A stretch of 64,000 nt of DNA from Moorella sp. E308F (GCF_006538365.1 NZ_BJKN01000001.1:915424-979423); one strand, 5' to 3'. Counted from the first letter of the stretch, positions 1 to 64,000 are shown. Numbers and translations: made by a program. Notes: generated by a model from the sequence alone, not told the origin.

Positions 1-45
1 AACTCTGCCCCCCATTTGCCGGATGAATAATTAAGCTTGTTTTAG

Positions 46-82
46 CCCCCATCTCAGAAATCGGTGGGGGTTCTTTATTCTT
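46..82 (+). terminator. Rho-independent terminator of an upstream gene
   Basis: A six-base GC arm (CCCCCA, 46-51) pairs with TGGGGG (65-70) and is followed by a T-rich tail. No complete gene lies before it in the window, so it probably ends transcription of a gene that finishes to the left. Confidence 0.5.
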
Positions 83-244
83 ATCTTACGTAAGGGCAAA
101 AAGTGGGTTATATTTGACGCTTACCTTATTTCTAATGGTGATGTTATATATGTAAATGGCGGAACCAAGATGATAATGAAATAAGTAGAACTTAGTTATT
201 TAATTATTGCAGGTACAGAGGGTTAGTTAGAGGATGTGGGTTCT

Positions 245-1690
245 ATGAACACTGTTCAGCTTGTGGCAAAGAATACCGTAGTTAGCCTTGGCAGCCAAGT
301 GTTGGGGTACGCATTTAGTTTTTTATTTACGATGCATGCAGCCCGGTACCTTGGTGCACAGGGGTTCGGAGTTATTTCCTTTGCCCTAGCTTTTGTTAGC
401 ATGTTTATCATATTTGCTGACCTCGGTTTAAGCCCACTTATGACCAGGGAAGTAGCGCGAGAACCTGATATAGCAGCAGCAAATTTCTTAGGTAATACAA
501 TTACTATGAAACTTGTACTTAGCTCTTTTACCTACCTGATGATCGTTATGGCCACTGTTGCACTCAATTACGACAGGATAGCCTTAATGGTGGTTTCACT
601 AATTGGAGCGCAGGCTATTCTTAATAATTTTTCGCAACTGTTTTACTCACTGTATCAGGGATATCAAAGACTAGAATACCAGGCCGGAGGATGTGTTCTT
701 AATAGCCTGCTCATGCTTGCTGGTGCTATTGTAGCTATACGCCAGGGGTGGACTGTAATCGGCTTTGCCGGTATATATTTAGTTAGCAGTGTGTGTGTAT
801 TAATCTACAATTTGATAATCGTACGTTTGAAATTTGTGACATTAACTTTTAAGTTTAACGTAAATCTTTGGCCACAAATGCTTAAGAAGGCGTTCCCCTT
901 TACAATCACCTTATTTGTTGCTGCCCTATTCTTGCGCATAGACATAATCTTCATTTCAAAGCTACTCGGGGACACATACGCAGGTCTATATAATGCTGCC
1001 GTAACCATCATTACAGTATTGATATTTGCCGCCGATGCAGTGATCCTAGCCACATTCCCGGTGACTTCCAAGCTTTTTGTTGAACGACTAGAGTTACTGG
1101 CTAAGGCCGTAGAGCGCTCTGCAAAATACCTGTGCCTGTTGGGCTTACCTTTGGCCGTAGGCGCAATAATATTGGCAGACCGTATATTGCTGTTGGTATA
1201 TGGACCTGACTTTGTGCAGTCAGTTTTGCCTTTTCGCTTGTTATCTTTATATGTACCTATTCGCTTTGTTAGTCACGCACTAGGGTGGGCGCTACCATCC
1301 ATGGATAGGGAGCCTTTACGTACGATAAGTGCAGCCTTAGCAGTTGCTGTAAACATTTTGCTAGATTGGCTACTCATTCCTATATATGGTTTAATTGGGG
1401 CAAGCGTAGGTACGATTACCGCCCAGATTGTGCTTTTTATCCTGTACTATCACTTCGTATCAAAGTATCTCTGTAGAGTGCATTTATTCTTTCCTGCTCT
1501 CAAGGCTGTGTTTTCTTCTGCCATTATGGCAACGTTGGTGCTGGTATTAAAAACTCAAGTGCCTTTGGTCGTGGTGGTAGGTTTGGGGTCTCTCGTCTAT
1601 TTTACAATGCTCTGTTTGCTAAGGGCATTTGATGCCGAGGATAAAGAACTTCTTACTATGGTGTTTAGACGTATTGTTATTGCCCATTAG
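245..1690 (+). CDS. Wzx-type oligosaccharide flippase (MOP/MATE-like membrane protein)
   Basis: This 481-residue protein is hydrophobic throughout, with about 12-14 membrane segments, and opens like RfbX/Wzx flippases (early R-Y-L-G-x-x-G-F-G stretch near residue 40). Flippases of this group move lipid-linked sugar units across the cytoplasmic membrane for polysaccharide assembly. The ATG at 245 sits 11 nt after an AGAGG; a GTG at 236 is possible but too close to that site. The gene is AT-rich compared with the rmlB operon, as is the next gene 14 nt downstream, suggesting a transferred surface-polysaccharide cluster that begins outside the window. The substrate cannot be inferred. Confidence 0.85.
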   Translation: MNTVQLVAKNTVVSLGSQVLGYAFSFLFTMHAARYLGAQGFGVISFALAFVSMFIIFADLGLSPLMTREVAREPDIAAANFLGNTITMKLVLSSFTYLMIVMATVALNYDRIALMVVSLIGAQAILNNFSQLFYSLYQGYQRLEYQAGGCVLNSLLMLAGAIVAIRQGWTVIGFAGIYLVSSVCVLIYNLIIVRLKFVTLTFKFNVNLWPQMLKKAFPFTITLFVAALFLRIDIIFISKLLGDTYAGLYNAAVTIITVLIFAADAVILATFPVTSKLFVERLELLAKAVERSAKYLCLLGLPLAVGAIILADRILLLVYGPDFVQSVLPFRLLSLYVPIRFVSHALGWALPSMDREPLRTISAALAVAVNILLDWLLIPIYGLIGASVGTITAQIVLFILYYHFVSKYLCRVHLFFPALKAVFSSAIMATLVLVLKTQVPLVVVVGLGSLVYFTMLCLLRAFDAEDKELLTMVFRRIVIAH

Positions 1691-1704
1691 TTGGGGGTGG
1701 AAGA

Positions 1705-4248
1705 ATGTCAACTATACGCAATATTTTCGGTAGCACTATTTTAGAAGTCGTATCTTCGGGGCGATGTACTGGGTGTGGTACTTGTGTATCACTATGTCCG
1801 CAAAATGCTATAACGTTGCAAATTGATCCTGAGGCGGGAAGTTACATTCCCGAAGTGGACACTGAAAAATGCAGCAGTTGTCGCGTTTGCAGAAAAGTAT
1901 GCCCGGGTTTTTCGCTGGACGATACGGCTTTGAAAGAGAAGTATATCGATGAAGTTGAACCAGTAGCTCTGTTAGGTGATTACGTATTCTGTTCTATCGG
2001 CCACGCTGCGGATGATAATATTCGTTACAACGCAGCTTCTGGCGGGTTGATTACCCAACTATTGGTTTTTGCTCTGGAAAATGGCATTATTGAAGGAGCA
2101 CTTGTCACCAGGATGCGCCGGAGCGACCCTTTAGTTCCGGAACCTTTCATCGCCCGGAGAAAAGAAGAGATAATCGAGGCGGCAACCTCGAAGTACTGCC
2201 CGGTCCCTTTGAATTTACTGTTGTCAGCTTTGAACGAAGTTCAAGAAGAAAAAATTGCTGTGGTAGGCCTGCCATGCCATATTAGGGCCATAAAGAAAGC
2301 ATGTGGGCTGCGTTCAGTCATCAACAGAAAGATTGTTTTATATTTTGGACTTGTTTGTTCACATACAGATTCATTCAAAGGGACAGGTTTTATCCTAAAC
2401 AAAATTGGCCGTGGCGATAAGCCTTTGGAAGTTTCATATCGAGGTAATGGCTGGCCGGGCAGCATCAGAGTTACTTATTCTGGCAAAGAGGCCAGGGTGC
2501 CATGGGAAACTCCTCTATGGAGAGTATTTCACGACAGCCTTTTCTTCGCTCCGCAAGCATGTTTTTATTGTTCGGATCTCGTCGCCGAACAAGCTGACCT
2601 CTCCTTTGGGGACGCATGGCTACCTGAAATAATAAAGGCGGAACGCAAAGGGGAATCGATTCTTATATGCAGGACGGAGAAAGGACGGTCTTTAGTTGAT
2701 ACTGCATTAGCCTCTGGTATAGTGTATCTTAAGCCGCTAGACCCGTGGGATGTGGTTCGTTCACAAAAGATTTTTTTTCATTTCAAGAAGATAAATATCC
2801 TCGTTCGAGATGCCCGCCATAAAAAAGATCAAGTATCTATTTCGCGAGGGAACAAGTTGATAGCCTGGATGGTGAAGTTTTCTCGGTTGTGGGGAACTTC
2901 TATTATCGGTAGATTCATTCTTAGCAAGCTGCCCATTAGTATACCCGATTTCTATGTAAGAATTTTTTACAAGGTTTATTCATCGGTCATCCTAAGGGAC
3001 TTCAATAGGTTGATACAAAAAAAGGGGCTAAACGTTCTTGTACTTCATGCTCATTGGAACAACCGAGGTGACGAGGCTGCAGTTCGTGCCATGGTAGACT
3101 CTTTGCGGACCGCATTGCCCATTAACAAAATATCCATCATGCTGATGACGAAAACCGGTAACACCTACCCTGATGACCAAGTAGAAGTGCTTAATCTATA
3201 TCCTGGCTCTAAATTAGAGTATTTAGACGCACTAGTGACTTGCTTAACTTGCGGAAAGATATCTTTTACAAGTTCCGGTAAGCGTTTTTTGTCAGGTATT
3301 GATAAAGCAGACTTTGTTATTCATGCACCTGGCGGTCCAAGTATCGGTGACTTATACGGTGGCAGGCTAGGGGACCTGCCTTATCTTTATCGCTTACTAT
3401 TGGCTAAGATCATAAAGGGTAAGCCCCTATTTTTTTACGCTCCTTCTATGGGTCCATTTTTAGAAAAGCGTTGGAATTGTTTGCGCCTCCTACTTTTAAA
3501 ACGCACCGATAAGATAATCGTCAGAGAGAGAATATCTGCGAGTTACTTGAAGGAACAACTTGGGCTAGATGCATGCGTAACTGTGGATGCTGCCCTTCAG
3601 AATGAGATTTCAGTTTCATATTTGGAACGGTATGAAGGTCTCACTTCTTTGCTAGATGAACTATGCCGCAACAAATACGTAGGAATGGTAGTAACCGATC
3701 TTAAATGGCACCCTGTTTACAAACATAATCTACAGGTAGGCCAAAAAGTTATTAATTCTTTTAAGGAGTTGGCCGAAACCTTGACGGGCAAGGGCTATAA
3801 GATCCTTTTGATTCCTCAGTTATTCGGAGACGATAGTGATTATCATTTATTGGAAGAACTGGCTGCTGTAAATAAACGTAACATGATTATTCTATCGCCA
3901 GAAGTAGATGCATACGCACAGCAAGTTTTAATCTCGAAACTATTTTGTATGATTAGCTCCAGGTATCACCCAGTGATATTTGCCACTAAGGCAGGAATAC
4001 CCAGTATTTCCGTTTATTATGAGCATAAAACAAAGGGGTTTCTGGAAATAGCAGGTTTGAGTAAATATGGGATAGATGTCCGGGACGTCACGCCTGAGCA
4101 GCTATATAATTTGTTTAGTCTCATTGAAAAGGATTACTCTCAAATAAGAAAACAGTTGTTGCTGGTAAGATCAAGTCTAAGAGAAAAGGCGTCACATACT
4201 ACTAGCTTGATTGTCCAATCGCTAAGAGACAGAGGATTGCTTACGTAA
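1705..4248 (+). CDS. Fusion: 2x[4Fe-4S]/FrhB-type domain + polysaccharide pyruvyl transferase
   Basis: The 847-residue protein has two parts. Residues 20-70 hold two [4Fe-4S] motifs (Cys21/24/27/31 and Cys56/59/62/66). They are followed by an FrhB-like coenzyme F420 hydrogenase/dehydrogenase beta-subunit region to about residue 430, of the kind often found in glycan clusters. From about residue 440 the sequence changes to a polysaccharide pyruvyl transferase, with an N-x-G-D-E-A start and a late S-S-R-Y-H-P motif. In many bacteria these two are separate neighbouring genes; here one unbroken frame encodes both. The start has a GGGGGTGG site 6 nt upstream. It probably adds pyruvate ketal, with a redox partner function, to a surface glycan; that role is inference. 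Confidence 0.85.
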   Translation: MSTIRNIFGSTILEVVSSGRCTGCGTCVSLCPQNAITLQIDPEAGSYIPEVDTEKCSSCRVCRKVCPGFSLDDTALKEKYIDEVEPVALLGDYVFCSIGHAADDNIRYNAASGGLITQLLVFALENGIIEGALVTRMRRSDPLVPEPFIARRKEEIIEAATSKYCPVPLNLLLSALNEVQEEKIAVVGLPCHIRAIKKACGLRSVINRKIVLYFGLVCSHTDSFKGTGFILNKIGRGDKPLEVSYRGNGWPGSIRVTYSGKEARVPWETPLWRVFHDSLFFAPQACFYCSDLVAEQADLSFGDAWLPEIIKAERKGESILICRTEKGRSLVDTALASGIVYLKPLDPWDVVRSQKIFFHFKKINILVRDARHKKDQVSISRGNKLIAWMVKFSRLWGTSIIGRFILSKLPISIPDFYVRIFYKVYSSVILRDFNRLIQKKGLNVLVLHAHWNNRGDEAAVRAMVDSLRTALPINKISIMLMTKTGNTYPDDQVEVLNLYPGSKLEYLDALVTCLTCGKISFTSSGKRFLSGIDKADFVIHAPGGPSIGDLYGGRLGDLPYLYRLLLAKIIKGKPLFFYAPSMGPFLEKRWNCLRLLLLKRTDKIIVRERISASYLKEQLGLDACVTVDAALQNEISVSYLERYEGLTSLLDELCRNKYVGMVVTDLKWHPVYKHNLQVGQKVINSFKELAETLTGKGYKILLIPQLFGDDSDYHLLEELAAVNKRNMIILSPEVDAYAQQVLISKLFCMISSRYHPVIFATKAGIPSISVYYEHKTKGFLEIAGLSKYGIDVRDVTPEQLYNLFSLIEKDYSQIRKQLLLVRSSLREKASHTTSLIVQSLRDRGLLT

Positions 4249-4389
4249 GTATCTTTTAAATACATTTAGGAAATTATCCGTTGGATCTTTAAGTGTTATC
4301 CATTAAACAGTATACAATTTGCATATTACCCGCGTTTTTTATGAATAGTTAACCATTGTGTTAAAAATGGGAATATGGAGGTAAAAATT

Positions 4390-5415
4390 TTGCATACTAT
4401 CCTAATTACAGGCGGGGCCGGATTTATCGGCAGCAATTTTATAAAATACTTTTTGCAAAAGTACCCATACCGGTTGATCAATTTTGATAAACTGACTTAT
4501 GCCGGGAGCCTGGAGAACCTGGACGATATAAGAGATGACCCCCGCTATACTTTCATCCGCGGGGATATAGCCGATGAGCAGTGCGTAAGGAGCGTTTTTT
4601 CCCAGGGGGTTGATGCGGTTGTTAACTTTGCGGCCGAGTCCCATGTGGATCGCAGCATTGAGGATGCCAGTCCTTTTATCCGCACCAATGTTGAAGGGAC
4701 CCGCGTGCTGCTGGAGGCGGCCCGGCGTTATGGGGTGGAAAGGTTTATCCAGGTTTCCACTGACGAGGTTTACGGCTCCCTGGGGGCGGAAGGGTATTTT
4801 ACGGAAAACTCTCCCCTGAATCCCAGCAGTCCTTACTCGGCCAGCAAGGCGGCGGCTGACCTGTTGGCCCTGGCTTACTATAAAACCTACAACCTGCCGG
4901 TGATCGTTACCCGCTGCTCTAATAACTACGGGCCGTACCAGTTTCCGGAAAAGCTGATCCCCCTGATGATCACCAATGCTTTGGAGGACAGGCCCCTGCC
5001 GGTTTACGGCGACGGGCTGAACGTGCGCGACTGGCTGCACGTGTGGGACCACTGCGCTGCCCTGGATCTGGTCCTCCATAAAGGCCGCCCCGGAGAGATC
5101 TACAATATCGGCGGCAGTAACGAAAGGACTAACATTGAGATAGTCCGCCGGGTGGTGCGCGAGCTGGGCAAGCCGGAATCTCTGATTACCTTTGTCCGGG
5201 ACCGGCCGGGCCATGACCGCCGCTACGCCATAGACGCTGCCAAGCTGCGCCGGGAGCTGGGCTGGCAGCCGGCCTATGATTTTGAGCAGGGCCTGAAAGA
5301 GACCATCAGGTGGTACTGCGAGAACCGGGACTGGTGGCGGAAAATCAAGTCCGGGGAGTACCGGGACTACTACCGGCGGATGTATGCCGCCAGGCTGGGG
5401 GAGGCCCGGGGATGA
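4390..5415 (+). CDS. rfbB: dTDP-glucose 4,6-dehydratase
   Basis: RmlB/RfbB converts dTDP-glucose to dTDP-4-keto-6-deoxyglucose, the second step to dTDP-L-rhamnose, in the cytoplasm. The 341-residue short-chain dehydrogenase has the NAD-binding G-G-A-G-F-I-G motif at its N-terminus, the S-T-D-E-V-Y stretch and the catalytic Y-S-A-S-K. I chose TTG at 4390 because GGAGGT (4377-4382) lies 7 nt before it; the ATG at 4375 overlaps that site. Its stop overlaps the rfbD start (ATGA). GC content rises sharply here compared with the genes before it, so this begins the native operon. Confidence 0.95.
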   Translation: MHTILITGGAGFIGSNFIKYFLQKYPYRLINFDKLTYAGSLENLDDIRDDPRYTFIRGDIADEQCVRSVFSQGVDAVVNFAAESHVDRSIEDASPFIRTNVEGTRVLLEAARRYGVERFIQVSTDEVYGSLGAEGYFTENSPLNPSSPYSASKAAADLLALAYYKTYNLPVIVTRCSNNYGPYQFPEKLIPLMITNALEDRPLPVYGDGLNVRDWLHVWDHCAALDLVLHKGRPGEIYNIGGSNERTNIEIVRRVVRELGKPESLITFVRDRPGHDRRYAIDAAKLRRELGWQPAYDFEQGLKETIRWYCENRDWWRKIKSGEYRDYYRRMYAARLGEARG

Positions 5416-6266
5416 AAATTGTCATTACCGGCGGCCGCGGGCAGCTCGGGCGGGAGCTGGCGGGGGTGCTTCTGGAGGCCGGCGGGCGTGAGGTTATCAG
5501 CCCGGGGCGCCAGGAACTCGATGTGACCAGGATGGAAGAAGTCATCCGGGCGTTTAAAGCCTTTTCGCCGGAGGTCGTTATCCACGCCGCCGCCGCTACC
5601 AATGTGGACCAGTGTGAGCTGGATCATGATTGGGCCTACCTGGTGAACGCCCTGGGCACCCGCAATGTGGCGGCCGCTGCCGCTATGGTGGAGGCCAAGC
5701 TTGTTTATATCAGCACCGATTATGTCTTTAACGGCCGGGCAGGGCGGCCCTATACGGAGTTTGATACTCCGGATCCCATCAACATCTACGGCAAATCAAA
5801 GCTGGCCGGGGAGCGCTACGCGGCCGAACTTTGCCCGCGCTATTTTATTGTCCGCACCTCCTGGCTTTACGGCCGCCATGGGAAGAACTTTGTCAAAACG
5901 ATGCTGGACCTGGCGGAGAAACGAGACGAAATCGCTGTGGTTAATGATCAGGTCGGCTCGCCCACTTATGTCGGGGACCTGGCCCGCTTTATCGCCGGCC
6001 TGATTGAAACCGAGCTGTACGGCATCTACCACGCCAGCAACGGCGGCGAGTGTTCCTGGTTTGACTTTGCCCGGGAAATCTTTCGCCTGGCGGGACTGGA
6101 CCACGTCAGGGTCCGGCCAATTTCTTCGGCGGAATTAAACCGCCCGGCCCCCCGGCCGGCTTATTCGGTGCTGGACAATTACTGTATAAGGCTGCAGGGC
6201 CTGCCGGACTTACGCTGCTGGCAGGAAGCCCTGCGGGATTTCTTGAAGGGAGAGGTGCTCTCATGA
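5412..6266 (+). CDS. rfbD: dTDP-4-dehydrorhamnose reductase
   Basis: RmlD reduces dTDP-4-keto-L-rhamnose to dTDP-L-rhamnose, the last step of the pathway. The protein has 284 residues and a Rossmann G-G-R-G-Q-L-G-R motif at the start, the Y-I-S-T-D-Y-V-F-N-G signature, and Y-G-K-S-K catalytic residues. The start codon overlaps the rfbB stop by 4 nt and the gene ends overlapping the next start (ATGA), so translation is coupled in the order B-D-C-A. A longer frame opens at 5310 but would overlap rfbB by 100 nt and lacks family similarity. Confidence 0.95.
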   Translation: MKIVITGGRGQLGRELAGVLLEAGGREVISPGRQELDVTRMEEVIRAFKAFSPEVVIHAAAATNVDQCELDHDWAYLVNALGTRNVAAAAAMVEAKLVYISTDYVFNGRAGRPYTEFDTPDPINIYGKSKLAGERYAAELCPRYFIVRTSWLYGRHGKNFVKTMLDLAEKRDEIAVVNDQVGSPTYVGDLARFIAGLIETELYGIYHASNGGECSWFDFAREIFRLAGLDHVRVRPISSAELNRPAPRPAYSVLDNYCIRLQGLPDLRCWQEALRDFLKGEVLS

Positions 6267-6718
6267 TTGCTGGGGTGCAAGTCAAAAAACTGGTCAGGCA
6301 CTGCGACGACCGGGGTTTCTTTATGGAAATCTTACGGGAAGATGACGAAATATTTTCCCGCTTCGGCCAGGCTTCCATGTCCAAGTCCTATCCCGGCGTT
6401 ATCAAGGCCTTTCACTACCACGAGCACCAGGACGACCTGTGGTTTTTCCCGGTGGGCAATGCCCAGGTGGTCCTTTACGACCTGCGGGAGGATTCCCCTA
6501 CCAGGGGAGAAACAAATGTTTTCTACCTGGGTGAGGACAACCCCGTTTTGCTCCTCATACCCCGCATGGTGGCCCACGGCTACCGCGTGCTGGGGAGTGA
6601 ACCGGCCATTATAATCTATTTCACCACCGCTCCCTACAATCGTTCCCATCCGGACGAAAAACGCATCCCCTGGAACGACCCGACCATCGGCTTTGACTGG
6701 ACCACCAAGTACCGTTAA
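6263..6718 (+). CDS. dTDP-4-dehydrorhamnose 3,5-epimerase family protein (RmlC-like, short)
   Basis: The cupin-fold RmlC epimerises C3 and C5 of dTDP-4-keto-6-deoxyglucose. This protein has 151 residues, shorter than the usual ~180. It keeps the family's F-H-Y-H core (residues ~50-53), D-L-R, I-P-x-x-x-A-H-G and the closing W-N-D-P-x-I-G-F-D-W. The usual conserved Lys after the core (Q-G-K in typical RmlC) looks replaced by D-D-L, so it may be a divergent epimerase or an isomerase acting on the same intermediate. Its place between rfbD and rfbA supports a role in rhamnose supply. Confidence 0.8.
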
Positions 6719-6734
6719 AAAGAGGTGGAAGGCA

Positions 6735-7802
6735 ATGAAAGCCCTGATTCTGTCCGGCGGCAAGGGTACGCGCCTGCGCCCCCTTACCTACACGACGGCC
6801 AAGCAGCTCATCCCCGTAGCCAACAAGCCTATTATCTTTTTTGTCCTGGACCAGATTGTGGAGGCGGGGATTCGCGATATCGGCGTAATCATCTCCCCGG
6901 AAACGGGAGGCCTGGTCAGGGAGGCCCTGGGGGACGGGTCCCGCTGGGGAGCGCAAATCACCTATATTTTGCAGGAGAAGCCCCTGGGGCTGGCCCACGC
7001 CGTCAAGACGGCTCGCCCTTACTTGGGGGACGACCCTTTCCTGATGTTTTTGGGCGATAACCTCATCCAGGGCGGGGTGAGTAAAGCGGTGCAGGATTTT
7101 CTGGGCGAGGGTTTCCCGGCCCTGATTATGTTAAAGGAAGTGGCCGACCCGCGGGCCTTCGGCGTGGCGGTGTTGGACGGCGACAACCGGGTAGTGAGGC
7201 TGGTAGAAAAACCCAAAGATCCGCCGTCAAACCTGGCCCTGGTGGGCATCTACCTCTTTACCCCGGTCATCCACCGGGCCATTGAAGGCCTCAAACCCTC
7301 CTGGCGGGGGGAGCTGGAGATTACCGACGCCATCCAGGAGCTTCTGAATATGGGTTACAACGTGGCCGCCCGTAAAGTAGAGGGCTGGTGGCTGGATACG
7401 GGCAAAAAGGACGATATCCTGGAGGCCAACCGGGCGGTGCTTGATGCTTACGCCCGGCTGGATATCCAGGGCGAAGTAGATGCTGAAAGCCACTTGAGCG
7501 GCCGGGTGGAAATCGGCGCCGGCACGGTGGTGAAAAACAGCGTGGTCAGGGGGCCGGTCGTTATCGGTAGGGACTGTGTAGTGGAAAACTGCTTCATCGG
7601 CCCGTTTACCGCCGTGGGCAGCAACTGCCGCCTTTATAATGTGGGTCTGGAGCATTCAGTGATCCTGGAAGGCTGCGAGATCAAGGACGTCCAGCGCATT
7701 GAGGACAGCCTGCTGGGGAAGAGCGCCCGGGTCTGCCACGCCGGGGATAACCGCCGGGCCCTGCGCATGTTTTTGGGTGATGATGCGGAGCTGGTGATAT
7801 AG
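6735..7802 (+). CDS. rfbA: Glucose-1-phosphate thymidylyltransferase, long form
   Basis: RmlA/RfbA joins glucose-1-phosphate and dTTP to give dTDP-glucose, the first step to dTDP-rhamnose. The 355-residue protein begins with the nucleotidyl-transferase signature [11 protein letters not shown] and carries [10 protein letters not shown] and E-K-P. From about residue 245 it continues into left-handed beta-helix hexapeptide repeats, as in the long RmlA form of archaea, actinobacteria and thermophiles. ATG 6735 lies behind GAGGTGGAAGG; a longer frame at 6693 overlaps rfbC. It closes the four-gene operon. Confidence 0.92.
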
Positions 7803-7886
7803 AGGCCCTCCATTCTGTCGGCCTGGCAGGGTGGATGGCATGAGTATTTAAGGAAAAGGTATAATAGTGAAAGGAGCCACAAATAA

Positions 7887-8201
7887 ATGTCCGGGCAAGA
7901 AAAAAACATACAACAGAATCCTGAATGGCTGCCTTTAATCGCCGATCAGCAGGCGATGCATATTGAATTCATTGATCTGGTCCAGAGTTCGGCGAACCCG
8001 GAGATAGTAGTGCTAAACTTTATTCAGCGGTTCCCAGAATCAACCCCTCTACCGGGACATCAACCCCAGGAAGGGGCAATAGGCAGGTTGGTAGCTCGCT
8101 TTGCTTTCACCTGGCCTCATATTGAGAGGATACGGGACCTACTCGACCGGCTTTTAACCCAACGTGAGAATAGCCAAATTGCAAGTGAGGGGGGAAAGTA
8201 A
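7887..8201 (+). CDS. Hypothetical protein, first gene of the hicBA unit
   Basis: This 104-residue soluble protein is not recognised. It is rich in Gln, Pro and Leu and has an amphipathic C-terminal helix. An AAGGAG lies 10 nt before the ATG, and a TATAAT (7860-7865) with no clear -35 lies 22 nt before it. It ends 4 nt before the hicB start, so it is probably co-transcribed with the toxin-antitoxin pair. Lower GC than the rhamnose operon marks the start of the accessory island. Confidence 0.6.
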   Translation: MSGQEKNIQQNPEWLPLIADQQAMHIEFIDLVQSSANPEIVVLNFIQRFPESTPLPGHQPQEGAIGRLVARFAFTWPHIERIRDLLDRLLTQRENSQIASEGGK

Positions 8202-8205
8202 TATA

Positions 8206-8691
8206 ATGAATGCAAGGAATAGAATTGCTGGTATCATGCCGGACTTTCAACCTATTACCAATATCAATCAGAATATTAACCAGACTACTATCAACATTAC
8301 CTTAAATTTGCCTGCCCAGAATTCCACCCTTGAAAGTTTTTATCCTCCCCAAAAGGGATCAAAGGAGGAAAGGGCCAAAATGGGAAGAGGGGCATTCACT
8401 ACTTTTATACAAGCAGCAATGAAAGAAGCTGTCATCGAACGGCTAGAAGATGGTACATTCTTTGCCGAAATACCTCCGTGCCCTGGTGTTTGGGCGGACG
8501 GAAAAGATGAAAAGGAATGTCTAGCCACTTTGCAGGAAGTTCTGGAAGAGTGGCTTCTTTTTAAACTGCGGGATGGGGATAACGATATTCCTGTTTTAGG
8601 CGGCGCAGATCTAAATCATAAATGGCAAGAAGATCATGCTTGGGTAGGGGAGAACAACCTTGAATCCGGTCAGCAGGACAGAATTAATTAA
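8206..8691 (+). CDS. hicB: HicB-family antitoxin with N-terminal extension
   Basis: HicB antitoxins bind and neutralise the HicA mRNA interferase and often repress their own promoter. Residues ~75-145 of 161 match the HicB fold (E-D-G-T-F-F-A-E-I-P..C-P-G-V-W-A-D-G-x-x-x-x-E). The first ~50 residues are unusual: Asn, Gln, Thr and Ile-rich, not part of the core family. ATG 8206 follows a GGGGGGAAAG site. Its 3' end overlaps hicA by 32 nt. No C-terminal DNA-binding domain is obvious, so self-regulation is uncertain. Confidence 0.82.
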   Translation: MNARNRIAGIMPDFQPITNINQNINQTTINITLNLPAQNSTLESFYPPQKGSKEERAKMGRGAFTTFIQAAMKEAVIERLEDGTFFAEIPPCPGVWADGKDEKECLATLQEVLEEWLLFKLRDGDNDIPVLGGADLNHKWQEDHAWVGENNLESGQQDRIN

Positions 8692-8875
8692 GCGCCTTAG
8701 GAAGTTGGGTTACGAGGGGCCTTTCCATGGTTCTAAGCATAATTTTATGCGCCGGGGTAGACATAAACTTCGCATACCTAATCCGCATGGTGATGACATA
8801 AGTGTTTCGTTATTAATCAGAATTTTAAGAGAAGCGGGTATTAGCAAAGAAGAATGGGATAGCTTGGGTGAATGA
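8660..8875 (+). CDS. hicA: HicA-type mRNA interferase toxin
   Basis: HicA is a small dsRBD-fold RNase that cleaves mRNA and is blocked by HicB. The 71 residues contain the active-site context G-S-K-H-N-F-M (His27) and the family pattern R-x-x-L-x-x-x-G-x-E-x-x-x-x-x-G-S-K-H, ending in the I-L-R-E-A-G-I-S helix. The TTG start is supported by TAGGGGAG 7 nt upstream. The order hicB before hicA is the reverse of the commonest arrangement. All family features are intact, so the toxin is probably functional. Confidence 0.88.
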   Translation: MNPVSRTELIKRLRKLGYEGPFHGSKHNFMRRGRHKLRIPNPHGDDISVSLLIRILREAGISKEEWDSLGE

Positions 8876-9189
8876 CTATAACTCATTTCTATAGTTATAT
8901 ATTGCAGTGGCGAAGCTGATGGCCGTGCTGGCCGGTGTTTAATTAAATTTTACTTTATAAGCTCTATGTCCATAATACGGAGTGGGGACGGAGATGGTAC
9001 GGCGATGGTTGCCGCTGTGTAGTTAAGTATAATTTAATTTGTTCAGTGAACGTGATGGAGATGCGCCTATTGCCCTGGGATGTTATATGGTAAAATAAAA
9101 AAGGAGAATTATCCCTGAAGCCCTCAATCGATCTCCCGATCAAACATTTGGTTCAAATTCTTGCAGCGTTTATGGGGGAACAGTAGCGA
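8876..9189 (+). other. Intergenic region after hicA, with a short AT hairpin
   Basis: No gene is seen in these 314 bases. A perfect 7-bp inverted repeat, TATAACT (8877-8883) with AGTTATA (8893-8899), follows the hicA stop but lacks a T tract. The rest has alternating AT-rich patches. A TAAAAT near 9086 could serve as a -10 box for the following gene, but its -35 is poor. It looks like decayed DNA at a junction of the accessory island. Confidence 0.4.
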
Positions 9190-9897
9190 ATGAACATCGA
9201 TCACGACCGTCTTTTTAAGGAACTAATCGAGACCTTTTTTGCTGAATTCATGCAAGCCTTTTTCCCCCGGGCATATGAAGCCATTGATTTTACCCATGTA
9301 AGATTCCTGCAGCAGGAAGTCTTTACCGACGTCACTGCCGGCGAAAAACACGAAGTCGATATTCTGGTAGAGACCCGCCTTAAAGGCGAAGAAGGCCTGA
9401 TCATGGTCCACATCGAGCCGCAAAGTTATGTGCAAAAAGAATTCAACGAGAGGATGTTTATCTACTTCAGTCGCCTTTACGAACAGCACCGCTGCAAGAT
9501 CCTGCCGATAGCCATTTTTACTTACGACCAGGTGCGGGACGAACCCGATACATTCACGACAGGATTTACTTTTCTAGACGTATTGCGCTTTCGTTTCTAT
9601 AAACTGGAACTAAAGAAGCTACCGTGGCGGGAATATATTCACAGCAACAATCCGGTAGCAGCCGCGCTTCTTAGTAAAATGGGATTTAAAGATGAAGAGA
9701 GGGTCCAGGTAAAGTTAGAATTCCTGCGCATGCTGACCAGGTTAAAACTGGACCCGGCGCGGATGGAGATGCTGGCCGGATTCTTCGAGAGCTACCTGAA
9801 GCTAAACCAGGAGGAAGAAGAAAGACTCAACTGTGAACTGGGTAGAATCGATAAGAAGGAGGTTAGTAGCAGCTACCAACAGATTAATAAATATTGA
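9190..9897 (+). pseudogene. Rpn-family PD-(D/E)XK nuclease, N-terminal part (interrupted)
   Basis: Rpn/YhgA-like proteins are nucleases linked to recombination; many Clostridia have several copies with a DUF4351-like C-terminus. This 235-residue frame has the active-site pattern H-E-V-D57-I-L-V followed by H-I-E76-P-Q. It stops after K-K-E-V with an unrelated tail. The missing C-terminal part (M-Q-I-T-T-S-W..G-R-M-E-G repeats) appears at 12.59-12.86 kb in a compatible frame on the far side of the IS607-type element. The simplest reading is one gene split by insertion near 9862. The nuclease core itself is intact and could still be made. Confidence 0.7.
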
Positions 9898-9922
9898 CAA
9901 AACATAACAAAAAGCTTACCAT
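9894..9922 (+). promoter_or_regulatory. Candidate promoter of the IS607 tnpA gene
   Basis: TTGACA (9894-9899), a 17-nt spacer and TACCAT (9917-9922) form a plausible sigma-A promoter. The tnpA ATG lies only 6 nt after the -10 box and has no Shine-Dalgarno sequence, so the transcript would be leaderless or nearly so. The TTGACA also contains the TGA stop of the interrupted nuclease frame. Confidence 0.5.
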
Positions 9923-9928
9923 AAATTT

Positions 9929-10594
9929 ATGGAACTATTAACCATCAGCAAAGCGGCAAAGAAACTGGGCGTCCATCCCAACAGCCTGCGCAACTGGGAA
10001 AAGCGGGGCTTAATCAAGCCCGTGCGTTTGCCTGGAGGCCAGCGCCGGTACTCTATGGATGAACTCAATAAGCTTCTACAGTCCGGCCAATTGACTGGCG
10101 GACGCGAGGCAGTCGTGCTGTACGCCCGGGTGTCCACCAAAAAGCAGGCCGATGCCGGCAACCTGGAACGGCAGATGGGGCGGCTGCGCCATTATGCTGG
10201 AGAACACGGGTTTACCATCAGGGCGGAATTTGCGGACGTGGCCAGCGGCTTGAACCAGAAGCGCCGTGGCCTGGCCAACGTACTCAAGTTAGCCGAGCAG
10301 GGTGAGTATAAGAAACTTATTATTGAGTACCCCGACCGGCTGGCCCGTTTCGGATATTCGTACATTGAGCGTCATTTAAAATACTGTGGCGTAGAAATAA
10401 TCGCCATAGCGGAAAAAGAGCCGGAAGACGCTCAAAGCGAATTGGTGAAAGATTTGCTGGCCATAGTCACGTCATTTACTGCCAGGTTATACGGGGCCAG
10501 GGGCGGCAAAAAAGTGAGGCAGGGGTTTCGGGAACTAATCGCGGGAGTGGAGCTGGATGAAGAAACAGCGAAAGAACAAAAAGAGAATGAGTGA
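9929..10594 (+). CDS. tnpA: IS607-family transposase TnpA (serine recombinase)
   Basis: IS607 TnpA catalyses excision and integration through a covalent 5'-phosphoserine link. The 221 residues start with a MerR-like helix-turn-helix (1-50, L-G-V-H-P-N-S-L-R-N-W-E) followed by a resolvase domain with Y-A-R-V-S-T (nucleophile Ser69) and the Y-P-D-R-L-A-R-F-G helix. The length and domain order are normal and no frame damage is seen. The gene overlaps tnpB by 38 nt. Confidence 0.93.
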   Translation: MELLTISKAAKKLGVHPNSLRNWEKRGLIKPVRLPGGQRRYSMDELNKLLQSGQLTGGREAVVLYARVSTKKQADAGNLERQMGRLRHYAGEHGFTIRAEFADVASGLNQKRRGLANVLKLAEQGEYKKLIIEYPDRLARFGYSYIERHLKYCGVEIIAIAEKEPEDAQSELVKDLLAIVTSFTARLYGARGGKKVRQGFRELIAGVELDEETAKEQKENE

Positions 10595-12266
10595 ACTTAA
10601 CGGCGGTCTTAAGTATACCGTCTGCGGCGAGTGGTTTCCGGAAGCTTACCCTGCTTACCGGTCCGAGAAATGGGGCCGGGGGGATGAAGACCCGCTGGAA
10701 ACCGAGATGCGGCTTTTCTGCGCCTGCGGGCGCTGGGCCTTCAACCGGCTTATAGAAGGCCGTTCCCGGGAAGAACTCAAACAAGAAGGCCAGCGGGTAT
10801 TCGGCTTAAATTCCCGCTACTGTGACGATGCCATACTGAAAGCGAGGGCTGTCATAGAAACGCAAAAGGAACTCCTGGCGCTGGAAATCGAGGAAACAGA
10901 AACCAAACTGAGCCGGGCTAAAAAGAAACTCCGCTGGGCTGAAAAAGATCTGGACAAAGCGATTAAGGTTAATGATCCTGCAAAAATAGAAAAAGCCAAA
11001 CGGGCATTCCACGGCCGTAAGGCCCGGGTCCAAAAGCTTGCCGCTAAACTGGCCGAACTCCAGAAGCATGAAGCTGACGGCACTATTCCCAAGGTAGTTT
11101 TTGGGGGACGCGCCTTATGGCGGCAGGTCTGCCGGGGCAAGGCCAGCCGGGAAGAATGGCGCCACACCCGGCAGAACCGGTTATACGCCCGGGGCGACGA
11201 AACAAAAGGCGGCAACCCCAACATGAAGGTGGCGTACCAGGAAGGGAGATTTACCCTGGCAGTCACTATTTCCCATCTATCCGAGCAGAAAGGTACTGAC
11301 AGCAAAGGAAGGCCCATAATGACCAGGGCACCGCGGGTGGAAGGAAAGCTCTGGCTGCCGGAAAAACACCGGCTCAAGGTATGGGGGTTGCTTCTTTCCG
11401 GCGCACCCTATAACGTTGAATTAATTAGAGGCCGGGATGGCCGGTACAGGGTCCATATCGCCTTCACCATGACGGCGCCTGAATTGGCGACCGACCCCAA
11501 CCGCGGCTACCTTGGGATAGACACCAACCCAGATGGGGTAGCTCTGGCTAACGTTAATTATTTTGGCCAGCCCGAGCCCTGGCCGGAAGGCTTCACTGTT
11601 CCTTATCCCAAAGCCTTGCACAAATTTGCCGGAGAGTTTCAGACGATAGTACACCCGAACGGTTTTCTTTACATCAAGATGCCGGAACTGGCTTACAGCC
11701 GCAGTTTCAGGCGCGCTTACCTCATCGGCGTCCTGGCCCGGGTAGTGGTGGACATTGCCAAAACATTAGGCAAGCCCATCGCCTTAGAAGACCTGGACTT
11801 CGGCAAAGACCGGCTGGACACCGATAAAAAGTTCAACCGCATGGCGGCCAACTTCCCCTACCGGAAGATAACCGAAGCCATCGCCCGTAAAGCCTACCAA
11901 GAAGGCGTCGGGGTAAAGCCGGTCCGGCCGGCCCACACTTCCACCATCGGCTTTTGGAAATACATGGAGCGGTACGGGGTGACAATCCACCATGCCGCCG
12001 CGATGGCGATTGCCCGCCGGGCAATAGGTTTTAAAGAACACATCACCAAAGAGTTAAAACAAAAAATCCAAGCCGTTAAAGAAAAGCTGAACCAAAAGGC
12101 GAATTCCTTGCCTGGGGAAGGAAAAGGGATGACCCGAAAGGTGAAGCGGCAAATCATGCGGCTGGGCGAAAAGGTTTCCGTTCATAACGGTTTAGACCGC
12201 TATAAACAGGAATCCTTTTATTCTGTCTGGCATGACTTGAAGCAGCTCGCTTTATCAAGTAGGTAA
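10557..12266 (+). CDS. TnpB-related RuvC-fold protein of the IS607 element
   Basis: TnpB proteins are RNA-guided nucleases encoded by IS200/605 and IS607 elements and ancestors of Cas12. The 569 residues include a long basic coiled-coil-like region (100-170) and a split RuvC domain. RuvC-I has Y-L-G-I-D322 and RuvC-II has I-A-L-E411-D-L-D-F. In the place of the usual D-x-N-A-A third motif stands I-H-H-A-A-A-M-A-I-A-R-R (residues 477-488), with His instead of Asp, and no CxxC zinc ribbon precedes it. This matches the TnpB-related branch, so cleavage activity is uncertain. Start 10557 overlaps tnpA; ATG 10587 is an alternative. Confidence 0.85.
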   Translation: MKKQRKNKKRMSELNGGLKYTVCGEWFPEAYPAYRSEKWGRGDEDPLETEMRLFCACGRWAFNRLIEGRSREELKQEGQRVFGLNSRYCDDAILKARAVIETQKELLALEIEETETKLSRAKKKLRWAEKDLDKAIKVNDPAKIEKAKRAFHGRKARVQKLAAKLAELQKHEADGTIPKVVFGGRALWRQVCRGKASREEWRHTRQNRLYARGDETKGGNPNMKVAYQEGRFTLAVTISHLSEQKGTDSKGRPIMTRAPRVEGKLWLPEKHRLKVWGLLLSGAPYNVELIRGRDGRYRVHIAFTMTAPELATDPNRGYLGIDTNPDGVALANVNYFGQPEPWPEGFTVPYPKALHKFAGEFQTIVHPNGFLYIKMPELAYSRSFRRAYLIGVLARVVVDIAKTLGKPIALEDLDFGKDRLDTDKKFNRMAANFPYRKITEAIARKAYQEGVGVKPVRPAHTSTIGFWKYMERYGVTIHHAAAMAIARRAIGFKEHITKELKQKIQAVKEKLNQKANSLPGEGKGMTRKVKRQIMRLGEKVSVHNGLDRYKQESFYSVWHDLKQLALSSR

Positions 12267-12545
12267 CCCCGTTAGCCGGTATCGGACAAACCGGTAGGCC
12301 GCATCTAACAGATCGCGCGGAGGCGTCCGGCACCTGAAAGAATAAAGTGCTGGACCACTTGACGGTCGACGCAAGGCGAGAACTTTTATGGTTCTCCTTA
12401 AGGCCGCGCCTTGCGCCCGTGAAGTGCCGTTCTCCCGTCCGGGTGAGACTCCCGGGGCCGAGGTCTCCCTGTCGCGCAGCCTGCTCCCAGGGGCAGGCAA
12501 ATCAAATCCGAAAGGAGCGAGAACCTGGTCATGGGGAGGCCGCCT
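12250..12545 (+). ncRNA. Candidate omega (guide) RNA region at the tnpB 3' end
   Basis: TnpB guide RNAs come from the 3' end of tnpB and the right end of the element. Here ~290 non-coding nt show nested hairpins: GCAAGGCG (12371-12378) pairs with CGCCTTGC (12407-12414) around an inner GAGAAC/GTTCTC (12378-12383/12391-12396), and GCCTGC/GCAGGC form another (12479-12484/12493-12498). A GAGAC/GTCTC pair lies between. If the family behaves as other TnpBs do, the guide would be the DNA just past the right end, near 12545-12600. Exact ends and transcription are inferred. Confidence 0.5.
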
Positions 12546-12558
12546 AATAAGGATTGAC

Positions 12559-12864
12559 ATGATGTGTCAAGAATTGTTGGGTTTTTTGAACCAGGCTGAG
12601 ACAATCATGCAGATTACTACCAGTTGGCATGAAAGAGGCCGGATGGAAGGCAGAATGGAAGGCCGGATGGAAGCCCAAAAAGAAACGATTCTTAAATATC
12701 TCTCCCGCAGGTTTGGGGAACAACCGGCTGACCTGGAGGAAAAGGTGCAGAAAATAAGCGACCTCCAAATCCTGGACCGCATTCTGGATGAGCTGTTTAC
12801 TGCCGGTACTATAGAAGAAGCGCGGGCAATTATTTTAGGAAAGATCGCCGGGAACCTCCAGTAG
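12559..12864 (+). pseudogene. Rpn/DUF4351-type C-terminal fragment
   Basis: The frame gives about 101 residues, of which the part from ~12598 is the C-terminal region of a Rpn-like protein: M-Q-I-T-T-S-W-H-E-R-G, three near-identical G-R-M-E-G units encoded by 12-nt tandem repeats, then the L-K-Y-L-S-R-R-F-G-E motif and the I-L-D-E-L-F-T-A-G-T-I-E-E-A end of DUF4351. No nuclease domain is present. It is in a frame compatible with the N-terminal part at 9190-9861, which fits one gene cut by the IS607-type element. A weak AAGGA before ATG 12559 leaves open independent translation. Confidence 0.7.
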
Positions 12865-12989
12865 GTGCTTTTAGGCTCCGAACAACTGCGCTGCCGGCTC
12901 CGGAGTACGCCTAACGGGCGATTTGGGGATCAGCGGTAAGGATGGGCAGGTTTTCTATCCGGGCGTGGGTAGCAAGAAGCTGAAAGGCC

Positions 12990-13028
12990 TTGTATATCAC
13001 GTAAATATGGGTTACACTTATTTACGTG
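12990..13028 (+). promoter_or_regulatory. vapBC promoter with overlapping palindromic operator
   Basis: TTGTAT (12990-12995), a 17-nt spacer and TACACT (13013-13018) form a promoter. A perfect 10-bp inverted repeat, CACGTAAATA (12998-13007) and TATTTACGTG (13019-13028), brackets the -10 box and reaches the ribosome site. The placement is what is expected for autorepression by a VapB ribbon-helix-helix antitoxin. Confidence 0.72.
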
Positions 13029-13040
13029 GAGGTGTTTAAA

Positions 13041-13283
13041 ATGGAATATCAAAATATTACTTTATCCCTACCAAAGCAGGTACTGCAAAAGGTTAAGCAT
13101 TTAGCCATAGAGAGGCAAACCTCTGTGTCGGGCCTTTTGGCTCGAACCCTTGAGGAACTCGTCCGGCAAGAAGATAGCTACGCCAAGGCTCGCGAACGCC
13201 ATACTGCTTTGTTAAGAAATGGTTTTTGCCTTGGTACCGAGGGTAGAATTACCTGGCGGAGAGCAGATATCCATGAACGATAA
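13041..13283 (+). CDS. vapB: VapB-type ribbon-helix-helix antitoxin
   Basis: The 80-residue protein begins with a short beta strand and two helices typical of RHH DNA-binding antitoxins (I-T-L-S-L-P-K-Q-V-L..V-S-G-L-L-A-R-T-L-E-E-L-V), and ends in a toxin-binding tail. ATG 13041 lies 7 nt after GGAGGTG; an upstream GTG at 13026 falls inside the operator and is unlikely. It overlaps vapC by 11 nt, the usual coupling for toxin-antitoxin pairs. It probably represses its own operon through the palindrome immediately upstream. Confidence 0.82.
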   Translation: MEYQNITLSLPKQVLQKVKHLAIERQTSVSGLLARTLEELVRQEDSYAKARERHTALLRNGFCLGTEGRITWRRADIHER

Positions 13284-13707
13284 TTTAAGGCGCCAGTTCG
13301 TCGATACTAATGTCCTCGTTTATGCTCATGATATCTCGGCGGGTATAAAACATGAGAAGGCCAGGGATCTTATATTAAGTTTGTGGGACTCCCGTCAGGG
13401 CTGTATTAGTCTGCAGGTGCTGCAAGAGTTTTACGTGACGATAGTTCAAAAGGTAGCAAAACCGATTGCACCAGAAACGGCCGCAAGGATAATTGCCGAT
13501 TTAGGCCAGTGGACACTGCATGTGCCTGATGTCGAGGATGTTCTGGAAGCTATTGAAATCCAGCAGCGGAATGAATTATCATTTTGGGATTCGCTTATTA
13601 TCTGCAGCGCCAAAAAATTGGGCTGCGATGTTATCTGGACCGAAGACCTTAATACCGGCCAGCGTTACGAAGGGATAGTGGTTTTAAACCCGTTCCATCT
13701 GGACTAA
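13273..13707 (+). CDS. vapC: VapC-type PIN-domain ribonuclease toxin
   Basis: VapC toxins are PIN-domain RNases, often cleaving tRNA or rRNA. The 144-residue protein keeps the four acidic positions expected of the fold: Asp11 (F-V-D-T-N), Glu52, Asp106 (F-W-D-S-L) and Asp125 (T-E-D-L). It appears intact and functional. The start ATG 13273 overlaps the vapB stop; an earlier frame start at 13219 would run deep into vapB. The RNA target is unknown. Confidence 0.88.
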   Translation: MNDNLRRQFVDTNVLVYAHDISAGIKHEKARDLILSLWDSRQGCISLQVLQEFYVTIVQKVAKPIAPETAARIIADLGQWTLHVPDVEDVLEAIEIQQRNELSFWDSLIICSAKKLGCDVIWTEDLNTGQRYEGIVVLNPFHLD

Positions 13708-13805
13708 GCAATCTGCTGATTTGCAAGAAAAATTGCAGCCGCTTACATTTTGTGTCCTGGCCTGGTGAATCTACCCCAATCCCGGTCTTGAGGAGATGCT
13801 GGCCT

Positions 13806-13970
13806 ATGCCGACTGAACTGTGGCGCGGGCTTTTTCGAACAGCCCTGGCCATCCTGGCGGGCCGAAATATTGCTGCCGATGCTTGGACCTTACTGCAAAG
13901 CCGTATCGGAGAATTACAAAGCGAGATGCCTCCAAAATTTAATCCCACAACTATTGACATAGAACCGTAA
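13806..13970 (+). CDS. Small hypothetical protein
   Basis: A 54-residue frame begins with ATG 13806, 10 nt after AGGAG. It has a Leu/Ala-rich helical middle and no recognised domain. It lies between vapC and the next promoter and could be a remnant of a larger gene. Its stop lies 6 nt before the next promoter's -35 box. I am not confident it is expressed. Confidence 0.3.
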   Translation: MPTELWRGLFRTALAILAGRNIAADAWTLLQSRIGELQSEMPPKFNPTTIDIEP

Positions 13971-13975
13971 ATTAG

Positions 13976-14023
13976 TTGACATAGCGGTCATAAGGGAATA
14001 AAATTTGCCATAAGAGAACAAAT
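13976..14023 (+). promoter_or_regulatory. Strong promoter with direct-repeat operators
   Basis: TTGACA (13976-13981), a 17-nt spacer and TAAAAT (13999-14004) are close to the sigma-A consensus. CATAAG-G/A-GAA occurs twice in direct orientation, at 13989 and 14009, 20 nt apart or about two helical turns. TTGACATAG also occurs twice, at 13954 and 13976, 22 nt apart. These suit cooperative binding of a small HTH protein, perhaps the one encoded just downstream. Confidence 0.65.
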
Positions 14024-14040
14024 GATTGGGTGGGTACCTT

Positions 14041-14325
14041 ATGAGTAAAATTCTTTATCCACCGGCAGAATTAGCCAGGATGCTTAAAGTCAGCGAGCGC
14101 ACTATAAGGCGTTGGGTGCAAAAGGGGGATTTGCCAGCCTTGCGCTATGGACGGCAACTGCGCATACCGGCGAGCGCTTTAGAAAAATTAGGACGCCCGG
14201 CAGCAGAAATGTCTAACAAAAGCGATTGGCTGGCAAAATGCCGGGCCGCGCGGGCAATGATGCCCCTGAGGGGCGATAGTGCGAAGATCTTGCAGCAGAT
14301 CCGGTTAGATAAGGCAGGCCGGTGA
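14041..14325 (+). CDS. Excisionase/MerR-like HTH protein, probable antitoxin
   Basis: This 94-residue protein starts with a winged-helix excisionase-type domain (P-A-E-L-A-R-M-L-K-V-S-E-R-T-I-R-R-W, then the R-Q-L-R-I-P wing). ATG 14041 is 6 nt after GGGTGGG; the TTG at 14026 overlaps that site. It overlaps the following PIN gene by 4 nt, the arrangement of antitoxin and toxin. It likely binds the repeats in its own promoter and its C-terminal part likely bound the toxin. The toxin is now broken, so this is an orphan regulator. Confidence 0.72.
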   Translation: MSKILYPPAELARMLKVSERTIRRWVQKGDLPALRYGRQLRIPASALEKLGRPAAEMSNKSDWLAKCRAARAMMPLRGDSAKILQQIRLDKAGR

Positions 14326-14709
14326 ACTGGATGGACGTGCGCCTTAAAGAAGTTTGTGTCGATGCCTGCCTGGTAGTCAAACTAGTTATAAACGAACCAG
14401 ACAGCGCGCTGGCAGATGCCCTTTTTGCCTGGTGGCAGGAGCAGGGGGTTCAGTTAATAGCCCCGGTTTTTTGTCCTGTAGAAATAGATAGTGTTATTAG
14501 ACGCAGGACAGTAATTACCAACCCCGAAGAAAGATTAACACCGGAACAGGCGGAAATTGCTTTTGAAGCCGTACAAGCTATTCCCTTAAAAACTATCAGT
14601 GTCCCCGGTCAACGGCGCCGGGCATGGGAACTGGCTGTATAATAATGTTAAGGGCAGGTTGCCTTATGTCCGTCTCCTCAGTGAATTTGCTTCGGAGTTG
14701 ATGAGTTGA
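14322..14709 (+). pseudogene. PIN-domain toxin with internal deletion and frameshift
   Basis: The first 106 residues from 14322 are the N-terminal two thirds of a PIN toxin (V-D-A-C-L-V-V-K, Asp14; E64 in P-V-E-I-D). The frame then stops at 14640. In the +1 frame from 14638 the sequence continues Y-N-N-V-K-G-R-L-P-Y-V-R-L-L-S-E-F to a stop at 14709, which is the usual C-terminal end of such toxins. The missing middle, about 25-35 codons, would have carried the A-Y-D-A and T-A-D active-site acids. Deletion plus frameshift makes it inactive. Confidence 0.7.
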
Positions 14710-14725
14710 GGGATACCTCATAGGG

Positions 14726-15190
14726 ATGACAATCAAAGTGAAGGAAGGTAGGAGTTTGGAACGGTTTAAGTTCTATTCCTTGACTGATGAGGAGAAGCAT
14801 AGCCTGCTTCAAAGAATTGCTGCCTGTTTAAAAGGAAGAGAGGAGATAGCCTTTGCCTATCTTCACGGTTCTTTTCTCTGTGAAGGTCCTTTCAGGGATA
14901 TTGATCTGGCCGTTTATATCAATGATGAGGGGATAGATTCAGATTACTTCCTTTATGAGATGCAGTTGGAAGATTCCCTCCGGCAGCTCATTCCTTTCCC
15001 GATCGATGTCAGGGTTATTAATAGAGCTCCTTTATCCTTCAAATATACCGTTCTAAAAAACGGTTACCTGTTAATAGAGAATGTCCCCAATATCAGAGTT
15101 GATTTTGAGGAATACACGCTGGACAGGTATTTTGATTTTGCCCCGTTTCGGAAACGCTATTTAAAGGAGACGCTTGGCCTTGAAATTTGA
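14726..15190 (+). CDS. mntA: MntA-type nucleotidyltransferase antitoxin
   Basis: In type VII toxin-antitoxin systems MntA AMPylates the HepT toxin on a Tyr and so inactivates it. This 154-residue protein has the minimal nucleotidyltransferase core H-G-S-F (47-50) followed by R-D-I-D (Asp58, Asp60), and a later acidic D-V-R motif. ATG 14726 has no clear ribosome site; a TTG at 14756 behind AAGGAAGG is a good alternative. It overlaps hepT by 17 nt, as expected for the pair. Confidence 0.82.
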   Translation: MTIKVKEGRSLERFKFYSLTDEEKHSLLQRIAACLKGREEIAFAYLHGSFLCEGPFRDIDLAVYINDEGIDSDYFLYEMQLEDSLRQLIPFPIDVRVINRAPLSFKYTVLKNGYLLIENVPNIRVDFEEYTLDRYFDFAPFRKRYLKETLGLEI

Positions 15191-15617
15191 TGCTTTAAAA
15201 GCCGGCAAACTTCTTGCTGCGTTCAAGCAGGCTCAAAAGCGGCTGCAAGACCTGGCCCGTTTGCCCAAAGAGGAGTTTTTGGCTGATCCTGATAAAATAG
15301 GCAGCGCTAAATATCATTTCATCGTGGCCATTGAAGCAGCCATTGATTTAAGCAATCATATTATCGCTAGAAACAATTTGAGAATACCGGAGGATTACGC
15401 TGATACCTTTCGTGTTTTGGGTGAGGCTGGCATTTTTCCTTCTGAATTTACTGCTACTCTCATTAAAATGGCTAGATTCAGGAACAGGCTGGTCCATATT
15501 TATTGGGACGTGGATAATGATACCCTCTATAATATTTTAGTGAACGGGCTCAAAGATCTCGATGCTTATTTAAAGGCAATGGGCAAATTTTTCACTGGTA
15601 ACAAGGAAGAGCCCTAG
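15174..15617 (+). CDS. hepT: HepT-type HEPN RNase toxin
   Basis: HepT toxins are HEPN-fold RNases. The 147-residue helical protein carries the R-x4-H-x-Y motif at Arg103, His108 and Tyr110 (R-N-R-L-V-H-I-Y), which includes both the RNase centre and the Tyr that MntA modifies. An AAAGGAG lies just before TTG 15174; TTG 15180 is also possible. The motif is intact, so the toxin is predicted to be active and held in check by MntA. Confidence 0.85.
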   Translation: MALKFDALKAGKLLAAFKQAQKRLQDLARLPKEEFLADPDKIGSAKYHFIVAIEAAIDLSNHIIARNNLRIPEDYADTFRVLGEAGIFPSEFTATLIKMARFRNRLVHIYWDVDNDTLYNILVNGLKDLDAYLKAMGKFFTGNKEEP

Positions 15618-15692
15618 ATTCACGGTGCGGCCCATTTTTTACGCTACCGTGAGGTTGATTTTCTTTAGAAAGGAAGCACGTGGGCATAGCTG

Positions 15693-16253
15693 ATGCTGTT
15701 TTTAGGTCACGCGGGTTTGACCCTGGCGGCAGCCAGGGTGATAGAAAAGGTGATGGATTCAGGCGGCAGGAAAAGGCCGGACGGTAGGCCGCGGCCGCCG
15801 GGGCCGATAGATTACCGCCTGGTCCTTATCGGTTCTATGCTGCCGGACATTATCGACAAGCCCCTGGGCGGGGTAATTTTCAAGGAAACCCTGGGTAACG
15901 GCCGTATCTACGCCCATACCCTGGTTTTTTTATTATTTGCCTGTTCCGCCGGCCTGCTGTGGTGGCGGCGTTGCCGGCGGCCGGGGGGCCTGATCCTGGC
16001 AGGTGGGAGCCTTATGCACCACCTGCTGGACGGGATGTGGCGCTATCCGGCTACTTTCCTCTGGCCCCTGTACGGCTGGGGCTTTCCCCGGGGCCGCCCG
16101 GAAGAGTGGTTCTGGCAGTGGCTGGCGGGGCTCCTGCACGACCCTTCTGTGTATGTGCCGGAAGCAGCCGGCGGTATCGTTCTTCTGTTCATTTTTGGAC
16201 AGCTTATCTGCCGGGGAGGGGTGATGGCGTTTTTGAGGCGGGGCAGGTTGTAG
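15693..16253 (+). CDS. YdjM/DUF457-like inner-membrane metal-dependent hydrolase
   Basis: The 186-residue protein has three or four membrane segments and the metal-binding residues of the YdjM-like family: His6 in the N-terminal helix, L-P-D-I-I-D-K-P near residue 50, and H-H-L-L-D-G near residue 110. Members are predicted membrane-bound hydrolases of unknown substrate. The ATG at 15693 has an AAAGGAAG site 16 nt away, farther than usual, so the start is uncertain. GC content is again high here, marking the end of the accessory island. Confidence 0.72.
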   Translation: MLFLGHAGLTLAAARVIEKVMDSGGRKRPDGRPRPPGPIDYRLVLIGSMLPDIIDKPLGGVIFKETLGNGRIYAHTLVFLLFACSAGLLWWRRCRRPGGLILAGGSLMHHLLDGMWRYPATFLWPLYGWGFPRGRPEEWFWQWLAGLLHDPSVYVPEAAGGIVLLFIFGQLICRGGVMAFLRRGRL

Positions 16254-16433
16254 TGGAAAGGCTCGAGGTGTTTGCAATGTTTGATGGTAAACTTTTCTTA
16301 TTGGTTTTGGTTTTTTAGGAGGATTATTACCAAAAATGGCGAATATAGCAAGTGAACTGGAGGGAGTTAACAAAATTTGCCTCTGAAAGGCTCGTTACGG
16401 GCGGGTCCGGAGGGGGCGTTAGGAGGGTTAGAT

Positions 16434-19391
16434 GTGCGCATCAAGGGTTTATGGTCGTACCTGGCCGTTGTTGTTTGCCTGAGCCTGGTGCTGGCCGGCA
16501 TCCCGGCCGTGCCTCATGCCACGGCGTCGTCTAGCGACCCGGTAGGCGAGCTGGTTGAGAGGCTCCAGCCGGTGTATAACTGCCTGGACGCGGGGGATAA
16601 GCAAGTTATACAGGCGGCGAAGGATGAGATTGCGGGGCTTGATAAAAACGTCATTGAGGGTATTATAGCTAGCAATGGGCTAATAACCCAGGCAGTGACT
16701 TCGCGCCTTGGTGATAATGCCGTCTCTACTCTAGCTGAAATGCTTAAGGAAGCAGCAGCCATTCAATATTCCACAGATGCAGGCGAACTTCAAAATAGAC
16801 TACAGGCTTTTCGCAGTACATGGGGTTCGACGGTGAGCAATCTTCTGGGTGAAGGTGTCACCCTGGACGACGCTTGGCAGTTTGTAATAGATACGGAGCG
16901 GGCGATGCCGGGGGTGCTTAAAAACAATCTGACTGACCTGTCTGGATTCATCCGGGATAAAAACTACAACGAGATTTTAGAAGCCTTCGAGCAGTACCTG
17001 CGGCAGGCAGCCCTCAGCGTCCAGTCGCCCTTCCGGTACAGTATTGAGCAGCTCGGCTGGAGCGTCGAAAAGCTGGTCAATGTAAAGGACGCCCTGCGTG
17101 ATACAGTAGATGGTAAAGCCGCCGAGCAGGCCCTGTTGAAAGGCTACATACGCTCGGTGACGGTACCGCAGGAGAATACTAGCGTTCCTATTTATGCCGG
17201 CAGCACCAAGGCCTACAACCTTAAGGTGCAGGTACCTGGCGGGAGCACGACCTTCAATATTCCAGGTAGCGTGTTAAAATGGAAATCATTAGATACCAGT
17301 ATTGCCGATTTTGATAATTATAGTAATATCCTCCGGGCCAAAGCAGGGGGAACGGTCAAGGTACGGGCGTTCCACCCTGGCAACATGGCCGACAATGCCT
17401 GGCTGGCTGAATTTACCGTGACAGTTCAGCCACCTATACCTGTAACAATTGGAACACCGGTAGAAGTTAATTTAGGAACTCAGTTAAGTGACCTTGTCGA
17501 TCCATCTTCTGGCGAACTCAAGGAACCTGCTACCTTGACTTTCGGCGATGATGCTAGCATCCAGATTGTTCTGCCAGCAGGGTTTAAATTGCCAGCCGAT
17601 GCCAAACTAACAGTTGAGAAAAAAGATGCTAATAGCGTACAACCACCACCGTCTGGCGTTGCAATCAGCGGCGAGGTTGTTGATATTTCCTTTCCCAAAA
17701 TGCCGGCAGGACAAAAGGTGACCATCGGCCTAAAAAGAAAAACCGATACAGATAAAGTTGCCATTTTCTACCTAAATAACAACAAATGGGAATATCAGCC
17801 GAGCTGGCTGGATGGGGATATCGTTAAAGCGGAAGTTGAACACTTCTCGACTTACGCAGTTCTGCAGGATACCACCCCGCCGGCTAATGTTACCCTAACC
17901 AAGGGAGATGTTACCAGTTCAAGTGTGGTATTGAATTTTTCGGCTGCCGATAGTTCAGGGATCAAGGGTTACGATATTATTCGCAACAACAATAAAATTA
18001 ACGCCCAGCTGATAACAGGCAACACTTATACTGACACCGGCCTTAGCGCGTCAACAACCTATACTTATAAAGTAATAGCCCATGATAATCTGGAGAATAC
18101 GGCCGCAAGCCCTGAACTTATTGTAACCACTAGCGCTGCTTCCGGCAGTGGCGGTGGCGGAGGCGGCGGCGGGGGTGGCGGTGCCCCTCAAACCGGGCAG
18201 CCTACCACCACTACCACCGACTTCGGCCAGGTAACGGTCGACAAATCGACGGGCAGCGTGACGACCACAATCGATGCGGCCAAAGCGGCCGAGCTGATCG
18301 CCCAGACTTCCGGCCCGGTGGTCTTTAAGGCCGACATCCCGGCCGACGTGACCGTCAAGACCGCTACGGTGGAACTGCCGGCCGCCGTCTTTACCAAAGC
18401 CGCGGAAGCCGGTAAGGCCCTTTCCCTGGAAGTGGCCGGCGTCAAGGCGCTTCTCCCGGCAGGAGTGATACCGCCGGAGATCCTGGCCGACCCGGAAACA
18501 AAAATTAATTTCGCCTTCCAGGTCCTGGACGAAGCAGAGGCCCGGGCGTTTACCGGCGGCCTCCCGGCCGGCATGCGCCAGGCGGCGGACGTTATCGAGA
18601 TCGACCTGTATAGTGTTAAGGGCGACGACCAGCAGGCGGTAACCCCGGCGAAACCGGTAACCCTTACCTTGACCTATCGCCCGCAGGGTGTGGACGCCGA
18701 CAAGCTGGGCATCTATCGTTACAATGTAGCTGCCGGCGCCTGGGAATACAGGGGCGGCCGGGTCGATAAGACCACCAATACTATCAGCGCCGTCCTCAAT
18801 TCCTTCTCGAAGTACACGGTGCTGGCCTACGATAAAACCTTCAGCGACATTCAGGGACACTGGGCCCAGCGGGATATCGAGATCATGGCTGCCCGCCACG
18901 TTGCGGCCGGCATCACGACCAGCGAATTCAATCCGGAAGGCCAGGTAACGCGGGCGGAATTTACGGCCTTCCTGCTCCGCGCCCTGGGTATCAGTGAGGA
19001 TAGAACCGCTGCCAATCCCTTTACTGATATCCAGCCCGACGATTGGTACTACGGCGCCGTAGTGACTGCCTCCAGGACCGGCCTGGTGGCCGGCTATGAG
19101 GACGGCAGCTTCCGTCCCGATCGGGCCATCAGCCGCCAGGAGATGGCCGCCATGTTGAGCAGGGCCCTGGCTTACGCCGGCCGGAAGGTGGACGTTACCG
19201 GTCGGGTGGATGATATCTTGAGCAGGTTCAGCGACAGCGGCAGCATTGCGGCCTGGGCCAGGAAGAGCGCGGCTGTGGCGGTAGAGTCCGGGCTGATTGT
19301 CGGCCGGACGGCCACCACCTTTGTGCCTCTGGGCAATGCCACCCGGGCGGAAACGGTGGTCATGCTCAAGCGGCTGCAGGACCGCATCTAA
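16434..19391 (+). CDS. S-layer-homology surface protein with Ig-like and FN3 domains
   Basis: A 985-residue exported protein. The GTG at 16434 starts a clear signal peptide (M-R-I-K-G-L-W.., cleavage likely after A-T-A) behind AGGAGGG. A helical region (to ~240) precedes a Big2-like Ig fold (~245-330), a ZU5-like stretch (~340-480), a fibronectin III domain (~480-565) and an 11-Gly run. Three SLH domains (~800-983) anchor it to pyruvylated wall polysaccharide, which CsaB (41.7 kb) would supply. The ligand or partner is unknown. A shorter SLH paralogue follows after a terminator. Confidence 0.88.
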   Translation: MRIKGLWSYLAVVVCLSLVLAGIPAVPHATASSSDPVGELVERLQPVYNCLDAGDKQVIQAAKDEIAGLDKNVIEGIIASNGLITQAVTSRLGDNAVSTLAEMLKEAAAIQYSTDAGELQNRLQAFRSTWGSTVSNLLGEGVTLDDAWQFVIDTERAMPGVLKNNLTDLSGFIRDKNYNEILEAFEQYLRQAALSVQSPFRYSIEQLGWSVEKLVNVKDALRDTVDGKAAEQALLKGYIRSVTVPQENTSVPIYAGSTKAYNLKVQVPGGSTTFNIPGSVLKWKSLDTSIADFDNYSNILRAKAGGTVKVRAFHPGNMADNAWLAEFTVTVQPPIPVTIGTPVEVNLGTQLSDLVDPSSGELKEPATLTFGDDASIQIVLPAGFKLPADAKLTVEKKDANSVQPPPSGVAISGEVVDISFPKMPAGQKVTIGLKRKTDTDKVAIFYLNNNKWEYQPSWLDGDIVKAEVEHFSTYAVLQDTTPPANVTLTKGDVTSSSVVLNFSAADSSGIKGYDIIRNNNKINAQLITGNTYTDTGLSASTTYTYKVIAHDNLENTAASPELIVTTSAASGSGGGGGGGGGGGAPQTGQPTTTTTDFGQVTVDKSTGSVTTTIDAAKAAELIAQTSGPVVFKADIPADVTVKTATVELPAAVFTKAAEAGKALSLEVAGVKALLPAGVIPPEILADPETKINFAFQVLDEAEARAFTGGLPAGMRQAADVIEIDLYSVKGDDQQAVTPAKPVTLTLTYRPQGVDADKLGIYRYNVAAGAWEYRGGRVDKTTNTISAVLNSFSKYTVLAYDKTFSDIQGHWAQRDIEIMAARHVAAGITTSEFNPEGQVTRAEFTAFLLRALGISEDRTAANPFTDIQPDDWYYGAVVTASRTGLVAGYEDGSFRPDRAISRQEMAAMLSRALAYAGRKVDVTGRVDDILSRFSDSGSIAAWARKSAAVAVESGLIVGRTATTFVPLGNATRAETVVMLKRLQDRI

Positions 19392-19418
19392 GTCTAACTT
19401 GCTTGCTAAAAAAGGTAC

Positions 19419-19459
19419 GGGGGATGCCCTGCCGCAGGCGGGCATGCCCCCTATTTTTT
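19419..19459 (+). terminator. Rho-independent terminator after the first SLH gene
   Basis: GGGGG-ATGCCC (19419-19429) pairs with GGGCAT-G-CCCCC (19440-19451) with one bulged base and is followed by TATTTTTT. It separates the two SLH genes. Confidence 0.8.
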
Positions 19460-19476
19460 AATCGGAGGGGAGAAGG

Positions 19477-21126
19477 TTGCTGCGGAGGGTTTCTACGAGG
19501 GTTTTTACCTGCTGGACGCTGTTGTTCCTTATGCTGCTGTCCCTGGTGGGAGGGCCGGCCGCCCCGGCCGCGGGGCTGGATCTCCCCGGCCTGTATGACC
19601 GGCTGAAGGATGATCCCGCCTACCAGCCCTATCGCCAGGAACTGCTGGAAGAGTACCGGAAGCTGAATAGCAGTGAGCAGGCCATGGACAGCGACATCCG
19701 TTCCTTCCTGGCCGATGTGCAGGATCGGCTTGCTAATGCCGATACGAGCAGCCTCAAGGATGAAGACGACGTGAACGCCCTGGTCATGGAAACGGCGGCG
19801 GAAGTGCTGCTGACGGGTAATTACAGTACCCTGGCCAGTGCCCTGGCGGCAACTTCTGACATTCAATCCATCCTGAAGGGCAATTTCCCGCCGGCCCTGG
19901 AAGCCGTCCGGGAGCAGATTGTAGCCGCCCTGCTGGGGAGCACCGGGCAGGCCGTATCTGGCGGGGGCGGGGCGGCAGTGCCTCCGGCCGGTACGGGAGA
20001 AGAGATCCAGCGCGACGCTGCTGCGGGAGTTGTTACCTGGCGGGTGAGCCCGGAGGCGGCCGCCGGGATAAAGGATAACAAGCTGGTCCTTTCCCTGGCC
20101 GGGGAGACTGTTCCTACCCGGACCTTTTCTCTGCCGTCTGATCTGCTCCGGGACCTGGGGCAGAAAAAGGCGGAGCTGGAGCTGGACTACGGCCCGGTGG
20201 TCCTGACCCTGCCGCCGGCCTCCCTGGCGACTTTGAGCGACTTCGGAGCAGTAGACCTGACGTGCCGGCAGGAGAGCCCGGACCCGGCGCAAGTAAAAGG
20301 CATCAACGGGCCGGGCTACAGGGCGGCAGGCATGGTTTATACCCTCACCGCCGGGGATAAGGCGGGGCTCCCGGCCGGCATCCCTGCCAGGATAAAATAT
20401 GAAGAGCGGCAGGGGTTGGACCGGGACCTCCTGGGCGTTTACCAGGTGCAAAGCGATGGTTCCCTGGTTTATCGCGGCGGTCATGGGGTGGAAGGGAATC
20501 CCTACCTGGAATTTGCCCTCCCCGGGGACGGGAGTTACATCGTCCTGGAGTACCGGGCTGATTTTGCCGACCTGGCGGGCCACTGGGCGGCCAGGGATGT
20601 AGAGATTATGGCGGCCAGGCATATCGCCGCCGGCGTGGGGGAGGGGCGGTTTGAGCCTGACCGCGAGATTACCCGGGCCGAATTTACGAGCCTCCTGCAA
20701 CGGGTCCTGGATCTGCCGACGCCGGGGGCGGCAGCCGGCTTTAGCGATGTGCCGCCTGAAGCCTGGTACGCTCCTTCCGTTGCCGCCGCTGTCCGGGCGG
20801 GGCTGGTGCACGGGTACGAGGATAAGACCTTTAAGCCCGACAATCCGGTGACCAGGGCGGAAATGGCGGCCATGCTGGCCAACGCCCTGGCCTTGAAAGG
20901 CCTGGCGGTGCAGCAGGAGCCCGGCCGGGTGGAAGCCGTCCTGCAGAACTATAAAGATCAGGCGGTTGTTCCCTCCTGGGCTCGCTCGGCCATGGCGGCA
21001 ACAGTAACGGCCGGGATTATCGGCGGCCGCGATGACGGCCTGGCGCCCCTGGAGCACGCCACCAGGGCCGAAGCCGTAGTTATGCTGAAGAGATTGATGG
21101 ATAAAGGTTTTGCGCCGGGATTGTAG
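19477..21126 (+). CDS. S-layer-homology surface protein, second copy
   Basis: A 549-residue exported protein with a signal peptide (basic start, hydrophobic L-L-F-L-M-L-L-S-L-V core) and TTG 19477 behind GGAGGGGAG. Residues ~40-145 are helical and unrecognised. A short Gly/Ala/Pro linker follows near 160, then a beta-rich region resembling the C-terminal half of the first SLH protein. Three SLH domains lie at ~362-545. The shared region and neighbouring position suggest duplication, with different N-terminal modules. It would bind the pyruvylated wall polymer. Confidence 0.87.
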   Translation: MLRRVSTRVFTCWTLLFLMLLSLVGGPAAPAAGLDLPGLYDRLKDDPAYQPYRQELLEEYRKLNSSEQAMDSDIRSFLADVQDRLANADTSSLKDEDDVNALVMETAAEVLLTGNYSTLASALAATSDIQSILKGNFPPALEAVREQIVAALLGSTGQAVSGGGGAAVPPAGTGEEIQRDAAAGVVTWRVSPEAAAGIKDNKLVLSLAGETVPTRTFSLPSDLLRDLGQKKAELELDYGPVVLTLPPASLATLSDFGAVDLTCRQESPDPAQVKGINGPGYRAAGMVYTLTAGDKAGLPAGIPARIKYEERQGLDRDLLGVYQVQSDGSLVYRGGHGVEGNPYLEFALPGDGSYIVLEYRADFADLAGHWAARDVEIMAARHIAAGVGEGRFEPDREITRAEFTSLLQRVLDLPTPGAAAGFSDVPPEAWYAPSVAAAVRAGLVHGYEDKTFKPDNPVTRAEMAAMLANALALKGLAVQQEPGRVEAVLQNYKDQAVVPSWARSAMAATVTAGIIGGRDDGLAPLEHATRAEAVVMLKRLMDKGFAPGL

Positions 21127-21312
21127 GCTAAAGTTCCTTCCGGATAGTCCCTGGTCATAAATCTATGCAGGGTTAAAGACGCGTTACCCGGCTGGTATGG
21201 GTCGGCCAGGTAGTCGGCCGGGTCGGTGCTGAGGATGGTACCGATATCCCGCGCCAGCTCGCCTATCTGGAACATCAGGTAACACAGCTTCTGCATAGTA
21301 GCACAGGCAATA

Positions 21313-21341
21313 TTGATAAATTGGCAGTCCTGGGGTAAAAT
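21313..21341 (+). promoter_or_regulatory. Sigma-A promoter of the UPF0175 gene
   Basis: TTGATA (21313-21318), a 17-nt spacer and TAAAAT (21336-21341) match the consensus well. The start codon is 22 nt downstream. Between the SLH gene and this promoter (21127-21312) no supported gene is seen. Confidence 0.65.
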
Positions 21342-21363
21342 GGGATAGAGGAAGGTGACTGAA

Positions 21364-21648
21364 ATGGCGAAAGAGGTTGTTGTGAAAATACCTGACGATG
21401 TCTATGAAAGTTTAGGATGGAAAAAAGATTTGGCAGGGGAAATATTAAAGAGGCTGGCTGCTGCATTATACGCCGAAAGGAAGGTTTCTTTGGGCAAGGC
21501 TGCTGAAATGAGCGGGGTGTCTTATAGCGCTTTTTTAGATGTCCTTGCTGAAATGGGCATTACATTGAATTATGATGAAGAAGAATTAGAACATGATTTG
21601 GAAACCGTAAGGAGGCTATTGGCGCGTGAAGGTAATAGCCCCTTTTGA
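21364..21648 (+). CDS. UPF0175-family protein (antitoxin-like)
   Basis: This 94-residue protein matches the UPF0175 pattern: a short beta start (V-V-V-K-I-P-D-D-V), then helices with A-A-x-L-Y-A-E-x-K-V-S-L-G-K-A-A-E-M-S-G-V. UPF0175 genes commonly sit before a DUF3368 PIN-domain gene as probable antitoxins. Here no partner follows: a GTG frame at 21626 stops after seven codons. ATG 21364 follows GAGGAAGG. It is an orphan, possibly left when the toxin was lost. Confidence 0.75.
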   Translation: MAKEVVVKIPDDVYESLGWKKDLAGEILKRLAAALYAERKVSLGKAAEMSGVSYSAFLDVLAEMGITLNYDEEELEHDLETVRRLLAREGNSPF

Positions 21649-21805
21649 GAATTGAAAAAAGCGCCGGTGCGCGCTGATGGATAAAGTAGGCTGGAGATAG
21701 GCCCGCGTGTTGACACTGCCCCTGCCTGATCTAAATGGTGCCCCACACCCATGAACTTGCTGTTGCCGGGGTATACTAGATTTGACTGACAGCAAGGGAG
21801 TGGGC

Positions 21806-22303
21806 ATGATGGACGATACTTCTTTACGGGAAAAGGTGCGGCAGATTTTGCGCGAGGATAAGGATCTGCGCGGTTACGGCCTGAACGCCGACGTGGTAGC
21901 GGGCGAGGTCCAGCTCCAGGGGATCGTCGATACCCTGAAGGAGAAGGAGCGGGCCGAAAGGCTGGTGCGGCAGGTTCCGGGGGTGAAAGGCGTAGCCAAT
22001 GCCGTGGCTATCAGCACCGACGGGGCCATCAGGGACGAGGACGTAACCATGGAGGTCCATGAAGAACTGGACTTAGATCCGCGCGTTGACCTGCGCCATA
22101 TTGGCGCCGAAAGCGTTGACGGCCACGGCACGGTGGTTTTAAAGGGCCGGGCGGAAGAGCCGGTCGAAGTGGAAGCGGCCCGGGAGGCGGCAGCTAAAGC
22201 CCGGGGCGTGACCCGGGTGGTGAGCCAGGTTAAGGTAGGGGAAGAGGAAATGAGCCTGGAGGATATTTTCCACCGCCAGGTGAACAATGATAGGGAAGAG
22301 TAA
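21806..22303 (+). CDS. BON-domain protein
   Basis: The 165-residue soluble protein has two BON domains (~5-70 and ~80-150), each with the G-x-V-x-L-x-G pattern (V-Q-L-Q-G-I-V and V-V-L-K-G-R-A). BON domains bind lipids or other hydrophobic ligands and often occur in envelope stress proteins, though this one has no signal peptide. ATG 21806 follows AAGGGAGTGGG; an earlier TTG at 21782 lacks a ribosome site. It is read toward the DUF4080 gene on the other strand. Confidence 0.82.
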   Translation: MMDDTSLREKVRQILREDKDLRGYGLNADVVAGEVQLQGIVDTLKEKERAERLVRQVPGVKGVANAVAISTDGAIRDEDVTMEVHEELDLDPRVDLRHIGAESVDGHGTVVLKGRAEEPVEVEAAREAAAKARGVTRVVSQVKVGEEEMSLEDIFHRQVNNDREE

Positions 22304-22341
22304 GCCTTGATTTACTTATTCAAGCAGGCGCGATACTTGAT

Positions 22342-24321
22342 TTAAAAAGTTTGCGGCTCTATTTCAATGAGGGGTAAACAATATACCCTTGTCTCACTTC
22401 CAGGGGGACCGTAGTAAAAGAAGACGAGGGTCGATTCGTCCTGTTCCGGTCTCTCCGGGTGGCAGGGGAAGAGTTCGATAAAGCCGTGGCGGCGCAGGTT
22501 TGCCGGGGTTTCTTTCGCGAGCTCCGGCATATATTTTTCTATGGACCGGGGAGCGGTTATCTGCGCCATGCAGTTTGAGCGCTCTTCCTGTGTCAGTGGC
22601 GAGGGCGGCATCCAGCCCGGGTAGTTCCGGCTGCGGTCGCGGTAGAGAAAGTCGAATTTAAGGAGCTGGTAGAAACGGTCCAACTGGCGGGCGGTAAGGG
22701 GGTAAAAGCGTTCCGGCCATACTGCGCCCGGTGGAGTAGGGTGTCCCGCCTCCCTTTGCGCGCCCGGTTCTTCCAGGTACGGTTCTCCTGGCGCGGCGGG
22801 CCGGGCCATACCGGCGGGGCCGGACAGGCCGGCGGCAAAGGCGGCCAGAAGCTCAAAAAGGTCCCGCTGGCGGTGGCCGCGGCGCAGGAGGCCACGGGCC
22901 TCCCACCAGGCGGCCAGGGTCTCGTATAGGGTGAAGCAGCTGCCACCGAAGGCGGTCGCAGCCAGGTAGGCCAGGGCGTGGTCGGCCAGGTGGCTGTTGC
23001 CGTAATGGCGGAGCAAGGTTTCCACGCTGTGGAGGCGGAGCATTTCTTCGTAGGTAATGGTGCTGCTGGCCAGTACCTCGTAGGGCGGCCGGTCGATGAA
23101 ACGGTAACCGAATTCACCGGCCCGGGCGCGCAGGCTCGTGCCTTTCAGGAGTTTCAGGAAGCCGAGCTGGATCTCGTGGGGTTTTAAGGCCGCTACGGCG
23201 TCGAAACTTTTGCCCACGCCGGCGTAAGTTTCCCCGGGCAGGCCGGCGATGAGGTCCAGGTGCAGGCGGATGTTCTCCATTTCCCGCAAGCGGCGGACAT
23301 TGGCCGCCAGGCGCTCCCAGTCCTGGCGGCGATTGCAGAGGACGTTTACCCCGGCGTCAATGGTCTGGACGCCGATTTCGAACTGGAACAGACCCGGCGG
23401 CACCTGGTTGAGATGGGCCAGCATCTCTTCGTCCAGGCGGTCGCCGGCGATTTCAAAGTAAAAACGGGCGCGGGGCCTGCGGGAGAGGAGGAACTCCCAG
23501 ATGGCCAGGGCCCGTTTTTTGTGGGCGTTGAAGGTACGGTCGACGAACTTGATCTCCCGGACGCCGGCCTTGAGCAGGCGTTCCAGGTCGTCCCGGACGC
23601 GTTCCAGGGAGAAATAGCGCAGGCCCTCCGTAGCGGATGAGAGGCAGAAACCGCAGGCGAAGGGGCAGCCGCGGGAGGTTTCGTAGTATACCGTGCGCTG
23701 GCGGAGGTCGTTGCCGGCGGCGTGCAGGTCTTCCTGGTAGGGGAAGGGGATGGCGTCCAGGTTGCTGGGAAGCGGCGCCGGCGGGTTGACGACAACCTCC
23801 CCGCCCTGCCGCCAGGCCAGGCCGGGGATGGCTGCCGGGTCGGGTACGGGCCCCGGGGCAAGCCTCTCCGCGGCCGGCCGGGCTATGGAGGCGGAAATGG
23901 GTTCCTCCCGGCCCCCTGCCGGGAGGTGCTGTTGCCCGGCCAGTTGTTCCATGAGGGCGCGGAAGGGGATTTCCCCTTCGCCGGTGATCACCAGGTCAAC
24001 CTGGGGGTTTTGCGCCAGAAAGGCGGCCGTATCGAAGGAAACCTCCGGGCCGCCGCAGAGGATAGGGAGGTCCGGGCGGACGGTTTTGAGAATCTGGATC
24101 ACGGCCAGGGTGGGGTCGATATTCCAGATATAGCAGGAAAAAGCCACCAGGTCGGGCCGGTACCGGTAGATAGCGGCGGCGATATGTTCCGGGTGGTCAT
24201 TGATGGTGAACTCATCCAGGATAAAGGTGTGGGGCAGGTCGCGGCAGCAGGCGCGCAGGTAGCGCAGGGCCAGGTTGACGTGGATGTACTTGGCGTTGAG
24301 GGTGGTTAACAGGACCCGCAA
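22342..24321 (-). CDS. B12-binding radical SAM protein, DUF4080 type
   Basis: The 659-residue protein has an N-terminal cobalamin-binding domain (~1-125), a radical SAM core with Cys219-x3-Cys223-x2-Cys226 (C-P-F-A-C-G-F-C), and a DUF4080 C-terminal part. Such enzymes use S-adenosylmethionine and often methyl-cobalamin for methyl or rearrangement chemistry; the substrate of this group is not known. The TTG start is preceded by GGGGGTAT. It lies 65 nt after thiI in the same direction and may be co-transcribed with the thiI/desulfurase genes. Confidence 0.85.
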   Translation of the reverse strand: MRVLLTTLNAKYIHVNLALRYLRACCRDLPHTFILDEFTINDHPEHIAAAIYRYRPDLVAFSCYIWNIDPTLAVIQILKTVRPDLPILCGGPEVSFDTAAFLAQNPQVDLVITGEGEIPFRALMEQLAGQQHLPAGGREEPISASIARPAAERLAPGPVPDPAAIPGLAWRQGGEVVVNPPAPLPSNLDAIPFPYQEDLHAAGNDLRQRTVYYETSRGCPFACGFCLSSATEGLRYFSLERVRDDLERLLKAGVREIKFVDRTFNAHKKRALAIWEFLLSRRPRARFYFEIAGDRLDEEMLAHLNQVPPGLFQFEIGVQTIDAGVNVLCNRRQDWERLAANVRRLREMENIRLHLDLIAGLPGETYAGVGKSFDAVAALKPHEIQLGFLKLLKGTSLRARAGEFGYRFIDRPPYEVLASSTITYEEMLRLHSVETLLRHYGNSHLADHALAYLAATAFGGSCFTLYETLAAWWEARGLLRRGHRQRDLFELLAAFAAGLSGPAGMARPAAPGEPYLEEPGAQREAGHPTPPGAVWPERFYPLTARQLDRFYQLLKFDFLYRDRSRNYPGWMPPSPLTQEERSNCMAQITAPRSIEKYMPELAKETPANLRRHGFIELFPCHPERPEQDESTLVFFYYGPPGSETRVYCLPLIEIEPQTF

Positions 24322-24386
24322 AGGTATACCCCCGTAAATTAGAAGTCAGAGACAAGACACCCATGCCGCTGGTGCGGCACGTCGGC

Positions 24387-25559
24387 TTACAATCCAGTAT
24401 CTTCGGGCTCTACTGTTAGGATTTCCAGGCTTGCCAGGCACTCCTCGACGAGCTCCGCCACGGCCAGGTTCCTTTCGGCCGCCTCCACCCGGGCCAGGGG
24501 CGGTTTGGTGGCCGGGTGTTTGGGGACAAAAAGGGTGCAGCAGTCTTCGTAGGGCCGGATGGAGATGTCGTAAGTGCCGATGCGGCGGGCTACCTCGATG
24601 ATCTCGCTTTTGTCCCAGGCTACCAGGGGCCTTAAGACCGGCAGGTCGACCACCTTGTTGATGACGGCCATACTCTGGAGAGTCTGGCTGGCCACCTGGC
24701 CCAGGCTTTCTCCCGTAAGGATGGCCAGGGCCTCCTCTTTGGCAGCCACCGCCCCGGCGATGCGGAACATTATGCGCCGCATGATGGTGACGTAAAATTC
24801 CTCCGGGCAGTGCTGGCGGATGGCCTTCTGGATATTGGTAAAGGGGGCTACCACCAGGCGGAAAGGTCCGCTGTAGCCCGCCAGGACCCGGCAGAGGTCG
24901 ATGACCTTTTCCTTGGAGCGTTCGCTGGTAAAGGGGAAACTGTGGAAATGGAGGGCCGTGAGCTCCAGGCCCCGTTTCATACCCATGTAGCCGGCCACCG
25001 GACTGTCGATGCCGCCGGAGATCAGGAGCAGCCCCCGACCGGTGACCCCCACGGGCAGGCCGCCGGGTCCGGGGATGATGCGGGAGTAGATGTAGGCTCC
25101 TTCGTCGCGGATTTCCACATGGATAATCCGGTCGGGATGGTGAACGTCTACCTTCTGGCCCTGGCTGTGGGTCAGGAGATAGGCTCCCAGCTGCCGGTTG
25201 ACCTCCGGCGAGGCGAGGGGAAAGCGTTTATTGGGCCGCTGGGTCTGGACCTTAAAGGTGGTGCCGGGGGAATCCTTTAAAACGGCCAGGGCGGCTTTTT
25301 TGATGGCTTCCATCTCCAGAGGAGCTGTAGCTACCGGGCTCATGGAGACGATGCCGAACACTCGCTGCAGGCGCCGGGCTACGGCTTCCAGGTCGTCATG
25401 CAGGTCAACGAAGACGCGGCCGAAGGTCTTGCGCATCCGGCGGGGCGGCAGGTCGCCCAGGGCCCGGCGCATGTTGTCCAGGAGTTTGTCCTCAAAATAA
25501 GGGCGGTTATTGCCTTTCAAGCTGATCTCGCCATAACGCACCAGTAAGGATGTATACAT
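24387..25559 (-). CDS. thiI: tRNA 4-thiouridine sulfurtransferase ThiI
   Basis: ThiI adenylates U8 of tRNA and inserts sulfur to make s4U; in some bacteria it also serves thiamine synthesis. The 390-residue protein has an N-terminal ferredoxin-like domain, a THUMP domain (~60-165) and a PP-loop S-G-G-I-D-S-P (181-187). It lacks a C-terminal rhodanese domain, as in most Firmicutes, so sulfur is likely passed directly from the desulfurase encoded next to it. The late Y-E-D-C-C motif provides the catalytic cysteine region. ATG 25559 lies behind GGAGG. Confidence 0.93.
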   Translation of the reverse strand: MYTSLLVRYGEISLKGNNRPYFEDKLLDNMRRALGDLPPRRMRKTFGRVFVDLHDDLEAVARRLQRVFGIVSMSPVATAPLEMEAIKKAALAVLKDSPGTTFKVQTQRPNKRFPLASPEVNRQLGAYLLTHSQGQKVDVHHPDRIIHVEIRDEGAYIYSRIIPGPGGLPVGVTGRGLLLISGGIDSPVAGYMGMKRGLELTALHFHSFPFTSERSKEKVIDLCRVLAGYSGPFRLVVAPFTNIQKAIRQHCPEEFYVTIMRRIMFRIAGAVAAKEEALAILTGESLGQVASQTLQSMAVINKVVDLPVLRPLVAWDKSEIIEVARRIGTYDISIRPYEDCCTLFVPKHPATKPPLARVEAAERNLAVAELVEECLASLEILTVEPEDTGL

Positions 25560-25611
25560 GAAAATTTCCTCCGCACATAGCTATCTTGCTATTCGTAAAC
25601 AGTCTTTTTTC

Positions 25612-26763
25612 CTACAAAGCCCACAGTTCCGTTACACATTCCTTTATAGCTTCGACAGCAGGGGTTACTTCATCAGGAGTATTTAGGGCCCCCAGGCTGA
25701 TGCGGATGGCCCCTTCCAGGCGCCAGCGTTCCAGGTGCAGGGCTTTGAGGACGTGGCTGGCCTCCTGCTTGCGGGAGTGGCAGGCCGAACCGGTGGAGAC
25801 GTAGATGCCCCTTTGCTCCAGCATGTGGACCAGGACTTCCGCCCGGACGCCGGGGAAGGAGACATTCAAAATATGGGGGGCGCCTTCCTCCGGAGGGGGC
25901 CCGTTAATTCGCGCGCCGGGGATGGATTCCAAGAGCCTCGTAGCCAGCTCGATTTTTATTTCCCGCATTCTGGCCACCCGTTCCTCCATGTGAGCGGCAG
26001 CAAGCTCGGCTGCCAGGCCAAAGGCGGCAATACCCGCCGTATTTTCTGTTCCCGCCCGCCGGCCGGCTTCCTGGTCACCGCCAACGAGTAAAGGCTCCAG
26101 GCGCAGTCCTTCCTTTATATACAAGGCACCGGTACCTTTGGGCCCGTGGATTTTATGGGCGCTGAGGGATATAAGATCAATACCTGGCTGCTGACAGTTC
26201 AAGGGAATTTTGCCGTACCCCTGGATGTGGTCGACATGCAGGACGGCCCGGCTTTTGCTGCGGACCAGGCGGGCAACCTCCTCGACAGGCTGCAGCGCTC
26301 CCGTCTCATTGTTAACGCTCATAACGCTTACCAGGATAGTATCTTTCCTTAAGGCGGCTTCCAGATCGGCCGCACTGATGACGCCCCGGGAGTCTACCGG
26401 GAGATAGGTAACCTCGAAACCTTCGGTCTCCAGCCGCCGGCAGGCGGCCAGCAAGGAGGGGTGCTCGACGGCCGTGGTGATAATGTGGTTACCCTGGCGC
26501 CGGCGGGCGCGACTGATACCCCATACGGCCCAGTTATTGGCTTCGGTGCCGCCGGAGGTAAAGTAGACTTCCGAGGGCCGGGCGCCTATCAGGCCGGCTA
26601 CCTGGCGGCGGGCGTGAGCCAGGGCCTTTTCAGCGGCAATACCCAGGCCGTGGAGGGAAGAGGGGTTACCGTAATTTTCCACCAGCATTTTATGCATTAC
26701 AGCCGCGATGGCGGGCAGAACGGGTGTGGTAGCACTGTTATCCAGGTAGATGGCTGGCTGCAA
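25612..26763 (-). CDS. Cysteine desulfurase (NifS/IscS-like)
   Basis: A PLP enzyme that takes sulfur from cysteine and transfers it as a persulfide. The 383 residues show the NifS start Y-L-D-N-S-A-T-T, PLP-binding His101 and Lys204 (S-A-H-K-I-H-G-P-K-G) and the active-site Cys328 (G-S-A-C-H-S-R-K). It lies 52 nt upstream of thiI in the same direction, like the NifZ-ThiI pairs of other Firmicutes, so its main client is probably ThiI. TTG 26763 has GGGAGG 10 nt before it. A divergent TATAAT at 26805-26810 may serve it. Confidence 0.9.
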   Translation of the reverse strand: MQPAIYLDNSATTPVLPAIAAVMHKMLVENYGNPSSLHGLGIAAEKALAHARRQVAGLIGARPSEVYFTSGGTEANNWAVWGISRARRRQGNHIITTAVEHPSLLAACRRLETEGFEVTYLPVDSRGVISAADLEAALRKDTILVSVMSVNNETGALQPVEEVARLVRSKSRAVLHVDHIQGYGKIPLNCQQPGIDLISLSAHKIHGPKGTGALYIKEGLRLEPLLVGGDQEAGRRAGTENTAGIAAFGLAAELAAAHMEERVARMREIKIELATRLLESIPGARINGPPPEEGAPHILNVSFPGVRAEVLVHMLEQRGIYVSTGSACHSRKQEASHVLKALHLERWRLEGAIRISLGALNTPDEVTPAVEAIKECVTELWAL

Positions 26764-26903
26764 GGTTGCAAATCCTCCCTTGGCAATGGCTGTTTCTCAC
26801 TAGTATTATACAACAAATGGTCGCGACTTAAAGGCCCGTGGCACCACTCCTGGGGTGCAAGCATATTGTAAATTAAAATTGTCACCTTTGAGGAGTGGCG
26901 CCC

Positions 26904-27905
26904 ATGCAAAGGGTAGATAGAGCCCTATCGAGGTACCGGGAGGATCTTTTGAGTTTGCCTAACGTGGTGGGTGTAGGGAAGGGATTTAAGAGCGTCCGGG
27001 GCGAGATAACCAAGAAGCCGGCAGTTGTAGTCTTGGTCAAGGAGAAATTACCGGTTGCTAGATTACAGCGGGGGTCCAGGATACCCCGGGTACTGGATGA
27101 AGCGGACACCGATGTCCTGGAGGTAGGGGAACTGCGGCTCCTGGGCCGTACCGATTACCAGCGGCCGGCCCGGCCGGGGATGAGTATCGGCCATTATAAA
27201 ATTACCGCCGGTACCTTCGGGGCGGTGGTGAAAGACCGGCAGACGGGGGAACCCCTCATCCTTTCCAATAACCACATCCTGGCCAACATTACAAGCGGCC
27301 GCGACGGCCGGGCCAGCATCGGCGATCCCATCCTCCAGCCCGGTCCCTATGACGGCGGCACCAGGGATCAGGTAATCGGCTACCTGGAACGCTTTGTACC
27401 TATTCATCCTGTCGTTCAGGAGGTTACCTGCAGTCGAGCTTTGCGCTTCCAGGAAATCCTCAACCGCCTGGTGCACCTGGTACGGCCCAATTACCAGGTC
27501 AGGATGCAAAAAATGACGGCGGCCACCAATATTGTTGATTGCGCCGTGGCCCGGCCGGTCAGTAAAGATGTTATCCAAACGGAAATCCTGGATCTGGGGC
27601 CGGTGAAGGGTGTCCGGGAGCCCGAGCTGGGCATGGACGTAGTAAAGAGCGGGCGTTCCAGTGGCATCACCCGCTCCACCATTAAGGTTCTCCAGGCCAC
27701 CGTCAAGGTACTCCTGGAAGAAGGGTTAACCGGTATGTTCAGCGACCAGTTCGTTACCGGCCCTCTTGCCCAGCCGGGGGACAGCGGCTCTCTGATCCTG
27801 GACAAGGAAAATTACGCCGTCGGCCTCCTTTTTGCCGGTTCGGACCAGACTTCGGTCGGCAATCGCATTCAAAATGTCCTGGAGCAGCTGGATGTTGAAT
27901 TTTAG
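26904..27905 (+). CDS. Trypsin-fold serine protease, Nal1-like, cytoplasmic
   Basis: The 333-residue protein has the complete chymotrypsin-type triad in order: His124 (S-N-N-H-I-L-A), Asp212 (N-I-V-D-C-A-V-A) and Ser295 (Q-P-G-D-S-G-S-L). No signal peptide or membrane segment is present, so it should act in the cytoplasm or on a spore component. It resembles the plant Nal1 and bacterial Nal1-like group of S1 proteases. An N-terminal ~100-residue region (V-V-G-V-G-K-G-F..) may be a regulatory or substrate-binding part. ATG 26904 follows GAGGAG. It is transcribed divergently from the desulfurase gene. Confidence 0.8.
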   Translation: MQRVDRALSRYREDLLSLPNVVGVGKGFKSVRGEITKKPAVVVLVKEKLPVARLQRGSRIPRVLDEADTDVLEVGELRLLGRTDYQRPARPGMSIGHYKITAGTFGAVVKDRQTGEPLILSNNHILANITSGRDGRASIGDPILQPGPYDGGTRDQVIGYLERFVPIHPVVQEVTCSRALRFQEILNRLVHLVRPNYQVRMQKMTAATNIVDCAVARPVSKDVIQTEILDLGPVKGVREPELGMDVVKSGRSSGITRSTIKVLQATVKVLLEEGLTGMFSDQFVTGPLAQPGDSGSLILDKENYAVGLLFAGSDQTSVGNRIQNVLEQLDVEF

Positions 27906-27970
27906 CTCCGCGGTTCGCTGCTTTCCCCGGCTCAAGCCTCCATGGCTCCTGGGTCGGGGTTAAATTTATG

Positions 27971-29350
27971 CTACATAGTCAACTGGCCGCCAGGCACGTC
28001 AACTATTTGCAGCACCTTTTCTTCTTCACCTGTGATGGCGTTGATATATGAGAGGTAATAGGTATCATCGAGCTTGGTTTTAACTTCATAGGTGAGCTTT
28101 TCTATCCCCCCGGGCAGGGGTATCAGGGCCAGCCGGACGCCTTCAACCTTGAGGCCGGAGTTAATTTTGGCCCGGGCCTCGGCTGGGGTTAGCTTTGGTT
28201 TGGGCAGCTGGCGGTTGTGATGAGCCATATAGTAGGGTGTCGCGTCCCAGCCGGTAATTTCCCCGTTGTCCAGGGCTACCTTGACCTTTACCTGGTCGGG
28301 ATAAAGGAGGACATCGCCTTCTTTAGCGGCGAAGGTAATCACCTGGCTATTACCGGTGCGTACGGTATACGTGGGCTGCATATTGGCAAAGCCGTGGGCC
28401 TTTAAGAAAGCCGTGGCCCGCTCCAGGGCTTTGGCAGCGTCGAGGGTGGGAGCGCCAACCGGCCGGGTATTGAGGAGGGAAATGATCTCCCCGCCCTGTT
28501 TGCTGACATCAATGTGCACTATCACATTGGGACGCCGGTTGTCTATTAAGTTAAGGGCAAAGGTGGGCAGGAGGCCGTTGCTGGTTCGGGTGGCCTGGAC
28601 GCGGTAACTGCTGTTGCTGGCGTCGTTGGCAAAGGCAAGTGCTTTGCGTTCAGCCTCAGCCTGGGAGATCTCGCCGCCCTTAAGGCCCAGGGGGCGCGGC
28701 TTTTCCAGATGATCGGAAAAGGGACCGTCGTAGTTCAGGCTGGGCAGGGTTTGCAGGCGCCGGTCGGCGTTAACGAAGCCCTCCAGGGGCCCGGCCTGGG
28801 CCTGGACGGGAACGGCCAGCCTGGCAATGGTCCTTAAGGGCTGCGGCATCCGCGTGCTGTAGAAACTGCTCCAGCGCAAACCTTTACTGGCTACCTGGCT
28901 TTCCGTCTGGCGGAGATCCAGGGCTAGCCGCTTCATTTCATCGCGTAACCTGGCCAGCTGTTCCCTCTCCTGGGGGCTTATTTCCCCGCCTCGGGCTAGC
29001 TTTTGCGCCAGGTAGTTGCTGTAGTCGCTGGTCTGGGCCAGGAATTTGCTGGTATTGATGGGCTTTATGCCCGGGGTAGGCAGCTGGCTTAAGGACAGCT
29101 GGGCGGCAGCCGCCTGGTTCCAGGCTTCCGTCAGGTGGACGGCCTGCTGGCGGGGAGAACTGCTGGCCAGGGATTTACCTATACTGACTTGGGCCTGCTC
29201 TACGTAACTCAAGAGGTTATAGAAGTCGCGCTGGCCGCCGGCCTCTACGGCGTTGGCCAGGGTTAAACGGTTGGCCCTCTCCCACAGGCCCCAGCCGACG
29301 GCCATTAACAGGGCCAGGGTCAGGACAATGGTAGAAATCCTGCGTTTCAA
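27971..29350 (-). CDS. ypeB: Spore germination protein YpeB
   Basis: YpeB is required for SleB to be stored in the spore and activated at germination. The 459-residue protein has an N-terminal signal anchor (I-S-T-I-V-L-T-L-A-L-L), a long helical region and C-terminal PepSY-like repeats (E-A-E-R-K-A-L-A-F-A, E-A-R-A-K-I-N). It follows sleB by 24 nt. Its presence supports a spore-forming host. Confidence 0.93.
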   Translation of the reverse strand: MKRRISTIVLTLALLMAVGWGLWERANRLTLANAVEAGGQRDFYNLLSYVEQAQVSIGKSLASSSPRQQAVHLTEAWNQAAAAQLSLSQLPTPGIKPINTSKFLAQTSDYSNYLAQKLARGGEISPQEREQLARLRDEMKRLALDLRQTESQVASKGLRWSSFYSTRMPQPLRTIARLAVPVQAQAGPLEGFVNADRRLQTLPSLNYDGPFSDHLEKPRPLGLKGGEISQAEAERKALAFANDASNSSYRVQATRTSNGLLPTFALNLIDNRRPNVIVHIDVSKQGGEIISLLNTRPVGAPTLDAAKALERATAFLKAHGFANMQPTYTVRTGNSQVITFAAKEGDVLLYPDQVKVKVALDNGEITGWDATPYYMAHHNRQLPKPKLTPAEARAKINSGLKVEGVRLALIPLPGGIEKLTYEVKTKLDDTYYLSYINAITGEEEKVLQIVDVPGGQLTM

Positions 29351-29374
29351 GTTAAAGCACCATCCTTTCGGGGT

Positions 29375-29866
29375 TTAACGGGCAAAGACGTGGTTACCGA
29401 TCTGGGTAATAATGGTCCTGGTCCAAATCCAGGGGCTGACGGGCTTGGCCGGGTTCCAGAAGAAAAGGGCGCCGTAGGTGGGGTCCCACCCATTCAAGGC
29501 ATCGGCGGCAGCCGCGGTAGGTGAAGCCAGGTTGGTGACCTGCCAGATAAGGCCATTGTGGACGCTTTCAAAGGCCCAGGGTTCGTAAATCACGCCGCTG
29601 ATGCTGGTGGGGAAGAGGGGGCTGCGTACCCGGTTCAAGACGACGGCCCCTACGGCTACCTGGCCCTCATAAGGCTCGTTGCCGGCTTCGGCAGCAATTA
29701 ACCGTGCCAGGAGGTTAAGTTCATCCCCCACAGCAACCGGTACCCCGGCCTGGGTGGGGAGGGCTCGGGGGACATGCCCCTGGCGATAAAACTGCCACAG
29801 GGCGGCACTGATTAGGATGACAACCAGGAGAACCGGTATGATTAAGCGGCGGCGGGAAGGATACAT
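29375..29866 (-). CDS. sleB: Spore cortex-lytic enzyme SleB, catalytic domain only
   Basis: SleB is a lytic transglycosylase that degrades spore cortex during germination. The 163-residue protein has an N-terminal membrane anchor and the Hydrolase_2 domain (L-A-R-L-I-A-A-E-A-G-N-E-P-Y-E-G-Q-V-A-V-G-A-V, catalytic Glu in A-E-A). Compared with Bacillus SleB it lacks the N-terminal peptidoglycan-binding domain. Directly upstream of ypeB in the same direction, so both are one operon. Confidence 0.92.
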   Translation of the reverse strand: MYPSRRRLIIPVLLVVILISAALWQFYRQGHVPRALPTQAGVPVAVGDELNLLARLIAAEAGNEPYEGQVAVGAVVLNRVRSPLFPTSISGVIYEPWAFESVHNGLIWQVTNLASPTAAAADALNGWDPTYGALFFWNPAKPVSPWIWTRTIITQIGNHVFAR

Positions 29867-29955
29867 AGATTTTCCTCCTTGTTTCCTTATTCCGCCTTTA
29901 GTGTGGATGGGTAGCCAGGGCCTTATACGTAAAAAAGCGCTGGATAGCGCTCTTT

Positions 29956-30363
29956 TTAGTTACTGCGAAAGCGATTACTGCGGGTTTGCTGGGGCGGGGG
30001 ATTCTCCTGCTTAGGTACTGTTTCCTGGGCTTCTTTTTCTTTGGCGCCCCTACTTTCTTTGGCACTCATGAGCAGATTCATGAGGCTGGTGAGTAAGGCC
30101 GGGTTTTTGCCCAGCAGGCCGGCCAGGTCGGCTGGCGGTTTGACATTGCCGCCGCTTCCCTGGCCCAGGACGGCATTTAAGGCTTCCTGGATGACGTTGC
30201 TGCCCTCCGCCTTGGCCGGTATGGCGACATTACCGTGCAGGAGATTTAAGATACCCAGCAGATCGACCAGGCCTAACAGTCCGGCCAGCTCATTAAAGTT
30301 TAGGGCCTGCTGCTGGGGGCCCAGTAATTGGTGCAGGACTTCAAGCAGATTGGTCTTTTCCAC
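29956..30363 (-). CDS. Hypothetical Leu-rich protein
   Basis: This 135-residue protein is not recognised. Residues ~5-110 are Leu-rich amphipathic helices (L-L-E-V-L-H-Q-L-L, L-L-M-S-A-K); the C-terminus is a charged, Pro/Gln-rich tail. The GTG at 30363 lies 7 nt after GGAGGT; a longer frame from 30378 overlaps that site. It is divergently placed to the 73-residue gene at 30503. Confidence 0.6.
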   Translation of the reverse strand: MEKTNLLEVLHQLLGPQQQALNFNELAGLLGLVDLLGILNLLHGNVAIPAKAEGSNVIQEALNAVLGQGSGGNVKPPADLAGLLGKNPALLTSLMNLLMSAKESRGAKEKEAQETVPKQENPPPQQTRSNRFRSN

Positions 30364-30502
30364 TGCGGCCACCTCCACAAATCCTTCCCTTTAATATATG
30401 CGGGAGGTAATCAATCAAGCGCTGCACCAACATTGTTTTAGTTGCATATTTTTAACTATAGAGGATTGCTTTTCTCATTAAATTGAAACGGGAGGGAGCA
30501 AG

Positions 30503-30724
30503 ATGGCCGATTATATTGTCGATCCCAATCTCCTGGCCGTTATCCAGAGCCTGAAGCCCTATATGAACAGCCGGGCACTCCAGTGTACCGAAGTGGCCGA
30601 AACGCTGCTCGAGATCTTAGCCAGTGAACAGGCCCGGCGGGTCCAGGAAAAATTACAGAGTTTACGCCAGGAGTACAAAATGGCAGTGCAGGCGGCGAAG
30701 GCAAAAAAACCGGGTGATAAATGA
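30503..30724 (+). CDS. Small hypothetical protein, helical
   Basis: The 73-residue protein begins behind GGGAGG. A short D-Y-I-V-D-P-N start is followed by two amphipathic helices with T-E-V-A-E-T-L-L-E-I-L and a basic Lys-rich tail (A-K-A-K-K-P). A terminator follows at 30735, so it is its own unit, divergent from the Leu-rich gene. It is not assigned to a family. Confidence 0.62.
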   Translation: MADYIVDPNLLAVIQSLKPYMNSRALQCTEVAETLLEILASEQARRVQEKLQSLRQEYKMAVQAAKAKKPGDK

Positions 30725-30734
30725 GATGATAAAC

Positions 30735-30765
30735 AGAGAGGGCGGGACCCTTTCTCTCTTTTTTT
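30735..30765 (+). terminator. Rho-independent terminator
   Basis: AGAGAG (30735-30740) pairs with CTCTCT (30754-30759) around an inner GG/CC region, followed by seven T. It ends the small gene at 30503. Confidence 0.7.
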
Positions 30766-30833
30766 AATTCTAATTTTATTGCTACTGTCCACCGGCAGCT
30801 TTCCCGGGCCCGGCACCTCTCCAGGAAGCTCGG

Positions 30834-31169
30834 TTAAGTATAACTCAGGCGGACGCGGGCCGGTCCACCTTCCCGGGGATTTCCTGAAGAAGTGGCAGCA
30901 GGTGTCCCGGGGCTGGAACCGGCAGCCGGCGGCCTTTCGCCGGTGGGGGGGCGCAGGGGGGAGTGGACGACAGTCAGGCTGTTTAAGATTACCTCTTCTT
31001 CCCAGGCAAGATGGCCGTTTTCGTAGCGGCGGCGGCGGATTTCGGCTCTGGGGATAAAGGCGGAGACTTCATGGGGCAGGTCGTAAGTCAGGCGGCGGAT
31101 TATCCGGATGACGGCATTATCTACGTGGAGCTCAACTTCATCGGTATTCAGCGGGCATTCCGGCAGCAA
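30834..31169 (-). CDS. Hypothetical protein
   Basis: A 111-residue protein with a basic, structured N-terminal ~75 residues (E-L-H-V-D-N-A-V-I-R-I-I-R-R) and a Pro/Gly/Ser-rich tail. The TTG at 31169 lies 7 nt after AAAGGAGGT; a GTG at 31178 falls within that site. No family is recognised. Nothing suggests a function. Confidence 0.5.
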   Translation of the reverse strand: MLPECPLNTDEVELHVDNAVIRIIRRLTYDLPHEVSAFIPRAEIRRRRYENGHLAWEEEVILNSLTVVHSPLRPPTGERPPAAGSSPGTPAATSSGNPREGGPARVRLSYT

Positions 31170-31290
31170 GGGAGACACCTCCTTTGCTGCCAGTATATGT
31201 AATAGGGGAGGAAAAGGCGCGGGCTGAACAGGTCGCCGGGTATAACGCCAGTTTTAAGGGCCGGTCCCCGTCAGGGGGCCGGCCCCGGTC

Positions 31291-31524
31291 TTAGCTGGCC
31301 TTGCTTTCCGTCTTCGTTTCCTCTTTAGCCTTATCCTTATATTCCTGGCTGCGGTTTTCGGTGGTATAGAAACCGCCGGCCTTGTAGATGACGCTGATAT
31401 TATGCCCGATCAGCCGGTGTACAGGCCCGCCGCAGGTGGGGCATTTCTCCAGGGGAGGGGCGGTAATGCGCTGCTCCTGTTCAAATACCCCGCATTTGGC
31501 ACATTTGTATTCGTAGATAGGCAT
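31291..31524 (-). CDS. FmdB-type zinc ribbon protein
   Basis: The 77-residue protein begins M-P-I-Y-E-Y-K-C-A-K-C-G and has C-P-T-C-G-G, the paired CxxC of the FmdB regulatory-protein zinc ribbon family. A charged Lys/Glu tail follows. ATG 31524 lies behind GGAGGTGG. FmdB proteins are putative regulators; the target here is unknown. Confidence 0.82.
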   Translation of the reverse strand: MPIYEYKCAKCGVFEQEQRITAPPLEKCPTCGGPVHRLIGHNISVIYKAGGFYTTENRSQEYKDKAKEETKTESKAS

Positions 31525-31797
31525 TGTTACCACCTCCGCTTGTCTGTATATAGGTCTAGCTTTGGTTATACGCCAGGAATTCAGATTTGTCAAGATAGCT
31601 CTTGGCCTGTCACGGCGGCCCGGTCATACCCGGGGTAAAGGAGCACCCTTTCTTTTACCCTGCCTGGTGCAAAATAGAGCCATTTTACCGCTTTTTTACT
31701 CCTGGAACCGCCTTTTGTTTATGTTATCATTATAATTGCTGGCCGGACTCTGCAGCTTATTTATATCTGTTCCCGGAGGAATATGGAGTGAAGCTTT

Positions 31798-33462
31798 ATG
31801 GGCATAACCGTCAGAGAGGCTTTAAAGTTGGGGGGCCTGCAGAGGGCCACCCTGCTGGCTGGCGAAGCAGGACTAGATAATGTTATAAAATTTGTAGATA
31901 TCCTGGAGATACCTGATCCCCGCGGGTGGCTCAGGCCCAATGAATTTATTATTACAACAGGATATGCGGTAAAGAACGACCTGGAAGCGCAGTTGAATCT
32001 TTTACGGGAGCTGGCAGGGGCGGGCGGAGCCGGCCTGGCCATAAAGTTCGGGCGGTTTATCGGCGCTGTTCCGGAGGAAATGTGCCGCCTGGCCGGCGAG
32101 TTAAAGCTGCCCCTCTTGAGTGTGCCTGATGACGTCCCGTATGTGGAGATCACCAATCCACTGATGGCGGCCATTGTCAATGAACAGGCAAGGCAGCTTG
32201 AGTATTCGGAGAAAGTCCACCGTAAGCTTACCCAGGTGGCCCTGGAGGCCAGCAATCTCCAGGCCGTTGCCACAGCTCTGGCCGCCCTGGTGGAGCGGGA
32301 AGTAGTTATTTGCAATGAGGAATTCAAGCCCCTGGCAGAGGCGGGTAAGGGCCCATCTTCGGAAACCTTTCAGCTGCCGCCTGAAGAAGCCAAAAGGCTC
32401 AATTTGACGCAGAAAGCGGTAGAAGTAGCCCTCTGGTACAAAGGGACACGGCGGCGGTATTTTGCCTCTCCTGTTGACGTCAGGGGCCGGCGCTATGGCT
32501 ACGTAATGGTAGAAGGGCAAACGCCCTTGAGCGAATTAAACCATATCGCCCTGGAGCATGCCGTGACGGTAACTGCCCTGCAAATGGTCAAGGAAGAAGC
32601 TGTGGCCGAAGTCCAGCGGAGCCTGCAGCGGGATCTGCTGGAGGACCTGATAGCCGGGGCCTTTCGCCATCGCGAACTGGCCGTCAGCCGGGCTGAAGCC
32701 CTGGGTATTTTTCTAGAGGAACCCAAGGTGATCATGGCCATCGACATAGATGATTTTAGCGGTTATCTCTTGCACCGGCCCGAAGTCTATGAAACAAACA
32801 CTGAAAAGCTAAAACGCAATTTTCACCGGTCAGTAAATTCCTGCCTTGCAGCCTTAGAACGGCGGGTTTTAACGGTCCAGCGCAGCGACAGCGTTGTAGC
32901 CATCTTACCGGCGTCAGCGGAGGAAGGGCAAGCCAGAGTGGGCTGGAGCAACTTAAGAATTAAGCTCCAGGAACTCGCTGTGGAAATTCAACAGCAAATT
33001 GCCAGGGAGTTGAACGGCGTAACTGTATCCGTGGGTATAAGCTCTGTAGCCCAGGACCCTATGGATATCAGCAAGCGCTACCAGGAGGCTAGAAACGCCA
33101 TAAGGACGGCCAGGCTTATCAAAGGAAGAGGCGCCGTAGCGTTCTGGGAGGATGTAGAATTATACCATGTTTTGGGGCAATCGGGCCGGGCCCTGGCCAG
33201 GTTTTACCACTCGATTCTGGGATCGCTGGATCGTCCGGAAGTCAAAAACCGTGAGGTCCTGCTGGAAACTTTACGCGTTTATCTCGAGTCTGAGGGAAAC
33301 GTAATGGCTGCAGCCGAAAAGCTGTACGTGCACCGTAATACCCTGCGTTACCGGCTGCAGCGAATTGAAGAACTTCTCGGGCGCGATCTGGATTCGCCTG
33401 ACGAAAGACTAGCCATCTGGCTGGCCCTGAAGGCCCGGGCACTCCTCAAATCTGATAAATAA
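31798..33462 (+). CDS. PucR-family transcriptional regulator
   Basis: PucR regulators control purine, amino-acid and related catabolic operons. The 554-residue protein has a PucR N-terminal ligand domain (~1-130), a GGDEF-like middle region (~280-430, V-S-V-G-I-S-S) and a C-terminal PucR helix-turn-helix (A-A-E-K-L-Y-V-H-R-N-T-L-R-Y-R-L). A GGAGTGAAGC precedes ATG 31798. A terminator follows, but the genes from 33587 run in the same direction, so it probably regulates that operon in response to its substrate. Confidence 0.9.
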   Translation: MGITVREALKLGGLQRATLLAGEAGLDNVIKFVDILEIPDPRGWLRPNEFIITTGYAVKNDLEAQLNLLRELAGAGGAGLAIKFGRFIGAVPEEMCRLAGELKLPLLSVPDDVPYVEITNPLMAAIVNEQARQLEYSEKVHRKLTQVALEASNLQAVATALAALVEREVVICNEEFKPLAEAGKGPSSETFQLPPEEAKRLNLTQKAVEVALWYKGTRRRYFASPVDVRGRRYGYVMVEGQTPLSELNHIALEHAVTVTALQMVKEEAVAEVQRSLQRDLLEDLIAGAFRHRELAVSRAEALGIFLEEPKVIMAIDIDDFSGYLLHRPEVYETNTEKLKRNFHRSVNSCLAALERRVLTVQRSDSVVAILPASAEEGQARVGWSNLRIKLQELAVEIQQQIARELNGVTVSVGISSVAQDPMDISKRYQEARNAIRTARLIKGRGAVAFWEDVELYHVLGQSGRALARFYHSILGSLDRPEVKNREVLLETLRVYLESEGNVMAAAEKLYVHRNTLRYRLQRIEELLGRDLDSPDERLAIWLALKARALLKSDK

Positions 33463-33501
33463 ATTGTGCTGGTTGCATAAAAATGAACCCGATATATTCA
33501 T

Positions 33502-33535
33502 ACCGCTTGGCCATAGATACCAGGCGGTTATTTTT
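33502..33535 (+). terminator. Rho-independent terminator after the PucR gene
   Basis: ACCGCTTGG (33502-33510) pairs with CCAGGCGGT (33520-33528) with one G-T pair, followed by a T-rich tail. A TATAAT at 33537-33542, directly after it and without a clear -35, may be the activator-dependent promoter of the operon that follows. Confidence 0.75.
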
Positions 33536-33586
33536 ATATAATCTCATCTCAGGTATTATGTTGAGCATTATCAAGGAGGCTTTAAC

Positions 33587-34222
33587 GTGCTGGCAGTTAT
33601 TCGTGTCCTCACTACCCAGGACGAAAATTTACTTAATGCCCATGGGCGCATAATCACTGCAAAATATGGGCTGCCGACCCGGAGCTACTGTATACCTGAC
33701 CAGCCGGAGGGCATATATAATGAAGAAACTGAAAGAATTGCCGTTCCCAAAATAGTGCGCCTGGCTCGCCAGGCGGAGGAAGAAGGGGCTAAGGCGATTT
33801 TTATTAGCTGTGCGGCCGACCCGGCCCTGCAAGAGGTGCGGGCGGAATGCAAAGTACCTGTCATTGGTGCCGGTTCAGCGGCCGCCGCCGTAGCACTGGC
33901 CCTTGGCAGGAGGATTGGCGTCTTAAACCTGACTGAGGCTACTCCGGCGGCGGTAGCTACCGTCCTCGGCTCCCACATGGTTGCCGAAACCAGGCCGGAG
34001 GGGGTGAAAAATACCAGGGATCTGCTGACCCCGGCGGGTAAAGAAAAAGCCGTTAAGGCTGCCGGCGAACTGGTTAGTAAAGGGGCCGACGTCATTGTTT
34101 TCGCCTGCACGGGTTACTCTACCATCGGCCTGGCCGGAGAAATCAGAGAACGCCTGAGGGTAAGGATTGTGGATGCAGTAGAAGCCGGCGGAGTGGTTGC
34201 CAGGTATACTTTACAAAATTAG
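33587..34222 (+). CDS. Asp/Glu/hydantoin racemase family protein
   Basis: The 211-residue protein has the two-Cys layout of the racemase superfamily: an I-S-C-A-A-D motif near residue 76 and F-A-C-T-G-Y near residue 170, where cofactor-free racemases place their two catalytic cysteines. Family members racemise Asp, Glu, hydantoins or allantoin. GTG 33587 follows GGAGG by 8 nt. As the first enzyme gene of the operon it may invert a D- or L-amino-acid derivative, which is an inference. Confidence 0.82.
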   Translation: MLAVIRVLTTQDENLLNAHGRIITAKYGLPTRSYCIPDQPEGIYNEETERIAVPKIVRLARQAEEEGAKAIFISCAADPALQEVRAECKVPVIGAGSAAAAVALALGRRIGVLNLTEATPAAVATVLGSHMVAETRPEGVKNTRDLLTPAGKEKAVKAAGELVSKGADVIVFACTGYSTIGLAGEIRERLRVRIVDAVEAGGVVARYTLQN

Positions 34223-34240
34223 CAAGGGAGAAGGGAAATT

Positions 34241-35842
34241 ATGGAAGAAAAATTGTTAACAGAAAAACATCCCCGAGCTTTTGAACCCGTCGTTCTTATT
34301 TTAAATATTATTCTTTCGGTTCTCGGGGCAATTATCGGCCTGCAAATATTAACAACCCTTGGGGTGACCCCGAATACTTCCATTATCGGTGTGCTGGTGG
34401 CTATTGCCCTGTCCCGGATTCCGGCAGGGTGGCTGGCCAGATACCGATCCATTCACCGCCAGAATCTGGTCCAGTCGAATATCTCCAGCGCTACCTTTGG
34501 GGCGGCCAATTCTTTACTGCTTCCGATAGGTATTCCTTACCTGTTTGGCCGGCCCGACCTGGTTGTCCCGATGCTGATTGGTGCGACCATGGGTATGCTT
34601 ATTGACCTGGCTATGTTGTACTGGTTCTTCGATTCCCGTGTTTTCCCCGGCAAAGCGGCCTGGCCGCCCGGCGTGGCTGCAGCCGAAGCCATCTACGCCG
34701 GCGACGAAGGCGGCAGGAGGGCCTGGCTTCTGGTCTGGGGGACTATTATCGGTATTATTGGCTCCTACTTTAAGGTTTCCATGTCTGCTTTTGGCGTAGC
34801 CTTCATCGGCAATGTCTGGGCCCTGGCCATGTTTGGTGTTGGCCTGCTGCTCAGGGGTTATTCTACTACCCTTTTTGGCGTGGATATCAACAAGCTCTAT
34901 ATTCCCCACGGGATGATGATCGGTGCTGGCCTGGTGGCAGGCATCCAGATCCTCTTCATTCTTCTTAGGGGAAGAAAAGAAGGAAGGATTCATGCAAGCG
35001 CTGATGCACCCGGCGATTACACCCGGAGCGAAGAACATGTCAGCAAAGGTTTAGTCCGCGGTTTTGGCCTTTATGTAGCTGCCGCCCTTATTTTGGCCTT
35101 CCTGGGCGGCCTCTATACGGAAATGCCGGCCTGGCAGCTTGTTTTCTGGGCCATCTTTGCTGCCGTTTCCTGTATCCTGGCAGAATTCATCGTTGGCCTT
35201 TCCGCCATGCACGCCGGCTGGTTCCCGGCTTTTGCTACGGCACTGATTTTTCTCGTTCTAGGTATGGCCCTGGGGTTCCCGGCCCCGGCCCTGGCCCTGC
35301 TGGTGGGATTTGTCGCCTCGGGAGGACCGGCCTTTGCCGACGCCGGCTATGACTTGAAGGCCGGCTGGATTTTAAGGGGTGAAGGACGTAACCGCGACTT
35401 TGAGCTGGAAGGGCGCTGGCAGCAGTTCCTGGCCGGCCTGGTAGGGCTGGCGGTGGCCTGGGTAATGGTCACCTTGTTCCATGATGTATATTTTCGCCAG
35501 GATTTGTTCCCTCCCGTCGACCGGGTGTATGCGGCCACCATTAAGGCGGGCGTAGACGCTGCTATTATCAAAAACCTGGTGCTGTGGGCCATTCCCGGAG
35601 CCCTGATCCAGGCCCTGGGCGGCTCCGACAGACAGATAGGGATAATGTTAGCTACCGGTCTCTTAATCCTCAATCCCATGGCGGGTTATGCCGTACTGGC
35701 CGGCATTATTATCCGCGTCCTGGTTCTCAAGTTTATGGGCAAGGAAGCCGAAACGCCCATGACCATCCTGGCCGCCGGTTTTATCGCCGGCGATGCCCTC
35801 TATGGCTTCTTCAACTCGGTATTCAAGGCTAAATGGAAGTAA
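34241..35842 (+). CDS. OPT/YSL-family oligopeptide-type transporter
   Basis: The 533-residue membrane protein has about 12-15 membrane segments and OPT-family motifs, including K-A-A-W-P-P-G and G-V-D-I-N-K-L-Y-I-P-H-G. OPT transporters import small peptides or amino-acid-derived chelates with protons. It lies 19 nt after the racemase gene and its end overlaps the region of the next ribosome site. The substrate is presumably what the following enzymes process. Confidence 0.9.
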   Translation: MEEKLLTEKHPRAFEPVVLILNIILSVLGAIIGLQILTTLGVTPNTSIIGVLVAIALSRIPAGWLARYRSIHRQNLVQSNISSATFGAANSLLLPIGIPYLFGRPDLVVPMLIGATMGMLIDLAMLYWFFDSRVFPGKAAWPPGVAAAEAIYAGDEGGRRAWLLVWGTIIGIIGSYFKVSMSAFGVAFIGNVWALAMFGVGLLLRGYSTTLFGVDINKLYIPHGMMIGAGLVAGIQILFILLRGRKEGRIHASADAPGDYTRSEEHVSKGLVRGFGLYVAAALILAFLGGLYTEMPAWQLVFWAIFAAVSCILAEFIVGLSAMHAGWFPAFATALIFLVLGMALGFPAPALALLVGFVASGGPAFADAGYDLKAGWILRGEGRNRDFELEGRWQQFLAGLVGLAVAWVMVTLFHDVYFRQDLFPPVDRVYAATIKAGVDAAIIKNLVLWAIPGALIQALGGSDRQIGIMLATGLLILNPMAGYAVLAGIIIRVLVLKFMGKEAETPMTILAAGFIAGDALYGFFNSVFKAKWK

Positions 35843-35859
35843 TGAGGAGAGACCCGGCA

Positions 35860-36963
35860 ATGAGCTTGAAGATGACGCTTGATTACGAAGTTATGGAAGC
35901 GGCCGTACTGGGCGGGGCTGTTCTGGGGGGCGGCGGTGGTGGTTCCATGGAGCTGGGACGCCAGGCCGCCCGCCTGGCTCTAGAGCTGGGCACCCCTGTA
36001 TTAATACCAATTGATGCCCTTGCTGACGATGCCATGCTGCTTACCGTTTCGGCCGTTGGAGCGCCGGCGGCCAGGACGGCCTTTGTCAAGCCGGTGCATT
36101 ATATACGTACCGTGGAGTTGTTCAGCAAAAATACAGGCGAAAAGATTCACGGTTTAATTACCAATGAATGTGGCGGCCTGGCCAGCGTTAACGGGTGGCT
36201 GCAGGCCGCGGCCCTGGGCATACCCGTGATCGATGCCCCCTGTAACGGCAGGGCCCATCCCACCGGGGTCATGGGCTCCATGGGGCTGCATAGAGTTGCC
36301 GGGTATATCTCCCGGCAGGTGGCAGTCGGCGGCAATCCCCAAACGAATAGCTATATTGAGGTTTTTGCCAGCGGTTCCCTGGAGGCAACCGCCAGTATGG
36401 TAAGGCAGGCTTCAATACAAGCCGGCGGGCTGGTGGCCGTAGCCAGGAATCCGGTTACGGCAGGGTATGCGAAGGAAAATGCTGCCCCCGGCGCCATAGG
36501 CAAGTGTATCGCTGTGGGCAGAGCCATCCTGGCCAATCGCGCTAAAGGCCCCCTGCCGGCAATCGAAGCGGCAGCGGAAGTTTTAGGCGGTGCCATAATT
36601 TTTACCGGGAAAGTGGCTGCCGTTAGCCTGCAGACCACCGGCGGCTTTGATGTTGGTAAAGTAGTAGTCCAGGGCGAACGGCAGATGGCGGAACTTACCT
36701 TCTGGAACGAATATATTACTCTAGAAATTGAAGGTGAAAGGAAAGGCACTTTTCCAGACCTGCTGGCAACTATGGACCTCAGTAGCGGTTTGCCCCTGTC
36801 TTCGGCAGAAATCCAGGAAGGGCAGGAGATAGCCATTTTGCACGTTCATCGTGACAGGTTAATTCTGGGAAGCGGCATGAAGGATCCTGACCTTTTTCAT
36901 GTGGTAGAAAAGGCTACCGGAAAAGAAGTAATCAAATACGTATTCGCTGGAAGAGGGGTGTAA
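35860..36963 (+). CDS. DUF917 family protein
   Basis: This 367-residue protein belongs to DUF917, annotated for S-methylthiohydantoin desulfurase-like proteins and often found near hydantoinases. It shows the Gly-rich N-terminal motif A-V-L-G-G-G-G-G-G-S (~residues 20-30), T-N-E-C-G-G and C-N-G-R-A-H-P. ATG 35860 lies behind GAGGAG; an ATG at 35833 overlaps the transporter end. The reaction is unknown for most members. Confidence 0.85.
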   Translation: MSLKMTLDYEVMEAAVLGGAVLGGGGGGSMELGRQAARLALELGTPVLIPIDALADDAMLLTVSAVGAPAARTAFVKPVHYIRTVELFSKNTGEKIHGLITNECGGLASVNGWLQAAALGIPVIDAPCNGRAHPTGVMGSMGLHRVAGYISRQVAVGGNPQTNSYIEVFASGSLEATASMVRQASIQAGGLVAVARNPVTAGYAKENAAPGAIGKCIAVGRAILANRAKGPLPAIEAAAEVLGGAIIFTGKVAAVSLQTTGGFDVGKVVVQGERQMAELTFWNEYITLEIEGERKGTFPDLLATMDLSSGLPLSSAEIQEGQEIAILHVHRDRLILGSGMKDPDLFHVVEKATGKEVIKYVFAGRGV

Positions 36964-36967
36964 CAGG

Positions 36968-37903
36968 ATGGCTCTTAAACAGGTAATAGAAGCTTATGAA
37001 CTTCTTGACAGCGCTTATGTTGATGGCTATGAGGTGGCAGGCTTACTTAAAAAGGCCGGCCTGGAAGACGTAGAGGTAAAGCGGATTGCCGGCGCCAAGG
37101 GTTTTACGGACTTTATCAAAGTCAGGGTACCGGGAAGCAATGGTAAGGTTAAAGGCGGCAGCGCGCCGACCCTGGGGATAATCGGCCGGCTGGGTGGCCT
37201 GGGCGCCCGGCCGGAAAGGATAGGTTTTGTGTCCGACGGCGACGGCGCCCTGGCTGCGGTGGCTGCCGCCTTGAAACTGGGGACCATGCAGAAGAAGGGG
37301 GATATACTGGCCGGGGATGTGATTATTGCTACCCATATCTGTCCCAATGCGCCGACCAGGCCTCATGATCCCGTGCCCTTCATGGATTCGCCGGTGGATA
37401 TTGCTGCAATGAACCGCCATGAAGTCGACCCGGCCATGGACGCCATTCTTTCCATTGATACAACCAAAGGCAACCGGGTTATCAATCACCGCGGTTTTGC
37501 TATCTCGCCGACGGTTAAAGAGGGGTATATCCTGCGGGTTAGTGAAGACCTGCTCGACCTGATGCAGATTGCAACCGGCAGGTTACCGGTAGTCTTCCCG
37601 GTTACTACCCAGGACATTACGCCCTACGGCAACGGCCTTTATCACCTGAACAGCATTTTGCAACCTTGCGTAGCCACGGCGGCGCCGGTAGTGGGGGTGG
37701 CCATTACAGCCGAAGTGCCGGTCCCGGGCTGCGCCACCGGCGCCAGTCACCTGGTAGATATTGAAGCTGCCGTTCGCTTCTGTATCGAAGTGGCCAAGGC
37801 CTTTGGCCAGGGTAAGTGCCGCATTTACGATGAGGAAGAATTTGAACGGTTGAAGGCCCTTTACGGCCCCATGGACCACCTGCAGACTTTGGGTAAAAGC
37901 TAA
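36968..37903 (+). CDS. DUF1177 family protein
   Basis: The 311-residue protein is of the DUF1177 family. It has H-I-C-P-N-A-P-T near residue 122, H-D-P-V-P-F-M, and C-A-T-G-A-S-H-L-V-D, a set of His, Asp and Cys residues that could bind a metal. It starts 4 nt after the DUF917 stop, so translation is coupled. The family has no assigned reaction; co-occurrence with OPT transporters, AroM and aminopeptidase-like genes points to peptide or amino-acid catabolism. Confidence 0.85.
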   Translation: MALKQVIEAYELLDSAYVDGYEVAGLLKKAGLEDVEVKRIAGAKGFTDFIKVRVPGSNGKVKGGSAPTLGIIGRLGGLGARPERIGFVSDGDGALAAVAAALKLGTMQKKGDILAGDVIIATHICPNAPTRPHDPVPFMDSPVDIAAMNRHEVDPAMDAILSIDTTKGNRVINHRGFAISPTVKEGYILRVSEDLLDLMQIATGRLPVVFPVTTQDITPYGNGLYHLNSILQPCVATAAPVVGVAITAEVPVPGCATGASHLVDIEAAVRFCIEVAKAFGQGKCRIYDEEEFERLKALYGPMDHLQTLGKS

Positions 37904-38057
37904 AGTATGCCCGCGTAAATAACGGGTTACCGTATCGGAGGGTAGTTGAAAAGACCTGTGGTAGTACAGCAAGCCTGGTAGAGTATGCGCCCGGAGCCGC
38001 AGGGTGTCACCGGCACCGGGCCTGTGCCTGGAAAAAGGGCAAGGGAGGGGTCCTGGA

Positions 38058-38729
38058 ATGGTACGTAAAGTAGGCGCTATTACCATCGGGCAGTCGCCCC
38101 GCGTTGATGTCGTGCCGGAAATAGAGGCAATTCTTGGGGACAGAATAGAAATAATCGAAGCGGGAGCCCTTGACGGTTTAAGCCATGAAGAAATAGCGGC
38201 CCTGGCGCCGGGACCGGGGGATTACGTCCTGGTGACCAGGTTGCGGGACGGCAGTTCGGTAAAGCTTGCCGAGCAGCGTATTTTATCGTTAATGCAGGCC
38301 CGGATTGACGAGGTGGTTGCTGCGGGCGCCGAGGCTGTTTTATTGCTGTGTACAGGGGAATTTCCTCCTTTTTCCTGCCCACGGTTAATTTTGCAGCCCC
38401 AGCTAATCCTGCATCATTTCACCGCTGCCGTCGCGGCCGGGCGACGGCTGGGGATAATAGTTCCTGATCCGGGCCAGGTAGAGCAGGCCGGGGTGCGCTG
38501 GGCCGGAATGGGTAGCGCCCTGGCAGTAGAAGCCGCTTCGCCCTATGGACCTGTAGAGGCCATATGGCAGGCAGCCGCCAGGCTACAGGAGTGGCAGGCG
38601 GAATTGATTGTCCTAGATTGCATGGGCTTCAATATGGACATGAAAAAAGAAATCATGAAGCGTACCGGCATTCCAACCATACTGCCGCGCACGGTTGCCG
38701 CGCGTGTCATTCTGGAATTATTATCCTGA
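38058..38729 (+). CDS. AroM family protein
   Basis: The 223-residue protein matches AroM: it starts K-V-G-A-I-T-I-G-Q-S-P-R-V-D and has L-L-L-C-T-G-E-F-P near residue 95. AroM in E. coli lies next to aroL but its function is unknown; the fold is related to the Asp/Glu racemase group. ATG 38058 follows GGGAGGGG. A 154-nt gap without a gene precedes it, then it leads directly to the M29-like gene 13 nt on. Confidence 0.85.
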   Translation: MVRKVGAITIGQSPRVDVVPEIEAILGDRIEIIEAGALDGLSHEEIAALAPGPGDYVLVTRLRDGSSVKLAEQRILSLMQARIDEVVAAGAEAVLLLCTGEFPPFSCPRLILQPQLILHHFTAAVAAGRRLGIIVPDPGQVEQAGVRWAGMGSALAVEAASPYGPVEAIWQAAARLQEWQAELIVLDCMGFNMDMKKEIMKRTGIPTILPRTVAARVILELLS

Positions 38730-38742
38730 GGAGGCGGCCGGC

Positions 38743-39690
38743 TTGCAAGACCTGAAAACAGTAGCCAGGGAGCTTTTGCGTACCAATATGGCTTTAAAGC
38801 CCGGTGAAACTTTGCTGGTGGTGACCGATACGGCAACAAGCACTATTGGCGAAGTGATTTTCCAGGCCGGTGAAGAAAGCGGCGCCCTCGCGACACTTAT
38901 CAAGATGCCTCCCACGGACAGGCCCGGGGCCGAGCCGCCCCCGCCCGTGGCGGCGGCTATGGCCAGGGCCCAGGTGGTTATTTGTCCTACCAGGAATTCC
39001 TTAACCCATACCCAGGCCCGGATCAAGGCCTGCCAGGCCGGGGCGCGGGTGGCCACCATGCCCGGTATTACCGAGGATATGTTTTTTACCGGGGCGGTGG
39101 CGGCCGACTATGATCAGGTGGCCCGGCTGGCTACAGAACTTGCCCGGCTGCTTACAGAAGCCAGGACTGCCGTTTTGGTCAAAGAAGGCCTGGAATTGCA
39201 GCTTTCCCTGGCCGGGCGCCGGGGTATAGCCAGTACCGGCTTGTACCGCCGGCCGGGTGAAGCAGGAAATTTGCCTTCGGGGGAGGCATACATCGCCCCC
39301 CTGGAGGGAAGCGCGGAAGGTGAAACGATTATTGACGGCTCCGTGGCGGGTATTGGCCGGCTGAGGAGCCCTGTCAGAGTAACTATTCGCCAGGGAATTT
39401 TAACGGCTGCTCAGGGCCCGGAAGGGCAGCGGCTGCTGGAGCTATTGGGGAGTGCTCCTGAAGCCAGAAACGTGGCCGAACTGGGCCTAGGCACCAATGA
39501 CCGCGCCAGGGTCTCAGGCAACATTTTAGAAGACGAGAAGGTATACGGGACCGTTCATCTTGCCTTTGGTAATAATACAACCTTTGGCGGCACGGTCAGG
39601 GCGGGAGTGCATATTGACGGTGTTATTATGGCCCCCGACCTGTACCTGGACGGGAAACTGGTCGTTTCTCAAGGAAAAATCATAGTTTAA
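38743..39690 (+). CDS. M29-like aminopeptidase-family protein
   Basis: The 315-residue protein resembles the M29 aminopeptidase (AMPS/PepS) superfamily, which also contains dihydroxypyridine dioxygenase-like enzymes. It shows E-L-G-L-G-T-N, V-H-L-A-F-G-N-N and H-I-D-G-V-I near its end, the places of metal ligands in that family. TTG 38743 follows GAGGAGG by 8 nt. It may cleave or open the imported peptide-like compound. No other peptidase is in the operon. Confidence 0.75.
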   Translation: MQDLKTVARELLRTNMALKPGETLLVVTDTATSTIGEVIFQAGEESGALATLIKMPPTDRPGAEPPPPVAAAMARAQVVICPTRNSLTHTQARIKACQAGARVATMPGITEDMFFTGAVAADYDQVARLATELARLLTEARTAVLVKEGLELQLSLAGRRGIASTGLYRRPGEAGNLPSGEAYIAPLEGSAEGETIIDGSVAGIGRLRSPVRVTIRQGILTAAQGPEGQRLLELLGSAPEARNVAELGLGTNDRARVSGNILEDEKVYGTVHLAFGNNTTFGGTVRAGVHIDGVIMAPDLYLDGKLVVSQGKIIV

Positions 39691-39703
39691 TGTTCTTCCC
39701 CCC

Positions 39704-39733
39704 CTGCAACCCGCCTTGACAGGCGGGTTGCAG
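39704..39733 (+). other. Perfect 12-bp hairpin after the operon
   Basis: CTGCAACCCGCC (39704-39715) and GGCGGGTTGCAG (39722-39733) pair perfectly around TTGACA. There is no T tract after it, but a stronger terminator-like structure lies 60 nt on. It may end or stabilise the upstream transcript. Confidence 0.6.
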
Positions 39734-39795
39734 TATCTCGTAACCACAAGTTGCCGGCCTTCTCCAGGAGGATTCGGTCACCGGGTGGCGAATAT

Positions 39796-39833
39796 ATCCC
39801 TTCTGTAACCTCAAGGGAAGAAGGGATTTTTTT
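39796..39833 (+). promoter_or_regulatory. Terminator-like hairpin covering a ribosome site
   Basis: ATCCCTTCT (39796-39804) pairs perfectly with AGAAGGGAT (39819-39827), followed by seven T. The 3' arm contains the only Shine-Dalgarno-like sequence (AAGAAGGGA) of the DUF5693 gene, whose TTG starts follow at once. The structure can end read-through transcripts and would also hide the ribosome site. Confidence 0.6.
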
Positions 39834-41742
39834 GTTGCGCCGGCGTTACCAGCCAGTCCTCTGGGCAATGCTGATTATCGCCACCCTGGCCGCCGGGGTG
39901 GTAATTACGAACCGGGTACGCCTGGAAGAAGCCAACCGGACGGTTACCCTGGCGGTTGACTTCCAGCAGGTGCAGAAATTAGCCCAGTGGAGTGGCTTGA
40001 CTACCAGGGAAACTCTCAGCCGTTTGCAACAGCAGGGAGCCAATGCCGTCCTTTTTAAGGAGCAGACTATAGAGGATCTCCAGCAGCAGGTCTGGGTCCG
40101 GCCGGGAACTGAGGCTGTCCTATACTTCCCGGCTGCAGTACAGAAAGAAGTACGCCCCGAGTATACCTACCTTTTTACCAGCGACAGGAAACTGGCGCAG
40201 CGCCTGGAACTGCAGCTGGAAAATAAAATCCCCGGCGAGGTGCAGGTGCTGGCCGGCAGCGACTTCGTAGCTCTGGGTATACCCCTCTCCACAGCAGAGC
40301 TAAAGGAAGTGGGCCTGGGCTTCCCGGAACGGGAGATGGCCATGGCGCGGGAACTGGGCCTGTTCCTCATTCCCCAGGTGCGGTGGTGGTATGGCGCCAA
40401 CGCCGCTTCCCTGGCCGCCACTTTAAGGCCCCTTTTTGCCTACCAGGACAGCATCGTTGCTTTGCTTTTCAATGATAAGAACCTTCCCGGTTACCCCCAT
40501 TACCTGTTTAACCTGGCGGCCCAGGTGGAGCAGATCAAAGTCCCGGTGGGCCTGATTGAATTTTTCCCGCAACAGGGCCTCAGTCAGCTGGTCGTGCTTC
40601 TGGATAAAAGGGCTCTGCGGGTACACAGCATCAGTGGTGATGAAATGGCCGGTCTAACCCCGGCGGCGGCCCTGGAACGCCTGGAGCTGGCAGCCAGGGA
40701 AAGGAATAATCGCATTCTCATCGCCCGTTTTAAGTTTACCCCGGGATCGACAAACTGGCTGGAGGATAACCTCCATTTCGTTGGGGAATTAAGAAGAGTA
40801 ATCCTCGCCGGCGGCCTGACCATAGGCCGGGCGGAGCCCTTCTCATCATTTCCTTTCTCACGCCTGTGGCTGTATTTAACCGGCCTGGGTGTCCTGGCTG
40901 CCGGGGTTCTTTTAATGATGCAGTTTGGTTTACTTCGCCTGGGTTTAGCTTTAGGTTTCCTGGGCCTTGTGATCTGGACGGGGGCCCTGGGGCTGAATCA
41001 CCAGGTGCTTTTAGCCCGCAAGGTAATGGCCCTGGGGGCGGCCATTATTTTTCCCACCCTGGCCGTGCTCATGGCCTGGTCGCCGGTACCGCGCAGTTTA
41101 AAGGCCGGGATAGCCGTCACCCTGCGCACGGCCCTGCTCTCCTTCCTGGGGGCGTTGTATATTGCTGCCATTCTGGCCGATAATACCTTTATCTTAAAGA
41201 TTAATGAATTCAGCGGTGTTAAAATTGCCTTTGTCGCTCCCTTGTTTTTATTTACGGCGGCCGTGATTATCCGGCAGGAGGGGCGGGGGGCCGGCGCTGC
41301 CCTGCAGGGCTGGCTTGATGCCGGCCTCACCGTAAAGCTGGTACTCCTGGCCGTGGTGGTGGCTGCTGCCGGTGTCCTTTACCTCAGCCGCAGCGGTAAT
41401 GAAGGGGTGGGGCTGTTACCTTTTGAAGGGCAGATGCGCTCTTTCCTGGGGAACGTTTTACTTGCCCGGCCGCGGACCAAAGAGTTCCTCCTCGGCTATC
41501 CCTTTTTGCTTTTAAGCCTGAGCCTGGGTTACCAGCACCGTTATCTTCTCTTCTGGCTCCTGGGCCTGGTGGGCCAGATCTCCCTGGTTAATACTTTCTC
41601 GCACATTCATATTCCTTTCCTCATTTCGTTATTACGGACCTTTAACGGCCTGTGGCTGGGGCTTCTGATTGGTTCGCTGCTGGTTACAGCCGTAAAGCTG
41701 GGGGCGGGAAGTTTAAGGAGGAACAGGGCATGGCCAGGGTAG
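39832..41742 (+). CDS. DUF5693 family membrane protein
   Basis: The ~636-residue protein has one N-terminal membrane segment, a soluble domain to about residue 340 facing outside, and about eight membrane segments after it. The DUF5693 family commonly precedes csaB in Firmicutes, so a role in wall-polymer modification is likely but not shown. Two in-frame TTG codons (39832, 39835) are the likely starts; the longer frame from 39751 lacks a ribosome site. It overlaps csaB by 13 nt. Confidence 0.75.
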   Translation: MLRRRYQPVLWAMLIIATLAAGVVITNRVRLEEANRTVTLAVDFQQVQKLAQWSGLTTRETLSRLQQQGANAVLFKEQTIEDLQQQVWVRPGTEAVLYFPAAVQKEVRPEYTYLFTSDRKLAQRLELQLENKIPGEVQVLAGSDFVALGIPLSTAELKEVGLGFPEREMAMARELGLFLIPQVRWWYGANAASLAATLRPLFAYQDSIVALLFNDKNLPGYPHYLFNLAAQVEQIKVPVGLIEFFPQQGLSQLVVLLDKRALRVHSISGDEMAGLTPAAALERLELAARERNNRILIARFKFTPGSTNWLEDNLHFVGELRRVILAGGLTIGRAEPFSSFPFSRLWLYLTGLGVLAAGVLLMMQFGLLRLGLALGFLGLVIWTGALGLNHQVLLARKVMALGAAIIFPTLAVLMAWSPVPRSLKAGIAVTLRTALLSFLGALYIAAILADNTFILKINEFSGVKIAFVAPLFLFTAAVIIRQEGRGAGAALQGWLDAGLTVKLVLLAVVVAAAGVLYLSRSGNEGVGLLPFEGQMRSFLGNVLLARPRTKEFLLGYPFLLLSLSLGYQHRYLLFWLLGLVGQISLVNTFSHIHIPFLISLLRTFNGLWLGLLIGSLLVTAVKLGAGSLRRNRAWPG

Positions 41743-42833
41743 TTATCTCCGGCTATTACGGCTTCCAGAACGCCGGTGATGAGGCCGTCCTTTACAGCAT
41801 GGTTCAGGCCTTGCGTTCCTTTGTGCCCGGCCTGGAAATTACTGTCCTATCTCACTGCCCGGAGCAAACAGCAGCGAGCCTGAACGTTGATGCGGTAAAC
41901 CGCTGGCAGCTGGCGGCGGTAGCCGGGGCCATGCGCCGGGCCGACCTGGTTATCAGCGGTGGTGGCAGCCTTTTCCAGGATGTTACCGGATGGAAGAGCC
42001 TTCTCTACTACCTGGGCGTGGTGGTCCTGGCCCGGCTGCTGCGCAAGCCGGTAGTGGTCTATGCCCAGGGCCTGGGACCGTTAAAGCGCACTTTTAGCCG
42101 CCGGCTGGCCGGCAGAGTCTTAAATAGCGTCCAGCTTATAACCCTGCGGGACAGTGAGTCGCGGCAGCTCCTGGAGGAGCTCGGGGTGAGACGGCCGCCG
42201 GTCTACGTTACGGCCGACCCGGTTCTGGGCCTGGAACCGGAGAACCTGGATTTGCGAAACGGGCAGAAAAAATGGCAGGAGCTGGGATTGGCCGGACCGG
42301 TAATTGGTATTTCTGTCCGCTCCTGGCCAGGGGCCGGGAACTGCTGGCCGGCGCTGGCCAAGGTGGCTGATGACCTGGTGGCCGGCGGGTGGCAGGTTTT
42401 ATTTTTACCTTTCCACTTTCCCGCCGACGTCGATGCCTGCCGCCAGGTGGCCCGCTTGATGCATCAGCCGGCAGCCATTTTAAGGGAAAATTTGGACCTG
42501 GCGACTATTATGGGCCTTATGGGCCGGCTGCAATTTTTAATTGCCATGCGCCTGCACGCCCTGGTCCTGGCAACAGTTATGGGAGTGCCCTTTTTGGCCC
42601 TGCCCTACGATCCCAAAGTGGCTGCCTTTGCCCGGCTGGTGGAACAGCCGGCCGTGGGTTCCCTGGCAGGGGTAACCTGCCAGGGCCTCACGGCGGCAGT
42701 CCAGGAGGCTCTGGCTCGCCGGGAAGAGCACGGCCAGAGGGTCAGGGCGGCAGCGGCCGAACTGCGGCCCCGGGCCCTGGATACCGCCCGCCTGGTTGCA
42801 GAGTACCTGAAGAAAGGAGCCATAGGCGGCTGA
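41730..42833 (+). CDS. csaB: Polysaccharide pyruvyl transferase CsaB
   Basis: CsaB adds a pyruvate ketal to the secondary wall polysaccharide, creating the site bound by SLH domains. The 367-residue protein has the family's G-D-E-A near residue 17, G-G-G-S-L-F-Q-D and a late A-M-R-L-H-A motif. ATG 41730 follows AAGGAGG. It would serve the two SLH proteins at 16-21 kb. Its sequence differs from the pyruvyl transferase half of the fusion at 1.7-4.2 kb, so two such enzymes exist here. Confidence 0.93.
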   Translation: MARVVISGYYGFQNAGDEAVLYSMVQALRSFVPGLEITVLSHCPEQTAASLNVDAVNRWQLAAVAGAMRRADLVISGGGSLFQDVTGWKSLLYYLGVVVLARLLRKPVVVYAQGLGPLKRTFSRRLAGRVLNSVQLITLRDSESRQLLEELGVRRPPVYVTADPVLGLEPENLDLRNGQKKWQELGLAGPVIGISVRSWPGAGNCWPALAKVADDLVAGGWQVLFLPFHFPADVDACRQVARLMHQPAAILRENLDLATIMGLMGRLQFLIAMRLHALVLATVMGVPFLALPYDPKVAAFARLVEQPAVGSLAGVTCQGLTAAVQEALARREEHGQRVRAAAAELRPRALDTARLVAEYLKKGAIGG

Positions 42834-42845
42834 CAGCTAGAGAAA

Positions 42846-44447
42846 ATGGCAGCAAAAAGTAACGGCAAGTATGCCCGGGTACCGGCAGGGACACCGGTGG
42901 CCCGCATGGCCAAGGCGGCGAGTATCGTCCTGCTCTTGAACCTGTTGAGCCGGGTGCTGGGTTTTGTCCGGGATGCCAGCATTGCCGCCCGTTTTGGCGC
43001 CGGCCCGGCTACCGACGCCTATCTGGTAGCCTATACTATTCCTTTTTTCCTCCAGACCATCCTGGGGATGGCCTTTGTCACGGTGATGGTGCCGGTTGTG
43101 ACTGCTTACCTGGTCCGGGATGACCGCGACCAGGCCTGGGCAATAGCCAGCGCTGTCGGCAACTGGACGTTTTTAATCATGACCCTGCTGGCGGCGGCAG
43201 GTGCCGGCCTGGCTCCCTGGCTCGTCCAGGTCCTGGCCCCCGGATTTGCGGGGCCTGTTTATGACCTGACGGTGAAACTTACACGCATCATGTTCCTCTC
43301 CTTACCCTTTATGGGTACAGGGATGCTCATCAGCGGCATTTTAAACGCCGGCTATATCTTTACCTCCCCGGCCCTGGCACCGGCGGTCAGCAACCTGGTC
43401 ATCATTGCTACCGTAGTCCTGGCCGGGCAAGCCTTTGGCATTACCGGGCTGGCCGTAGGGACAGTCTTAAGCTTTGCCGCTTACCTGGCTATACAGTTAC
43501 CCGATTTACCGCGTTTGCAGTTCCGTTACTCGTGGCGCTTGCTCTCCCATCATCCGGCAGTTAAGAGAATAGGCCGCAACTTGTTACCGGTATCTTTGAG
43601 CCTGGCAGTGGTCCAGCTGTACCTGGCCACAAACCGCTTTTTTGCCTCCCGGCTGGCAGCGGGGAGTATTACGGCTCTGGACTTTGGTAATCGTCTGGTA
43701 ACTTTACCCCTGGGCATCTTTGTGGCCAGCGTTACTACGGCTGTTTTTCCTTCTCTGGCCGAGCAGGCGGCCCGGCAGGATCGCCGGGAAATGGCCCACC
43801 TGGTTGATCGGGGCCTGGGGCTGGTGGCCCTGACTATCATGCCGGCGGCTGCCGGGCTCATTGTCCTCCGGGAACCCCTGGTGCGGCTGGTTTTTGAGCG
43901 GGGGGCCTTTGATCCCCGGGCGACGACCATGACGGCTGTTGCAGTTTTATTTTATTCCCTGGGCCTCCTGGCCCAGGCCATGCACCCCATCCTGACCCGG
44001 GCCTTTTATGCCCTCCAGGAGGTAGTCGTTCCGGTAACGACTGGCCTTTTCTCCGTGACGTTAAATATCATTTTCAGCTACCTGCTGGTACCGTACCTGG
44101 GACATGGCGGCCTGGCCCTGGCCAATTCCCTGGCTGCCAGCCTCTATTCTCTATTGCTTTACCTGGCCCTGTACCGCCGCCTGCCGGAGCTAAAGGCGGC
44201 TGCCCTGCTGGGCTCTACGCTGCGCACCGGCATGGCAGCCGTAGGAATGGGCCTGCTGGTTTGGCTGGCCGGGAGGGGCCTGGGTGTATTTGCCTGGTCA
44301 CAATCCCTGCTGGGATTATTTATCCGGTTAACCGGATTAATAGCCGCCGGAGTTTTCCTCTTTTGGGGATTAGCCCTGTTATTACGGATTGAAGAGGTCA
44401 ATCTCATCAGCTTTATGCTCCGCCGCCGGCTGCACAGGTTTTTTTAG
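42846..44447 (+). CDS. murJ: Lipid II flippase MurJ (MviN)
   Basis: MurJ moves lipid II to the outer face of the membrane for peptidoglycan synthesis. The 533-residue protein has about 14 membrane segments and the family motifs R-V-L-G-F-V-R-D and F-G-A-G-P-A-T-D-A-Y near its start, and F-E-R-G-A-F-D in the middle. It begins 12 nt after csaB and is probably co-transcribed with it. Confidence 0.92.
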   Translation: MAAKSNGKYARVPAGTPVARMAKAASIVLLLNLLSRVLGFVRDASIAARFGAGPATDAYLVAYTIPFFLQTILGMAFVTVMVPVVTAYLVRDDRDQAWAIASAVGNWTFLIMTLLAAAGAGLAPWLVQVLAPGFAGPVYDLTVKLTRIMFLSLPFMGTGMLISGILNAGYIFTSPALAPAVSNLVIIATVVLAGQAFGITGLAVGTVLSFAAYLAIQLPDLPRLQFRYSWRLLSHHPAVKRIGRNLLPVSLSLAVVQLYLATNRFFASRLAAGSITALDFGNRLVTLPLGIFVASVTTAVFPSLAEQAARQDRREMAHLVDRGLGLVALTIMPAAAGLIVLREPLVRLVFERGAFDPRATTMTAVAVLFYSLGLLAQAMHPILTRAFYALQEVVVPVTTGLFSVTLNIIFSYLLVPYLGHGGLALANSLAASLYSLLLYLALYRRLPELKAAALLGSTLRTGMAAVGMGLLVWLAGRGLGVFAWSQSLLGLFIRLTGLIAAGVFLFWGLALLLRIEEVNLISFMLRRRLHRFF

Positions 44448-44529
44448 ACAAGCAGGAATATGGGGATAAATGGCGAATAAAACCAAGTAATATTGTCTAA
44501 ATCAAAAAACCTAAAAGCGAAGTGACGTC

Positions 44530-44961
44530 ATGGACCTGACGGCAATACAGAAAGTATTACCGCACCGCTATCCATTTTTGCTGGTTGACCGCATTCTGGC
44601 AGTAGAGGCAGGTCGGCGGGCGGTAGGCCAAAAAAACGTCAGCGGCAACGAATGGTATTTTAGCGGCCATTTTCCCGGGCAGCCGGTAATGCCCGGGGTT
44701 TTAATCATGGAGGCCCTGGCTCAGGTTGGAGCGGTGGCCCTTTTGAGCCTTCCCGAATTCCAGGGGCGGGTGGTCCTTTTTGGCGGCATGGACGGGGTTC
44801 GTTTCCGCCGCCAGGTAGTCCCGGGTGATGTGTTAAGGCTGGAGACGGAGATTATCAAGCTCAAAGGACGGGTAGGCAAAGGCTACGGCCGCGCCTGGGT
44901 GGGGGAAGAGATGGCGGCGGAAGGTGAGCTGCTTTTTGCTGTAGGCGAAAAGATAGAGTAG
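44530..44961 (+). CDS. fabZ: 3-hydroxyacyl-ACP dehydratase FabZ
   Basis: FabZ dehydrates 3-hydroxyacyl-ACP in fatty-acid elongation. The 143-residue hotdog-fold protein has catalytic His47 (S-G-H-F-P-G) and Glu61 ([11 protein letters not shown]). It is not within a fatty-acid cluster; it stands alone after murJ, so it may be a second copy. GAAGTGAC lies before ATG 44530, a weak ribosome site. Confidence 0.93.
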
Positions 44962-45009
44962 GGAGCTATTTCAGAGTAACCCTTCACGGCGGCACGCCGC
45001 CGCCCTGGG

Positions 45010-45066
45010 TGACCCAGCACTCAACTTGCAACACCTATGACAAACGAGTTGCGTGCTGGGCGCTCC
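45010..45066 (-). repeat. Intergenic palindromic repeat, copy 1
   Basis: On the minus strand it reads GGAGCGCCCAGCAC-G-CAACT..TTTGT-C-ATAGGTGT..AGTTGAGTGCTGGGTCA, with arms that pair to a long hairpin. The copy at 58146-58222 shows the same order on the plus strand with ~20 nt more in the loop. It lies between fabZ and the WecA-type gene and does not look like a protein gene. Confidence 0.75.
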
Positions 45067-45099
45067 TTAGGGGTTTTGGTACGGGTGTGACTATGCTAG

Positions 45100-45124
45100 C
45101 CTGCGGGAGAGTTATTTTCGGAGG
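45100..45124 (+). promoter_or_regulatory. Shared 25-nt leader motif, copy 1
   Basis: CCTGCGGGAGAG followed by TTATTTTCGGAGG lies just before the WecA-type gene; its GGAGG is that gene's ribosome site. The same 25-nt arrangement is found at 47477 and 50733. Confidence 0.7.
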
Positions 45125-45135
45125 AGGAACCGAAG

Positions 45136-46185
45136 GTGAATATCCTGGCCCTTGCTCTAGCGGGGGTAATTAGTTTTTTGCTTACACCTTTACTTTGCCG
45201 GGTGGCGCCCCGCCTGGGGGCCGTCGATAAACCCGATGCCCGTAAAGTTCACCGTACTCTCATGCCCCGGCTGGGAGGCGTGGCCATCTACGCCGGTTTC
45301 CTGGCGGCCTTTTACCTGCTCGGTTACCATGGCGAGAAATACCTGGGCCTCTTGCTGGGCGGTACCTTTATCATGCTGGTGGGGCTGGTCGATGATATTA
45401 AAAATATAAGTCCCAGGCTGAAATTAATGGGGCAAATTGTCGCTGCAGCCATCCTGGTAGCCTTCGGCGTGCGGGTGGAATTTCTCACCAACCCCTTTGA
45501 CGGGCTTTTTATCCTGGGCAAACTGGCCATTCCCGTAACTATTTTTTGGATAGTAGGCGTTACCAATGCTTTAAACCTGGTGGACGGCCTGGATGGCCTG
45601 GCCGCCGGGACTTCCTTTATCGCCGCCGTGACCATTGCCATGGTGGCCTGGCTTAACGGGGAAGTAGTAGTAGCCCTTCTTTCCCTGGCCCTGGCGGCCA
45701 GTGTGCTGGGCTTTTTGCCCTTTAACTTTCACCCGGCACGGATTTTCATGGGAGACAGCGGTTCTATGTTTTTGGGCTTCAACCTGGCGGCCCTGGCTAC
45801 CATCGGCCTGACCAAGAGCGCGACAGTGGTTTCCCTGTTTGTGCCGGTAGTCATCTTAGGTTTGCCCATCCTGGACACCACCCTGGCCATTATCCGGCGC
45901 TTTCTCAACCACCAGCCCATCTTTGCCCCCGACAAAGGCCACCTGCATCACCGCCTGCTGGCCCAGGGTTTAACCCAACGCCAGGCCGTTGGTGTCATCT
46001 ACCTGGTGGATGCCTGCCTGGGGGGCAGTGCTGTGCTCCTTACCAGGCTGGCCACGGATCAGGGCATGCTTATCCTGGTGGGCCTGGCCGTGATAATCCT
46101 GGTGGGTTGCGATAAACTGGGGGTCCTTGGTAGAAGGCACCTCACCAGGGTTAAGGCCCGGCATAATTCTTTACACATACTGTAG
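45136..46185 (+). CDS. Undecaprenyl-phosphate sugar-1-phosphate transferase (WecA/TagO type)
   Basis: These enzymes start wall or surface polysaccharide synthesis by linking GlcNAc-1-P or another sugar-P to undecaprenyl phosphate. The 349-residue protein has about 10 membrane segments and the family motifs G-L-V-D-D-I, N-L-V-D-G-L-D-G, F-M-G-D-S-G-S and H-L-H-H-R-L. GTG 45136 lies after GGAGGAGG. MraY is unlikely because the D-G-L-D-G pattern and lack of a mur cluster favour the WecA/TagO branch. Confidence 0.9.
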   Translation: MNILALALAGVISFLLTPLLCRVAPRLGAVDKPDARKVHRTLMPRLGGVAIYAGFLAAFYLLGYHGEKYLGLLLGGTFIMLVGLVDDIKNISPRLKLMGQIVAAAILVAFGVRVEFLTNPFDGLFILGKLAIPVTIFWIVGVTNALNLVDGLDGLAAGTSFIAAVTIAMVAWLNGEVVVALLSLALAASVLGFLPFNFHPARIFMGDSGSMFLGFNLAALATIGLTKSATVVSLFVPVVILGLPILDTTLAIIRRFLNHQPIFAPDKGHLHHRLLAQGLTQRQAVGVIYLVDACLGGSAVLLTRLATDQGMLILVGLAVIILVGCDKLGVLGRRHLTRVKARHNSLHIL

Positions 46186-46195
46186 GGGCAAGGTG

Positions 46196-46435
46196 ATGGC
46201 TGTGCGCAACTATTATTTAGTCGTTGTTGTTCTCCTCCTGGCTCTGGCCCTCGGCCTGGCGGGCAGCGCCGGCGCGACGGCCTCTACGGCCGGACTGCAG
46301 GCCGACCCGGTAGTTACCCGGAGTTACGTCCAGGAAGTCGTCGACAGCCGCTTAGCACCCCTGCAGCAAGAAATTGAACGGGCGCAACAACGTCTGGCCG
46401 CCCTGCAGCAACGGGTAAATAACCTGGTGCCGTAG
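46196..46435 (+). CDS. Small exported coiled-coil protein
   Basis: A 79-residue protein with an N-terminal signal peptide (V-V-V-V-L-L-L-A-L-A-L-G-L-A) and a C-terminal coiled coil (Q-Q-E-I-E-R-A-Q-Q-R-L-A-A-L-Q-Q-R-V). ATG 46196 follows GGGGCAAGG. The longer frame to 46127 overlaps the transferase gene. A terminator follows. Role unknown; likely attached to the envelope. Confidence 0.7.
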   Translation: MAVRNYYLVVVVLLLALALGLAGSAGATASTAGLQADPVVTRSYVQEVVDSRLAPLQQEIERAQQRLAALQQRVNNLVP

Positions 46436-46447
46436 AACGGCACTGGC

Positions 46448-46476
46448 GGTCGCGAGCTTAAACTCGCGGCCTTTTT
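46448..46476 (+). terminator. Rho-independent terminator
   Basis: GGTCGCGAG (46448-46456) pairs along all nine bases with CTCGCGGCC (46463-46471), one of them G-T, followed by TTTTT. Confidence 0.88.
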
Positions 46477-46540
46477 GCATTTATGGAGCTTATTGGGAAA
46501 TAATACGGAAATGAAGTCTTGGAATAACGGGGGAATACAG

Positions 46541-46636
46541 ATGAACGACTTGCTCATTGAGGCGCTCTTAATCTTGGCTTTTATCGTGGCCGGCATTGGC
46601 CTCCTTTTTTATCTCCACAAGCGGGAATTACTCTAA
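46541..46636 (+). CDS. Small single-pass membrane protein (31 aa)
   Basis: An ATG 6 nt after GGGGGAA begins a 31-residue frame: an acidic N-terminus (M-N-D-L-L-I-E-A), one hydrophobic helix (L-L-I-L-A-F-I-V-A-G-I-G-L-L-F-Y) and a basic end (H-K-R-E-L-L). Small membrane proteins of this shape are common before DUF421 genes; the DUF421 gene starts 26 nt on. It is too short for domain assignment. Confidence 0.6.
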   Translation: MNDLLIEALLILAFIVAGIGLLFYLHKRELL

Positions 46637-46662
46637 ACTTACTTTAGTTAGGGGGGGAATTC

Positions 46663-47427
46663 ATGGAGTACCTCGAGGTATTTCTCCAGACCATCCTGGC
46701 CTTTGCGGCCATCCTGATCTACACCCGGATTCTCGGCAAACAGCAGATTGGCCAGCTGACTTTTTTTGAGTACATTAACGGCATCACCTTTGGCAGTATA
46801 GCTGCCGTGCTGGCAACCGATACAGATCCCAAACGGACAGGAATTCACTTCCTGGGCCTTACCCTTTTTGCTTTCCTTACCTGGGTAGCCGGTTATGCCG
46901 TTATGCTAAGCCGCCCAGCCCGCAAGCTTATTTCCGGTGAACCTACTGTAGTCGTGCATAACGGAAAAATCCTGGAAGGAAATATGAAAAAAATGCGGTA
47001 TAATTTTGATGAGCTGGCCATGCAGCTGCGGCAAAAAAATGTATTTGATATTGCTGATGTTGAATATGCTATTCTGGAGCCTGACGGCGACCTGAGCGTT
47101 TTGCTGAAATCCCAGAAACGCCCCCTGACACCGGCTGACCTCCAGCTGCCGACTCAGTACGAGGGGATACCGACGGAACTGATTATGGATGGGGAGATCC
47201 TCTTCCAGAACCTGAAGCAAAATAAACTGGATGAAAAGTGGCTCATCCAGCAGCTCCAGGCCCAGGGTGTCCAGGATATCAGCCAGGTTGACTATGCCGT
47301 TTTGAGGAGCGACGGCTCCCTGTATGTCAATATGAAAGAAGACGACATTGTCAACCCGGTGGATATCACCGACGCCCCGGAAAGCCCGGTGAAGCAGGAG
47401 AAGGAAGAACAGGATAGGCCCTCCTAA
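46663..47427 (+). CDS. DUF421/YetF-like membrane protein
   Basis: The 254-residue protein has three N-terminal membrane segments (to ~85) and two repeats of the DUF421 soluble domain (M-K-K-M-R-Y-N-F-D-E-L and V-E-Y-A-I-L-E-P-D-G-D-L), as in Bacillus YetF/YrbG. Spore-membrane roles are reported for some DUF421 proteins (SpoVA-associated 2Duf). The C-terminus is acidic. Start ATG 46663 behind GGGGGG. Confidence 0.85.
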   Translation: MEYLEVFLQTILAFAAILIYTRILGKQQIGQLTFFEYINGITFGSIAAVLATDTDPKRTGIHFLGLTLFAFLTWVAGYAVMLSRPARKLISGEPTVVVHNGKILEGNMKKMRYNFDELAMQLRQKNVFDIADVEYAILEPDGDLSVLLKSQKRPLTPADLQLPTQYEGIPTELIMDGEILFQNLKQNKLDEKWLIQQLQAQGVQDISQVDYAVLRSDGSLYVNMKEDDIVNPVDITDAPESPVKQEKEEQDRPS

Positions 47428-47476
47428 AGCCTCAGGCCGCTTCCGCGAGGATCTGGGGCGTGCCGGACAATGCCAG

Positions 47477-47501
47477 CCTGTGACAAAGTTATTTTCGGAG
47501 G
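47477..47501 (+). promoter_or_regulatory. Shared 25-nt leader motif, copy 2
   Basis: CCTGTGACAAAG followed by TTATTTTCGGAGG precedes the phosphohexomutase gene; its GGAGG is the ribosome site for TTG 47510. Confidence 0.7.
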
Positions 47502-47509
47502 TGGTAGTA

Positions 47510-48925
47510 TTGACCATCAAATTTGGTACTGATGGATGGCGGGCCATCATCGCCGAGGAATTCACGTTTGCCAATGTCCGCCTGGTTACCCAGGCCGTCG
47601 CCAATTACCTGCAGAGCGAGAAAGGGCAGGGGGAAGTCGTTATCGGTTTTGATAACCGCTTCCTGGCCCCGGAATTTGCCGCTGCTGCAGCCGAAGTATT
47701 GACGGGCAACGGTTTTACCGTTTACCTGCCTTCCCGGGCCGTACCAACGCCGGTGACGGCCTGGGCTATTAAAAAGTATGGGGCTTTAGGAGCATTAATG
47801 CTTACGGCCAGCCATAACCCCCCTGCTTACTCCGGGCTCAAGTTTATACCCGATTATGCCGGGCCGGCCGTGCCGGCGATTACTGAAGCTATTGAAAAAG
47901 AAATAGCGGCTGTAATGGCTGGAGGTAATATTAAACGCCTGGAACTGGCTGAGGCCCGGCAAAGGGGGCTGGTAAAGGAACTGGACCCCCGAGAAGCCTA
48001 TCTTGAATACCTGCAGGGTCTGGTTGATGTAGCAGCCATCAAGCAGGCCAGGTTAAAAGTTGTCGTCGACCCCCTGTATGGCGCGGGGCTCGACTATCTG
48101 GATGAATTTTTGCAGCGGGCCGGCTGCCAGGTACATACCCTCCATAACTACCGTGACCCCCTTTTCGGCGGTTCCCTGCCGGATCCCAGCGCCCGCGGCT
48201 TAAGCGAGCTGGCCTGGCAGGTCCGGGAAACGGGAGCCGACCTGGGGCTGGCCCTGGACGGCGATGCCGACCGCTTCGGCGTTGTCGACGGGGACGGTAC
48301 TTACTTTACGGCCAATGAAGTCCTTTACCTGGTCCTGGCCCACCTGCTCTTCCACCGGCAATACCGGGGACCGGTAGCCCGGACGGTTGCTACCACCCAC
48401 AACCTGGATCGCCTGGCCGCGGCCCATGGCCTGAAAGTTATTGAGACTCCGGTGGGGTTTAAGTATATCGGTGAGGCCCTGAGGAAGCATGATTGTATCC
48501 TGGGGGGCGAGGAGAGCGGGGGATTAAGCATCCGCGGCCACATCCCGGAAAAGGACGGCATTCTGGCCACGGCCCTGGTTGCCGAGCTGCGGGCCGTCCA
48601 GGGACGCAGCCTTAAAAGTATCCTGGCGGATTTACAGGAACGCCACGGCCGGCTGGTCAGCCGGCGGCTGGACCTGAAGGTAGCGCCGGAGGTCAAAGCG
48701 CGGGTTTTAAAGGAACTGCCGGATTTTACCCCGGCCAAGATTGCCGGCATGCCGGTGACCGGGCGCCTGGCAGTTGACGGGGTTAAATTCCTTCTGGCTG
48801 ACGGCAGCTGGGTCTTGCTGCGGCCGTCGGGTACGGAGCCCCTCCTGCGGTTGTATGTGGAGGCGCCCGACGACGAGCGCCTCCATCTCCTCCAGGAAGA
48901 CATAATTTCCGCCCTTAAGCTTTAA
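47510..48925 (+). CDS. Phosphoglucomutase/phosphomannomutase family
   Basis: Phosphohexomutases interconvert hexose-6-P and hexose-1-P, feeding sugar-nucleotide synthesis, such as dTDP-glucose for rhamnose. The 471-residue protein has the active-site phosphoserine T-A-S101-H-N-P, the Mg-binding D-G-D-A-D-R-F, and the sugar-binding G-G-E-E-S-G-G. TTG 47510 lies behind GGAGGTGG; the frame from 47480 overlaps it. Glucose or mannose specificity is not determined from sequence alone. Confidence 0.92.
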   Translation: MTIKFGTDGWRAIIAEEFTFANVRLVTQAVANYLQSEKGQGEVVIGFDNRFLAPEFAAAAAEVLTGNGFTVYLPSRAVPTPVTAWAIKKYGALGALMLTASHNPPAYSGLKFIPDYAGPAVPAITEAIEKEIAAVMAGGNIKRLELAEARQRGLVKELDPREAYLEYLQGLVDVAAIKQARLKVVVDPLYGAGLDYLDEFLQRAGCQVHTLHNYRDPLFGGSLPDPSARGLSELAWQVRETGADLGLALDGDADRFGVVDGDGTYFTANEVLYLVLAHLLFHRQYRGPVARTVATTHNLDRLAAAHGLKVIETPVGFKYIGEALRKHDCILGGEESGGLSIRGHIPEKDGILATALVAELRAVQGRSLKSILADLQERHGRLVSRRLDLKVAPEVKARVLKELPDFTPAKIAGMPVTGRLAVDGVKFLLADGSWVLLRPSGTEPLLRLYVEAPDDERLHLLQEDIISALKL

Positions 48926-49079
48926 AGTATCTGTTATATTCGTCGGCCGAAAGTTCCCGGTAACAGCTGGGACATAATGCCCCTTTACCAGGAACTTCTA
49001 CGGCATTTTCCAGGCCGAAGCGCTCCATAAAGCTTAAAGAAGCGCCGCAGCGCAGGCAGGCATCGCTGGCGGCCGGCAT
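48915..49079 (-). CDS. Small zinc-ribbon protein (54 aa)
   Basis: A 54-residue frame on the minus strand begins with ATG behind AAAGGAGGT, 7 nt away. It has two CxxC pairs, C-L-R-C (Cys8, Cys11) and C-P-S-C (Cys36, Cys39), typical of a zinc ribbon. Its end overlaps the phosphohexomutase stop by 11 nt in convergent orientation. It resembles small Firmicutes zinc ribbon proteins of unknown role. The strong ribosome site and paired Cys make it likely real. Confidence 0.65.
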   Translation of the reverse strand: MPAASDACLRCGASLSFMERFGLENAVEVPGKGALCPSCYRELSADEYNRYFKA

Positions 49080-49142
49080 CAAGGTCACCTCCTTTCACCA
49101 CAGGCTGCCCCTGCCGCATAAGATAGAGCAGGGGTGAGTGAC

Positions 49143-49628
49143 GTGGGCTACCAGGCACCGGTAATCTTGCTGGCAGCTGTCATGTTACTGGTCTTAGTCT
49201 ATGGTTTGTTCTGGTGGCGGCAAAAAGAATTAACCTTAACCTATCCCTCACTGGCACTCCTGGTGGGTAACCAGGAAGATTTTCTCGAAGGCCTCCTGCG
49301 GCGGTTCTGGTGGTGGTGCTACTGGTACGGTTTGCCCTGGAGGCTAGTGGTAATTATCGATGCGCAGGCTCAGGCGTCTCTTGCTATCTTGCACTATTTT
49401 TTTTATCCCTATCCCTTTTTGCGAGTAATTTGCGCCCGGGAAAAAGGGCTTTTAACGTGGGAATTTTCGACTGGCTCTGGCGGTCGGCAGGCGCACTTTT
49501 TAGATATTCGGACAGAAAAAGATTTTAACTCTACCTGGACCAGGATTTACCGGGCCTGCCTAAAAAATAAATTGACGGAAGGAAAAAATAAACCTGATGG
49601 CGAAATAGACAGCCAGAGTCAAGTTTAA
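49143..49628 (+). CDS. Hypothetical single-pass membrane protein
   Basis: The ~161-residue protein has one N-terminal membrane segment (I-L-L-A-A-V-M-L-L-V-L-V-Y-G-L-F-W-W) and a Trp/Tyr-rich soluble part. The GTG at 49143 follows AGGGGTG; GTG 49134 is an alternative. It lies 13 nt before the diguanylate cyclase gene in the same direction. The partner or ligand is unknown; it may be a sensor component for that cyclase. Confidence 0.6.
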   Translation: MGYQAPVILLAAVMLLVLVYGLFWWRQKELTLTYPSLALLVGNQEDFLEGLLRRFWWWCYWYGLPWRLVVIIDAQAQASLAILHYFFYPYPFLRVICAREKGLLTWEFSTGSGGRQAHFLDIRTEKDFNSTWTRIYRACLKNKLTEGKNKPDGEIDSQSQV

Positions 49629-49641
49629 GGAGAGCGGTTTC

Positions 49642-50712
49642 ATGGACGAAGGGCGCAGCCGGGAGGGGTGGCTGGCGGGTTTAACCCTGACGGTAGGAGG
49701 GGTACTTTTAACCCTGGCAGGTCCACCGGGCCCGGCTGTCTGGTGGGGTTTAAGCTGGAGTATAATCAACGGTCTGGTCCTGGTAACCGGAACCTTTTTT
49801 AGGAGCCGGCAGGGGCAGTTCTTCCTCCTGGGAGTCAACCTCGTCCTGGCCGGCAGCTGGTTATTTGCCGGGGGCGGGGCGGGTACCCCTCTTTTTCCTT
49901 TCCTGCTGCTTTTGCCCCTGCTAGTGCCCCTTTACCTGGGCCAGAAGCAGGTTGTTGTTGCAGGCCTGGTGATGGTTCTATTTCTTGGACTGTACTGGTA
50001 TATTAAGGCTGGGCTGCCATTAAACAGCCATTCTCTGGCCCTCTGGGGAGGCTGGATTACCCTGGCAGGCTTTTGCTCTTTTGCCTGGCTCAAAATACTC
50101 GATGAAGCTTTTAAGGTTTCTTCCCTCCAGGCTGAGGTGGACCACTGGCACCGGGAATATAAACGCTCCCTTTCCCAGCTGGCTGCTGTGGAGCTAATGG
50201 CCGTGACCGACGACTTGACCGGGCTTTTTAATTATCGCTACTTTGAGCAGAGCCTGGAGCGGTTGTTAAGTCCCCAGCAACAGCTGCGGTCCCTGGCTGT
50301 TTTAATGATAGATATCGATCATTTCAAAGAAATCAATGATTCTTTCGGCCACCTGGTTGGCAACAGGGTACTGGTGGAGTTGGCGGCCATTTTAAAAGAA
50401 CATACCCGGGAACAGGATATTGTTACCCGTTTCGGCGGCGAAGAATTTGCCATTATTTTGCCCGGTACCGACTACCGGGGAGCCCTTCAGGTGGCGGAAA
50501 GGATACGCCGGGCCATAGCTGAGCATAGCTTCAATAAAGCAGGGGCGCCCGTTCGTCTGACAGTAAGTACTGGCATAGCCATCTGGCCTGAAGACGGGCT
50601 CAATAAGGAGGAACTGGTCGCCCGGGCCGATCTCGCCCTTTACCAGGCCAAGACTACGGGGCGCAACAGCGTCTACCCGTACCGTATGCTTAAAGCCGAA
50701 GCCGGGCCGTAA
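49642..50712 (+). CDS. Membrane diguanylate cyclase (GGDEF)
   Basis: Synthesises cyclic di-GMP. The 356-residue protein has about six N-terminal membrane segments (to ~160), a short coiled coil and a GGDEF domain (~190-345) with active-site G-G-E-E-F and an R-E-Q-D inhibition site five residues before it. All catalytic elements are present. It follows the membrane protein gene by 13 nt. No clear c-di-GMP riboswitch was seen in the window. Confidence 0.93.
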   Translation: MDEGRSREGWLAGLTLTVGGVLLTLAGPPGPAVWWGLSWSIINGLVLVTGTFFRSRQGQFFLLGVNLVLAGSWLFAGGGAGTPLFPFLLLLPLLVPLYLGQKQVVVAGLVMVLFLGLYWYIKAGLPLNSHSLALWGGWITLAGFCSFAWLKILDEAFKVSSLQAEVDHWHREYKRSLSQLAAVELMAVTDDLTGLFNYRYFEQSLERLLSPQQQLRSLAVLMIDIDHFKEINDSFGHLVGNRVLVELAAILKEHTREQDIVTRFGGEEFAIILPGTDYRGALQVAERIRRAIAEHSFNKAGAPVRLTVSTGIAIWPEDGLNKEELVARADLALYQAKTTGRNSVYPYRMLKAEAGP

Positions 50713-50732
50713 CCCTGCTTGGTTTGAAGGAA

Positions 50733-50757
50733 CCTGTGACAGGATTATTTTCGGAGG
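50733..50757 (+). promoter_or_regulatory. Shared 25-nt leader motif, copy 3
   Basis: CCTGTGACAGGA followed by TTATTTTCGGAGG lies 33 nt before the preferred comFA start. Unlike the other two copies its GGAGG is not next to a start codon. Confidence 0.65.
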
Positions 50758-50789
50758 AATCACTTCAGGTTATTTCCGAGGAGGTGGGG

Positions 50790-52592
50790 ATGACTGTGGA
50801 GGGGAGTTATACCCCGGTTTTTTACTGGCAGGGATTTGTATACCTGGCCTGGGGAGACCGGTCCGGCCGGGTGGGGATCAGCCATAACCCCGGGCTGGAC
50901 CGTACTTTCTGGCTGCAATACGGCTACCGGCAGTTTTCGTTGTTAACGCCGCCATTACCCCTGGGTACGGCGGCTTTTTTATGCGAATGGCTGCAGCGCT
51001 ATCTGCCTTTAAATGGAGAGCCGCCGTGGCAGGAGGCCAGGGCCCTGATAAACAAAGCCCGGTTGAAACTGGGCCTGCCTCCCTGGCCTTTCCCGGTTAA
51101 TGATTTGCCCGCCCCCCGCCCGGCACCGGCGCAAGCAGAGCTGGCCCTGGTGCAAAAAAAACTGGCCGGCCGGATCCTCTGGCGGGAAGAAATAGCCATG
51201 GCCCTGGCGGAAAATAAAGGGGTAGTAACTACTCCCCTGGAAGACCTTCTTCACTGGCTCTACCTGGCGGGGGAGGTAACCCTCCTGCCGGGAGTTGGTT
51301 ATGACCCCAATGGTGAGCCCCGCTGCCGGCGTTGTGGTCAGGCCTCCAGGTTATTAAAGGTAGCCTGCAGTGCCTGCGGGAGTGGGGACTGCCTTGTCTG
51401 TGAAGGGTGCCTTACCATGGGACAGGCCCGCCGTTGCCGCCCCCTGTATGCCCGTCCCTGGCCGGCCCGGCGGGCAACGGGAAGGCCCGGCCGGGAGGCC
51501 CGTCCCCGGCTCAAGTTTACCCTGACACCGGCCCAGGTGGACGCCTGCCGGGAAGCAGAAAACTTTGTTTTCCAAGGAAGGGAAAAGGAGTGTTTACTCT
51601 GGGCCGCCTGCGGCGCCGGTAAAACGGAGGTGGCCTGCGGGACTATTGCCGCGGCTTTGAGCCTGGGGAAAACCATTCTTTATGCCTGTCCCCGCCGGGA
51701 GATTATCCGGGAGCTGCAGGTACGGCTAACATCTATCTGGCCGGAGCTGCGTATCCTTGCCCTCTATGGCGGGAGTTCGGGTAAATTCGGCGAGGCCGAC
51801 ATTATCCTGGCTACCACCCACCAATCCTTACGTTTTTACCGTCGTTTTGACCTGGTAATTCTCGATGAAGTCGATGCCTTTCCCCTGTCCGAAGACCCCA
51901 TGCTTTATTATGCTGTTGAACGGGCCCGCCGGGAAGACGGCCAGGCCCTATTATTGACGGCTACCCCACCGCCCGGGCTGATAGCCCGGGTGAGGCGCCG
52001 GCAGGTCAAGGTGATTTATCTGCCGGCCAGGCACCACGGCCATCCCCTGCCTGTACCGGAGTTCCTCCGGGACCCTTTTTTAAGCCAGCCTGGAGCCAGG
52101 CATCTCCCTCGCTTCCTGGTCAATTGTTTGGACCAGACCCTGGCGGAAAAGGCCCGGCTCATTATCTTTGTCCCGGCTGTTAAACTGGTAGAAGAAGTGG
52201 TTGCCTGGCTCTTACAGGAACGCCCGGGGCCGGACCCCAACCGGCCCTGGGTACAGGGTTGTTATGCCGCCCACCCCAGGCGGGATGCAATTATCGCCGC
52301 CTTTCGCCGGGGAGAGTTTCCCGTGCTGGTGGCGACTACTGTTATGGAGCGGGGGATTACTATTCCTCGCCTTAATGTCCTGGTCCTTTATGCCGATGAA
52401 GAAAGGGTTTTTACTGTCAATACCCTGATCCAGATGGCCGGGCGGGCCGGGCGCTCGTCGGCCTATCCCACCGGCCGGGTATGGTTTCTGGCCAGGCGCA
52501 TTAGCCCGGCCATGGCCGCAGCCCGCCGCCAGATCCAGGAGTTCAACCATCTCGCCCGCCGGCGGGGTTACTTACTGGCTGATGAGAAGTGA
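50790..52592 (+). CDS. comFA: ComFA-type DEAD-box DNA translocase
   Basis: ComFA drives transformation DNA through the membrane channel in naturally competent Firmicutes. The ~600-residue protein has a four-Cys zinc region (C-R-R-C, C-S-A-C), Walker A A-A-C-G-A-G-K-T, DEVD box and G-R-A-G-R-S. The ATG at 50790 follows AGGAGGTG by 4 nt; a TTG at 50724 gives 22 more residues that would include the leader motif. It precedes comFC by 13 nt, so the pair is one operon. Confidence 0.9.
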   Translation: MTVEGSYTPVFYWQGFVYLAWGDRSGRVGISHNPGLDRTFWLQYGYRQFSLLTPPLPLGTAAFLCEWLQRYLPLNGEPPWQEARALINKARLKLGLPPWPFPVNDLPAPRPAPAQAELALVQKKLAGRILWREEIAMALAENKGVVTTPLEDLLHWLYLAGEVTLLPGVGYDPNGEPRCRRCGQASRLLKVACSACGSGDCLVCEGCLTMGQARRCRPLYARPWPARRATGRPGREARPRLKFTLTPAQVDACREAENFVFQGREKECLLWAACGAGKTEVACGTIAAALSLGKTILYACPRREIIRELQVRLTSIWPELRILALYGGSSGKFGEADIILATTHQSLRFYRRFDLVILDEVDAFPLSEDPMLYYAVERARREDGQALLLTATPPPGLIARVRRRQVKVIYLPARHHGHPLPVPEFLRDPFLSQPGARHLPRFLVNCLDQTLAEKARLIIFVPAVKLVEEVVAWLLQERPGPDPNRPWVQGCYAAHPRRDAIIAAFRRGEFPVLVATTVMERGITIPRLNVLVLYADEERVFTVNTLIQMAGRAGRSSAYPTGRVWFLARRISPAMAAARRQIQEFNHLARRRGYLLADEK

Positions 52593-52605
52593 GGGGAGGC
52601 GTCTT

Positions 52606-53331
52606 ATGCTTTTCTCCTGGCTCTTTCCCCGGTCTAAATCCTGCGTCTGGTGCGGCCGGCCGGCCCCCGGGGGATGCTTTTGTACCGCCTGCCGGCAGCA
52701 GCTCCTGGCCTGGCGGCAGCACTACCGTCCCTGCCTTTACTGCGGCCGCCTCCTGCCGCTGGGAAAGGAGACGACCTGTCGCCAGTGCCGGGAGGAATTG
52801 CCCCCCTTCCAGAGGGCCCGGGCTGCGGGCCCTTACCAGGGGTTATTGAAAGAAATGATCTGGGCCTTCAAGTACCAGGGTCGCCGCTCCCTGGCCAACC
52901 CCCTGGGACGCCTTTTAGCCGGGGTAGTTGTCAGGGAACTGGGGTCGGGACGTCCTGACCTGGTAATTCCGGTCCCCCTCACCGGTGCCCGCCTGCGGAT
53001 GCGGGCTTTTAACCAGGCTGAGCTCCTGGCTTTGGCCCTGGGGCAGGAGCTGGGCCTGCCGGTTGACGGGGATGTAATGTCCAGGATCAGGGAAACGGCG
53101 CCCCAGGTCAACCTTTCCCGGAGGTCCAGGTGGCAGAATTTAGCCGGCGCTTTCCAGGTAACAGCACCGCGTAAAATAACAGGCCGCCGTTTGCTCCTGG
53201 TGGATGATGTCCTGACCACCGGGGCAACGGCCAGCGCCTGTACCCATGCCCTGCTGGCTGCCGGAGCCGCCGGTGTGGCTGTAGTTACCCTGGCTACGGG
53301 GATCGAAAATCTTCCCTGCTTTTCAGCATAG
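52606..53331 (+). CDS. comFC: ComFC-type amidophosphoribosyltransferase-like protein
   Basis: ComFC/ComF is a small PRTase-fold protein needed for DNA uptake. The 241 residues have a Cys-rich zinc ribbon (C-V-W-C, C-F-C-T-A-C, C-L-Y-C, C-R-Q-C) and the PRPP-binding L-L-L-V-D-D-V-L-T-T-G-A-T. ATG 52606 follows GAGGGGAGG. Confidence 0.92.
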   Translation: MLFSWLFPRSKSCVWCGRPAPGGCFCTACRQQLLAWRQHYRPCLYCGRLLPLGKETTCRQCREELPPFQRARAAGPYQGLLKEMIWAFKYQGRRSLANPLGRLLAGVVVRELGSGRPDLVIPVPLTGARLRMRAFNQAELLALALGQELGLPVDGDVMSRIRETAPQVNLSRRSRWQNLAGAFQVTAPRKITGRRLLLVDDVLTTGATASACTHALLAAGAAGVAVVTLATGIENLPCFSA

Positions 53332-53424
53332 ATAGTCATAGCGAATGCTTATATCGACAAAATTTTAGGCCTTCCACATTTCCTTCCACAGTTCCAGGGC
53401 AGAGATTGCAACTTATTAACAGAG

Positions 53425-53442
53425 TTATCCACTTTATCCACA
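53425..53442 (+). other. Two adjacent DnaA-box-like sites
   Basis: TTATCCACT (53425-53433) is followed directly by TTATCCACA (53434-53442), both close to the DnaA-box consensus TTATNCACA. They lie ~80 nt before the csp promoter. With only two boxes and no AT-rich unwinding region, this is more likely a regulatory site than an origin. Confidence 0.45.
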
Positions 53443-53518
53443 GGTTTAGGGATTAAAAAACAAGCTTACGAAAGTAGGTTTCGACAACCAAAATATGGCA
53501 AATTCTTTTGAGAATGAT

Positions 53519-53547
53519 TTGACAGCCAACTATAACCATGTTAAGAT
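53519..53547 (+). promoter_or_regulatory. csp promoter
   Basis: TTGACA (53519-53524), a 17-nt spacer and TAAGAT (53542-53547) match the sigma-A consensus. The leader then includes CTTGAGG/CCTCAAG, a 7-bp hairpin, before AGGAGG. Confidence 0.7.
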
Positions 53548-53608
53548 GGAATTGCTTGAGGGTGCTCCCGGCCTCAAGGGAGAATATTTTAGGAGGAATG
53601 CTGACAGG

Positions 53609-53806
53609 ATGTTGGGCAAGGTTAAATGGTTTAGCCCGGAGAAAGGTTACGGTTTTATTGAGAAGGAAGACGGCAAGGACGTCTTCGTACATTTCTCCGC
53701 CATCCAGGGTGAAGGTTTTAAGACCCTCGCTGAGGGGCAGGCGGTGGAATTTGATATTGTCGAAGGACCCCGCGGTCCCCAGGCAGCCAATGTGATTAAA
53801 CTGTAG
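53609..53806 (+). CDS. Cold-shock protein (CspA family)
   Basis: The 65-residue single-stranded nucleic-acid-binding protein begins M-L-G-K-V-K-W-F and has RNP1 K-G-Y-G-F-I and RNP2 V-F-V-H-F. CspA-type proteins act as RNA chaperones. ATG 53609 is 11 nt after AGGAGG; the frame runs to 53495 but that region holds the promoter and leader, so it is not translated. A terminator follows. Confidence 0.93.
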
Positions 53807-53813
53807 CCTACCA

Positions 53814-53835
53814 GGCCCCGGCTTGTGCCGGGGCC
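53814..53835 (+). terminator. Rho-independent terminator after csp
   Basis: GGCCCCGGC (53814-53822) pairs perfectly with GCCGGGGCC (53827-53835). The T tract is weak. Confidence 0.6.
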
Positions 53836-53923
53836 TTGCTGGTATTTTAAGGGCAGGAGGCAGGAATTTGCCTTCCTGTCAGGAATAATATCTATACGGA
53901 CCAGAAAGGAGTGCTTGTGAAGG

Positions 53924-54448
53924 ATGAAGATCGTCATCCGCGGCAAAAACTTTCCGGTAACCGACGCCTTAAAACAGTATATCGAAAAAAGGTTGGGCAA
54001 AATTCAGCGGTACCTGGAAGGAGTGGATGAGGTCCAGGTTAATCTATCAGTGAATCGGGACTCCCATGTTGTGGAAGTAACTATTCCCCTCAATGGCTAC
54101 CTGCTGCGGGGGGAAGAGGCTACCGGTGACATGTACGGGTCTGTTGACCTGGTAGTAGAAAAGCTGGAAAAGCAAATTGAAAAATATAAAACCAAACTGG
54201 CCAGGAAGCTGAAGAACGGCACCATAAAGGAGCTACCGGCCGAAAATCCAGAAGAAGTCACTCCCGAGCCGAAATTAATCAGGACCAAGCGCTTTCCCAT
54301 CAAACCCATGCCGGTGGAAGAAGCCATCCTGCAGATGAACTTGTTGGGACATAATTTCTTTGTATTTTCCAATGCGGAAACGGAAGAGGTTAACGTCCTT
54401 TACCGCCGCCGGGATGGTAACTACGGTTTAATTGAGCCGGAATATTGA
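53924..54448 (+). CDS. hpf: Long-form ribosome hibernation promoting factor
   Basis: Long HPF forms 100S ribosome dimers in stationary phase. The 174-residue protein has the S30AE N-terminal domain (I-R-G-K-N-F-P-V-T, ~1-100) and the C-terminal dimerisation domain (~115-170, M-N-L-L-G-H-N-F-F-V-F). ATG 53924 sits 13 nt after AAAGGAG. It is followed by a terminator. Confidence 0.94.
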   Translation: MKIVIRGKNFPVTDALKQYIEKRLGKIQRYLEGVDEVQVNLSVNRDSHVVEVTIPLNGYLLRGEEATGDMYGSVDLVVEKLEKQIEKYKTKLARKLKNGTIKELPAENPEEVTPEPKLIRTKRFPIKPMPVEEAILQMNLLGHNFFVFSNAETEEVNVLYRRRDGNYGLIEPEY

Positions 54449-54479
54449 TACAATAACAAAAGAAATCTGGTGATTTTGG

Positions 54480-54517
54480 GAGATATTGGTCGCAAATTAA
54501 CAATATCTCTCTTTTTT
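54480..54517 (+). terminator. Rho-independent terminator after hpf
   Basis: GAGATATTG (54480-54488) pairs perfectly with CAATATCTC (54501-54509) followed by a T tract. Confidence 0.85.
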
Positions 54518-54592
54518 GTCCGTACTTTTCCCTTTTTTAGCAGGGAATTTTATCCCGCCCGCGAATTATAGATCCGGAAACTAGAGAAATAG

Positions 54593-55291
54593 GTGAGGGA
54601 TTTGGCGGAGGCGAAGCAGGCACCGGGGGTTGCCGCTTATGAAAGGGTAATCTGCCAGATAAAGGATGTCCTGGGGGCGCGGCTGGTAACAGCTCCAGAT
54701 GGGACTATCAGTGAAATACATATCATGACCGCTAGCAACCGTAATCCCAAACAAATTGTCCGCGACGTAGAATCGGCCCTTCTTATTCAGCTGGGAGTTA
54801 CCGTCGACCATAAAAAGATCAGTGTAGTCCAGGTAGAGGGACGGGAGTTAACGGGAGAGGTGGCTGAAGATAAGGCCCCTTACCGAGCAACATGTATACC
54901 CCTGCGCGTTGTGAGCATAAATCTCTTTACCCGGGGACTGGAAGCCGAGGCAACAGTTGAACTGGAAGCCGGCCTTGGTGGTGCTATCTACCAGGGGTAT
55001 GCCTGCGGGCCCAATACGCCGGCGCGCCATCTCTGGCTGGTGGCAGATGCTACCCTGAATGCCATTGAAAAGTCGAGCTGCGGCATGTGGCATCTGGCCC
55101 TGGAAGATCTACTGCTGGTGGAAGTAGCCCATCGCCGGGCCGTCGTGTGCGTTACTGTTTTAGTTAGCCAGGCAGGATATGAATACCTGGCCGGTGTGGC
55201 CCTGGTTAAAGAGGATGACCGCCAGGCTGCCGCTGAGGCTATCTTGAAGGCCCTTAAGTGCCGCTCCTGTGGATACAGGCCGGCAGGGTAA
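54593..55291 (+). CDS. Conserved hypothetical protein upstream of secA
   Basis: This 232-residue soluble protein is unrecognised. It has an N-terminal alpha/beta part (V-L-G-A-R-L-V-T-A-P-D-G-T-I-S-E-I-H) that could be a BON-like ligand domain, and a C-terminal part with many Cys and His (Y-A-C-G-P-N-T-P-A-R-H, S-S-C-G-M-W-H, K-C-R-S-C-G). The GTG at 54593 overlaps AGGTGAGG; TTG 54602 with that site behind it is an alternative start. It lies between hpf and secA, but has its own region and a separate promoter for secA follows. Confidence 0.6.
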   Translation: MRDLAEAKQAPGVAAYERVICQIKDVLGARLVTAPDGTISEIHIMTASNRNPKQIVRDVESALLIQLGVTVDHKKISVVQVEGRELTGEVAEDKAPYRATCIPLRVVSINLFTRGLEAEATVELEAGLGGAIYQGYACGPNTPARHLWLVADATLNAIEKSSCGMWHLALEDLLLVEVAHRRAVVCVTVLVSQAGYEYLAGVALVKEDDRQAAAEAILKALKCRSCGYRPAG

Positions 55292-55319
55292 AAATTCCGA
55301 AGGCGAGGCCAAACCTTAA

Positions 55320-55348
55320 TTGCTCCTGGGCCCGATTCATGTTACAAT
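55320..55348 (+). promoter_or_regulatory. secA promoter
   Basis: TTGCTC (55320-55325), a 17-nt spacer and TACAAT (55343-55348) form a plausible promoter, 72 nt before the start codon. Confidence 0.6.
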
Positions 55349-55375
55349 ATAGACGATAAGGTTTATCCTTTATGG

Positions 55376-55398
55376 AAAGGAACCGCTATGGTTCCTTT
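55376..55398 (+). other. secA leader hairpin
   Basis: AAAGGAACC (55376-55384) pairs perfectly with GGTTCCTTT (55390-55398) around GCTAT, followed by T-rich TTGTATT. It lies between the secA promoter and ribosome site and may act as an attenuator. Confidence 0.6.
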
Positions 55399-55419
55399 TG
55401 TATTGAGGTGACGAAATTA

Positions 55420-58107
<2,688 letters not shown>

Positions 58108-58145
58108 GGGGCTGGCTTTATTTTCGCTCGCTCCGTGGCCCTTGT

Positions 58146-58222
58146 GGAGCGCCCAGCACTCAACTTATTTGTAATAGGTGTCTCTTCGCTAACAAAACCT
58201 TTGCGAGTTGAGTGCTGGGTCA
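58146..58222 (+). repeat. Intergenic palindromic repeat, copy 2
   Basis: GGAGCGCCCAGCACTCAACT and AGTTGAGTGCTGGGTCA form a hairpin with a ~40-nt loop containing ATAGGTGT. Copy 1 at 45010-45066 is inverted relative to this one. The rest of the 307-nt gap (58108-58414) is GC-rich and holds CGCTCGCTCC twice (58125 and 58357), with no gene seen. Confidence 0.75.
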
Positions 58223-58414
58223 GCCTTCGGCTCGGGCGGGGTTCCCGGCCTATTCGGCATCCTTGCCTTTAGAATCCGGCCGAAGGCCTCGCTGTCCTCG
58301 GCCCCGCCCTCGCTCTCCGGCACAGCCTGCGGCCGCTTTGCCACTCGGTTTAAGCTCGCTCGCTCCAAATTAAAGCCTTCCCGTCAAAAAATAGTTTTCT
58401 AGAGGTGATCAGCC

Positions 58415-59522
58415 ATGCTACAGGACTATAAAGGCCGCCTGGAGGATTTAGCCCGGCGGCTGGAAGAATTGAGGGTTTCCCTTTGACCTGGAAGCAGCAG
58501 CGGCAGAAATAGAGCGCCTGGAAAAAGAGATGCTTAAACCCGGCTTCTGGGAAGACCGGGGACGGGCCGAGGCTGTGGGCAAACGCCTCAACTACCTTAA
58601 AGAGAAACTGGCCCGGTACCAGGAACTGGAGAGGAAATACACCGACGTCCGTGAACTCTGGCAGCTGGCCCTGGCCGAAGAAGATACTTCCATGGAGGAA
58701 GAGATCGCCAAAGAACTGGCGGCCGTGGAAAGCCAGGTAGAAAAAGAGCTCCTGGCCACCCTTTTGAACGGCCGCTATGACAGCCACAATGCCATCCTCT
58801 CCCTGCATCCCGGTGCCGGGGGCACGGAATCCCAGGACTGGGCCGCCATGCTCCTCAGGATGTACAACCGCTGGGCCGAAGATCATGGCTACCAGGTGGA
58901 ACTCCTGGATTACCTGGAAGGGGAGGAGGCGGGGATTAAAAGCGCCACCATCCTCGTCAAGGGCGAGAATGCCTATGGCTATCTCCAGGCCGAGAAGGGC
59001 GTCCACCGCCTGGTGCGTATTTCACCCTTTGACGCCGCCGGTCGCCGGCATACTTCCTTTGCCTCCGTCGACGTTATCCCCGAGGTGACGGCCGATGAGG
59101 AAGTGGTCATTAATCCCGACGATTTAAAGATCGATACCTTTCGCTCCCAGGGTGCCGGTGGCCAGCACGTCAACAAGACGGATTCGGCGGTGCGCATTAC
59201 CCACCTGCCCACGGGCATAGTCGTTACCTGCCAGAACGAGCGTTCTCAGCACGCCAACCGCCTTGCAGCCATGAAAATCCTCCAGGCCAAGCTGGCGGCC
59301 CTGAAACGCCAGGAGCAGGAGGAGGAGCTGGCCCGGATCCGGGGTGAGCAGCGGGAGATAGCCTGGGGGAACCAGATTCGTTCCTACGTCTTTCACCCCT
59401 ACAGCCTGGTCAAGGATCACCGTACCGAGGTGGAAACAGGCAACATCCAGGCCGTCATGGATGGCCAGCTTGACCCCTTTATCCACGCCTATTTACATTG
59501 GCAGCGGCGCCAGAATGGCTAA
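58415..59522 (+). CDS. prfB: Peptide chain release factor 2, programmed +1 frameshift
   Basis: RF2 recognises UAA and UGA stops. Translation starts at ATG 58415, reads 23 codons to CTT (58481-58483), meets an in-frame TGA (58484-58486) followed by C, and shifts +1 to GAC at 58485. The AGG-G upstream and CTT-TGA-C are the known autoregulatory frameshift. The product is ~368 residues with the anticodon-like S-P-F (R-I-S-P-F-D-A-A-G) and the catalytic G-A-G-G-Q-H-V-N-K. It should not be called a pseudogene. Confidence 0.96.
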
Positions 59523-59549
59523 AAGCCCGGCTTTTAAAGCCGGGCTTTT
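59521..59549 (+). terminator. Rho-independent terminator after prfB
   Basis: AAAAGCCCGGCTTT pairs perfectly with AAAGCCGGGCTTTT, a two-way symmetric stem. Confidence 0.85.
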
Positions 59550-59585
59550 ACCTTGACATGGCGGGCGGTTTAGTGTACGATGAAA

Positions 59586-59622
59586 TTGGGTCATTTGGGT
59601 CTTTTGGGTATAATATTTGGGT
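59586..59622 (+). promoter_or_regulatory. Promoter with TTGGGT repeats
   Basis: TTGGGT occurs at 59586, 59595, 59604 and 59617. The first one with TATAAT (59609-59614) forms a -35/-10 pair with 17-nt spacing. A TTGACA-17-TACGAT pair lies just before (59553-59581), so two start points are possible. The 9-nt spacing of the repeats suggests a protein-binding array over the promoter. Confidence 0.55.
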
Positions 59623-59673
59623 TTCTGGGCATTGCTAAAGGAAACTATACCAGGAAAGGAGAGGGGTTAAGTA

Positions 59674-61065
59674 ATGGTCGCTGTGCGTGCCAACCTGGAC
59701 CTGGCCAAAAGGTACGTGGCCGAAAAAGTTTTACGGGAAGCCTTCGGTTACATGGAAAAAAATCCAGAAGAGAATTTCCCCCGCCTCTTACATGTGGCCC
59801 GGATGCTGGCCCGGAAAGAGGTACATAAGCAGCAGATCGCCAAAGTCTTGGAGGCTTACCGGCAAAACCCCAGCATCCACGCCTATGTGAACCGCCTTTT
59901 TAACCTGCACCCCAATGTCAAGCAGCGCCTTATTTACAACTGGTTTGTCAACGCCATGCTCCTGGGTATCCCTCGCCAACAGCAGGTGGAAAAGGAGACG
60001 GGGGTCCATATCCCCAATTTTTTCCTTCTGGACCCCACCAGCGACTGCAACCTGCGCTGCCACGGCTGCTGGGCCGGGGAGTATGCCCACCATGACAGCC
60101 TGGAACTGGACCTGGTGGACCGCCTCTGCCGGGAGGCCAAAGAAGTGGGCATCTACTGGATGGCCATGTCCGGGGGCGAACCCTTCCGCTGGCCCCACCT
60201 CTTTGAACTGGCTGAAAGGCACCCGGATATGGCCTTCATGCTCTACACCAACGGTACGTTGATTGATGACGCCGTTGCCGACCGCCTGGTGGAAGTGGGC
60301 AACATTACGCCGGCCATCAGCCTGGAAGGGTGGCGGGAACGCACCGACGCCCGCCGGGGTAGAGGCGTCTTTGACCGGGTCATGAAGGCCATGGACGCCT
60401 TGAGGGAACGTGGGCTGGTTTTCGGCGTTTCCCTTACCATTACCCGGGAAAACGTCGAGGAAGTGACCAGCGATGCCTTTATTGATTTCCTGCTGGAGAA
60501 GGGTGTTGTTTACGGCTGGAGTTTCCACTACATTCCCATCGGCCGGGAACCCAATCCTGAGCTCATGATCACTCCCGAGCAGCGGGCCTACCTGGTGGAG
60601 CGCGTGGCCTATATCCGCAACCACAAAGGCCTGCAGCTGGCCGATTTCTGGAATGACGGCGAACTGACCCTGGGTTGCATCGCCGGCGGCCGCCGCTACT
60701 TCCATATTACCGCCAGCGGGGATGTAGAACCCTGCGCCTTCATCCACTTCTCCCTGGATAATATCAAAGAAAAAAGTTTAATGGAGGTGCTCCAGTCGCC
60801 CCTCTTCCGGGCCTACCAGCAGCGCCAGCCCTTCAGCGATAATTTATTGCGTCCCTGCCCCTTAATCGACGTACCCGGAGCCTTAAGGGAGATCATTGCC
60901 GCCACAGGAGCCAGACCTACCCACCCGGGGGCGGAAACGGCCTTAAGCGGACCCATTGGCGCTTACCTGGATACCAATGCCGCTCGCTGGGCCGCAGTTG
61001 CCGATAGAATCTGGCAGGAACGCCATCCAGTGGAAGCAGAAAAAGAATTGACAGCCGGGAAATAA
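59674..61065 (+). CDS. Radical SAM/SPASM-type protein
   Basis: The 463-residue protein has a ~120-residue helical N-terminal part, a radical SAM core with C-N-L-R-C-H-G-C, and a C-terminal SPASM-like Cys set (G-C-I-A-G-G..E-P-C-A-F-I..R-P-C-P-L-I). These enzymes do radical chemistry on peptides or small substrates. ATG 59674 follows GAGGGG. The gene for a winged-helix regulator follows. The substrate is unknown and no precursor peptide is seen nearby. Confidence 0.85.
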   Translation: MVAVRANLDLAKRYVAEKVLREAFGYMEKNPEENFPRLLHVARMLARKEVHKQQIAKVLEAYRQNPSIHAYVNRLFNLHPNVKQRLIYNWFVNAMLLGIPRQQQVEKETGVHIPNFFLLDPTSDCNLRCHGCWAGEYAHHDSLELDLVDRLCREAKEVGIYWMAMSGGEPFRWPHLFELAERHPDMAFMLYTNGTLIDDAVADRLVEVGNITPAISLEGWRERTDARRGRGVFDRVMKAMDALRERGLVFGVSLTITRENVEEVTSDAFIDFLLEKGVVYGWSFHYIPIGREPNPELMITPEQRAYLVERVAYIRNHKGLQLADFWNDGELTLGCIAGGRRYFHITASGDVEPCAFIHFSLDNIKEKSLMEVLQSPLFRAYQQRQPFSDNLLRPCPLIDVPGALREIIAATGARPTHPGAETALSGPIGAYLDTNAARWAAVADRIWQERHPVEAEKELTAGK

Positions 61066-61107
61066 AAGGATATGCTGGGGGTAGCAAGTTATGGGAGAGG
61101 GACGCCT

Positions 61108-61779
61108 ATGCTTACCAGACGACGAACCCAGTTCCTGGAGAGAATAAGGGAAATCTACCAGGAAACAGGGGAGCCAGTTCATTATATTACCGTAGCTAAA
61201 GCTTTGCGGGTCAGCAAGTGGACAGCCTACGATGTCTTGCTGGAGCTGGAGAAGGAAGGTTTCCTGGAACGGCAGTATGTCGTCAACAGTAACGAAAAAA
61301 CGCCGGGCCGCTCCATGATTATGTTTGTTCCGACCCCCCTGGCCGAAAGTCATGCTACTTTTGCCCTCGACTGGCAGGAGGCCCGCTCCAGGTTGCTGGA
61401 AACCTTAAGCAACCTCTTACCCAGGGAGGCCGGTCGGGTGGCGCGGGAACTGTTAGATGAGATGCCCGGCAAGGCCCATCCGGTAATTACCAGCGCCTAC
61501 ACCCTGACTATCCTGCTGGTGTATTTAAAATCCCTGGGGGAAAAGGCCCTGCAGCTGGTGCGCAGTGCCCTCAAAAAAGCGCCGCGACCGGAGGCCGGGC
61601 TGCTCCTGGCGACGGGTACGGGATGGGGCCTGGCCGCCAATATGCTGCCCCAGGGTAACCTGGCCGGACAGCTGGCTGCTTATTTAAGCCGCCTCCAGGA
61701 GCAGATCGAAAATTTAACCGGCGGCGAGCACAAACTGCTGCTGGATTTTCTTCATGAAGCCCTGGAACGGGCCAGTTAA
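61108..61779 (+). CDS. Winged-helix transcriptional regulator
   Basis: The 223-residue protein has an N-terminal winged-helix domain (V-A-K-A-L-R-V-S-K-W-T-A-Y-D-V-L-L-E-L-E, then a basic wing) and a longer helical part (~100-220) of unknown ligand. ATG 61108 follows GGGAGAGGG; the earlier ATG 61072 has no ribosome site. It may regulate the radical SAM gene through the TTGGGT repeats, which is inference from position. Confidence 0.72.
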   Translation: MLTRRRTQFLERIREIYQETGEPVHYITVAKALRVSKWTAYDVLLELEKEGFLERQYVVNSNEKTPGRSMIMFVPTPLAESHATFALDWQEARSRLLETLSNLLPREAGRVARELLDEMPGKAHPVITSAYTLTILLVYLKSLGEKALQLVRSALKKAPRPEAGLLLATGTGWGLAANMLPQGNLAGQLAAYLSRLQEQIENLTGGEHKLLLDFLHEALERAS

Positions 61780-61784
61780 AAGAC

Positions 61785-61815
61785 AAAGCCCGGTGCTGTA
61801 TCAGCCCGGGCTTTT
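61785..61815 (+). terminator. Rho-independent terminator
   Basis: AAAGCCCGG (61785-61793) pairs with CCGGGCTTT (61806-61814) and is followed by T. Confidence 0.8.
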
Positions 61816-61838
61816 AAACTAAATGGAGGCTTAAGCCT

Positions 61839-63503
61839 ATGTCCCTGCGGCGCCGCTATATTCACCTGCACCGTTACCGCCAGGTAGTGAATGTCCTGGC
61901 CCGCTATGGTTTTGGCTATCTCCTTGACCAGCTGGGGCTGGGCGAGCTAATCTTAAGGCGACCGCGGCGGGAAGCCCCCATATCTCCGGGAGCGCGCCTG
62001 CGTCTGGCCCTGGCCGAACTGGGTCCTACCTTTATCAAGCTGGGGCAAATTTTGAGCACCCGTCCCGACCTTTTGCCACCGGATATCATTGCCGAGCTGG
62101 CCCGCCTCCAGGACCGGGTGCCGCCTTTTCCCTTCGCCGAAGTTAAACAGATGGTAGAAAAGGAGCTGGGCCAGCCCCTGGAACAGCTCTTTCACGAATT
62201 TGATCCCGAGCCCCTGGCGGCCGCCTCCATTGGCCAGGTGCACCGGGCCACCCTGCCCGGGGGCGACCAGGTCATCGTCAAGGTCCAGCGGCCGGGTATA
62301 GCAGAAAAGGTGCGGGTGGACCTGGAAATTCTCTTTGACCTGGCCCGCCTGGCCCAGCGCCATACGGCTTACGGCCAGATCTATGACTTCACCCGGATGG
62401 TAGAAGAATTTGCCCGATCCATGGAGGGAGAACTCGATTATACCCGGGAAGGCCGCCATGCCGATCGCCTGCGGGAAAACCTGGCCGGCAACGCCCAGGT
62501 CTATATTCCGGCCGTTTACTGGGATTATACCACTGTGCGGGTGCTTACCCAGGAATATGTAGAGGCGGTAAAACTAAACGATCTGGAAGAAATCGACCGG
62601 CGGGGTTATGACCGCCGGCGGATAGCCATCAATCTGGCCCGGGCCATTTACCAGCAAATCTTTGTGGATGGCTTTTTCCACGGCGATCCCCACCCGGGGA
62701 ACCTGGCGGTACTGCCGGGGGAAGTGATTGTCTTCATGGATTTTGGCCTGATGGGGGTTTTAAGCGAGGAGCGCCAGGAGCAGTTTGTCAACCTGATGCT
62801 GGGCATCATCCGCCGGCGCAGCCAGGATGTCCTGCGGACCCTTCTGGCCATGGGCGTGGTGCCGGACGGGGTGGATAGGGCTGCCTTGAAGCATGACATT
62901 GAAACCCTGCGCGATCGCTATTACCACCTCGCTTTAAGCCAGATCAGCCTGGGCCGGGCCGTTGAAGAGCTGCTCAAGCTGGCCTTCAAATATCGTTTAC
63001 GCCTGCCGCCGGAACTAACTATGCTGGCCAAGACCCTCATTACCCTGGAAGGCCTGGGTCGGGAGTTGGACCCCACCCTGGAACTGGCCGAGCTGGCCGA
63101 GCCCTATGGCCGGGAACTCTTACGTCGGCGCTTCAGCGCCGGGGCCCTCTGGCAGGCCCTGGTTGATAACCTGTCTTTGACCTGGGAGATTTTGCAGCAC
63201 CTGCCCCGCCAGCTCCAGCATATTGTGGAAATGCTGGAAAGGGGAGAATTAACCCTTAAAATTGAACTCCTCAATTTACGCTCCCTGGTGCGGCAGATTG
63301 ACCGGATTATTAATAAACTAACCATGAGCGTAGTCCTCCTGGCCTTTAGCATCATCATGGCCAGCCTGATTATCAGTACGGCCCTGGGAGCGCCGGGGAA
63401 TAGCCTCTTCTTCCGCCTGCCCACCCTGGAGATCGGTTTTGGCGCTGCCGGTTTAATGCTTTTGTGGCTGCTGGCGGCCATGTGGCGGGGTGGCCGTGAT
63501 TGA
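61839..63503 (+). CDS. UbiB/AarF (ABC1) atypical kinase
   Basis: UbiB-family proteins are atypical kinase-fold ATPases linked to quinone-lipid handling. The 554-residue protein has the family K-L-G-Q motif ([13 protein letters not shown]), an A-S-I-G-Q-V-H loop in place of a classic P-loop, the catalytic H-G-D-P-H-P-G-N and M-D-F-G, and two membrane segments at the C-terminus. It is the first gene after a terminator. Its partner in an anaerobe, perhaps menaquinone, is inferred. Confidence 0.93.
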
Positions 63504-63555
63504 ATAATGTCTTCTGTAAAGGCGAACAATGGAGGTAAAAAGCGGGGGGATGGCC

Positions 63556-63807
63556 ATGCCTTACAGAATAACCAATGCCTGCATTGCCTGCGGTGACTGC
63601 ACGGTTGTTTGCCCCCGGCAGGCAATTGTAGAGGACGGCAGTACCCATGGTAACAGCGGCAGCAATTCCCAGGAGAGAGATGCCGACGGGGTTATGACCG
63701 GTTCCCCTGGAAATCCGGCCGCTTTTTTCCGGATAACGGCTGACTGTGATCTTTGCGGCTGCTGCCGGGAAGTTTGCCCGGCCGGGGCCATTATCTGGCA
63801 GGATTAG
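63556..63807 (+). CDS. 2[4Fe-4S] ferredoxin
   Basis: The 83-residue ferredoxin has two [4Fe-4S] motifs (C-I-A-C-G-D-C-T-V-V-C-P and C-D-L-C-G-C-C-R-E-V-C-P) separated by a ~35-residue Gly/Ser/Asn-rich insert, longer than usual. It carries electrons for cytosolic redox enzymes. The start may be ATG 63550 or 63556; GGAGG is at 63532. Confidence 0.85.
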   Translation: MPYRITNACIACGDCTVVCPRQAIVEDGSTHGNSGSNSQERDADGVMTGSPGNPAAFFRITADCDLCGCCREVCPAGAIIWQD

Positions 63808-63902
63808 GCAGCGGGAGTATGGAGCAGACTAAATTGCTGTTGCCGGGCAGGAAAATGACTTTTTCTGACGAAAAGTAATAACGTTCCAGGGGGTAAGTGG
63901 TT

Positions 63903-64000
63903 TTGCGGCGCAAGGAATGGCTTGACTACCTGGGCATTACAACCGGTACCTTGATTACCGCCCTGGGACTGGTGCTTTTCCTGGTTCCCAATAAAATTGC
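63903..64000 (+). CDS. YitT/DUF161-family membrane protein, start only
   Basis: A frame open at the window edge begins with TTG 63903 behind AGGGGGT. The first ~32 residues (Y-L-G-I-T-T-G-T-L-I-T-A-L-G-L and L-F-L-V-P-N-K-I-A) match the N-terminus of YitT-type membrane proteins. The rest lies outside the window. Confidence 0.65.
   Translation, partial: MRRKEWLDYLGITTGTLITALGLVLFLVPNKI

Follow-up and report, generated by a model that had tools for sequence, protein, structure and literature searches.

A PucR-regulated operon of Moorella sp. E308F built on a recurrent DUF1177-AroM gene pair, with a possible role in the catabolism of unusual peptide-like amides

The window analysed here, 64,000 nucleotides of Moorella sp. 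E308F (GCF_006538365.1, NZ_BJKN01000001.1:915424-979423), contains a regulated operon whose constant core in related clusters is the gene pair DUF1177-AroM, often accompanied by a second racemase, rather than DUF917. We regard it as an evenly balanced proposition that this operon is inducible and serves to import unusual dipeptide-like amides, invert their stereocentres and hydrolyse them. The pair of DUF1177 and AroM extends through at least 12 phyla, with members in gut Blautia and on a conjugative plasmid of enterobacteria, and it probably represents a single step in the metabolism of peptides or amides that has yet to be described.

Organization of the operon

Seven genes, from a PucR-type regulator to an M29-like protein, are all intact, and Pfam assigns each to the family by which it is named here. 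All features described below lie on the plus strand, in the order PucR regulator, terminator and promoter-like site, racemase (Race), OPT transporter, DUF917, DUF1177, AroM, M29-like protein and a strong hairpin. The regulator (31798..33462) combines a PucR N-domain, a GGDEF-like domain and a C-terminal HTH (PF07905, 5.5e-33; PF13556, 2.6e-28; PF17853, 5e-19). It is followed by an intrinsic terminator (33502..33540) with a 9-bp stem, a 9-nt loop and a T-rich tail (-14.1 kcal/mol, z -3.4), which a simple hairpin scan missed because of the 9-nt loop; folding of 33495-33545 gives the 9-bp stem, followed by TTATTTTTAT, with z = -3.4. A promoter-like site for the structural genes, TAGATA-17-TATAAT (33514..33542), matches 10/12 positions in a consensus scan, and its sequence is identical in the congener G051.

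The structural genes begin with Race (33587..34222), a member of the Asp/Glu/hydantoin-racemase family (PF01177, 8.8e-26) with the catalytic-type cysteines C75 and C174, and the OPT family transporter (34241..35842; PF03169, 1.5e-30) starts 18 bp further on. The DUF917 gene (35833..36963), encoding an S-Me-THD-like predicted cyclic-amide hydrolase (PF20906, 1.3e-29; PF06032, 5.4e-22), overlaps the OPT gene by 10 bp and is separated by 4 bp from DUF1177 (36968..37903; PF06675, 5.5e-142), a predicted metallohydrolase of MH-clan fold. The sole loose gap, of 154 bp, precedes AroM (38058..38729; PF07302, 9e-77), an Asp/Glu-racemase-like protein with conserved C98 and C188, and 13 bp separate AroM from the M29-like gene (38743..39690; PF02073, 3.3e-11). 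The most likely starts of these last two genes are ATG 38058 and TTG 38743, each downstream of a Shine-Dalgarno-like sequence. The operon closes with a 13-bp hairpin that has no T-run (39704..39733; -26.1 kcal/mol, z -6.0).

The initial annotation had described six genes in one direction, tightly spaced as far as DUF1177 and placed after a regulator gene and a terminator; the spacing, the Pfam assignments and the folding of the terminator agree with this description, and its treatment of the locus as one regulated unit holds. Between the window genome and G051, dN/dS is 0.12-0.21 across all seven genes, and all seven are under purifying selection. The same gene order is seen in the sister genus and in phyla far from this one, which puts it far beyond chance.

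Predicted activities of the encoded proteins

Race and AroM: Race scores 91.4 bits against PF01177, with C75 and C174 invariant in 36 aligned rows, and matches the solved structure 2eq5, a hypothetical hydantoin racemase, at 4e-66. AroM matches PF07302 over its full length at 257.9 bits, above the cut-off, and its C98 and C188 are invariant in 64 rows. The same two-cysteine arrangement is found in hydantoin and allantoin racemases and in 2eq5, and it is that of cofactor-independent racemases. These sequences suggest that Race and AroM are two Cys/Cys racemases of one superfamily. To our knowledge, no activity has been reported for either 2eq5 or AroM; the literature searched assigns no reaction to AroM, and just one paper in it bears on the protein.

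DUF917 and the transporter: The DUF917 protein belongs to the same DUF917/S-Me-THD family as the thiohydantoin and S-methyl-thiohydantoin desulfurases and aligns over nearly the full length of the NCBIfam models NF058529 and NF058532, with scores of 309 and 298 bits. These fall below the respective cut-offs of 440 and 450, so the label of desulfurase is unjustified; the window operon further differs from the desulfurases in its partners, which are peptide transporters and peptidases. A ring-opening role for DUF917 is plausible. No solved relative of the OPT transporter was found, and peptide import is predicted from its family.

DUF1177: The protein matches PF06675 from position 2 to 271 of 272 with 471.9 bits, where the cut-off is 25 bits. 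Its AF2 model (pLDDT 89.2, pTM 0.92) retrieves M28, M17 and M20 enzymes with Foldseek at E-values down to 1.7e-8 and probability 1.00, although the match is loose (TM about 0.5, rmsd 6-7), and suggests an MH metallopeptidase fold. The likeness to the MH clan lies in the predicted fold and not in the sequence: hhalign detected no similarity between DUF1177 and the M28, M42 or M20 profiles, and a sequence-level link to these families was dropped. Five residues, D90, D92, H123, D164 and H226, are invariant or nearly so and are candidate metal ligands, guessed from conservation. The topology suggests that the usual first histidine ligand of the MH clan is replaced in DUF1177. The literature searched gives no function or reaction for this family.

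M29-like protein: The match to PF02073 covers part of the profile (43.1 bits), and the five ligand positions of that family (E,E,H,H,D) are present as E181, E246, H272, H290 and D292. These are kept in 30/33 aligned rows, the only deviants being three long paralogues in loci L015, L024 and L027. The AF2 model (pLDDT 96.7) retrieves NicX and the M29 aminopeptidases AmpT, PepS and AmpS with Foldseek. With the aminopeptidases it has in common the five metal-ligand positions and the fold of the catalytic part, but it is shorter, at about 315 residues against about 410, and in sequence nearer to NicX, whose structure 7cn3 is the best match of the M29 alignment (2.3e-22) and of the fold (1.1e-25). 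The model and the ligand set suggest an aminopeptidase-type metalloenzyme. A reading of the protein as a NicX-like dioxygenase was rejected on its ligand pattern, which is of the aminopeptidase type and, in the alignment, places E181 and E246 where NicX has F and H. The expectation that the operon would hold two or three new enzymes is supported, in that DUF1177, AroM and the M29-like protein are all uncharacterised.

Distribution, neighbours and mobility

The distribution of DUF1177 was followed in the best 80 of 533 loci; these are the closest to the query, and the counts below are accordingly biased towards similar clusters. The homologues in these 80 loci are 62-87% identical and span at least 12 phyla, archaea included: the hosts are Bacillota, Synergistota, Spirochaetota, Actinomycetota, Chloroflexota, Bipolaricaulota, Aminicenantes, Bacteroidota, Pseudomonadota, Thermodesulfobacteriota, KSB1 and several archaeal lineages. 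AroM shares the gene run of DUF1177 in 57/80 loci, and in 43 of these 57 the AroM start falls -20 to +160 bp from the DUF1177 stop. In the same 80 loci, the gene run also includes DUF917 in 39, the M29-like gene in 37, and OPT and Race in 36 each. Because many clusters have no DUF917 altogether, we assign the constant core to DUF1177-AroM.

Around this core, the other functions interchange. The transporters accompanying DUF1177 in the best 80 loci are OPT (41 loci), a Dpp-type peptide ABC system (14) or an NCS1 permease (3), and 23 loci carry none of these types, some of them being cut by contig ends. The position of the peptidase is taken by the M29-like protein, PepE, a PepD-like M20 enzyme, ArgE/DapE or an aminoacylase-like M20 enzyme, and an amidase or amidohydrolase is added in single clusters. 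The regulator is PucR or IclR, with an Lrp-type gene in Salinigranum. The interchange of transporters, peptidases and regulators around a constant DUF1177-AroM pair argues for a catabolic module for small peptide-like amides. Of 61 related genomes, eight have both AroM and DUF1177, two have DUF1177 alone (one of them with a deleted operon) and one has AroM alone; as these genomes are related to one another, no formal probability is attached to the co-occurrence.

Several clusters are carried on plasmids. Records from Klebsiella and Sodalis plasmids show the arrangement IclR-OPT-DUF1177-AroM-PepE-Race, and a Salinigranum plasmid record combines an ABC transporter with DUF917-DUF1177-AroM-aminopeptidase-racemase-aspartoacylase. 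On the Klebsiella conjugative plasmid, the compact five-gene version (OPT, DUF1177, AroM, PepE and racemase), which is also present on the Sodalis plasmid, is flanked by transposases. A supported clade of the DUF1177 tree unites three copies from enterobacteria with Bacillota as its only other members, the three being all the enterobacterial copies in the tree; together with the plasmid and transposase setting, this grouping points to horizontal spread. No match to the compact cassette was found in E. coli genomes at megablast sensitivity. The compact plasmid version makes the question of function testable in ordinary laboratory hosts.

Proposed pathway and alternative explanations

On the reading we favour, PucR would sense a small nitrogenous molecule and start transcription near 33550. 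The substrate taken up by the OPT transporter would be a short peptide of unusual kind or an amide derived from one, whether cyclic, D-configured or iso-linked; DUF917 would open a cyclic amide where there is one; Race and AroM would invert stereocentres; and DUF1177 and the M29-like protein, both predicted metal-dependent amide or peptide hydrolases, would then free ordinary amino acids as sources of carbon and nitrogen. The core would handle the unusual feature of the substrate, and the ordinary bond would be left to the local peptidase. We also put forward, as a tentative extension, that the DUF1177-AroM pair is a new catabolic module of two enzymes, in which a metallohydrolase and an epimerase act directly on a dipeptide or its cyclic form; the module would detoxify or use stereo-inverted peptides across Bacteria and Archaea. 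If true, the lack of an assigned reaction in either family would explain why such a module has been overlooked. A homologous cluster with a solved pathway, which the initial annotation had named as the case against its own proposal, was not found in the literature searched, nor was any solved pathway matching the operon.

The main alternatives concern the substrate. The locus could serve the breakdown of a hydantoin, a thiohydantoin or another ring that yields an N-carbamoyl product, as in ergothioneine breakdown, with DUF917 opening or desulfurating the ring, the racemases inverting the hydantoin carbon and the hydrolases removing the carbamoyl group. The thiohydantoin desulfurases within the DUF917 family and the 309 and 298 bits on their two models speak for this, as do the NCS1 permeases and nitrilases of some clusters and the HyuA/HyuB hydantoinase genes that flank DUF1177 in Planococcus. 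We nevertheless consider it unlikely: both scores stay under the cut-offs, about half of the loci are devoid of DUF917 while many of these keep peptide transporters and DUF1177-AroM, and hydantoins are not the substrates one would expect of OPT and Dpp-type transporters. The initial annotation had proposed a pathway for a cyclic or modified dipeptide or a hydantoin; its theme of peptide or hydantoin catabolism is supported by the interchangeable OPT, peptide ABC and NCS1 transporters and by the peptidases, whereas the exact substrate is not, given the DUF917 scores and the many clusters from which this protein is absent. A rather unlikely substrate is an acidic peptide in the D- or iso-form (D-Asp, beta-aspartyl or gamma-glutamyl), whose source would be damaged proteins, cell-wall material or cyanophycin-like polymers. 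Race and AroM do fall within the Asp/Glu racemase superfamily or resemble it, and some clusters include an aspartoacylase-family enzyme or PepE, an aspartyl dipeptidase. Hydantoin racemases and decarboxylases, however, are members of this superfamily too; enzymes with other preferences, of PepD-like, proline-iminopeptidase-like or deacylase type, occur in other clusters, and DUF917 would be left with no obvious role.

Two further explanations depart from peptide catabolism. Tailoring or synthesis of a cyclic-dipeptide-type small molecule, rather than degradation, is suggested by the neighbourhoods of cyclodipeptide oxidases: the part of PMC11055893 (2024) that treats these clusters reports hydantoin racemases, DUF917 and AroM as enriched beside the oxidases, finds enriched transport genes that include OPT and peptide ABC transporters, with peptidases also occurring in this company, and suggests isomerase and hydantoinase roles for the neighbours; that section does not mention DUF1177. 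Yet the oxidase B subunit (PF19585) is absent from 47/50 DUF1177 genomes, the window genome included, and in the three genomes that have it no homologue of DUF917, DUF1177 or AroM was detectable near it with the window proteins. The oxidase was therefore discarded as a hidden partner. As no synthetase was noticed and the importers and peptidases point to catabolism, we judge a biosynthetic role very unlikely. It appears highly improbable that the operon degrades an N-heterocycle and that the M29-like protein serves in this as a 2,5-dihydroxypyridine dioxygenase. Among solved structures, NicX is nearest to the M29-like protein, as its top match in both sequence and fold, but the E,E,H,H,D set is the aminopeptidase pattern, the motifs read PSGE and AELG against PSGF and SHIGWG in NicX, and hosts from anaerobic groups (Thermococcus, Blautia and Synergistaceae) make a dioxygenase unlikely.

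A lost eighth gene and operon decay in the genus

Three features of these loci were not in the initial annotation: the remnant of an eighth gene, the decay of the operon in congeners and the plasmid spread described above. The 154-bp gap between DUF1177 and AroM holds the 39 final codons of a gene for a ~280-aa protein (remnant 'c15', 37954..38070), reaching a few codons into AroM and showing 64% identity to a Thermanaeromonas protein (6e-11). The sister genus (G125 and G128), G085 and other loci carry the gene intact, between DUF1177 and AroM, and the congener G051 keeps the same remnant. No other copy, intact or otherwise, was found elsewhere in the window genome. The encoded protein falls in no Pfam family and resembles no solved structure beyond chance level; weak hints point to a DeoR-C or citrate-lyase-alpha-like fold.

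The operon itself is at varying stages of loss in the genus. In the congener G053, an in-frame stop lies near the end of the OPT gene and DUF1177 is split by a change of frame; in G050, the operon has two large deletions; and DUF1177 is missing from 7/10 congeners searched. Set against the intact, constrained genes of the window genome, this decay and absence identify the operon as an optional trait of the genus that is still maintained in Moorella sp. E308F.

Operon boundary and eighth gene

The genes located 3′ of the operon (39751-44447) begin with one encoding a DUF5693 membrane protein (Pfam), followed by what we take, from their appearance, to be a putative polysaccharide pyruvyl transferase and a putative MurJ-like flippase; they probably form a cell-wall unit without relation to the operon. 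Between DUF1177 and AroM lies the leftover of an eighth operon gene (37954-38070). Both the sister genus and Synergistota carry whole copies, which encode a product of ~280 residues that has Cys/His within its C-terminus and matched no Pfam family.

The operon is decaying in two congeners: in G053 (locus L138), OPT has a stop close to its end and DUF1177 is split, and in G050 (locus L139) two large deletions are present.

Plasmid-borne gene sets

A Klebsiella pneumoniae conjugative plasmid from cattle faeces carries an IclR-OPT-DUF1177-AroM-PepE-racemase cassette (L148:6559-11966) surrounded by transposase genes. The Planococcus plasmid set (L150:3706-16414), comprising DUF917, HyuA, a cytosine-type permease, DUF1177, a class V aminotransferase, and HyuA/HyuB, is possibly a hydantoin-type variant of the DUF1177 system.
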